Origin: Solirubrobacterales bacterium
GTDB lineage: Bacteria; Actinomycetota; Thermoleophilia; Solirubrobacterales; 70-9
DNA length: 45,815 bases
Reading direction: 5' to 3'
NCBI GenBank assembly: GCA_021323175.1
Contig: JAJTCK010000005.1
Location: 1-45,815 of the forward strand
Shown here: positions 1-45,815 of the stretch, piece after piece
How the letters are laid out: the number at the start of each line of letters is the position of its first letter
Position numbering within the stretch: position 1 is the stretch's first letter
Notes under the pieces: generated by a model
Databases searched by the model: none
Seen by the model: the letters and a program-made list of their open reading frames with translations, nothing else
Told to the model about the DNA's origin: nothing
Program-made: the position numbers and the translations under genes

Positions 1-531
1 TGGGCAGTTGACGTTCAGCAGGGTGTCGGCGGGCAGCGGCTCCTCGGCGAACTCCTGTACCAGGCGAGCCGTGAAGGCCGCTGCGGTCGAGAAGTCGAAC
101 TCGCTGCCGAGATTGAAGTCCATCTCCCTGCGCGCCGACTGCTGGGAGACCGCGATCGCTGGAATGCCGAGCACAATGCCCTCGAGCGCGGCCGCGACCG
201 TCCCGGAATAGGTGATGTCATCGCCCAGGTTCGCGCCGTGGTTGATGCCCGAGACGATCAGCTCGGGGCGCTCGCCTACGAGCCCCAGCTCGGCGAAGCG
301 CACGCAGTCGACCGGCGTGCCGTCGCTCCCGAACCCGACGCTGCCGTCGGCGAACTCGATCTCCTCGACCCACAGGGGCGACCGCGTCGTGATGCTGCGC
401 GCGGTCGCGCTGCGGTTCGAGTCGGGGGCGATGACGCTCACCTCGAATTCGGGGATCCCGACCAGCGCCTTGCGCAGGGCTTGGAGCCCCTTCGCGCCGA
501 TGCCGTCGTCGTTGGTGACCAGGACGCGCAC
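1..531 (-). CDS. surE: 5'-nucleotidase SurE (partial, C-terminus beyond left edge)
   Basis: SurE is a metal-dependent nucleoside 5'-monophosphate phosphatase of the cytoplasm. The first 177 residues are present. They show the N-terminal VTNDDG metal site (D8, D9), the APDSNRSA segment with S41, and the SGINHGANLG segment with N97, all in family positions. The GTG at 531 is chosen because a TAGAAT -10 box lies 6 nt upstream and the conserved N-terminus begins there. The gene follows truA by 23 bp on the same strand. The reading frame is open to base 1, so the C-terminal part is cut by the window rather than broken. Confidence 0.93.
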   Translation of the reverse strand, partial: MRVLVTNDDGIGAKGLQALRKALVGIPEFEVSVIAPDSNRSATARSITTRSPLWVEEIEFADGSVGFGSDGTPVDCVRFAELGLVGERPELIVSGINHGANLGDDITYSGTVAAALEGIVLGIPAIAVSQQSARREMDFNLGSEFDFSTAAAFTARLVQEFAEEPLPADTLLNVNCP

Positions 532-537
532 GCTTCG

Positions 538-543
538 ATTCTA
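538..543 (-). promoter_or_regulatory. -10 box of a probable leaderless surE promoter
   Basis: TAGAAT fits the actinobacterial TAnnnT consensus. It sits 6 nt before the surE GTG, with no Shine-Dalgarno between. No convincing -35 is seen. Confidence 0.5.
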
Positions 544-554
544 GGTTGCGGCCG

Positions 555-1325
555 TCAGTAGCCGACTGCCGCCAGATAGAGCCCGTGGGCCCGGACGGTG
601 TCCCCCGCCTCCTCCCGCGGGGCACCCCCGAGCAGCGCCGTGAAGTCCCCCAGCGAGCGGCGGCCACTCCCCACCTCGAGCATCGTTCCCACCAGCGCCC
701 GGACCATGCCCCGCATGAACGCGTCGGCCTCGATCCAGAGCTCGAAGACCTCCAGCCCCGCCCTGGGACTGCGCATCGTCGGGCCCAGCGAGCGGCCGCG
801 CCGCCACTCGGCCATCATCACCTGGCGCTCGAAGCGGACGTGCTCCGTCTGCGTGGGCGTGAAGGCGGTGAAGTCGTGGGTGCCCACGACCGCCTCGGCG
901 CAGCGCTCCAGCATCGCCGGATAGAGGCGGTGAGGCCAGAAGAGGGACAGGCCGCGCTCGAAGGGACTGGGAGCCGGCGCGGCAAGGACGCGGTAGCAGT
1001 AGGTGCGGGAGCGGGCGTCCCGGCGCGCGTCGAAGCCCTGCTCGGCCACCGCAGCGCCCCAGACGGCGATGTCGTCGGGCGTCACCGCATTCAGGGCGCG
1101 GTCGAATGAGCGCGGAAGCTCGGCCTCGGTGTCGAAGCTCGCCACCTGTCCCCAGGCATGAACGCCCGCATCGGTTCGCCCGGCGACCGTGAGGCGGGGC
1201 CGCATGCCGAGGACCCGCTCCAGCGCCGCCTCGATCTCCTCCTGCACGGTGCGCTCGCCGGGCTGGGCGGCCCAGCCGGCGAACTCGGCGCCGTTGTAGG
1301 CAAGATCCAGACGGACGGTTGTCAT
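555..1325 (-). CDS. truA: tRNA pseudouridine synthase A
   Basis: TruA isomerises uridines 38-40 of the tRNA anticodon arm to pseudouridine. The 256-aa product is of normal length. It starts with the RLDLAYNGAEFAGW segment and carries the catalytic GRTDAGVHA motif with its invariant Asp. The longer open frame up to 1442 is rejected because the family N-terminus begins at the ATG at 1325. A TACTGT box ends 9 nt before that ATG. truA often directly follows rplQ in bacteria; here a plus-strand gene at 1463 separates the two. Confidence 0.95.
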   Translation of the reverse strand: MTTVRLDLAYNGAEFAGWAAQPGERTVQEEIEAALERVLGMRPRLTVAGRTDAGVHAWGQVASFDTEAELPRSFDRALNAVTPDDIAVWGAAVAEQGFDARRDARSRTYCYRVLAAPAPSPFERGLSLFWPHRLYPAMLERCAEAVVGTHDFTAFTPTQTEHVRFERQVMMAEWRRGRSLGPTMRSPRAGLEVFELWIEADAFMRGMVRALVGTMLEVGSGRRSLGDFTALLGGAPREEAGDTVRAHGLYLAAVGY

Positions 1326-1334
1326 GGCGTCGCG

Positions 1335-1340
1335 ACAGTA
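1335..1340 (-). promoter_or_regulatory. -10 box upstream of truA
   Basis: TACTGT matches TAnnnT and lies 9 nt before the truA ATG. No Shine-Dalgarno is evident, suggesting a very short or absent leader. Confidence 0.4.
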
Positions 1341-1428
1341 ATACGCCGGAGCCGTCGTGGCCCGGCCCTCCCGGCGGCCCCGGCCGGGGACTGTGCGCCG
1401 GCTCACGCTCACGAACCGCCCCCGGGCG

Positions 1429-1434
1429 TAGTCT
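1429..1434 (+). promoter_or_regulatory. -10 box upstream of the 86-aa membrane protein
   Basis: TAGTCT (TAnnnT) lies about 28 nt before the ATG at 1463. This leaves room for a short leader containing the strong Shine-Dalgarno AGGAGGAGGAG. Confidence 0.4.
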
Positions 1435-1462
1435 TCGGCCACACCTAGGAGGAGGAGAAGGA

Positions 1463-1723
1463 ATGGGCAACCTGGACATAACCCAGCGCAACCAACTCGA
1501 GCGCAGCACGCTGTCGGGAAGCGACAGCCTCAGGCGGGGGTCCGAGAGGGGCGCCGCTATCTACAGCGTCGTCGCGCTGATCATCGGAGTAGCGCTCTGC
1601 GTGGTCGCCGTCATGACCATCGAGAACTGGACGCAGTGGCTCGTGCTCGGGGTCATCGTCGTCACGATGATCGGGTTCATGGTCGCGCTCAGCCCCAGCC
1701 GCCGTGGCGTAGAGCAGCACTAG
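1463..1723 (+). CDS. small two-helix membrane protein, function unknown
   Basis: I do not recognise this 86-aa protein. It has a polar N-terminus of about 30 residues followed by two hydrophobic helices (about 32-52 and 58-77) joined by a short ENWTQ turn, then a short basic tail, so both ends probably lie in the cytoplasm. The ATG at 1463 follows a near-perfect ribosome binding site (AGGAGGAGGAG at 1447-1457), which overrides longer upstream starts in the same frame. It is head-on to the ribosomal operon, between rplQ and truA, and divergent from truA. Coding status is supported by the RBS, the -10 box and clean helix pattern; the function is open. Confidence 0.75.
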   Translation: MGNLDITQRNQLERSTLSGSDSLRRGSERGAAIYSVVALIIGVALCVVAVMTIENWTQWLVLGVIVVTMIGFMVALSPSRRGVEQH

Positions 1724-1750
1724 CCGCCAGCGTCACCAGGCCCCATTCAT

Positions 1751-1774
1751 GCGAGGCGCAGCGGTGCCGCTCGC
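1751..1774. terminator. possible hairpin between convergent genes
   Basis: The 62-bp gap between the 86-aa gene and rplQ holds a 12-bp palindrome (AGCGGTGCCGCT) flanked by complementary GCGAG/CTCGC arms. There is no T tract. It may mark transcript ends on either strand. Confidence 0.3.
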
Positions 1775-1785
1775 GAAAACCGGTT

Positions 1786-2139
1786 CTAGACCAGCTCGAG
1801 GAAGACCATCTCAGCCGAGTCCGAGCGGCGTGGGCCGAGCTTGACGATGCGGGTGTAGCCGCCGTTTCGGTCGACGTAGCGCGGCGCGATCTCCTCGAAC
1901 AGCTTGTGCACCACGAACTTGTCCTGGTTCAGCTGGGACAGCGCCTGGCGACGGGCATGCAGGTCCCCCCGCTTGGCGAGCGTGATCAGCTTCTCGAACT
2001 CCGGCCGCAGCGCCTTCGCCTTGGGCTGGGTGGTCTGGATCCGCTCGTGCTCGATCAGCTGCTTGGACATCGTGCGCAGCAGCGAGCGGCGGTGGGCCGC
2101 GTCGCGGCTGAGCTTGCCCTTCTTCTTGGCGTGGCGCAT
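1786..2139 (-). CDS. rplQ: 50S ribosomal protein L17
   Basis: L17 binds 23S rRNA near the peptide exit tunnel. The 117-aa protein opens with the family signature [16 protein letters not shown] and continues through the [14 protein letters not shown] segment to normal length. It is the last gene of the alpha operon (rpmJ-rpsM-rpsK-rpsD-rpoA-rplQ) and follows rpoA by 28 bp. Transcription then meets the opposing 86-aa gene across a 62-bp gap. Confidence 0.98.
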
Positions 2140-2167
2140 CGGCGATCGCTCTCCTCGGACCGGGAGC

Positions 2168-3166
2168 CTACTCCGCGCGCAGCCCCAGGCCGCGGGCGCG
2201 CAGGGTCTCCTGCACCTCCTCGATCGACTTGCGGCCGAAGTTCGGGATGGCGTTCAGCTCCGACTCCGACTTGCGGACCAGCTCGCCGACGGTTTGAATG
2301 CCGGCGCGCTTGAGGCAGTTGTAGGAGCGCACGCCCAGCTCAAGCTCCTCGATCAGGATCTCGTCGAGGCCGTCGGCGCCGGGGACCGGAGCGGCGACCG
2401 CGTCGGCGCCGCTCGCCGCGCCGCCGTTGCCTGCTGCGACGGCCACGGCGCCTTCGCCCCGCAGCTCGTCCACGCGGTCGGCGGTCGTGAAGATCGCCAG
2501 GCTCTTGATCAGGATCTCCGCGGCGTCGCGCAGGGCGGCCCCGGGCTCGATCGAACCGTCGGTCTCGACCTCCAACTGCAGCGCATCGAAGTCGGTGCGC
2601 TGTCCGACGCGTGCCGTGTCGACCGTGTAGGCCGCGCGGCGGATCGGCGAGAAGATGGAGTCGATCGGGATGACGCCGATCGGCCGCTCATCGGACTTGT
2701 TCTCGTCCGCCGGCGAGTAGCCGCGGCCGCGGCCGATCGTCAGGTACATCTCGAGCTTGGTCCGCTTCTCGAGGGTGGCGATCGGGGCCTCGGGGTTCAG
2801 GATCTCGACGCCCGCGGGCAGGTCGATGTCCTTGGCCTTTACTTCGCCGGGGCCGGTGGCGACGAGCGGCGTCTCGACCTCATCGGCGTCGGTGTGCATC
2901 CGCACCACGACGTCCTTCAGATTCAGGACGAGGTCGGTCACGTCCTCCTTCAGCCCGGGGATCGTCGAGAACTCGTGGGCCACGCCCTCGATCCGTACGC
3001 TGGTGATCGCAGCGCCCCCGAGCGAGGAAAGCAGCACTCGACGCAGGCTGTTCCCGAACGTGTAGCCGAAGCCCTTGTCAAGCGGCTCGATCGTGAACGT
3101 GCCCTTGTTGTCGTCTACCTCCTCGGTGGAGATCTTGGGTACCTGGAACTCTGGCAGGGTGGTCAT
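2168..3166 (-). CDS. rpoA: RNA polymerase subunit alpha
   Basis: Alpha dimerises to scaffold RNA polymerase assembly and contacts promoter UP elements and activators through its C-terminal domain. The 332-aa product has the N-terminal dimerisation domain (about 1-235, with [12 protein letters not shown]), a flexible linker rich in Ala/Gly (about 240-265), and the C-terminal domain with RSYNCLKR and NFGRKS DNA-contact motifs. Length is typical for Actinomycetota. It sits between rpsD and rplQ, as in most bacteria. Confidence 0.98.
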
Positions 3167-3197
3167 CGAATCCTCGTCCGTCTGGGGTTTGAATGGA

Positions 3198-3818
3198 CTA
3201 CTTCGAGTACAGCTCGATGATGAGCTGCTCCTCGACGGGCGCTGAGATCTCGCTGCGCTCCGGCAGCCTCAGCACCTTGGCGGTGAGCGCGTCGTGGTCG
3301 GCCTGGAGCCAAGCGGGTACGCCGGAGGTCAGCTCCGTCGCGTTGCGGACGGTGTCCGCGGCTGCGCTGCCGCTCTTGATCGCGATCACGTCATCGGGCT
3401 TCACCTGGTAAGAGGGGATGTCGACGCGGCGGCCGTTGACCGTCCAATGGCCGTGGCGGACGAGCTGGCGGGCCTGGCGGCGCGAGGCGGCGAAGCCCAG
3501 GCGCACCAGGACGTTGTCCAGCCGGCACTCCAGCAGCCGCAGCAGGTTCTCGCCCGTGACGCCCTCCATCGCGGTGGCGCGGTCGTAGTAGCCGCGGAAC
3601 TGCTTTTCGAGCACCTGGTAGTAGCGCCGAGCCTTCTGCTTCTCGCGGAGCTGCACCCGGTACTCGGACTGGCGCATCCGGCCTCGGCCGTGCTCGCCGG
3701 GCGGATACGAGCGGCGCTCCACGCCGCACTTGTCCGTGAAGCAGCGCGAGCCCTTGAGGAACAGCTTCTGTCCCTCGCGCCGGCACTGCTTGCACTGGGG
3801 AGAAGTGTCGCGGGCCAT
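3198..3818 (-). CDS. rpsD: 30S ribosomal protein S4 (zinc-binding form)
   Basis: S4 nucleates 30S assembly on the 5' domain of 16S rRNA and in many bacteria represses its own operon. The 206-aa product carries an N-terminal four-cysteine zinc site (C9, C12, C26, C31), which marks the C+ form, and the S4 RNA-binding domain (about 95-155, [18 protein letters not shown]). The ATG at 3818 shares its A with the TGA of the rpsK C-terminal frame (TGATG), a coupling design repeated through this operon. Because of the rpsK frameshift, the upstream frame also reads into rpsD without a stop, giving an apparent 297-aa S11-S4 fusion; the internal start is the real one. Confidence 0.97.
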
Positions 3819-4091
3819 CAGACACGCCTCCGCTTGCGCGGACGGCAGCCGTTGTGGGCCTGTGGGGTGACTTCCTTGACCGTCGTCACGTCGAGGCCTG
3901 ACCTGGGCAGCGAACGGCGTGCTCTTGCGCGAGCCCTTGAAGCCCGCGCTGCCGGCGGACTCCCACGCGAGCACATTGCCCTCGGTGTCGGTCAGGGTGA
4001 CGATGGTGTTGTTGAACGAAGTCTTGATATGGGCCTGGCCATAGGTGACGTTCTTCTTGGCCTTGCGGCGGCCCTTCTTCGGCTGTGCCAT
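3818..4091 (-). pseudogene. rpsK: 30S ribosomal protein S11, internally deleted and frameshifted
   Basis: S11 forms the 30S platform and is essential. Residues 1-64 (4091-3900) are normal, ending in [12 protein letters not shown]. The next bases jump straight to the codons for the family C-terminus, [19 protein letters not shown] ending PRKRRRV, but in another frame (about 3899-3818). By comparison with the usual S11 about 37 codons plus 2 nt (roughly 113 bp) are missing, including the VKGPGSGRETAIRSLQA region. The correct-frame TGA overlaps the rpsD ATG. As written no functional S11 can be made; an assembly or sequencing error is likely, though a true deletion with a second copy elsewhere is possible. 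Confidence 0.9.
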
Positions 4092-4113
4092 CTGCTCCGG
4101 TCTCCTCGGTCCT

Positions 4114-4491
4114 CTACTTCGCGGGCTTCTTCTTGCCGGCGATGCTCATGCGCTTCGGCCCCTTGCGGGCGCGCGCGTTGGTCTTGGTGCGCTGGCCCCT
4201 GACGGGGAGCCCGCGGCGGTGCCGCAGGCCGCGGTAGGAGCCGATCTCCTGGAGGCGCTTGACGTCCTGCGAGCGCTCGCGGCGCAGGTCGCCCTCGACA
4301 TCGCGCGACTCGACGGCCTCGCGGAGCTTCATCACCTCGTCCTCGGTCAGGTCCTTGACATGGGTGTCGGGGTCGACCCCGGCGCTCTGCGTGATCTCGT
4401 TCGCGGTGGAGCGCCCGATGCCGTACACGTAGGTGAGCCCCACCTCGATCCGCTTGTTCAGCGGGATGTTCACTCCGGCGATTCGAGCCAC
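4114..4491 (-). CDS. rpsM: 30S ribosomal protein S13
   Basis: S13 sits in the 30S head and contacts the P-site tRNA and the 50S subunit through intersubunit bridges. The 125-aa product has the family start [20 protein letters not shown], the YGIGRSTA helix-hairpin-helix and the basic [14 protein letters not shown] tail. It begins with GTG at 4491, one base after the rpmJ stop, so translation is probably coupled. Length and order (rpmJ-rpsM-rpsK) are standard. Confidence 0.98.
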
Positions 4492-4492
4492 G

Positions 4493-4606
4493 CTATCCCT
4501 GCCTCTGCTTGTGGCGGGGATTCGGGCAGATCACGAGCACGGCGCCGCCGCGGCGGATCACCTTGCACTTCTCGCAGATCGGTTTTACCGAAGCTCGGAC
4601 CTTCAT
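4493..4606 (-). CDS. rpmJ: 50S ribosomal protein L36 (zinc-binding form)
   Basis: L36 is the smallest ribosomal protein and stabilises 23S rRNA folding. The 37-aa product ([16 protein letters not shown]...) carries the complete zinc site C11, C14, C27 and H32, so it is the C+ form. It starts at the ATG at 4606. Its usual upstream partner infA is absent; the 152 bp to map hold no gene but a possible promoter. Confidence 0.96.
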
Positions 4607-4700
4607 CGTCCCTCGCTGCTCGTATCGGACACGGAGTGAGCCCTGCGACCCCAGGAGTCGGATCGCGGGCAGGGAAACCGGCCGGGTGGCCGACTCGGCA

Positions 4701-4706
4701 ATGCTA
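4701..4706 (-). promoter_or_regulatory. possible extended -10 box for the rpmJ-rplQ operon
   Basis: On the minus strand TGCTAGCAT gives a TAGCAT -10 preceded by a TGn extension, about 94 nt before the rpmJ ATG. It lies in the 152-bp map-rpmJ gap where infA would normally be. No clear -35. Confidence 0.35.
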
Positions 4707-4758
4707 GCAGGGGCCTCGAATTCGACTGCTGTGCTGCTGGGCTGAGTCAGACGAGCGG

Positions 4759-5541
4759 CTAGTCGCCGGGTTGCTCGTGCCAGGGGGTGAGCACGCGCGG
4801 CCCGTCCGCGGTGACCGCGACGGTGAACTCGAAGTGGGCGGCCAGCGAGTCGTCCTCGGAGTAGACGGCCCAGCCGTCGTTGCCCATCCGGATCTCCGGG
4901 CCGCCGGCGTTCACCATCGGCTCGATGGCGAGGACCATTCCCTCCTCGAGCAGCGGCCCCTTGCCGGGGTCGCCGAAGTTCGGGATCTGGGGATCCTCGT
5001 GCATCTCGCGTCCGACCCCGTGGCCGACCAGCGAGCGGATCACCGAGAAGCCGTCGATCTCGACGCGGGACTGGATCGCGTGTGAGACGTCGCCCAGCCG
5101 GTTCCCCGGGCGGGCCATGGCGATGCCGTCGAACAGGGACGCCCGGGTGGTCCTGAGCAGCCGGGCGGTTTCGTCATCCACCTCGCCGACGGGCACCGTC
5201 ACCGCGGCGTCCGCGACCCAGCCCTCATGGGTGACGCCGACGTCGATCGAGATGACGTCGCCCTTCTGGAGCTCATAGGGCCCCGGGATGCCGTGTACGA
5301 CCATCGAGTTGGGCGAGGCGCAGATCGAGCCCGGAAAGCCGCGGTATCCCTTGAAGCTCGGGGCCGCTCCCTGGGACCGGATGAACTTCTCGGCGGTCTC
5401 GTCGAGCTGCTTGGTCGTGACGCCGGGCCGGACCTTGGCCTCGAGCATCTGCAGGCACCGCGCCTGGATGCGGCCGGCCGCCGCCATCTGCTCGAGCTGC
5501 TCGGGTGTCTTCCTGATGATTCCGCCGCGGTACATCGTCAC
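4759..5541 (-). CDS. map: methionine aminopeptidase type I
   Basis: This enzyme removes the initiator methionine from nascent proteins. The 260-aa product has all five dinuclear metal ligands in place (D100, D111, H174, E207, E238) and the substrate-contacting H83, offset by three from the E. coli numbering. It starts with GTG at 5541, sharing GTGA with the adk stop; an ATG two codons later (5535) is a possible alternative. Linkage secY-adk-map is the standard end of the spc operon. Confidence 0.97.
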
Positions 5542-6218
5542 ATCTCCATCTCTTCTTCACGCCGCAGCGTAGCCAGCAGCCCCCTGATGTGGTCCGCCAC
5601 GTCGTCGGGAGCCTCGTCGCCATTCACCTTCTGCAGGATTCCGCGGTCCTCGTAGTAGTCCACGAGCGGCGCGGTCTTGGTCCGGTACTGCTCGAGCCGC
5701 TTCTCGATCACCTCGGGCTTGTCGTCGTCGCGCACGATGAGCGGTGAGCCGTCCACGTCGCAGACGCCCTCCTGGTTCGGTGGGTCGAACTCGACGTGGA
5801 AGACGTGTCCTTCCTGCTCGCAGGTCCGGCGGCCGCCCAGGCGGCGGATGATCTCGTCCTGGGGAACCTCGATCAGGATCGCCGCGGTCATCTTGCGGCC
5901 GAGCTTGTTCATCTCGTCCTCGAGCGCTTCAGCCTGGGGCACGGTACGCGGGAAGCCGTCGAGGATGAAGCCGTCGCTGGCGTCGGGGCCCTCGACCCGC
6001 TCGCCGATCACGCCGATGGTCACCTCGTCGGGCACCAGTTCGCCGCGATCCATGTACTCCTTGGCCTGCTTGCCGATCTGGGTGCCGTCCTTGACCGCCG
6101 CGCGCAGGATATCGCCGGTCGCGTAGTACGGAAGGCGCAGGTCCTCCTGGAGGGCCTCTCCCTGGGTGCCCTTGCCGCTACCGGGCGGCCCGAGAAGGAT
6201 CAGATTCAGCTCTGACAT
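5538..6218 (-). CDS. adk: adenylate kinase
   Basis: Adenylate kinase interconverts ATP + AMP and 2 ADP. The 226-aa long-form enzyme has the P-loop GPPGSGKGT (10-18), the AMP-binding region and the DGFPRT motif (87-92). The LID domain (about 127-165) carries C133, H138, C153 and D156, which resemble the metal-binding LID of other bacterial enzymes, though the spacing is not the classic four-cysteine one. It ends in a very acidic, methionine-containing tail. It lies 48 bp after secY and overlaps map by 4 nt. Confidence 0.97.
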   Translation of the reverse strand: MSELNLILLGPPGSGKGTQGEALQEDLRLPYYATGDILRAAVKDGTQIGKQAKEYMDRGELVPDEVTIGVIGERVEGPDASDGFILDGFPRTVPQAEALEDEMNKLGRKMTAAILIEVPQDEIIRRLGGRRTCEQEGHVFHVEFDPPNQEGVCDVDGSPLIVRDDDKPEVIEKRLEQYRTKTAPLVDYYEDRGILQKVNGDEAPDDVADHIRGLLATLRREEEMEM

Positions 6219-6266
6219 ATCGGGCGGCTCCTCCGCCTCGCGCCCGGGCAGGGCCCGGCACGCGCT

Positions 6267-7538
6267 CTACTTCAGGAAACCCTCGTAGTTGCGCATCATC
6301 AGCTGCGCTTCCAACTGTTTCACGGTGTCCAGCGCGACCCCCACCACGATCAGGATCGAGGTGCCGCCGAAGAAGAAGTTCGCCGACGTCTGGCTGATCA
6401 GGATCGTCGGCAGGGCGGCGACCGCGCCGAGGTAGAGCGCGCCGGGGAACGTCAGGCGGCTCAGGATGCGGTCCAGGTACTCGGCGGTCGGCCGGCCCGG
6501 CCTCACCCCGGGGATGAACCCGCCGTACTTCTTCAGGTTGTCGGCCTGGTCCACCGGGTTGAACGTGACGGCGGTGTAGAAGTAGGTGAAGATGATGATG
6601 AAGAAGACCTCGCCCACGACGTAGGCCCAGCTGTTCGGGCTGAAGAACGCGGCGAAGTCGAGCGCGGCCGGGGTGTTCAGCAGCTGTCCGATCGTCGGGG
6701 GGAACGCCATGATCGAGGCGGCGAAGATGACGGGGATTACCCCCGCCATGTTCACGCGCAGCGGCAGGTATGTGGAGCCTCCGGAGGTCATCCGGCGCCC
6801 GACCACCCTCTTGGCGTACTGGACCGGGATCCGCCGCTGCCCCTCCTGGACGAAGACGATTGCGACGATCACCCCCAGCGCGACGAAGGGCATCATCACG
6901 ACGAACACCGGGTCGGGGTTCGTCCACCATGCCTGCAGGCCCCCCGGGAGGCCCGCGACGATCGAGGCGAAGATCATCAGCGAGATGCCGTTGCCGATCC
7001 CGCGCTGGGTGATCAGCTCGCCCATCCACATGAGCAGGGTGCATCCCGCGGTCAGCGTGATCACGATCAGGAAGACCTTGTTGAACGTCAGGTCTCCTAC
7101 GACGCTGGTGCCGGCCTGGTCCTGGAAGCTCTGGAAAAGGAAGACGTAGCCGATCGACTGCGCGAAGGCCAGCCCGACGGTGAGGTAGCGCGTGTACTGG
7201 GTGATCTTCTGCTGGCCGACCTCGCCCTCCTTCTGCAGGCGCTCCAGCGAGGGCACGACCACGGTCAGCAGCTGCAGGATGATCGAGGCCGTGATGTAGG
7301 GCATGATCCCCAGCGCGAACAGGGACAACCTGGACAGGCTGCCGCCCGAGAAGAGGTTCAGGAAGCCCAAGACGTTGGAGCCGGTGAAGTTCTCCTCGAT
7401 GTCCTTGATGGTCCCCGCGTCCACGCCCGGCGACGGGATGTAGGCGCCCAGCCGGTAAAGCGCCAGGATCGCCGCGGTGAACAGGAGCTTCTTGCGGATG
7501 TCCTGGACGCTGAAGGAGTTGAGGATCGTCTGGAGCAC
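6267..7538 (-). CDS. secY: protein translocase subunit SecY
   Basis: SecY is the protein-conducting channel of the inner membrane and works with SecE (encoded at 36.8 kb) and SecA. The 423-aa product has ten hydrophobic segments and typical motifs, including the GIMPYITASIILQLL helix and the cytoplasmic loops with GGSTYLPLRVNMAGVIP. I place the start at GTG 7538, two bases after the rplO stop and 7 nt after a GGAG ribosome binding site; an open frame up to 7592 lies inside rplO and is not needed. Gene order rplO-secY-adk is canonical. Confidence 0.96.
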   Translation of the reverse strand: MLQTILNSFSVQDIRKKLLFTAAILALYRLGAYIPSPGVDAGTIKDIEENFTGSNVLGFLNLFSGGSLSRLSLFALGIMPYITASIILQLLTVVVPSLERLQKEGEVGQQKITQYTRYLTVGLAFAQSIGYVFLFQSFQDQAGTSVVGDLTFNKVFLIVITLTAGCTLLMWMGELITQRGIGNGISLMIFASIVAGLPGGLQAWWTNPDPVFVVMMPFVALGVIVAIVFVQEGQRRIPVQYAKRVVGRRMTSGGSTYLPLRVNMAGVIPVIFAASIMAFPPTIGQLLNTPAALDFAAFFSPNSWAYVVGEVFFIIIFTYFYTAVTFNPVDQADNLKKYGGFIPGVRPGRPTAEYLDRILSRLTFPGALYLGAVAALPTILISQTSANFFFGGTSILIVVGVALDTVKQLEAQLMMRNYEGFLK

Positions 7539-7540
7539 GC

Positions 7541-8065
7541 CTACTCCGAGGGCTCGGGCTTTGCCGGCGCGGCGACCGCCAGCTCCTCGCACGTGCCCCC
7601 GGCGCCCTCGATCTTCTCCCGCGCCGCGGCGCTGAAGGCGTGCGCCTTCACGGTGAGCTTTGTGGAGATGTCCCCGTTGCCTAGGACCTTCACCGGATGG
7701 GAGCGCTTCGCCAAGCCCTTCTCGCGCAGAGACTCTGGAGTCACCTCATCCCCGGCCGAGAAGCGCTGCTCCAGCTCGGCGACGTTCACCGGCTGGGTCG
7801 TCGTCCGGAACTTCTCGAACGGCATCGACATCTTCTTGTTGGGCCCCCGCAGCTTCCCCATCCGCATGTGGATCGGGTTCTGGCCGCCCTCGTACGCGAG
7901 CTTGCGCTTGCTGCCCGAACGCTGTCCGGCCCCCTTGTGGCCGCGCCCCGACGTCTTGCCATGGCCGGTGCCTTGGCCGCGCCCCACGCGCTTGCGCGGG
8001 CGACGGGACCCCGCGGCTGGCGAAAGGTTGTGCAGGCCGACGCGCTCGGAGCCCTTCTCGCTCAC
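7541..8065 (-). CDS. rplO: 50S ribosomal protein L15
   Basis: L15 is a late-assembly protein whose glycine- and arginine-rich N-terminus threads into 23S rRNA. The 174-aa product has the signature LHNLSPAAGSRRPRKRVGRG, the GQRSGSK segment and the RMGKLRGPNKK motif. It is slightly longer than usual because of a short Ala/Pro/Glu tail. The start overlaps the rpmD stop by 4 nt. Confidence 0.97.
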   Translation of the reverse strand: MSEKGSERVGLHNLSPAAGSRRPRKRVGRGQGTGHGKTSGRGHKGAGQRSGSKRKLAYEGGQNPIHMRMGKLRGPNKKMSMPFEKFRTTTQPVNVAELEQRFSAGDEVTPESLREKGLAKRSHPVKVLGNGDISTKLTVKAHAFSAAAREKIEGAGGTCEELAVAAPAKPEPSE

Positions 8066-8247
8066 TTCTCGTCACCCCCGACGACCACCAGGTGGCCGAC
8101 GACGCGGAGCATGCCCTGAAGCTGCGCGGAGTCCTTGTGGCTCGAGGCCGAGCCGATGCGTCCCAGCTTCAACGAACGCAGGGTCTCGCGCTGGCTCGGC
8201 GAGGCGCCGTTCGCGGAGCGGACCTGCTTGATCTCGACGTCAGCCAC
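8062..8247 (-). CDS. rpmD: 50S ribosomal protein L30
   Basis: L30 is a small protein on the solvent side of the 50S subunit. The 61-aa sequence shows the family pattern: IKQVRSANG near the N-terminus, the [11 protein letters not shown] turn and the [11 protein letters not shown]-terminus. Its start lies 8 nt inside the end of rpsE and its stop overlaps rplO by 4 nt, so all three are probably translated in a coupled manner. Confidence 0.96.
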
Positions 8248-8977
8248 CGGAGGGCTCCTCGCTCTTCCCGGGCTGCTCGCGGGGCTCGTCCCCTCCCTCG
8301 CCCGGCTGCGGCTCTTGCGCCGGCGTCACGGGTGTCTCGGGCGGGCTGGGCTCGGACGCCGGCTTCGTCTCTTCCTCGGCCGGGGACTGCTCGGCGACGG
8401 CCTCGGGTGTCGAGGCCGCATCGCCGTCGCCCTCCGGGGGGGCGGCGTCGGCCGCGTCGCCGTTCGAGCCGACACCCAGCACCTCGCGGATCGAGATGCC
8501 CCGCAGGGCGGCCACGTCCTCGGGCTTGCGCAGGTCGTGCAGGCCGGCCATCGTCGCCTTCACCAGGTTGATCGGGTTCTGGGTGCCGATGCTCTTGGTG
8601 AGCACGTCGCGGACCCCGCCGAGCTCTAGCACGGCTCGGACGCCCCCTCCGGCGATCACGCCCGTACCGGGGCTGGCCGGGCGCAGCACGACGTGACCCG
8701 CCCCGAAGCGGCCGATCACACGGTGTGTGATCGTCTGGCCGTACTTCGGGACGCGGATCAGGTTCTTGCGAGCATCCTCGACCGCCTTCTGGATCGCCAG
8801 CGGGACCTCGCGCGCCTTGCCGTAGCCGATCCCGACCACGGAGTCCTCGTCGCCGACGGCGACCAGGGCGGTGAACGAGAAGCGGCGGCCGCCCTTGACG
8901 ACCTTGGCGACGCGGTTGATCTCGATCACGCGCTCCTGCAGATCGAGTCCCTTGGGGCTGACGGTTTCGATGGTCAT
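8240..8977 (-). CDS. rpsE: 30S ribosomal protein S5 with acidic C-terminal tail
   Basis: S5 shapes the mRNA entry channel and affects decoding accuracy. Residues 1-169 are a complete S5: the dsRBD-like N-terminal domain ([17 protein letters not shown]) and the C-terminal domain with [15 protein letters not shown]. Residues 170-245 form an extra low-complexity tail rich in Glu, Pro, Ala and Ser, not found in the compact family. It precedes rpmD with an 8-nt overlap and follows rplR by 46 bp. Confidence 0.96.
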
Positions 8978-9023
8978 GGGCTTGGAGACGGTAGCGGAGG
9001 CGTGACGGCCTCCACGGACGGCG

Positions 9024-9377
9024 TCAGAACCTCAGTCCTCCCTCCCGCGCTCCCTCGGCCAGGGCCTTGACGCGGCCGTGGTAGCGGTAGCCGCCGCGAT
9101 CGAACACACAGGCCTCGACCTTTGCACCGGACGCGCGCTGCGCGAGCAGCTCGCCGGCCTTCTTGGCCTGCTCCATCGGAGCCAGACCGTTCAGGTCGCC
9201 CTCGGTCCAGTTGACGGCGGCCAGCGTGCGGCCGGCGTCGTCGTCGATGAGCTGGGCGGAGATGCCGCGGTTCGAGCGGAACACGGACAGACGCGGGCGC
9301 TCACCGCTGCCGCGGATCTTCGCGCGCACGCGGCGGCGACGGCGCAGGCGGTGCTGGGGCTTGGTCAGGACCGTCAC
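9024..9377 (-). CDS. rplR: 50S ribosomal protein L18
   Basis: L18 binds 5S rRNA and joins it to the central protuberance. The 117-aa product has the Arg-rich N-terminus ([15 protein letters not shown]), the [16 protein letters not shown] core and the conserved [21 protein letters not shown]-terminus. It starts 2 bp after the rplF stop. Confidence 0.97.
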
Positions 9378-9379
9378 GC

Positions 9380-9913
9380 CTAGGCCCTCTTGCCGACCTT
9401 GCGGGCGACGTGCTCGTCCGCGTAGCGGACCCCCTTGCCCTTGTAGGGCTCGGGCGGGCGCGCCTTGCGGATGCGCGCCGCCGTCTCGCCGACGAGCTGC
9501 TTGTCGATGCCGCGGACCACGACCTCGGTGGGCTGCGGGACCTCGAACTCGATGCCGGCGGGCGCCTGGATCGTCACCGGGTGGGAGTACCCGAGGGCCA
9601 GCTCCAGGGCCTTGCCCTTGAGCTGGGCCCGGTAGCCGACGCCCTGGATCTGCAGCCGGCGCTCGTAGCCGTCGGTGACCCCCTCGACCATGTTCGCGAT
9701 CAGGCTCCGGGTCAGCCCGTGCAGCGCGCGGTGCTCTCCGCGGTCGGTCGGGCGCTCCACGGTCACCACGCCGTCGTCGAGCGACACCTTCATGTCGCGG
9801 ACGATGTGCTGGTTCAGCTCGCCCTTGGGCCCTTTCACGTTCACCTCGCCGGGCTTCACGTCGACGGTCACCCCGTCGGGCACGTCGATCGGCTTTCTTC
9901 CGATGCGGCTCAT
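9380..9913 (-). CDS. rplF: 50S ribosomal protein L6
   Basis: L6 lies near the factor-binding site of the 50S subunit. The 177-aa product begins [11 protein letters not shown] and shows both repeated L6 domains. The C-terminal one carries the rRNA-contact [16 protein letters not shown] and the [10 protein letters not shown] signature. Position between rpsH and rplR is standard. Confidence 0.98.
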
Positions 9914-9934
9914 TCCCTCAAGTCTCCGTTCCCG

Positions 9935-10330
9935 TCACCAGACGTACGCGACGACCTCACCGCCGACGCCTTTCTTCTTCGCCTCGTGGCCCGTCATCAC
10001 GCCCGACGAGGTCGAGACGATCGCGGTGCCCATTCCCCCGAGCACCCTCGGCACGTCGCCGTTGGCGACGTAGCGCCGGCGGCCGGGTCGGGACACTCGC
10101 TCCATCCCGCTGATCACGGGGTCCCGTTCCTCGGTGTAGCGGAGGGTGATCCGGAGGACCTCGCCCTTCTCGCCCGCCTCGGTGGCGAAGTCAGCGATGT
10201 AGCCCTGCTCCTTCAGGATTCGCGACATCTCCCGCTTCAGGCGGGATGCCGGGATCACGACCTCCTCGTGCTCGGCCTGCAGGCCGTTGCGGATGCGGGT
10301 CAGGTAGTCGGCGATCGGATCGGTCAGCAT
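9935..10330 (-). CDS. rpsH: 30S ribosomal protein S8
   Basis: S8 binds 16S rRNA helix 21 and in E. coli represses the spc operon. The 131-aa product opens with LTDPIADYLTRIRNG and ends with the S8 signature GGEVVAYVW. The ATG at 10330 is chosen over an upstream in-frame codon at 10414 because the family N-terminus starts there and the upstream part overlaps rpsN. Confidence 0.97.
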   Translation of the reverse strand: MLTDPIADYLTRIRNGLQAEHEEVVIPASRLKREMSRILKEQGYIADFATEAGEKGEVLRITLRYTEERDPVISGMERVSRPGRRRYVANGDVPRVLGGMGTAIVSTSSGVMTGHEAKKKGVGGEVVAYVW

Positions 10331-10344
10331 CGTATGTTCCCCGC

Positions 10345-10530
10345 TCACCAGCTCGACTTCGTCATGCCGGGGACATAGCCCTGATGCGCCTGCTCGCGCA
10401 GGCAGATCCGGCACAGGCCGAACTTCCGGTAGTAAGCCCGCGAGCGGCCGCAGTTGCGGCAGCGGTTGTACCCGCGGCTCTTGTACTTGGGCGGGCGGCT
10501 CTGCTTCACCCGCTGGGACGTCTTGGCCAT
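10345..10530 (-). CDS. rpsN: 30S ribosomal protein S14, type Z (zinc-binding)
   Basis: This is the short 61-aa S14 with a zinc ribbon formed by C24, C27, C40 and C43, located in the 30S head. The longer zinc-free S14 is not present here. Its ATG shares the A of the rplE stop (TGATG). It ends 14 bp before rpsH. Confidence 0.98.
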
Positions 10531-11378
10531 CAGCCTTCCTTCTCGTCGGTGTCGCCCCCGCCCTCGGCGGAGTCCTCGCTCTTGTCCTCGCCCTGGGCGG
10601 CGGCCCCCTCTTCGCCCTCCGCCCCCTCCTCGGGCTTCTCGGGCTTGGCGTAGGCCTCGGGGTTCTCCTCCTTCAGCTGCTCCAGCGCGGCCTCCTCGGC
10701 CTCTTGGCGCTGGCGCGCCTCCTCCTTGCGCCGCTCCTCTTCCTCCTCGGCGGCCCGGTCGACCTCACCCGGGCGGCCGTCGGCGGCGAAGGGCATCCCC
10801 AACCCGTCGAGCAGCGCGAAGGCCTCGACGTCCGTGGCGGCGGTCGTGGTGATGGTGATATCGAGGCCCCTGACCTCATCGATCGAGTCGTAGTCGATCT
10901 CGGGGAAGATGATCTGCTCCCGGACGCCCATCGAGTAGTTGCCGCGGCCGTCGAACGAGCGCGGGTTGAGCCCGCGGAAGTCACGGATGCGCGGGATCGC
11001 GATCGTGATCAGCCGGTCCAGGAACTCCCACATCCGTGCCCTGCGCAGCGTCACCGCCACGCCGACCGGCATGCCCTCGCGGACCTTGAAGGACGCGACC
11101 GACTTCTTGGCGCGGCGGACGCTCGGGGCCTGGCCCGCGATGGTGGCCAGCTGCTCGGTCGCGGCCTCCAGCATCGAGGTGTTCTGCTTCGCCTCGCCAA
11201 CGCCCATGTTGAGGGTGATCTTCTGCAGCGTCGGCGCCGCCATCGGGCTGCCGTAGGAGAAGCGGTCGATCAGGTCCTGGCGGAGCTGGCCGTCGTAGGC
11301 TTCGCGCAGCCGCGGCGGGGGCGCCGCCTGGCGCGTCTGCTCGGGAGCCTTGGTCTCTTGTTGGGTCGCCGCTTCCAT
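10530..11378 (-). CDS. rplE: 50S ribosomal protein L5 with long acidic tail
   Basis: L5 binds 5S rRNA and touches the P-site tRNA. The conserved protein spans about residues 20-197, with [24 protein letters not shown] and the FPEIDYD segment. Before it is a short polar leader. After it comes an 85-residue tail (198-282) of Glu, Lys, Arg and Ala that looks partly like a charged helix ([19 protein letters not shown]) and then disordered. Usual L5 length is about 180 aa, so the tail is an addition. The stop overlaps rpsN (TGATG). Confidence 0.96.
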
Positions 11379-11386
11379 CTCGCTCC

Positions 11387-11725
11387 TCAGTCGATCTCGG
11401 TGCCCTTGCGAGCGCCCACGCGACGGCGCTTGCCGTCCTTGCTTCGCTCCAGGCGCACACGGGTCGGCTTGTTGTCGCTCGGGTCCAGCAGCATCACGTT
11501 GGAGATGTGGATCGGACCCTCCTTCTCCACGATCCCACCGACGTCGCCGCCCTTGGAGGCGTCCTTGACCGAGCGCGGGCGCTCGTGGCGCTTCACGATG
11601 TTCAGGTTCTCGATGTAGACCCGGCCCTTCTTGGGCTCCGTGCGCAAGACCTTTCCGGTCTTGCCGCGGTCCTTGCCGCCCGTGATCACCACGTTGTCAT
11701 CTTTTCGAATCCTCATCTTTCCCAT
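11387..11725 (-). CDS. rplX: 50S ribosomal protein L24
   Basis: L24 is one of the two initiators of 50S assembly. The 112-aa product has the KOW motif ([19 protein letters not shown]) and the [17 protein letters not shown] signature. The start at ATG 11725 follows the rplN stop by 2 bp; a second ATG three codons later (11716) is possible. The much longer open frame running to 12616 is a shadow of rplN and rpsQ. Confidence 0.96.
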
Positions 11726-11727
11726 TC

Positions 11728-12096
11728 CTAGAGAACCTCCGGGGCCAGGGACACGATCCGCATGAAGTTCCTGTCGCGCAGCTCGCGGGCCACGGGCCCG
11801 AAGATGCGCGTGCCTCGGGGCGCCCCCTGGGGGTCGATCAGCACGGCGGCGTTCTCGTCGAAGGAGATGTAGGTCCCATCCTTGCGCCCCAGCTGCTTTC
11901 GGGTGCGCACGACCACGGCCTCGACCACCTCGCCCTTGCGGACCCCGCCGTGCGGCGTGGCCTGCTTGACGGTCGCGGTGATGACGTCGCCGATACGAGC
12001 GTAGCGGCGGTGCGATCCGCCCTTCACGCGGATGCAGAGAATCTCCCTCGCTCCCGAGTTGTCGGCCACCCTGAGCCTGGACTCCTGCTGGATCAT
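11728..12096 (-). CDS. rplN: 50S ribosomal protein L14
   Basis: L14 lies at the subunit interface and binds the silencing factor RsfS in other bacteria. The 122-aa product starts [18 protein letters not shown], the family signature, and ends [11 protein letters not shown]. It has normal length and no insertions. Confidence 0.98.
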
Positions 12097-12104
12097 CGTG
12101 CGGC

Positions 12105-12776
12105 CTACTTCGCCTTCTCGACGACCTCGACCAGGCGCCAGCGCTTGGTCTTGGACAGCGGCCGCGTCTCGACGATCCGAACGCGATCCCCCTCGCCGGC
12201 CTCGTTCGACTCGTCGTGGGCGCGCAGCGTGCTGGACTGGCGCACGATCTTCTCGTACGCCGGGTGGCGGCGGGCGACGTCGATCCGCACGGTGATCGTC
12301 TTGTCGGCCTTGCTGGAGACGACCGTCCCCTGGCGCTCCTTGCGCCCGGCCGAACGGCGCTCCGCGGGCGGAGTGCCCTGCCCGCCCTGGTGGCCCTCGC
12401 GGCTCTTACGGCGGTACGACGAGCGCACCCTGGAGGCCTTGGCCCGGCGCTCGGCGCGCTCGGCGGCGCGCTCCTCTGGGCTGCGCTCGGGGCCGGCCTC
12501 GCGAGACCGGCGCGACCGCTCCAGTCGCATGCGGGCCTTCCAGTCCAGACCCTCGAGCACGTCATCGGCCTCGCCGGCTGCGGCATCCGGGCTGGCCGAA
12601 TCCTGGTCGGTGTCACCGGGTTCCGCGGCGGGCTCCTCGGCTGCCGGGGCGTCGCCGTCGGCCTCGGGGGCCTCCTCTTCGGCGGGAGCCTCGGCCTGGG
12701 GCGCCTGCTCCTCGGTCGCCTCGGGGGCCTGCTCCTCGTTGTTCTCGCTCTGCTCGTTCTTCTCTTCGTCAGCCAT
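12105..12776 (-). CDS. rpsQ: 30S ribosomal protein S17 with 145-residue N-terminal extension
   Basis: S17 is a primary 16S rRNA binder with an OB fold. The S17 domain occupies residues 145-223 ([19 protein letters not shown], then [27 protein letters not shown]). Ahead of it are an acidic, Ala/Glu/Pro-rich segment (1-75) and then a strongly basic segment (76-144). Typical S17 is about 85 aa. The ATG at 12776 is the only sensible start; the extension is open with no RBS-linked internal ATG at the S17 boundary. It lies 18 bp after rpmC. Confidence 0.95.
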
Positions 12777-12794
12777 CTCTATCCGTCCCGGGCC

Positions 12795-13006
12795 CTAGGC
12801 CCTGAGTTCCTTCTCCACGTCGATACCGCGCTCCTTGGCGACGGTCAGCAGGCGTGCCACGTCCCTGCGCGCCGCGCTGAGCGCGGAGGTGTTCTCCAGT
12901 TCCCCGGTCGCGTGCTGGAAGCGCAGGCCGAAGTGCTCCTCCTTCGCCTGGCGCAGGCGGTCGAGCAGCTCCTCGTCCTTGAGGTTGTGGGCTTCGGACG
13001 CCTTCA

Positions 13007-13007
<1 letters not shown>
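12795..13007 (-). CDS. rpmC: 50S ribosomal protein L29
   Basis: L29 is a helical hairpin near the tunnel exit that helps form the docking site for SRP and trigger factor. The 70-aa product has the core ELLDRLRQAKEEHFGLRFQ and ATGELENTSALSAARRDVARL. The ATG at 13007 shares its A with the rplP stop (TGATG); a longer frame beyond it is a shadow of rplP. Confidence 0.97.
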
Positions 13008-13425
<418 letters not shown>

Positions 13426-13426
<1 letters not shown>

Positions 13427-14127
13427 CAGGAACGGCCTCCTCGCGATCCACCCGAGGGCGAGCTGCCGCCGCCCTCGTCGGCGCCGTCCTGGCGGTATCC
13501 CTCCGGCATGACCTCGCCCTTGTTGATCCAGCACTTGACCCCGATGCGGCCCGTGGTGGTGCGGGCCTCGATGAAGCCGTAGTCGATGTCCGCGCGCAGC
13601 GTGTGCAGCGGCACCCGCCCGTCCGAGTAGCCCTCGGTACGCGCCATCTCGGCGCCGCCCAGGCGCCCGGAGACCTGCACCTTCACGCCTTTTGCGCCCG
13701 ACCGCATCGCTGAGGTCAGCGCGCGCTTCATCGCGCGTCGGAACGCCACGCGGTTCTGGAGCTGCTCAGCGATCGACTGCGCGACGAGCTTCGCGTCGAG
13801 CTCGGGACGCTTGATCTCCTTGATGTTCACCTTGACCGGGCGGCCCGTGATCTTGTGAAGCTCCTTGCGCAGCGCGTCGACCTCGCTGCCGGACTTGCCG
13901 ATCACGATGCCCGGGCGTGCGGTGGAGATGTTCACCTCGATCTCGCCGGACCCCTTGACGATCGTGATGTCTGACAGGCCGGCGTGCGAGAGCTTGTTCT
14001 CGATGTGCTCCCGGATCTTGATGTCCTCCATCAGGTAGTCGGAGAACTCGCGCTCGTTGAACCAGTTCGACTTCCAGTCGTGGATGTATCCGACGCGGAA
14101 GCCTTCGGGGTGGATCTTCTGTCCCAT
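13426..14127 (-). CDS. rpsC: 30S ribosomal protein S3
   Basis: S3 lines the mRNA entry tunnel. The 233-aa product has the N-terminal signature [19 protein letters not shown], a KH domain with [15 protein letters not shown], and the C-terminal [22 protein letters not shown] motif. It ends with a short Gly/Ser/Arg tail. It starts 8 bp after the rplV stop. Confidence 0.98.
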
Positions 14128-14135
14128 GCTGTTCC

Positions 14136-14924
14136 TCAGTCCTCCGGCGTCAGCGCCACTTGGATGTGGCTGGTTCGCTTGTTGATCCTGGTCGCACGCC
14201 CGAGCGCCCGCGGCCGGTAGCGGCGCAGCGTCGGGCCTTCGTCGACGCGGATGTCGGTCACCCGCAGGTCGTCGGCGACCAGGTCGTGGTTGTTCTCGGC
14301 GTTCGCGGCTGCCGAGCCGATTAGATTTGCGACGTCGCGGGCGGCGCCTCGCGGCGAGAAGCGCAGCAGCGTCAGCGCGTCCTCCAGCGGCAGGCCGCGG
14401 ACCTGGTCGGCCACCAGGCGCGCCTTGCGCGGGGCCACGCGGACGTAGCTGGCCTTGGCGCGGACGACCGGCCGCTCGCTGGCCTGGTCCTTCGTCTTGG
14501 GCCCGCTCTTGGCGGCCGGCTTCTTGGTAGGCCCTTTCCGCGAGGCGGGCTGCTTCGCCGTCGTCTTCTTGTCGGCAGGCTTGGCCGTCTCGGCCTTGGC
14601 CCTGGCGTCTGCGGTCTTGGAGGTCGCCTCGGCGGCCGGCTGCCTGCCCCGGGCCGCGGTTTCCTTCTTCGCAGAGGTTCGCTTGGCCGCAGTCTTCTTG
14701 GCGGGCCCCTTCTTGGCGGCCGGCTTCTTCGCCTTCGCTTCGGCCTGAGCCTTGCCCTTGGCCTCGGCCTTCTCGGCCTGCTTGGAGCCGGAGCCCTTCC
14801 CGGTGCCCTTGTCCTCCGCCGCGCGCTTTCCCGCGGCCTCCTCGCTCGCCTTCGTCTCCGGCCTGCGGCCGGCGGCGCCGCTCACGGGCTCGCTGCCCTT
14901 CTTGCCCTTGTTTCCCTCGGCCAT
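14136..14924 (-). CDS. rplV: 50S ribosomal protein L22 with histone H1-like N-terminal extension
   Basis: L22 lines the peptide exit tunnel. The L22 domain spans about residues 153-262 ([38 protein letters not shown] in consecutive parts, and the [10 protein letters not shown] end). Residues 1-150 are an added Lys/Ala/Pro-rich stretch with repeated PAAKK, AKKTAAK and KKPAAK units that resemble histone H1 tails. Normal length is about 110-120 aa. The ATG at 14924 shares its A with the rpsS stop (TGATG), which supports that the extension is translated. Confidence 0.95.
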
Positions 14925-15202
14925 CAGTCCTCGCCCTTCGAGCCGGCGCCCGAGTGGGCGCGGAATGTGCGGGTGGGGGCGAACTCGCCGAGCTTGTGGC
15001 CGACCATCGACTCGGAGATGTAGACCGGCACGTGCTTGCGGCCGTCGTGGACGGCGATGGTGTGCCCCACCATCTCGGGGAACACGGTGGACTTGCGCGA
15101 CCATGTCTTGATCATCGTCTTCTGCCCCGCCTCATTCATCGCGGCGATGCGCTGCAGCAGGCGGGCCTCGGCCCACGGCCCCTTCTTGGTCGAACGTCCC
15201 AT
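14924..15202 (-). CDS. rpsS: 30S ribosomal protein S19
   Basis: S19 forms the 30S head with S13 and reaches toward the A site. The 92-aa product opens [15 protein letters not shown] and has the signature [20 protein letters not shown] and the [16 protein letters not shown] end. It lies 7 bp after rplB and overlaps rplV by TGATG. Confidence 0.98.
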
Positions 15203-15209
15203 CTGCCCT

Positions 15210-16046
15210 CTACCTCTTCTTCCTACGTCGGCCGCGCACGATCATCGCGTCGGAGCGCTTGCCCTTCTTGCGTGTCCGGTAGCCGAGCGTGGGCTTGCCC
15301 CATGGGGTGACCGGATGGCCACCCGGCGTGTGGTGCGCCTCTCCGCCGCCGTGCGGGTGGTCCACGGGGTTCATCGCGACGCCACGAGTCTGCGGTCGCT
15401 TGTTCCGATGGCGGCTGCGGCCGGCCTTGCCCCCCTTGACGTTCTGGTGCTCCGCGTTGGTCAGCGTTCCCACCGTCGCCCGGCACTCGCCGCGGACCAT
15501 CCGGACCTCGCTCGAGGGCAGGCGCAGGGAGACCATCGGGCCCTCCTTGGCCACGACCTGGATCGCCGTGCCGGCCGCGCGGCCGAGCCTGCCGCCTTGA
15601 CCGGGGATCAGCTCCACGTTGTGGACCACCGTGCCCGTCGGGATTCGGCTCAGGGGCAGGCAGTTGCCTGGGGCGATGTCGGCGCCCTCTCCGGACTGGA
15701 CCTCCGCCCCGACCGTCAGTCCCTGCGGCGCCAGGATGTAGCTCTTGTGGCCGTCCGCGTAGTGGAGCAGCGCGATGTAGGCGCTGCGGTTCGGGTCGTA
15801 CTCGACGGTCGCGACCTTCGCGGGGACGCCGTCCTTGACGCGCTTGAAGTCGATCTCGCGATAGCGGCGCTTTGCCCCGCCGCCGCGGTGGCGGGACGTG
15901 ACGCGCCCCGCGGCGTTGCGGCCGCTGGAGCGCTTCTTGCCCTTCGTCAGGCTCTTGGTGGGCTGGTCCCCGCTCAGCTCCTCGCGCAGCTGGTAGGTCC
16001 CGAAGCGGCGCCCGGGGCTGGTCGGTTTTGTCTTGCGGTTGGCCAT
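15210..16046 (-). CDS. rplB: 50S ribosomal protein L2
   Basis: L2 is needed for subunit joining and peptidyl transfer. The 278-aa product has the RNA-binding domain (about 60-200) and the C-terminal [13 protein letters not shown] loop whose His is functionally critical in E. coli, followed by [15 protein letters not shown]. Length is normal. Confidence 0.98.
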
Positions 16047-16065
16047 CGTCGTTCTCCTAGCTCTC

Positions 16066-16359
16066 CTACTCGACCGCCGCGCCCTCGAACAGCTCGATGC
16101 GCTGACCCGGTGCCAGCTGGACCACGGCCTTTTTCCACGAGCGGCTCGTGCCCGTGGTGAGGCCCCGGCGCTTCGGCTTCGCGCGCACCTTGGAGGTGCG
16201 TACGGCGCGGACCTTGACGTCGAAGATCTCCTCGACCGCTTGCGCGATCTGGGTCTTGTGCGCGCGGTCGTGTACGCGGAACGTGTACTTGCCGTCGGAC
16301 ATGAGCGCGTAGCTCTTCTCCGAGACGACAGGGCGAATCAGCACTTGGCGCGGGTCCAT
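16066..16359 (-). CDS. rplW: 50S ribosomal protein L23
   Basis: L23 sits at the tunnel exit and docks trigger factor and SRP. The 97-aa product starts [20 protein letters not shown] and contains the [19 protein letters not shown] helix-strand segment. The ATG at 16359 overlaps the rplD stop (TGATG); the longer frame to 16791 is a shadow of rplD. Confidence 0.97.
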
Positions 16360-16976
16360 CAGCCGGCCCGTCCCTTCAGCTCCTCGAGGGCGGGCTCGCT
16401 GATCACCAGCGAAGCGGCGCCGATCACGTCGGCGACGCCCGCGGCGTCGGCCTGGGCGACCTGCACCCGCGGCATGTTCCGGAAGCTCTTCGCGGCGGCC
16501 TCCTCGTCGCCACCCACGATCACGAGGGTGGGGGCGTTTCCCCCCCACTTCGCGAGCGCCTGCGCGGCCTGCTTCGTGGCCGGCTTCTCGAAGGTCCCGG
16601 CGCCAAGGACGGCCAGGCTGCCGCGCTCGGCGTGAACGCTCAGCGCGGCGCGCATCGCGCGGCGCCGCGCCTTGCGATTGACCTTGAAGGTGTACCGGCG
16701 GGGCTTGGGGCCGAACGCCGCGCCGCCGCCGTAGCGGTGCGGCACGCCGAGCGCGCCGACGCGTGCACGGCCCGTCCCCTTCTGACGCCACGCCTTGGCG
16801 GTGGTCATCGAGACCTCGCCGCGGGTCAGCGAGGAATGCGTGCCGCGCCTGCGTGCATTCAGGTCGGCTCGTGCCGCTTGGTGGACCAGCGACTCGTGGA
16901 AGGGCTCCGAGAATATTTCCTTCGGCAGGTCCGCCTTGGCCTGCTTGCCCAGGACCGGGGCCTTCAGGTCAGCCAT
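16359..16976 (-). CDS. rplD: 50S ribosomal protein L4
   Basis: L4 extends a loop into the exit tunnel and in E. coli autoregulates the S10 operon. The 205-aa product has the tunnel loop motif WRQKGTGRARVG and the GPKPRRYTFKVNRKARR segment. Its start lies 8 nt inside the end of rplC. Confidence 0.97.
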   Translation of the reverse strand: MADLKAPVLGKQAKADLPKEIFSEPFHESLVHQAARADLNARRRGTHSSLTRGEVSMTTAKAWRQKGTGRARVGALGVPHRYGGGAAFGPKPRRYTFKVNRKARRRAMRAALSVHAERGSLAVLGAGTFEKPATKQAAQALAKWGGNAPTLVIVGGDEEAAAKSFRNMPRVQVAQADAAGVADVIGAASLVISEPALEELKGRAG

Positions 16977-17673
16977 CGGAGCGGACCTCCACGGTCGCGT
17001 TCTTCGCGCCCGGCACCGACCCCTTGATCATCAGCAGATTCCGCTCGGCGTCCACGCGGTGGACCGTCGCGCCGCGCTGCGTGGCGCGCTTCGCCCCCAT
17101 CTGGCCGGGCATCTTCTGGCCGGGAAAGATCCTGGCAGGGTCGGCGGAGGCACCGGCGGAGCCAGGGGCCCGCACGTTGTGGGAGCCGTGGGTGACCGGA
17201 CCGCGGCCGAAGTTGTGGCGCTTGATGGTGCCCTGGAAGCCCTTGCCGATCGAGACCGCCGAGACCTTGACCCGTTCACCGGGCTCGAAGTCCGCGACCG
17301 TCACCTGGTCGCCGACCTTCCTGGAGGCCACGGCGTCGCCTTCGGCAGCGCCGGCGGCTCCCTCGGGCGCTTCGGCCCCCTCGCTCTCGCCCTCTCCACC
17401 GCCTCCGGCCGGGAAGCCGACGTCGCGGAATTCCACGACCCTGCGCATGGCGCCCGCGCTCGCCTTCTTCAGGTGGCCCAGCTCGCCCTTGGTCAGCTTG
17501 CGCTCCTCGGTCGGGACCGCGGCCAGCTGGACGGCGTCGTAGCCGTCGCGCTCGCCGTTGCGGATCGCCGTGACCACGTTGGGCGCCGCCTCGATCACGG
17601 TCACCGGCACGGCGACACCGTCCTCGTCGAAGAGGCGGGTCATTCCGAGCTTGATGCCGAGGATCGCGCTCAT
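16969..17673 (-). CDS. rplC: 50S ribosomal protein L3 with Gly/Glu-rich insertion
   Basis: L3 is an assembly initiator whose loop reaches the peptidyl transferase centre. The 234-aa product begins MSAILGIKLGMTRLFDEDG and has the GFQGTIKRHNFGRGPVTHGS motif and PGQKMPGQMG. An extra segment of about 28 Gly/Glu/Ala-rich residues (about 88-115) sits between the two halves of the beta-barrel. The ATG at 17673 is preferred because AGGTGG lies 5 nt upstream; a GTG at 17682 directly after the rpsJ stop is the alternative. Confidence 0.96.
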   Translation of the reverse strand: MSAILGIKLGMTRLFDEDGVAVPVTVIEAAPNVVTAIRNGERDGYDAVQLAAVPTEERKLTKGELGHLKKASAGAMRRVVEFRDVGFPAGGGGEGESEGAEAPEGAAGAAEGDAVASRKVGDQVTVADFEPGERVKVSAVSIGKGFQGTIKRHNFGRGPVTHGSHNVRAPGSAGASADPARIFPGQKMPGQMGAKRATQRGATVHRVDAERNLLMIKGSVPGAKNATVEVRSDG

Positions 17674-17682
17674 CACTGCCAC

Positions 17683-18003
17683 CTAGAGACGAATCTCGAC
17701 GTCGACGCCCGCCGGCAGGGTCTCCATCCGCTGCAGCTCGTCCACCGTCTTCGGGGTCGGCTGGTGGATGTCGATGAGCCGCTTGTGCGTGCGGATCTCG
17801 AAGTGCTCGCGCGAGTCCTTGTCCTTGAATGGGGAGCGGATCACGCAGTAGACGTTCTTCTCGGTGGGCAGCGGGACGGGCCCGGACACGGTGGCCCCGG
17901 TCCGCTCGGCGGTACCGACGATCTCCTGGGCAGCCCGGTCTATGGCGTCGTGGTCATACGCCTTGAGCCTGATCCGGATCTTTCCCGATGTCAGTGAGGC
18001 CAT
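17683..18003 (-). CDS. rpsJ: 30S ribosomal protein S10
   Basis: S10 (NusE) is both a 30S head protein and an antitermination partner of NusB. The 106-aa product has [19 protein letters not shown] and the signature [19 protein letters not shown]. It is the first gene of the S10 cluster, 190 bp after tuf, with a structured gap between. Confidence 0.98.
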
Positions 18004-18144
18004 GGCCTCGATCTACCTCTTCATCTCTTTCTCTGCTCTGTGCGGTCTGCCGCCGGTCGAACTGCTGACGCGACTAGGGCGCCACCCATGTGAGGACAGC
18101 GCCCCGGTCGTATGTCTTCCGTTTTCGGCCCTTGCCAACCACCT

Positions 18145-18160
18145 ACGAGGGCCCTCTCGT
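18145..18160 (-). terminator. second hairpin downstream of tuf
   Basis: ACGAG/CTCGT arms enclose a 6-nt loop directly next to the larger hairpin at 18161-18189. It has no T tract. It may add to termination or form part of the rpsJ leader. Confidence 0.4.
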
Positions 18161-18189
18161 GAAGCGAGCCCCTGTGAGGGGCCCGCTTC
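18161..18189 (-). terminator. strong hairpin after tuf
   Basis: A 13-bp stem with one G-U pair and a 3-nt loop starts four bases after the tuf stop. There is no U tract, so it could be a Rho-dependent or stabilising 3' end, or an attenuator between tuf and the S10 operon. Confidence 0.6.
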
Positions 18190-18193
18190 GGAA

Positions 18194-19381
<1,188 letters not shown>

Positions 19382-19452
19382 CTCGCTCCTTTGGCTCTCT
19401 CGGTTGCTCTAAGTCTTCGTTGTAAGCGTTTCGGGCTACGTGCGTGAACTGT

Positions 19453-19480
19453 GCCTCCGAATCGTGTTTGGTTCGGAAGC
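19453..19480 (-). promoter_or_regulatory. hairpin in the fusA-tuf intergenic leader
   Basis: GCTTCCGAA and TTCGGAGGC arms form a 9-bp stem (one G-U pair) with a 10-nt loop, about 70 nt before the tuf ATG. It could moderate read-through from fusA or protect a tuf transcript. Confidence 0.4.
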
Positions 19481-19494
19481 TGACCAACCCCGGG

Positions 19495-19500
19495 AATATA
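19495..19500 (-). promoter_or_regulatory. possible tuf -10 box
   Basis: TATATT (TAnnnT) lies in the fusA-tuf gap about 113 nt before the tuf ATG. No good -35 is visible, so this is tentative. Confidence 0.3.
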
Positions 19501-19521
19501 GCTACGGGGCGCGGTTCGGGC

Positions 19522-21636
<2,115 letters not shown>

Positions 21637-21747
21637 GGGTTCAGGTCTTCTCTTCTGGGATCTTTCTTTGACGGATTGGGTGGAGGGCGTTGATCGAGTG
21701 CGACGGGGTCGCGAATGGAGCGGGTAGGGTGGCCGTTTCAGCGCATG

Positions 21748-21766
21748 AAAAAGGCCCTGCCGGGCC
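21748..21766 (-). terminator. intrinsic terminator-like hairpin in the fusA leader region
   Basis: On the minus strand GGCCC-GGCA-GGGCC is followed directly by TTTTT. It lies about 110 nt upstream of the fusA ATG, so it either stops transcripts arriving from rpsG or acts as an attenuator of fusA. Confidence 0.5.
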
Positions 21767-21885
21767 CGAGCGCTTCCGCGTCAGATGACCCGACCTGCTC
21801 CTATGTCGTCTTGCCGTTCTCCATTCAAGCGGGTATCGCCCGCGTCCCGCCCCGAGATGTCAGGGCGGTCCATGGGCGACGCGGG

Positions 21886-21891
21886 ATGATA
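21886..21891 (-). promoter_or_regulatory. possible -10 box for a long fusA leader
   Basis: TATCAT on the minus strand would start RNA near 21879 and give a leader of about 240 nt that includes the terminator-like hairpin at 21748-21766. No clear -35. Confidence 0.3.
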
Positions 21892-21899
21892 GCAAGGGC

Positions 21900-22994
21900 A
21901 TGATGGGCTCCAGAGAGGGATTTCTCGAGCGGCGCAGGCGTCGCAGGGCCTCGGAGCGCGAGCTGGCCCGCAAGGCCGATCTGGTGCGATCCGATGCCCG
22001 CGCGAAGTCGAAGCGCCGCAGCTCCGAGCGGCGCCGGGCACGCTTCTCGGGCTGGCGGGACGAGATCGTGGAGCTGTGGATGTGGATCAAGGGTTCGGCC
22101 TTCGAGATCCGGCGCCGCGCCGGCCGCGGCGGTGCCGCCGTCGAGCGCCGCGTGGCACCGGTCGCCGCCGTGGTCTCGAGGCGCGTCAGTCCCGCGCTGG
22201 CTCCGGCGAGCCGTGCGCTCGTGCTGGCCTGGGGCGCTCTCAGCGCGCTGCTCCGTCCGCTGGCGCCCCAGGTCGCCGCCGCGCTCTTCGCGCTCGTGCG
22301 CGCGCTCGGCGCGGTCCTGAGTGGGGTGCTCGTGGTCGGCTCGCGCGTTCGGGCGACGATCGTCGCAGTCGCCCGGGCCTTGATTCGGTGGATGGACGCC
22401 CACGTCACGGCCGCCCGCGTCTGCGCCGCGCTCGCGATCGCCGCGGCGGCGGCGATCGCCGCCTCGCAGTTCGTCGACTACCGCGGGATCGCCATCGGCG
22501 CGGACCAGTACCAGGGAGACGCGGGTGAAGTCGCCCCCGTCCCGCAGCTGAACCGGGAGCTCACAGGCGACGCGCACGCCTACCTGATGCTTCCGCTCGC
22601 GCTGCTCGCGATCATCCTCGCGTCGCTGGCGCTGCGCGGCAGGCCGCGCCTGGCGCTCCTGGTTTCGCTGATCGGCCTGGCCGGGATCGTGGTCACCCTC
22701 GCCGTCGACCTGCCGCAGGCGCTCGACACCGGGCGGATCGGCGAGGCCTACGAGGGCACCGAGGCTCGCCTGCTGACCGGATTCTGGATACAGCTGATCG
22801 GCTCGGCCGTCCTGCTTGCGGCCGGCCTGGCCCTTGCGCGCTTCGCCGGCGGCGCGCGCAGGCGGGCAGGCCGCACCCGGCCCGCCACCCGGTCCACTTC
22901 GCCGCGGGGCGGCGCCGAGGGACATCCGGGCGGCGCCCGGGCCCCTGGGGCGCACGGCGGCCACGGCGCCGCGGGGTCGGGGGCCGGCGCCTGA
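21900..22994 (+). CDS. uncharacterised four-helix membrane protein with basic N-terminal half (paralogue A)
   Basis: I do not recognise this 364-aa protein. Residues 1-50 are very basic (a run of six Arg at 11-16). Residues 80-165 are Ala/Val/Arg-rich and partly hydrophobic. Four clear membrane helices follow (about 173-190, 226-245, 249-269, 294-313), then a Gly/His/Ala-rich tail. The helix region matches the next gene: SQF at 189-191, H226 and Y228, DLP at 270-272, and GFW with L299 and G301. A second ATG at 21903 is better spaced from AAGGG. It is divergent from fusA and coupled to the next gene by TGATG. Confidence 0.8.
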   Translation: MMGSREGFLERRRRRRASERELARKADLVRSDARAKSKRRSSERRRARFSGWRDEIVELWMWIKGSAFEIRRRAGRGGAAVERRVAPVAAVVSRRVSPALAPASRALVLAWGALSALLRPLAPQVAAALFALVRALGAVLSGVLVVGSRVRATIVAVARALIRWMDAHVTAARVCAALAIAAAAAIAASQFVDYRGIAIGADQYQGDAGEVAPVPQLNRELTGDAHAYLMLPLALLAIILASLALRGRPRLALLVSLIGLAGIVVTLAVDLPQALDTGRIGEAYEGTEARLLTGFWIQLIGSAVLLAAGLALARFAGGARRRAGRTRPATRSTSPRGGAEGHPGGARAPGAHGGHGAAGSGAGA

Positions 22995-23575
22995 TGGGCA
23001 TCGACCGCACACGGGCCCTCCTGGTCCTTTCCTGCGCGGGCGCCGCCGCCCTGCTCGCCGCTTCGCAGTTCACCAACCTCTTCGAGCTGACCCCGACCGG
23101 CGGCGATGCCCTGGGCGAGGTCAAGTCGGATGACCAGCACGGCTACGCGATCATCGTCCTCGCCGCCCTCTCCCTTGTGCTGCTGGTCGTCTCGCTGGCC
23201 GCCCGCGGAGAGGCGATCGCCCAGGGCGCCGCCTTTGCGGTGGCGGTGTGCGGCGTCGTCTGCCTGCTGATCTTTCTCGTCATCGACCTCCCGGACGCCA
23301 ACAGCATCGGCGCCCTAGACGACGAGTCCTTCATAGACGCGAAGGCCGAGCCCGCCGCGGGCTTCTGGTTCGAGCTGGTGGGAGCACTGGTCCTGACCGC
23401 ATGCGGAGCCGCCCTGGCTACGCTGCGTCCCGAGCCCGCGTCACTGGCAGGCTCGGCCGCCCTCACGCGTCCCTCCTCCGATGACCGTGGGCTGCGTGAG
23501 GGGACGCCGAACGGCGCGCCTCAGCGCGACCTGCGAAGCCCGGCGCCGAACGCCGCCGAGACCGAGCCCCGCTGA
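22994..23575 (+). CDS. uncharacterised four-helix membrane protein (paralogue B)
   Basis: This 193-aa protein is the compact partner of the preceding gene. It has four helices (about 8-25, 51-70, 76-98, 122-143) with the same landmarks: SQF at 24-26, H49 and Y51, DLP at 98-100, GFW at 123-125, then L128 and G130. The loops after helices 1 and 3 are acidic and would be extracytoplasmic if the N-terminus is inside. The C-terminal 45 residues are polar and probably disordered. Its ATG shares the A of the upstream TGA. It converges on rpsG across an 82-bp gap. Function unknown. Confidence 0.82.
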   Translation: MGIDRTRALLVLSCAGAAALLAASQFTNLFELTPTGGDALGEVKSDDQHGYAIIVLAALSLVLLVVSLAARGEAIAQGAAFAVAVCGVVCLLIFLVIDLPDANSIGALDDESFIDAKAEPAAGFWFELVGALVLTACGAALATLRPEPASLAGSAALTRPSSDDRGLREGTPNGAPQRDLRSPAPNAAETEPR

Positions 23576-23602
23576 CGGGCTCTGTGGGTAGGCTCGCCAG
23601 TG

Positions 23603-23619
23603 CGACCCCTATAGGGTCG
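23603..23619. terminator. hairpin between paralogue B and rpsG (convergent)
   Basis: CGACCC-CTATA-GGGTCG forms a 6-bp stem in the 82-bp convergent gap. There is no T tract on either side. It probably marks transcript ends in one or both directions. Confidence 0.4.
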
Positions 23620-23657
23620 ACTGAAGGCTCCCACCAGGGTGGAGAGCTCCCGCCGCC

Positions 23658-24128
23658 CTACCAGCGGTAGTGCGCGAAGGCCTTGTTGGCCTGGGCCATG
23701 CGGTAGATATCGTCCTTGCGCTTCCAGGCGTTGCCCTGCTGCTTGGACGCATCCAGGATCTCGTTGGCCAGGCGCTCTGGCATCGACTTCTCGCCGCGGG
23801 CGCGGGCGAACTCGACCAGCCAGCGGACCGCGAGGGTCCGGGCGCGACGAGCGGGGACCTCGACCGGCACCTGGTAGGTGGCGCCTCCCACACGGCGGGA
23901 GCGGACCTCGAGGACCGGGGTGAGCTGCTTGATCGCGTTCTCGAGGTCCTCCACGGGATTGCCGCCCGTCCGCTCGCCCACGATGGCGAGCGCGTCGTAG
24001 GTGATCTGTTCGGCGACGGACTTCTTGCCGTCGCTCATCACCTTGTTGACGAGCTGCTGGACGAGGCGGCTCCGATAGAGGGAGTCCGGCTCGAGGGGGC
24101 GGATCGTCGCCTGGTTGCGGCGAGGCAT
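23658..24128 (-). CDS. rpsG: 30S ribosomal protein S7
   Basis: S7 initiates 30S head assembly and in E. coli autoregulates the str operon. The 156-aa product has [17 protein letters not shown], the signature [16 protein letters not shown] and the AHYRW end. The ATG at 24128 is 4 bp after the rpsL stop; the longer frame to 24341 is a shadow of rpsL. It is followed by opposite-strand genes instead of fusA. Confidence 0.98.
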
Positions 24129-24132
24129 CCCG

Positions 24133-24528
24133 CTAGCCGGCCTTGACGCCGTAGCGTGAGCGGGCCTGCTTGCGGTCGGAGACGCCGGCGGCGTCCAGGG
24201 TGCCGCGGACGACCTTGTAGCGGACGCCCGGCAGGTCCTTGACGCGGCCCCCGCGGACCAGCACGACGGAGTGCTCCTGGAGGTTGTGGCCCTCCCCGGG
24301 GATGTAGGACGTGACCTCCATCTGGTTCGTGAGCCGGACACGCGCGATCTTGCGCAGCGCGGAGTTCGGCTTCTTGGGGGTCACGGTGGCCACACGGGTG
24401 CAGACACCGCGCCTCTGGGGAGCGGCGACCCGCTTCTTGCGACCCTGCCCGGACTTGAGGCCGGGCGTGGACATCTTCTTCGGCTTGGGATGCCGGCCCT
24501 TGCGGACGAGTTGGTTCGTGTTCGGCAC
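24133..24528 (-). CDS. rpsL: 30S ribosomal protein S12
   Basis: S12 lies at the decoding centre. The 131-aa product keeps the streptomycin-sensitive-type motifs [11 protein letters not shown] and [12 protein letters not shown], including the Asp that is methylthiolated in other bacteria. It starts with GTG at 24528, 8 nt after a TATCCT box and without a Shine-Dalgarno, which suggests a leaderless mRNA. It heads the rpsL-rpsG unit and is divergent from the HAD gene. Confidence 0.98.
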
Positions 24529-24536
24529 GGTCGGGC

Positions 24537-24542
24537 AGGATA
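24537..24542 (-). promoter_or_regulatory. -10 box of a probable leaderless rpsL promoter
   Basis: TATCCT lies 8 nt before the rpsL GTG on the minus strand, in a 110-bp divergent region shared with the HAD gene. Confidence 0.55.
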
Positions 24543-24625
24543 GAGGAATCGACCGGCCGCCTCCTCGGGTGCAAACTGGGGAGGTGCCGGGCGTGGGGCG
24601 CGGGATGCCCTGGCAACCCTGGGCG

Positions 24626-24631
24626 TAACCT
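24626..24631 (+). promoter_or_regulatory. -10 box of a probable leaderless HAD gene promoter
   Basis: TAACCT is followed after exactly 7 nt by the GTG start at 24639, with no Shine-Dalgarno. Confidence 0.5.
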
Positions 24632-24638
24632 GCGGCGC

Positions 24639-25145
24639 GTGGGAGCCTCGGGTGAATCCGGGCGGCCGCTGCTGGCCGTGGACGTGGACGGCGTCATCAG
24701 CCTGTTCGGGCATGACCGGCCGAACGAGGAGGCGCCGGGCGACTTCCACCTCGTCGACGGGATGCCGCACTTCATCTCGGCCGCGACGGGCCCGCGGCTG
24801 AACCGGCTGGGGCAGACCTATGACCTGGTCTGGGCGACGGGCTGGGAGGACCGGGCCAACGACCACCTGCCGGCAATCCTGGGCATCCCCACGCTGCCCT
24901 ACCTGACCTTCGACGGCGAAGCGCGCTTCGGAACCGCGCACTGGAAGCTACCCGCGATAGACTCGTACGCCGGCGACCGGCCAACCGCCTGGATCGACGA
25001 CAGCTTCGATTCCAGCTGCTACGAGTGGGCCGAGAGCCGGCGGTCGCCGACCCTGCTGGTTCCGACCGATCCCGCGATCGGCCTCGAGGAGGGACACGTC
25101 GCGGCCCTGGAGTCGTGGGCGGCGGACGGCTACGCCGTGCGCTGA
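24639..25145 (+). CDS. HAD-like hydrolase domain protein
   Basis: The 168-aa protein has the layout of a HAD-fold phosphatase: nucleophile motif DVDGV with D15 and D17, the [10 protein letters not shown] segment for motif II, a Lys in HWKLPAID for motif III, and WIDDSFD for motif IV. The sequence resembles small HAD domains found near RNA-repair enzymes, but that is recalled resemblance and the substrate is unknown. GTG at 24639 is chosen from the TAACCT-N7-GTG arrangement. It is divergent from rpsL and lies head-on to the rpoC-rpsL direction. Confidence 0.82.
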
Positions 25146-25172
25146 GGCTGCGAGCCGAGCTTGACGGGCCTC

Positions 25173-25178
25173 TAGACT
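25173..25178 (+). promoter_or_regulatory. -10 box of a probable leaderless promoter for the 110-aa gene
   Basis: TAGACT lies 7 nt before the GTG at 25186. An adjacent TTGACG is only 6 nt upstream of it and so cannot serve as its -35. Confidence 0.5.
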
Positions 25179-25185
25179 CATCTCC

Positions 25186-25518
25186 GTGGAGGGAGTCTGG
25201 CCGATCGTCTTTCTCGCAGTGGTCCTGAAGATCCCGGTGTTCTTCGGGATCTGGTTGGTCTGGTGGGCCGCCAAGAGCTATGACGAGTTCGCGGACGAGA
25301 CCCCGCCGGACTCTCGGGAGCATCCGTTCCGCCGCTGGAGGCGCCAGCCCAAGGGCCCCCGCGGCCCTCGCCGGGGCCCGCACGGGGGCGGCGCTCGGGC
25401 GCTGCCCGCCTGCCCGCCTGGTGGGCGCACTCGGACACCGCACGTGAAGCCGCGCGTGGCGCCCGGCCTGGCCGCCCACGAGCGCGCTGACCGGCAGTCA
25501 CAGTTCGCCGGGCCTTAA
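25186..25518 (+). CDS. small single-helix membrane protein, function unknown
   Basis: The 110-aa product has one strongly hydrophobic, Trp-rich helix at the N-terminus (about 4-29), a short acidic stretch (YDEFADETPPDS) and then a long basic Arg/Pro/Gly-rich cytoplasmic tail. I do not recognise a family. It starts 41 bp after the HAD gene with its own TAGACT-N7-GTG signal and converges on rpoC. The tail is low in sequence complexity, so the exact end is less certain than the start. Confidence 0.6.
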   Translation: MEGVWPIVFLAVVLKIPVFFGIWLVWWAAKSYDEFADETPPDSREHPFRRWRRQPKGPRGPRRGPHGGGARALPACPPGGRTRTPHVKPRVAPGLAAHERADRQSQFAGP

Positions 25519-25584
25519 CCGCCGCAGCGGTTCCGGAGAGACCAGCTGCTCCTGCGTCGACGCCCGAGAGCGCCTGCCTCCCGT

Positions 25585-25617
25585 GACGGTCCCGCGCGCG
25601 CACTGCGGGACACCGTC
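25585..25617. terminator. hairpin between rpoC and the 110-aa gene (convergent)
   Basis: GACGGT-CCCGC pairs with GCGGG-(AC)-ACCGTC around a 9-nt loop, an 11-bp interrupted stem, in the 116-bp convergent gap. No T tract, so possibly a two-way transcript end. Confidence 0.5.
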
Positions 25618-25634
25618 GCCTCATGGGTCGGAAC

Positions 25635-33289
<7,655 letters not shown>

Positions 33290-33372
33290 CTGGGCGACTC
33301 CTCAAGTATTCGAAGGACTGCGAGTCCGCGCACAAATCCCGGCAGCAGGGCTCACCCGGCGCGCGACCGTGC

Positions 33373-33402
33373 AGGTTAACACACCGCGTCAAGCGTCTTC
33401 AA
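33373..33402 (-). promoter_or_regulatory. candidate rpoBC promoter
   Basis: TTGAAG (-35) and TAACCT (-10) are separated by 18 nt in the 189-bp rplL-rpoB gap. The start would give a leader of about 77 nt with the GAGGAG site. The -10 overlaps one of two GGTGTGTTA repeats (33377-33385 and 33411-33419). Confidence 0.5.
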
Positions 33403-33419
33403 GGGTTCGCTAACACACC
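33377..33419 (-). repeat. paired GGTGTGTTA direct repeat upstream of rpoB
   Basis: Two identical 9-mers at 33377-33385 and 33411-33419 are spaced 34 bp start to start and flank the -35 region of the candidate rpoB promoter. They may be a regulator site or relics of tandem promoters. Confidence 0.45.
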
Positions 33420-33423
33420 CGTC

Positions 33424-33439
33424 TCCGGGCGCGTCCGGA
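33424..33439 (-). terminator. weak hairpin after rplL
   Basis: TCCGG and CCGGA arms enclose a 6-nt loop about 40 nt downstream of the rplL stop. There is no T tract. It may partly terminate or process the rplJ-rplL transcript before rpoB. Confidence 0.3.
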
Positions 33440-33478
33440 AAGCCTACTCCTGAAGTCGGATGCTGCGCGGCCTGACCG

Positions 33479-33871
33479 TCACTTCAGGTCCGCGGTGCCG
33501 CCGGCCTCCTCGATCTCGCCCTTGAGCTTCTCGGCCTCGTCGCGATCGATGCCCTCCTTGACGGGACTCGGGGCCTCGTCCACCAGCGCCTTGGCCTCCT
33601 TCAGACCGAGACCGGTGGCGGCCCGCACGACCTTGATCACGCCGATCTTCTTGTCGCCCGCGCCCGTCAGGACGAGGTCGACGGTGCTCGACTCCTCCTC
33701 GGCCCCGGCGCCGTCGGCCGTCCCGGCCGCGGCGGGAGCGGCGGCGGCGACGGCGGTCGCGGAAACGCCGAACTCCTCTTCGAGCGCCTTGATGCGCTCG
33801 GACAGCTCCAGGACCGAGATGTTCTTCAGCTCCTCAATCCAGTCCTCGGTGCTCACCTTGGTGGCGGCCAT
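33479..33871 (-). CDS. rplL: 50S ribosomal protein L7/L12
   Basis: L7/L12 is the multi-copy stalk protein that recruits translation GTPases. The 130-aa product has the N-terminal dimerisation helices (about 8-38), an Ala/Gly/Glu hinge and the C-terminal domain with [21 protein letters not shown] and [12 protein letters not shown]. The ATG at 33871 shares its A with the rplJ stop (TGATG); a GTG one codon earlier is less likely. Confidence 0.97.
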
Positions 33872-34749
33872 CACTGATCTTCCTCCTTCTTCTCTTCGTC
33901 GGAATTCTCTGAGGTCTCTGATTCTGTGTCCGGCTCCGGCTCGGCCTCACCATCCCCGGAACCTGCGGCCTCATCAGCCGCCTTACCGGGCTGGGCGTCC
34001 CCCTCGCCGGTCTGGGGAACCGGCTCCCCGGCGTCCTCGCCCTCGGGCGCCCTCTCCTCCGAGGGCTCTTCCTCGGGCGAGTCCGTCGGCGGCGGGTCGG
34101 GTTCCCCGGCCTCTGCGGCCGGCTCCTCGGCGGAAGCCTGCTCCTCCGCCTCGGCCGGCGCCTCCGGGGCATCCCCATCCTCGTCGGACTGCTCCGGGGT
34201 CAACGCCTCTTCCGCCCGCGGGGCCTCCCCCGCGACCAGGCCTTGGTCCGCGATCTGCTGGAGCTGGCTGGCCAGGCCCTGGACCATCGAGCCGAGCCCG
34301 CGGACCAGGCCGGTCAGGGGGCTGGCGACGACGCCCGCGAACTGGGCGTTCAGCTGCTCACGACCGGGAAGCCTCGCGATCGCGATGAAGGAGTCGGAAT
34401 CCAGCGGCTCGCCCTCCATGATGCCGCCCTTGAACTCCAGCAGCTCCCACTCGTCGCTCAGGCGCCGGATGGTCTTGGCGGCAAGCGCGACGTCGCCGCT
34501 GACCAGGGTCAGCGCGGTCGGGCCGGTCAGGTGGTCCTTGATCCCGTCGGCGCCCGCGGCCTCGGCCGCGAGCAGGGTGAGACGGTTCTTTACGACGCGG
34601 AAGCGGGCGTCGGCCTCGCGCAGCCCGTCGCGCAGCTCGGCTGCCTGCGGCACGCTGATGCCGCGGTAGTCCACAGCGAAGATCGCGTCGGCGCCCTTCA
34701 GCTCGGCGCTGAGCTCATCGACCACCGCTGTCTTCTGTTCCTTGTTCAT
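33871..34749 (-). CDS. rplJ: 50S ribosomal protein L10 with long acidic tail
   Basis: L10 anchors L7/L12 dimers on the ribosomal stalk base. Residues 1-174 match the family ([31 protein letters not shown], then the helix that binds L7/L12 ending in LQQIADQG). Residues 175-292 are an added Glu/Pro/Ala/Asp-rich tail. Typical L10 is about 165-180 aa. The start is at ATG 34749, directly after a structured leader. Confidence 0.96.
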
Positions 34750-34989
34750 CTCAGGTCTGTCCTCTGTGGCGCCGCAAAATGCGAAGGCCCGCGCGCGGGC
34801 GGGCCAGAGGACTCGTTCCGAAGGCGCTTCGCCTCCGGACCTGAGGCTTCTCGCTCACCTGCGCCGGTCTTCCAGGTCCCATGTGGGGGCCCCGCCGACG
34901 GTCTCGGGCGGCTTTGCGAAGCGGCAGTGTAGGGGATCGGGCGCCGCAGCCGCGGCTGCTTGCGCTTCGTCTTCCACGAGGGAGCGCGG
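34750..34989 (-). promoter_or_regulatory. structured leader upstream of rplJ-rplL (probable L10 autoregulatory leader)
   Basis: This 240-bp gap between rplA and rplJ has no gene. It contains AGACCG-type motifs typical of L10 leaders (GAAGACCGGCGCAGGTGAGC). Two hairpins lie at 34817-34839 (10-bp stem) and 34786-34805 (7-bp stem followed by a T-rich run). An 8-base segment, CTCAGGTC (34838-34845), is perfectly complementary to GACCTGAG (34750-34757) right before the start codon. The overlap of this long-range pairing with the first hairpin suggests alternative folds controlling rplJ expression. Confidence 0.6.
34786..34805 (-). terminator. attenuator-like hairpin before rplJ
   Basis: GGCCCGC/GCGGGCC form a 7-bp GC stem with a 6-nt loop, followed by TTCGCATTTTGC. 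It lies 37 nt upstream of the rplJ ATG. Confidence 0.5.
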
Positions 34990-35778
34990 TCAGGCGGGCT
35001 GTGGTTCGGCGGGCTCGGAGGCCTCGGCCTCGCCACCCTCCGCGGACTCGTCGGCCGCTGACCCGCCGGCGCCGGCCATGATCTCGCCGGCTCGGACCTT
35101 GGTGGTGTCGACCCGGATCCCGGGGCCCATCGTCGGCGTCATCGTCGCCGAGAGGATGTAGCGGCCCTTGGCGGCAGCAGGCTTCGCGCGGATGATCTCC
35201 TCGATCACGGCGGCGTAGTTCTCGAGCAGCGCCGGCTCGTCGAAGCTCGTCTTGCCGATCGACAGGTGGACGATCGCCTGCTTGTCGGTCCGGTACTCGA
35301 CCTTCCCGGCCTTGGCCTCGCCGACCGCCTTCGCCACGTCGTCGGTGACGGTGCCGACCTTGGGGTTAGGCATCTTGCCCTGCGGGCCCAGGACCCGGCC
35401 GAGCTTTCCGACCTTGGGCATCATCGACGGTGTCGAGACCGCCACGTCGAAGTCGGTCCAGCCGCCCTCGACTCGCTCGACCAGGTCGTCGCCGCCGACG
35501 TGGTCGGCGCCGGCCTCGGTCGCCTGACTGGCGGCGTCCCCATCCGCGAACACCGCGACGGTCAGGTCCTTGCCCAGGCCGCGTGGCAGGGCGAGCGTCC
35601 CGCGCAGCTGCTCCTCGGCGTGGCGGACGTTGACGCCCAGCCTGACGTGGAGCTCGACGGTCTCGTCAAAACCGGCGCCGGCGGTCCGCTTGACGAGGCT
35701 GACGGCCTCGGCCGGATCGTACGAGTGGGTGCGGTCGATCTGCTCGTATGCCTGCCGGTAGCGCTTGCCGTGCGACAT
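34990..35778 (-). CDS. rplA: 50S ribosomal protein L1
   Basis: L1 forms the mobile stalk that guides E-site tRNA and in many bacteria represses its own operon. The 262-aa product has the [20 protein letters not shown] segment, the [20 protein letters not shown] motif and the [18 protein letters not shown] segment. A 27-residue Glu/Ala/Pro tail (about 236-262) is extra. It follows rplK by 34 bp. Confidence 0.98.
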
Positions 35779-35812
35779 CAGAGGGCCCTTCCCATTCCGC
35801 GCCGCTCCATGC

Positions 35813-36244
35813 TCAGCTCAGTCCCTCGACCGTGACGCCCATCGAGCGGGCGGTCCCGGCGATGATCCTCGTGGCGGCGTCGAGGTCGTTGGCGTTCAGG
35901 TCCGGCATCTTCCGCTCGGCGATCTGGCGCGCCTGCTCCGAGGTGATCGAGCCGACCTTGTTCGTGTGCGGCTCGCCCGACCCCTTGTCGAGGCCCGCGG
36001 CCTCCTTGATCAGGACGGCCGCGGGCGGAGTCTTGGTGATGAAGTCGAAGGTGCGGTCCTCGTAGACCGTGATCTCGACCGGGATGATCGTCCCGGCGTC
36101 CTGCTGGGTCTGGGCGTTGAACGCCTTGCAGAACTCCATGATGTTCACGCCGTGCTGGCCCAGCGCAGGGCCGACGGGAGGCGCCGGGTTGGCGGCTCCC
36201 GCCGGGATCTGGAGCTTGATGAGTGTCAGGACCTTCTTGGCCAT
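35813..36244 (-). CDS. rplK: 50S ribosomal protein L11
   Basis: L11 binds the GTPase-associated centre of 23S rRNA. The 143-aa product has the N-terminal [20 protein letters not shown] region with the prolines contacted by thiopeptides, and the C-terminal RNA-binding [15 protein letters not shown]. It lies between nusG and rplA, as usual. Confidence 0.98.
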
Positions 36245-36271
36245 CGGGTTGAGGAAGTTAGAGGCTCCGGA

Positions 36272-36793
36272 TCAGATCTTCTTGACCTGGTCGTAGTTGA
36301 CCTCGACCGGCGTCTCGCGGCCGAAGATCGAGACCAGGACCTTGAGCTTCGCCGCGTCCTCGTTGATCTCGGCGATCTCGCCGGAGAAGTCCGCGAGGGG
36401 ACCGGAGATCACCTTGACCGACTCGCCGATCGAGAACTGGGCGCGAGTGCGCGGGCGCTCGGCGGCCTCGCGGTGGAGCAGGCGGTCGACCTCGACCTTG
36501 GAAAGCGGGATCGGCTTGTTGCGCGAGCCGACGAACCCCGTCACGCCGGGGGTGTTCTTGACGAGGCCCCACGCGTCGTCGGTCATCTCCATGTTGACCA
36601 GCACGTAGCCGGGCATCGTGCGCTTCTCGCTCTGGACCTTCTGGCCGTCCTTCATCTCCGAGATCTGCTCGGTCGGGACGACGACCTGGCGCACGTTGCG
36701 CTCCTGGCTCATCGTGTGGACCCGGTGCTCGAGGTTCTGCTTGACCTTGTTCTCGTGCCCGGAATAGGTGTTGATCACGTACCAGCGAAACAT
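36272..36793 (-). CDS. nusG: transcription elongation/antitermination factor NusG
   Basis: NusG binds the RNA polymerase clamp and links to Rho or S10. The 173-aa product has the NGN domain (about 1-110, WYVINTYSGHENKVK and MPGYVLVNMEM) and a C-terminal KOW domain (about 119-173, FSIGESVKVISGPLADF). It lies 28 bp after secE and 27 bp before rplK. Confidence 0.98.
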   Translation of the reverse strand: MFRWYVINTYSGHENKVKQNLEHRVHTMSQERNVRQVVVPTEQISEMKDGQKVQSEKRTMPGYVLVNMEMTDDAWGLVKNTPGVTGFVGSRNKPIPLSKVEVDRLLHREAAERPRTRAQFSIGESVKVISGPLADFSGEIAEINEDAAKLKVLVSIFGRETPVEVNYDQVKKI

Positions 36794-36821
36794 CTGGAAA
36801 GTCCTTCGGTAGGTAGGGGAG

Positions 36822-37490
36822 TTACAGCAGCTGCTTGATCAGCCAGTTGAAGGCGCCGTCGAGGGCCCCGAGGTAGGCGGCCATGACCGCCACGAAGATG
36901 ATGGTGACCGCCGAGGCCTGGACCAGCGTGTCGCGGTCGGGCCACTGGACCTTCTTCAGCTCTGCCCAGCATGAGGCGATGAACCCGAACACGCCGCGCC
37001 GGCGTTTGTCGGGCTTCTCGGCCTGTGCCTTGGCCCTGGCCAGCTCGCGGTCCCGTGCGTTACGCCGCTCCTCCTTCTCGCGCCGCTTGCGCTCGCGCCG
37101 CTGCCGGCGGCTCTCGCCCGGCTCCTCGGGAGCCTCAACCGGCGCGCCAACGTCGGCGCGCGAAGGGGCCGGGGCGGCTGGGGACTCGACGGGCTCGGGG
37201 GTGACCGGCTCAGGGGTGACTCCCGGCGCGGCGGAGCGGGCCTGCGCGCCGTCGGCGCCCGGGGAGTCGTGCTCGACCGTGTGCTCGCCGTAGTCCTCCG
37301 GGCGCGCGCCGGTCTGCATCACGGCCTCGGCCTCGGCGACCTCGCCGGAGACCGGCGCCTGGGTGTCGCGCTGGGCCTGTGCCTCGCGCTCGCCCTCGTC
37401 GGCGGGCGCCCGGCCGGCCTGTCGATCCCGCTCGGCCTGCGCCTGCTTGCGCCGGCGCTCGGCCTTCCGCTGTGCCCTCGTCTTCGCCAT
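36822..37490 (-). CDS. secE: preprotein translocase subunit SecE with long cytoplasmic extension
   Basis: SecE clamps SecY. The SecE domain lies in the last 60 residues (about 163-222): an amphipathic helix with AELKKVQWPDRDTLVQ and one membrane helix (VTIIFVAVMAAYLGAL). The first 160 residues are low-complexity, with a basic start (RAQRKAERRRKQAQAERDR), a Pro/Glu/Ala middle and a second strongly basic stretch. Single-helix SecE is usually 60-90 aa. Position between rpmG and nusG confirms identity. Confidence 0.95.
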   Translation of the reverse strand: MAKTRAQRKAERRRKQAQAERDRQAGRAPADEGEREAQAQRDTQAPVSGEVAEAEAVMQTGARPEDYGEHTVEHDSPGADGAQARSAAPGVTPEPVTPEPVESPAAPAPSRADVGAPVEAPEEPGESRRQRRERKRREKEERRNARDRELARAKAQAEKPDKRRRGVFGFIASCWAELKKVQWPDRDTLVQASAVTIIFVAVMAAYLGALDGAFNWLIKQLL

Positions 37491-37501
37491 CCGGATCCGG
37501 G

Positions 37502-37663
37502 CTAGCGGGTTTCTTTATGGGGGGTGTGGCGGCCGCACCAGCGACAGTACTTGCGCATCTCGATCCGGTCGGGCGTGTTCCGCCGCGACTTGTTGGTCTC
37601 GTAGTTGCGCCGCTTGCACTCCTCGCAGGCGAGCGTCACACCGATTCGCACGTCTGAGGCCAT
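37502..37663 (-). CDS. rpmG: 50S ribosomal protein L33 (zinc-binding form)
   Basis: The 53-aa product carries a complete zinc ribbon (C13, C16, C40, C43), so it is the C+ form, and has the [17 protein letters not shown] signature. The ATG at 37663 follows AGAGGAG; the longer frame to 37750 is not needed. It is the first gene of the rpmG-secE-nusG cluster. Confidence 0.97.
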
Positions 37664-37715
37664 GTCTCCTCTGCTCGGTAAGTCGGGTGCCGGGCGGTCG
37701 CGTCGACCCCGACAG

Positions 37716-37736
37716 AAAAAACCCCCGGCCCGGAGG
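37716..37736 (-). terminator. Rho-independent terminator after the acyl-CoA dehydrogenase gene
   Basis: CCTCC-GGGCC-GGGGG (one G-U pair) is followed by TTTTTT on the minus strand, about 60 nt beyond the dehydrogenase stop. It separates that gene from rpmG. Confidence 0.65.
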
Positions 37737-37794
37737 ACGAGGTGAGGCAAGAATAGCGCCGTCGGTAGGACTCCGAAGCGAGAGCGAGCGCCGG

Positions 37795-38937
37795 CTAGAG
37801 GCCGAGCGTCTTCGCGATGATGCCGCGCTGGATCTCCGAGGTGCCTCCGTAGATCGTGGAGACCAGGGTGGCGCGCACCAGGCGCTCCATGTCGTACTCG
37901 GAGGAGTAGCCGTAGCCGCCCATCATCTGCATCCCGGCGAGGGCGACCTTTTGCGCGGTTTCGGTGACGAACAGCTTCACCATCGAAGACTCCCGGGGCA
38001 GGATGCTGTCGGGATCCTCGTCGGTCAGGCTCGCGACCCAGTGGGTCATCAGGCGCGCTGCCTCGAGCTCGGTGGCCAGGTCCGCGAAGCGGTGCTGGAG
38101 AGCCTGGAAGTTCCCGATCGGCCGGCCGAACTGCTTGCGCTCCTTCGCGTAGGCGAGCGCGTCGTCGAAGGCGCGCTGCCCGATCCCGAGCATCGTCGCC
38201 GCCAGGATCAGCCGCTCCACGTTCAGTCCCGCCATCAACTGCATCCAGCCCCGGTCCTGCCCGCCGAGCAGCTGCTCGGCGGGCACCTCACAGTCGTTGA
38301 AGTAGACGGTGTTGGTCTCGCGGCCCCCCATCGTGTCGATCGGCGTCGTCTCCATGCCCTCGGTTCCCTCCGGGACGAAGATCATCGAGAGGCCGTCGTG
38401 CTTCGACTCGCCCTTGGTCGTGCGGCAGACGACCAGCACATGGTCGGAGATGTGGGCGTTCGAGATGAAGACCTTCTGCCCGTTGATGACGTAGCCGCCG
38501 TTCGACCGCTCGGCCTTGGTCGAGAGGTTCCCCACGTCCGAACCCGCCTCCGGCTCGGTCATCGCGATCGCCTCGACCGAGCCCTTGGCGATGTTCCCCA
38601 GGATTCGCCGCTTCTGCTCGTCCGTGCCGAAGCGCTGGGTGGCCCCGGCGACGATCAGCGTCGTCGCGTAGCCGCCGATCGGCGCCATGCCGCGGGAGGT
38701 CTCCTCCATGAACAGGCAGGCGTCCAGATAGCTGCCGCCGGAGCCGCCGTACTCCTCGGGGATGGTCAGCCCGAGCCAGCCGAGGTCGGCCATCTTCTCG
38801 TAGAGGCCTTGGTTGTGGTGGATCGTGTGGTTCTCGGTCAGCGCCTCGCGCTTCTCGGGCGTGCCCGCCTCCCGCTCGCAGAAGTCGCGGATCGAGGAGA
38901 CGAAGTCGTTCTGCTCGTCGCTGAGCTTGAAATTCAC
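37795..38937 (-). CDS. acyl-CoA dehydrogenase
   Basis: This flavoenzyme oxidises acyl-CoA to enoyl-CoA in fatty-acid or related degradation. The 380-aa product shows the three-domain ACAD layout: the N-terminal helical domain, the middle beta domain with [18 protein letters not shown], and the C-terminal domain with [20 protein letters not shown] in pieces and YGGTSEIQ with the catalytic-type Glu at 368. Substrate length cannot be told. It starts with GTG at 38937, 7 nt after TAGCCT, so it is probably leaderless. It has no functional link to the ribosomal genes that follow. Confidence 0.93.
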
Positions 38938-38944
38938 GCGCGGG

Positions 38945-38950
38945 AGGCTA
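38945..38950 (-). promoter_or_regulatory. -10 box of a probable leaderless acyl-CoA dehydrogenase promoter
   Basis: TAGCCT is followed after 7 nt by the GTG start, the same arrangement as seen before the genes at 24639, 25186 and 45701. Confidence 0.5.
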
Positions 38951-38985
38951 CTGGCCGTCCGGCCACTCGGCCTCGTCCTGCGGAG

Positions 38986-40605
38986 CTAGGCGATCCGCTC
39001 GGGGATGCGCGACCCCGGGGCGACCCTGTACCTGGCGATCACCGTCGCCTTGCCGGCGCCTCTCGTGGTGTGGTCCACCGCCTTCAGGTCGCAGGTCAGC
39101 TCGTTGCGCCGAGCCGTGATCACCCCGTAGCCCTTATTCACGAAGTCGTAGAAGTCGATGTGCGGGTTGACCGCGGCCAGCCCCGCCAGGGTGGACGGGT
39201 CGAGACCCGTCACCTCGGGCAGGCCGGTCGACGTGGCCGAGCCGCCCACGAATTCGGGCATCGCGGCCCGGCCGCTCGACTCATCGCCGGTCGTGTAGGC
39301 GGTTCCCGCGAAGAAGGTGTGGATGTCCCCGGTGATGGCCACGGCGTTCTGGACGTTGTTGTCCACCAGGTAGTCGAGGATCCGCTTGCGCTCGTACGCG
39401 TAGCCGTCCCAGGCGTCCACCTGCGCCGGCACGCCGGGCGCCAGCCGGGTCGCCATCAGCATCAGCTGGGTCCCCCAGACCTTCCAGGTGGCCGGCGAGG
39501 CCTTGATGCTGCTCAGCAGCCAGTTGCGCTGGGCCTCGCCGAGCATGGTGCGCGGGTCTTCGGCCTCGGCGCAGCCCTGCAGGATCGCGTCGTCGCACGG
39601 CTGCTGGTCGCGGTATTGGCGCTCGTCGGTCAGCATCAGGTCGATCATCTTTCCCAGGCGGTAATCCTCGTAGATGCGGCTGCGGTCGCCCTTGAAGCGG
39701 GCGCGCGGCATGTAGTTGAAGAAGGCCCTGTAGCCGTTCATCCGGCGCTCGAGGAACGGGACCCGCCGCGGCAGGTTGGAGTTCGTCTTCGTGGGATCGT
39801 CCTGCGCCGAGCTCGGCTTGCCGTCGGCGTGGTTGTCCTCGACCTCGTGGTCGTCCCAGACCGAGATGAAGGGGTGCGCCGCATGCATCGCCTTCAGGTC
39901 CTTGTCGCGCTTGTAGAGCCTGTATTTCTGCCAGTACTCGGGTAGCAGCTGGACGTCGCCGTCCCTGTTGTTGCCGGACCTGTCCAGCCTGGCCCCGCCA
40001 GGGCCGCCCGAGGCCTCGTACATGTAGTCGCCCAGGCAGAGCACCAGGTCGATGTCCTTCTCGTTGGCGATCGCACGCTGGGCGTTGAAGAAGCCGGCCT
40101 CGTAGTTCTGACAGGAGTAGAAGGCGACGCGGATCGGCTGGTTAGAGTCGAGCGGCGGCGCGGTCTTGAAGCGCCCGACCGGCGAGCTCGAGTCACCGGT
40201 CTCGAAGCGGTAGTAGTAGCGCTCGTTGGACTTCAGCCCCTTGACGAAGGCGCGGGCGGTGAAGTCGCGGTCCTTGCGGGCCGTTACGAGGCGGCGCTCG
40301 ACGATCTTGTCGAAGCCCTTGTCCTTCGCGACCTCGAGGTGGAGCTTGGAGGTCCGCTTGATGCCGTCCAGGCGGGTCCAGAGCATGATCCCGCGCGGCC
40401 GCGGGAAGCCCGACGCGATGCCGACGTCGAACGCGCCGTCGGGAGCCAGCGGGATGCGCGCGTTACGCGCCGCCGCGGCGTAGTTGAACGATCCAGACGC
40501 CGCAGCGCCTACCGCCAGGGCACCCATCAGGAAGGACCGCCTGCCGATCCCGCGCGAGTCGTCGAGCGACTCGAGGTCGGGCATGGCGTGAAATTCGTCG
40601 CTCAT
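38986..40605 (-). CDS. PhoD-family alkaline phosphatase, Tat-exported
   Basis: PhoD-type phosphatases release phosphate from esters outside the cell using Fe/Ca ions. The 539-aa product has a twin-arginine signal (GRRSFLMGALAVG, 21-33), the N-terminal PhoD domain (about 58-150), and the phosphatase domain with SCQ (C165, the iron-ligand position), LGDYMYEA (D193), WDDHEVEDN (D252, H253, N258) and GDIHTFFAG near the C-terminus. A GAGGAGGGAG site precedes the ATG. Expected location is extracytoplasmic. It follows the FHA gene by 81 bp. Confidence 0.93.
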   Translation of the reverse strand: MSDEFHAMPDLESLDDSRGIGRRSFLMGALAVGAAASGSFNYAAAARNARIPLAPDGAFDVGIASGFPRPRGIMLWTRLDGIKRTSKLHLEVAKDKGFDKIVERRLVTARKDRDFTARAFVKGLKSNERYYYRFETGDSSSPVGRFKTAPPLDSNQPIRVAFYSCQNYEAGFFNAQRAIANEKDIDLVLCLGDYMYEASGGPGGARLDRSGNNRDGDVQLLPEYWQKYRLYKRDKDLKAMHAAHPFISVWDDHEVEDNHADGKPSSAQDDPTKTNSNLPRRVPFLERRMNGYRAFFNYMPRARFKGDRSRIYEDYRLGKMIDLMLTDERQYRDQQPCDDAILQGCAEAEDPRTMLGEAQRNWLLSSIKASPATWKVWGTQLMLMATRLAPGVPAQVDAWDGYAYERKRILDYLVDNNVQNAVAITGDIHTFFAGTAYTTGDESSGRAAMPEFVGGSATSTGLPEVTGLDPSTLAGLAAVNPHIDFYDFVNKGYGVITARRNELTCDLKAVDHTTRGAGKATVIARYRVAPGSRIPERIA

Positions 40606-40686
40606 CTGTCCGTCTCCCTCCTCGCCCCGCCTTGCAAGTGACTCCCTTCTATCACGCGGCGCGGGGCAGATACAGGGGAGAAGTCG

Positions 40687-41490
40687 TTAAGGAGCGTCGG
40701 TGCCGCCCGATCCGTCGAGATCCGGTGCGTCGGGCACACCGCCCTCGATCTCCTCGCGGATCGTTTCGACGATCCCGTCCAGGCTGTCCTCGGTGACGTC
40801 GAGCAGCGCCGAAACGAGGATGAACGCGACCAGTGCGAGTACCGAGAGGATCGCGCCGATCAGGCCGCACGCCCGGCCGACCCTGGCGAGCCCGCGGTGC
40901 CTGTCGCCGCGATCCGCACGGCGGATCCCCAGGCTCCCCAGGACGATCGCGCCGATCGCGCAGGGAAGCGAGACGAAGAACGCGGCGCCCGTGCTGAACA
41001 GCAGCAGGAAGATGGAGAGCGGGCCGAGGAAGACCGCAGCCAGCGCCGGGATGTTTCCCTCCTCGTCGGGGGGCGGGGCCAGGCGCCTGGGGGCGACGCG
41101 GGGCTGCCCGCACGCCGGCGGCGGCTCGGCCCGGCCTGCGCCCGGGTGATCGGCCGTGGGAGGCACCCCCGCGCCCATCCGGGCCGTCGCCGCGTCCCCC
41201 CCGTGCAGGCTCAGGACGGTCTCACCCACCTGGATCTCGTCGCCGTCGGCGAGCTCCACCTCTCCGTGAACGCGCTGGGCGTTCACGTAGGTGCCGTTGG
41301 AGGACCCCAGGTCCTCGACCGTCACGGGACCGCCGAGGCGGCGGATCGCGGCGTGGCGGCGTGAGACTCCCGGGTCGTCCAGTACGAGGTCGGCCGAGCT
41401 CGGCTCACGCCCCAGCACCACCTCGCCCTCGAGCGGGAATTCACCTCCCGCACCCTCGCCTTCCCGGATGACCAGCCTGGCGTCAGACAC
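40687..41490 (-). CDS. FHA-domain membrane protein
   Basis: The 267-aa product has an N-terminal forkhead-associated domain (about 1-100) with phosphothreonine-binding landmarks G27-R28, S43 and H46, and N65-G66. A Pro/Ala-rich linker and a C-terminal region of two to three hydrophobic helices (about 145-225, DUF4190-like) follow, then an acidic tail. It likely reads Ser/Thr kinase signals at the membrane. The open frame to 41553 overlaps tRNA-Thr, so I place the start at GTG 41490, 5 nt beyond the tRNA 3' end. Confidence 0.85.
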   Translation of the reverse strand: MSDARLVIREGEGAGGEFPLEGEVVLGREPSSADLVLDDPGVSRRHAAIRRLGGPVTVEDLGSSNGTYVNAQRVHGEVELADGDEIQVGETVLSLHGGDAATARMGAGVPPTADHPGAGRAEPPPACGQPRVAPRRLAPPPDEEGNIPALAAVFLGPLSIFLLLFSTGAAFFVSLPCAIGAIVLGSLGIRRADRGDRHRGLARVGRACGLIGAILSVLALVAFILVSALLDVTEDSLDGIVETIREEIEGGVPDAPDLDGSGGTDAP

Positions 41491-41495
41491 GCGGA

Positions 41496-41568
<73 letters not shown>

Positions 41569-41577
41569 ACGGGAATC

Positions 41578-41583
41578 ACTGTA
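41578..41583 (-). promoter_or_regulatory. -10 box of tRNA-Thr
   Basis: TACAGT ends 9 nt before the tRNA-Thr 5' end on the minus strand. RNA started here would carry both tRNA-Thr and the FHA mRNA. Confidence 0.5.
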
Positions 41584-41631
41584 GCGAGGGGCCCCTGGGC
41601 CAGTTGGGGTGGTCGCGGTGATCGGCCGCTA

Positions 41632-41713
41632 TGGGGGAGAGAGGATTCGAACCTCTGTAGGCAGAGCCACCTGGTTTACAGCCAGGCCCCTTTAACCACT
41701 CGGGCACTCCCCC
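41632..41713 (-). tRNA. tRNA-Tyr (anticodon GTA)
   Basis: An 82-nt class II tRNA with acceptor GGGGGAG/CTCCCCC, anticodon stem CCTGG/CCAGG with loop CTGTAAA (anticodon GTA), an extended variable arm and T-arm with GGTTCGAATCC. CCA is not encoded. Confidence 0.97.
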
Positions 41714-41722
41714 GTGAAGGCG

Positions 41723-41728
41723 ATTGTA
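41723..41728 (-). promoter_or_regulatory. -10 box of tRNA-Tyr
   Basis: TACAAT, a near-consensus -10, ends 9 nt before the tRNA-Tyr 5' end, in the 54-bp gap after sigA. Confidence 0.55.
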
Positions 41729-41767
41729 GAAGCGAGTGCGCGGGCTGGCCGGCCCGGGAGAGGCGGC

Positions 41768-42892
41768 CTAGGCGAGGCCGCGCAGACTCTGCGCCTCGGG
41801 CAGGGCCTTCAGCTTCTTCAGGCTGCTGGTCTCGATCTGTCGGATGCGTTCACGGGTGACGCCGAACGCCTCCCCGACCTGCTCCAGGGTCAGCGAGTCC
41901 TGGCCGTTTAGCCCGTAGCGGAGCTCCAGGACCTCGCGCTCGCGGCGCGGCAGGGTCTCGAGCACTCGCCGGACGTCGTCGCGCTGGAGGTTGTCGCTGG
42001 CGCGGTCGAATGGCTCCGGGGCCCCGGGGTCGGCTACGAAGTCCCCCAGCTCCGAATCCTCCTCGTCGCCGATGGGCTTCTCGAGCGAGACCGGGGTCTG
42101 CGCGACCCTGAGGACATCTCTGACGTCCTTGACCGTCCAGCCCAGCTCGGCGGCGATCTCGCGCACCTCCGGCTCGCGCCCCAGCTTCTGGATCAGCGAG
42201 CGCTCGACGTAGCCGACGCGGTTCAGCTTCTCGACCATGTGGACCGGGATGCGAATGGTCCGCGACTTGTCGGCCAGGGCGCGGGTGACTGCTTGCCGGA
42301 TCCACCACGTGGCGTAGGTCGAGAACTTGTATCCGCGGCGGTAGTCGAACTTCTCGACGCCGCGGATCAACCCGAGTGACCCCTCCTGGATCAAGTCGAG
42401 CAGGCTGAGGCCTCGGCCGAGATACGACTTCGCGATCGACACCACCAGCCGCAGGTTGGCTTCGACCATGTGCTGCTTTGCGGCCATGTCGCCCCGCTCG
42501 ATCCGCTTGGCCAGCTCGACCTCCTGCTCGGCGGTGAGCAGCTCGACAGAGCCGATCGACCGCAGGTAGAGCCGCAACGCGTCGAGGCTGGGCTCGACGG
42601 TCAGGTCGAGCTCGTGCTTCCTCCGTGCGCCGTTGACCGAGGAGTCCTGCTTGGCCTCCACATATGCGGTGACGCCGTCGGCCGAGATCACCTCGATGCC
42701 GTTGTCCACCAGAAAGGCGTGAAGCTCCGCGACCTGCTCCTTGCCCATCTCGATCTCCTCGAGGGTCGAGGCGATCTCCTCGAAGGTCAGATAGCCGCGC
42801 TCGCCACCGTCGGTGATCAGGCGGACAAGGGCGTCGTTGTCCGCGAACGGCTGCTCGACCGGTGCGGCGACTGCCTGACGACTGCTCGCCAT
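41768..42892 (-). CDS. sigA: primary sigma factor SigA/RpoD
   Basis: This sigma directs RNA polymerase to housekeeping promoters. The 374-aa product has a short region 1.1-like N-terminus (about 15-80), region 1.2 (about 100-134), region 2 (about 136-210, with [20 protein letters not shown], then [16 protein letters not shown]), region 3 and region 4 (about 305-372, with [11 protein letters not shown] as the -35 reader). The full region 2-4 set and length mark it as a primary rather than alternative sigma. AGGAGGGAG precedes the ATG. It is divergent from the GTP cyclohydrolase gene. Confidence 0.96.
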
Positions 42893-42944
42893 CTCTCCCT
42901 CCTGGATGTCCTCCCGCCGGCCCGTGCTCGATCCGGCGGCGGGG

Positions 42945-42950
42945 AGTATA
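42945..42950 (-). promoter_or_regulatory. -10 box of sigA
   Basis: TATACT, one base off TATAAT, lies about 52 nt before the sigA ATG and allows a short leader with the Shine-Dalgarno site. The -35 is weak. Confidence 0.5.
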
Positions 42951-43013
42951 TGGACGCTCCGGGCTGACCGCTGCCCCAGTATTCGGCCCGAACCGGGAGG
43001 GATCGGCGCGCAG

Positions 43014-43019
43014 TACCCT
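43014..43019 (+). promoter_or_regulatory. -10 box of the GTP cyclohydrolase gene
   Basis: TACCCT lies 10 nt before the ATG at 43030, with no Shine-Dalgarno, suggesting a leader of only a few nucleotides. Confidence 0.45.
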
Positions 43020-43029
43020 TTCCGGGACC

Positions 43030-44070
43030 ATGGAGGAGTCAGCCACCAGCGTCCAGACCTTCTCGCGCGACGCCCAGGCGGCCGCTCCGGTCACTCGCGT
43101 CAGCCTCTCGCGGGTGGGGGTCACCGGAGTCGAGAAGGTGATCCGGGTCTGCGGCGAGCGCACGGAGAACGGCTCGGCCGCTGACCGGAGCCTGGAGGCC
43201 GGCCTCTACCACGCAGAGCTCGAGTGTCTGGTCGACCTGAATCCCGAGCAGGCCGGAGTTCACATGTCCCGCTTCGAGGAGGTCGTGAACGAGGCGATCG
43301 ACGAGGTCGTCCTGCAAGAGTCCCTGAAGGCGGAGGGGCTTGCCGCCCACATCGCGGAGAGGGTGCGCGAGCAGCAGGGGGGCCTGCGCTCCGAGGTGCG
43401 CATCTCGGCGCGATATCCGGAGACGAAGCCGGCGCCGGTCAGCGAGCTGCCGACGCAGGAGATCTACACGCTGTTCGGCACGGCCGTCGCGTCCGAGCGC
43501 GGTACGCGGACGCTGATCGGGGTTGAAGCCCAGGGCATGACGGCCTGTCCCTGCGCCCAGGGGCTGGTCGAGACCGGCGCTCGCGAGCGCCTGGCCGAGC
43601 ACGGCTACACACCCGAGCAGATCAGCGAGATCGTCGGCGCCGTACCCATCGCGACCCACAATCAGCGCGGCATCGGGCGTCTCTACGTCGGGCGTCCCGA
43701 GGAGTCGGGGATCGACATTGACGCGCGGGACCTGCTCGCAATCGTCGAGGCGTCGATGTCGAGCGAGATCTACGAGCTGCTGAAGCGCTCCGACGAGCGC
43801 GCCGTGGTCGAGAAGGCGCACGCCAACCCGCGTTTCGTCGAGGATTGCGTGCGGGAGATGATCCGGCGGGTCACCGACGCCTTCCCGGACCTGGCGGGCG
43901 ACGCCTTCGTCCAGGCGCGCCAGGAGAACCTGGAGACGATCCACCGGCATAACGTGATCGCCGAGCGCTACGGGCTGATCGCCGAGATCGCGTCCGAGCT
44001 CACGAGCGGCGTGCACTCAAGGCACCACACGACGATGCGCGAGTGGCTCGAGGCGCCCGCGTCTAGCTAG
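43030..44070 (+). CDS. GTP cyclohydrolase of the MptA/FolE2 family
   Basis: These metal enzymes open the GTP imidazole ring in the first step of (tetrahydro)pterin synthesis. The 346-aa product has the metal/active-site landmarks H78 in GVHMSRF, the CPC motif (C173, C175) in MTACPCAQ and H210 in ATHNQRG. TACPCAQ and THNQRGIG look like the archaeal MptA form (GTP cyclohydrolase IV) rather than the usual bacterial FolE2. The ATG at 43030 is preferred over the open frame to 42862 because of the TACCCT box and family N-terminus. It overlaps the end of pgsA by 8 nt. Confidence 0.9.
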
Positions 44071-44620
44071 GTCCCGAGCTGGCCGCCGGGCGGTTCGCGG
44101 CCATCCGCCGGAACCCGAAGAAGTAGTCGACCCCGCTGATCACCGTCGCGGCGACGGCGACGTAGACGAGGATGTCCACGCCGAGGGGGGCGGGGTCGGT
44201 GGCGATCAGGGCGATGATGGCGGCGATCTGGAGCGCCGTCTTCACCTTGCCGAGCCAGCTCGCGTGGATCACCAGGCCCTGCTCGGCCGCGACCGCGCGC
44301 AGGCCCGTGACCGCGAACTCGCGCGCGATGATCACCATCGCGATCCAGGCCTCCAGCCGGCCCAGCGATACCAGCGACACCAGCGCGGCTGTGACCAGGA
44401 GCTTGTCGGCGAGCGGGTCCATCAGCTTGCCGAAGGTCGTGATGCTGCCCCGGGAGCGGGCGATCCAGCCGTCCAGGCCGTCGGTGACGGCCGCAAGGGC
44501 GAACACCCCCGCCGCGATGGCGTCCCCGTTGGGGGTCTCGTCGAGGAGCGCGACGACGACCACCGGCACCAGCAGGATGCGCAGTACGGTCAGCGTGTTC
44601 GGAAGATTGAGCGGGAACAC
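44063..44620 (-). CDS. pgsA: CDP-diacylglycerol-glycerol-3-phosphate 3-phosphatidyltransferase
   Basis: PgsA makes phosphatidylglycerol phosphate in the inner membrane. The 185-aa product has several membrane helices and the complete CDP-alcohol phosphotransferase motif (D47, D50-G51, A54-R55, G64, D68, D72) in DGLDGWIARSRG and KLMDPLADK. It starts with GTG at 44620, 18 bp after the glycosylase stop, and probably shares its transcript. A CDP-alcohol transferase with a different acceptor cannot be fully excluded. Confidence 0.92.
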   Translation of the reverse strand: MFPLNLPNTLTVLRILLVPVVVVALLDETPNGDAIAAGVFALAAVTDGLDGWIARSRGSITTFGKLMDPLADKLLVTAALVSLVSLGRLEAWIAMVIIAREFAVTGLRAVAAEQGLVIHASWLGKVKTALQIAAIIALIATDPAPLGVDILVYVAVAATVISGVDYFFGFRRMAANRPAASSGPS

Positions 44621-44638
44621 CGCCCCGTGAGTATCCCG

Positions 44639-45346
44639 TCAGGCCGGGCGCGAGGCGATCGAGACCGCCCGCGCCAGCACGGCGTCGGTCATCGGCTCCG
44701 TCAACTTGCCCGTGAACGTGTTCTGCTGGCTGGGGTGGAAGCAGCCGAGCATGGTGAGCCGGCGGCGCGGCAGGTCCAATGCCAGCTCGGCTCCGTGGCC
44801 GAACCGCGGCCGCGGGCGCGGCACCTCCAGGCCCAGTGAGCCGAGGGCCCGCAGGGTCCCGTCCCAGGCATAGGACCCCAGGGCGACCAGAACACGGGCG
44901 CGGCGCAGCAGCTCGAGCTCACGCTCCAGGTAGGGCAGGCAGTTGTCTCGCTCCTCGGGGGTGGGGCGGTTGGACGGCGGCGGACAGCGATTGACCGCCG
45001 TGACCCACGCGCCGATCAGGCGCAGGCCGTCCCCCGGGTGCTCGGAGGTGGGCTGATTCGCCAGCCCGGCGCGGTGCAGCGCGGCGTAGAGCCAGTCGCC
45101 GGACCGATCGCCGGTGAACACGCGTCCTGTGCGGTTCCCCCCGTTCGCGGCGGGAGCAAGCCCGACCACGACGACGGTCGCTCCGGGGTCGCCGAAGCCG
45201 GGTACGGGCCGGCCCCAGTACTGCTGGTCGCGATAGCGCTTGGGCGGGTCGGCCGCGACCGCCTCGCGCCACTCGACGAGCCGGGGGCAGCGCCGGCAGA
45301 CGACTATCTCGCCGGCGACCCCGCTAAGCGAATCCCGACCGCTCAG
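44639..45346 (-). CDS. uracil-DNA glycosylase, family 5 (UdgB-like), probable CTG start
   Basis: This repair enzyme removes uracil and related bases from DNA. It has four cysteines for a [4Fe-4S] cluster (C17, C20, C121, C136), motif [15 protein letters not shown] and the late motif [16 protein letters not shown], which are family-5 traits. Conserved sequence ([14 protein letters not shown]) extends well upstream of the first GTG (45169), and no ATG, GTG or TTG lies in frame before it. The only plausible start is CTG at 45346, which overlaps the upstream lipoprotein stop as CTGA. That gives 235 aa. Confidence 0.88.
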
Positions 45347-45624
45347 TACCCCAGCCCGCTGCTGCCGCCGGAGTCGTCGTCCCCGCCGCCGCCGGAGTCG
45401 TCGTCCCCGCCGCCACCGCCGTCCTCCTCGGTGGTGGTGCCACCCGTGGTCGTCTCCTGCGTGGTGGTCTCCTCGGTGGTCGTCTCGTCGGTGACGTCGG
45501 TGACCTCGGTCTCGGTGACCGTGGTGGAGTCGTCGTCGTCATCGCCGCACGCGGCAACCCCGAACCCAGCCCCCAGGCCCAGCGCAAGCGTGGCGATCAG
45601 CGTCAAGATCCTCCTGCGCAGCAT
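45343..45624 (-). CDS. small lipoprotein with Thr/Asp/Gly low-complexity body
   Basis: The 93-aa product has a basic n-region, a hydrophobic core and a lipobox VAAC (C26), so the mature protein should be lipid-anchored outside the membrane. The rest is low complexity: five Asp after the lipobox, Thr/Glu-rich repeats ([11 protein letters not shown]), then two GGGGDDDSG repeats. AAAGGAGAG precedes the ATG and TAGTCT lies at 45655-45660. It is coupled to the glycosylase by a 4-nt overlap. No function can be assigned. Confidence 0.75.
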
Positions 45625-45654
45625 GGCTCTCCTTTGCTCCTGTTTGCGCGGCCC

Positions 45655-45660
45655 AGACTA
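45655..45660 (-). promoter_or_regulatory. -10 box of the lipoprotein-udg-pgsA unit
   Basis: TAGTCT lies 30 nt before the lipoprotein ATG, leaving a short leader that holds the AAAGGAG site. Confidence 0.45.
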
Positions 45661-45687
45661 GATGACCGGGCCCCGGGTGCGCGCCTC

Positions 45688-45693
45688 TAGCCT
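45688..45693 (+). promoter_or_regulatory. -10 box of a probable leaderless glycosyltransferase promoter
   Basis: TAGCCT is followed after 7 nt by the GTG at 45701. Confidence 0.5.
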
Positions 45694-45700
45694 GACGCTC

Positions 45701-45815
45701 GTGGCGTCGGGCCCGACATCCAGCCTCTCGGTGGTGATCGTGGCCTACGACAGCGCCGCGGAGCTCCGCCGCACGATTCCCGCGCTGCTCGGAGAGCTTC
45801 GGGAGGGGGACGAGC
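45701..45815 (+). CDS. family 2 glycosyltransferase (partial, N-terminus only)
   Basis: Only the first 38 residues are in the window. LSVVIVAYDSAAELRRTIPALL is the opening beta-strand and helix of a GT-A (family 2) glycosyltransferase, which uses a nucleotide-sugar donor. GTG at 45701 is chosen from the TAGCCT-N7-GTG arrangement; an in-frame ATG at 45662 is the alternative. Acceptor and product cannot be known from this fragment. Confidence 0.7.
   Translation, partial: MASGPTSSLSVVIVAYDSAAELRRTIPALLGELREGDE

Follow-up and report, generated by a model that had tools for sequence, protein, structure and literature searches.

A four-helix membrane protein family at the rpsG-fusA junction and a candidate attenuator leader of fusA in Solirubrobacterales

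The gene order rpsL-rpsG-fusA-tuf is treated as near universal. The membrane proteins closest to those described here belong to PF09534 (Trp_oprn_chp), the tryptophan-associated transmembrane protein, and to DUF7937 (PF25592). PF09534 is likewise an actinobacterial four-helix membrane protein, and both families are uncharacterised; their sub-threshold matches are the only family matches worth naming. Two described leaders bear on the regulation of the adjacent fusA gene. For streptococci, the available part of one report places an attenuator between rpsG and fusA (PMC2965389), and in actinobacteria a short upstream open reading frame (uORF) reportedly governs the transcription attenuation of WhiB7/wblC, a gene related to translation (PMC7157823).

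We analysed a stretch of 45,815 nucleotides (the window) from a member of the order Solirubrobacterales, whose families are denoted f1 (the family of the window) to f4 and whose genera carry g numbers. As a preliminary description of this DNA had claimed, two genes split rpsG from fusA: the open reading frames of gene A (21900..22994, 364 aa) and gene B (22994..23575, 193 aa) were both confirmed there on the + strand. On the - strand, fusA (EF-G, 19522..21636) is divergent from A, and rpsG (S7, 23658..24128) is convergent with B. The two genes are joined by a TGATG overlap (22992..22996, + strand), in which the A stop codon occupies 22992-22994 and the B start codon ATG 22994-22996. A search with B retrieved A from its own genome (37% identity, E=1.2e-12), hence the two are paralogues, again as described. 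Near rpsL, a further + strand ORF of the window (24639-25145) was conserved in the majority of the f1 and f3 loci that were examined and in some f2 loci, lying opposite in orientation to rpsL in the window and in most of these loci; its match to HAD_SAK_2 was weak and under cut-off (E=4e-4).

Protein A consists of a basic N-terminus (residues 1-99), hydrophobic stretches (100-146) and a four-helix core at about 165-320, and B of the four-helix core only. The landmarks SQF, H-x-Y, DLP and GFWxxLxG were present in both proteins. Across 81 full-length family domains, the invariance claimed for them held for the D (81/81), the P (80/81), the H (79/81) and the G of GFW (79/81), which correspond to H226, D270-x-P272 and G294-F-W in A and to H49, D98-x-P100 and G123-F-W in B, whereas SQF, the Y and the L of DLP varied. 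A glycine in helix 3 was found in 78 of the 81 domains and the serine after helix 1 in 67, and position 133 (helix 4) was E or Q in 78. The basic N-terminal half ascribed to A was borne out for residues 1-99, with 30 K+R, and needs amending for residues 100-146, which add two hydrophobic stretches modelled as helices by AlphaFold at low confidence. In the locus of G041 (L065:2442-3203), A was missing the D-x-P and GFW part in frame and B was intact; this loss is due to a frameshift, a sequencing error or decay.

The charge pattern of B and of the A core, with acidic outer loops 1 and 3 and basic N-terminal segments, places H, D-x-P and GFW on the predicted outer face, in agreement with the preliminary description. 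The C-terminal segment of A is also basic. Both termini are predicted to lie inside, and the H that opens helix 2, the D-x-P that follows helix 3 and the G-[FLY]-[WY] that opens helix 4 are predicted to come together outside. Structure models of A and B, built from three-sequence alignments drawn from the window and L061, were of low to middling confidence: AlphaFold gave B four helices (5-29, 48-69, 73-106 and 119-143; mean pLDDT 70) and A a B-like four-helix core preceded by low-confidence helices. The model has in common with claudin, TARP and synaptogyrin-type proteins the up-down order of four helices, inside termini and a larger first outer loop. The best Foldseek match was not significant (E 0.027), and a VIA-align Z of about 12 was obtained for unrelated soluble bundles as well, so the likeness amounts to a common arrangement only. 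The fold comparison as a whole returned generic four-helix bundles only.

The claim that A and B fall into no known family stood up, in that no curated Pfam or NCBIfam cut-off was reached. NCBIfam gave no convincing match to either protein, the sequence search of solved structures gave no match, and the literature searched held no description of the family, which had been put forward as undescribed. The nearest approach was to PF09534, with weak profile similarity over helices 2-4: A scored 25.5 bits (E=1.3e-5) against a curated cut-off of 29.6 bits, and 7 of 36 family members gave a weak match. In a profile-profile comparison (hhalign) of the A/B family with PF09534, the probability was 78% and P was 1.9e-5 over 98 columns, well above the reversed controls (about 10%, P 0.003), so remote kinship is possible. 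The family might then be a remote branch of PF09534 with the same function, which we consider unlikely. The matches stay below the cut-off, which was exceeded in none of 99 genomes of the class; most of the PF09534 members collected have a W after helix 1 and a C-terminal WDALDxGxDPT, both of which A and B lack, and the H / D-x-P / GFW signature was not seen in PF09534 members. The loci also differ, as PF09534 sits with tryptophan biosynthesis genes and the A/B family at rpsG-fusA throughout the order. The match to DUF7937 was likewise sub-threshold: 6 of the 36 members gave one, at best with E 1.1e-6, B scored 17.1-19.6 bits against a curated cut-off of 31 bits, and the alignment was stretched, with about 130 residues spread over about 250 profile positions.

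The distribution of the family was determined by tblastn and then with a four-helix core profile derived from the 36 sequences of alignment A1, covering the class, the order and the phylum. The profile search found the family in 81 of 151 genomes of the order: 45 of 50 sampled f1 genomes, 19 in f3, 17 in f2 and none of the five f4 genomes. It is absent from most sampled f2 genomes and from all of f4, and is therefore dispensable there; in many of the f2 genomes that lack it, only a few hundred bases separate rpsG from fusA. Within the order, all 96 matches on rpsG-bearing contigs lay less than 8 kb from rpsG, at a median of 646 bp, with 80 on the opposite strand to rpsG and 16 on the same strand. 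Fourteen of these 16 came from genera g10 and g95, the other two being the pair in G186. In the g10 and g95 loci that were read, the rpsL-rpsG block is inverted, a single A-type gene is kept and B is missing; in L075, L076, L154, L155 and L158 of these genera, the inverted rpsL-rpsG adjoins fusA, and rpsL has the A-type gene just upstream. Most of the other matches came from contigs that lack rpsG, and several of these contigs carry fusA instead. Only two copies appeared to be off-site, L146:3471-3872 (G255:C29) and L149:3759-4187 (G204:C83), and both genomes also carry a copy at the rpsG-fusA site.

A contig search with B gave one close relative only, a MAG labelled Actinomycetota. Outside the order, weak remote profile matches were obtained in G055, G331 and G404 (E about 1e-5 to 1e-6); these are possible distant kin, not beside rpsG or fusA where checked. 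Single-sequence matches in other families of the class (G134, G138 and G161) were discarded as aquaporins with the MIP signature. The pair and its place had been proposed as conserved, and both are kept in relatives, but the pair occurs only in f1 and the sister families f2 and f3 are single-copy; at the scale of Thermoleophilia, the site is kept across the carriers of the order, while the matches elsewhere in the class are spurious or remote. On the points that could have told most against the preliminary description, the analysis found homologues in relatives, conserved core residues and no hit to a well-known family.

In a maximum-likelihood tree of the domains, A and B formed separate clades restricted to f1 (support 0.89 and 0.99), and the single copies found at the locus in f3 and in f2 formed clades of their own (support 0.99 and 0.98); G157 of f2 and both off-site copies were placed elsewhere. 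As the A and B clades are confined to f1 with single-copy families outside, the tree is consistent with duplication in tandem at the base of f1, followed by mainly vertical inheritance and the loss of B in g10 and g95. A 4-nt RTGA overlap or TGATG joined A to B in 13 of 13 pairs checked. The dN/dS values were 0.09-0.44 for the family cores and 0.6 for the N-terminal half of A in one comparison (G029/G198). Judged by these substitution ratios, A and B are functional genes whose constrained part is the core.

The gap between A and fusA holds a leader whose elements follow one another on the - strand in the order promoter-like TGCTATCAT, 6-7-codon uORF, terminator hairpin and fusA. In the window these are an extended -10-like element TGCTATCATC (21885..21894), directed at fusA and directly upstream of the A start, a seven-codon uORF MENGKTT-stop (ATGGAGAACGGCAAGACGACATAG, 21801..21824), and a terminator-like hairpin with a U-tract (21748..21767), all on the - strand. 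Of 49 fusA loci in the order, 46 carried TGCTAnnnT ahead of the gene, whether the membrane gene was present or not. A 6-7-codon uORF with the consensus M-E-[TS]-x-x-[TRN]-stop occurred in 33 of 34 long leaders, and in these the U-tract always ended 51-59 nt past the uORF stop. With an ATG start, the uORF was present in 32 of the 34 leaders, whereas shuffled leaders gave 1.5 on average and 6 at most. The usual last codon of the uORF, ACA, is rare in fusA, tuf and rpoB of the window (1.3 per thousand).

A covariance model of the leader detected it in other genomes of the order and, outside the order, nothing below E=0.01. For nine genomes left out of model building, all nine matches lay directly before fusA and all nine had the uORF; the stop codons TAG, TAA and TGA interchange among these held-out leaders, which argues that the uORF is translated. 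One match within the order (G186:C52) was set aside, as it was not near fusA. The leader stays with fusA where fusA lies away from rpsG (G178, G154 and G130), and in genera g5, g10 and g95 the leader is shortened and lacks the uORF. Three leaders of genus g18 in f2 (L126, L136 and L137; G081, G163 and G182) keep TGCTATAGT without the uORF and terminator model and share a different conserved end, AAGTCGTCTGCGTAC, possibly representing another leader type. Within the leader, CCGGGC could pair with GCCCGG of the terminator as a possible antiterminator (about 80% of cells paired), and RNAalifold returned the short terminator stem only, with no covarying pairs. The leader may act as an attenuator of EF-G/EF-Tu expression by way of its peptide, a reading drawn from sequence; no paper describing it was found.

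The membrane genes could be vertically inherited residents of a seldom-rearranged stretch, with A and B as diverged paralogues that form no joint complex and are unrelated to their neighbours. We regard this as a real possibility, though clearly short of an even chance: the tree separates f1, f2 and f3 largely as vertical descent expects, fusA and its leader persist in f2 genomes that lack the gene, and g10 and g95, in which the rpsL-rpsG block is inverted, retain A alone. In G178, fusA and its leader are found at another place on the contig, and the membrane gene remained next to rpsG. What speaks against this account is that the A/B overlap and the core residues have been preserved by purifying selection since the duplication, which points to co-production of A and B.

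Genus g5 provided the only content-bearing association found for A and B. Directly 3' of B lies a gene for a Peripla_BP_6 lipoprotein (PF13458, E=2e-46), with a 4-nt overlap in several genomes; it was found in 13 g5 genomes, in 12 of them on one contig with A and B, and in no other genus of f1 at E<=1e-20. It is the third gene after A-B at L156:3542-4735 and in the g5 equivalents, with only a fragment in G222 and none found in G241. Elsewhere the downstream gene is unrelated, such as a cyclase in G178 and a small unknown protein in G093. A lipoprotein as third gene, together with the outer-face site, suggests that a ligand or partner is bound outside the cell.

Our main reading, to which we give a probability of roughly 0.35, is that the A/B family consists of four-helix membrane proteins kept at one site, which form an outer-face oligomer binding a ligand or partner and serve the envelope rather than translation. 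A and B, coupled by their overlap, would be made together and would assemble into an oligomer of both subunits in most of f1 and of one subunit type elsewhere; an obligatory A/B heteromer is not implied, since g10 and g95 keep A without B. The outer site would bind a small ligand, a lipid headgroup or an extracytoplasmic partner, which in g5 the lipoprotein may present to it, and the probable role would be envelope sensing or uptake. Counted against this reading are the limitation of the lipoprotein to one genus, the lack of the family in most sampled f2 genomes and in f4, the modest confidence of the structure models, and the conserved site, which may reflect simple vertical inheritance.

A link with translation, in which the pair would recruit or tune ribosomes or EF-G through the basic N-terminus of A and be co-regulated with the divergent fusA, appears distinctly unlikely. 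The constant fusA/rpsG neighbourhood, the highly basic residues 1-99 and a fusA promoter-like element that stops just short of the A start are what it would explain, but the N-terminal half of A is poorly conserved, in the alignment as well as by its dN/dS, and is missing from B, the invariant residues lie on the predicted outer side, and many relatives lack the gene. Moreover, since a promoter-like leader of its own precedes fusA and inheritance looks vertical in the family tree, the rpsG-fusA location need not mean a translation link. With fusA apparently expressed from that leader, the insertion need not disturb the supply of EF-G under the envelope reading.

The leader is the more interesting and the more testable of the two findings. 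Taking both together, we tentatively propose, at not far below even odds, that the leader is an order-wide regulator in which the translation speed of the peptide sets the level of EF-G/EF-Tu, and that A and B together are a membrane partner of a new type for an extracytoplasmic binding lipoprotein. In such a scheme, fusA-tuf would be transcribed from its own promoter through a leader with a 6-7-residue peptide and a terminator, the last codon of the peptide before the stop usually being one that is rare in this genome. If it is a true attenuator, the leader would exert direct, elongation-sensing control over the supply of elongation factors. The whole order tolerates divergent membrane genes within rpsL-rpsG-fusA-tuf, apparently because fusA has its own regulated promoter-like leader and appears to be independently expressed, which makes the split between rpsG and fusA tolerable. 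The membrane family itself is lineage-specific, under purifying selection and uncharacterised, and its four near-invariant residues are directly mutable.

Compared with described leaders, the fusA leader resembles the WhiB7/wblC attenuator as an actinobacterial uORF before a translation-related gene, and differs from it in serving fusA-tuf, in its 6-7-codon M-E-[TS]-x-x-[TRN] peptide and in having no match in Rfam. The streptococcal attenuator, as presented in the available part of that report, is a terminator-type leader upstream of fusA, as here; that part mentions no short conserved uORF (PMC2965389), whereas the leader of Solirubrobacterales has one.
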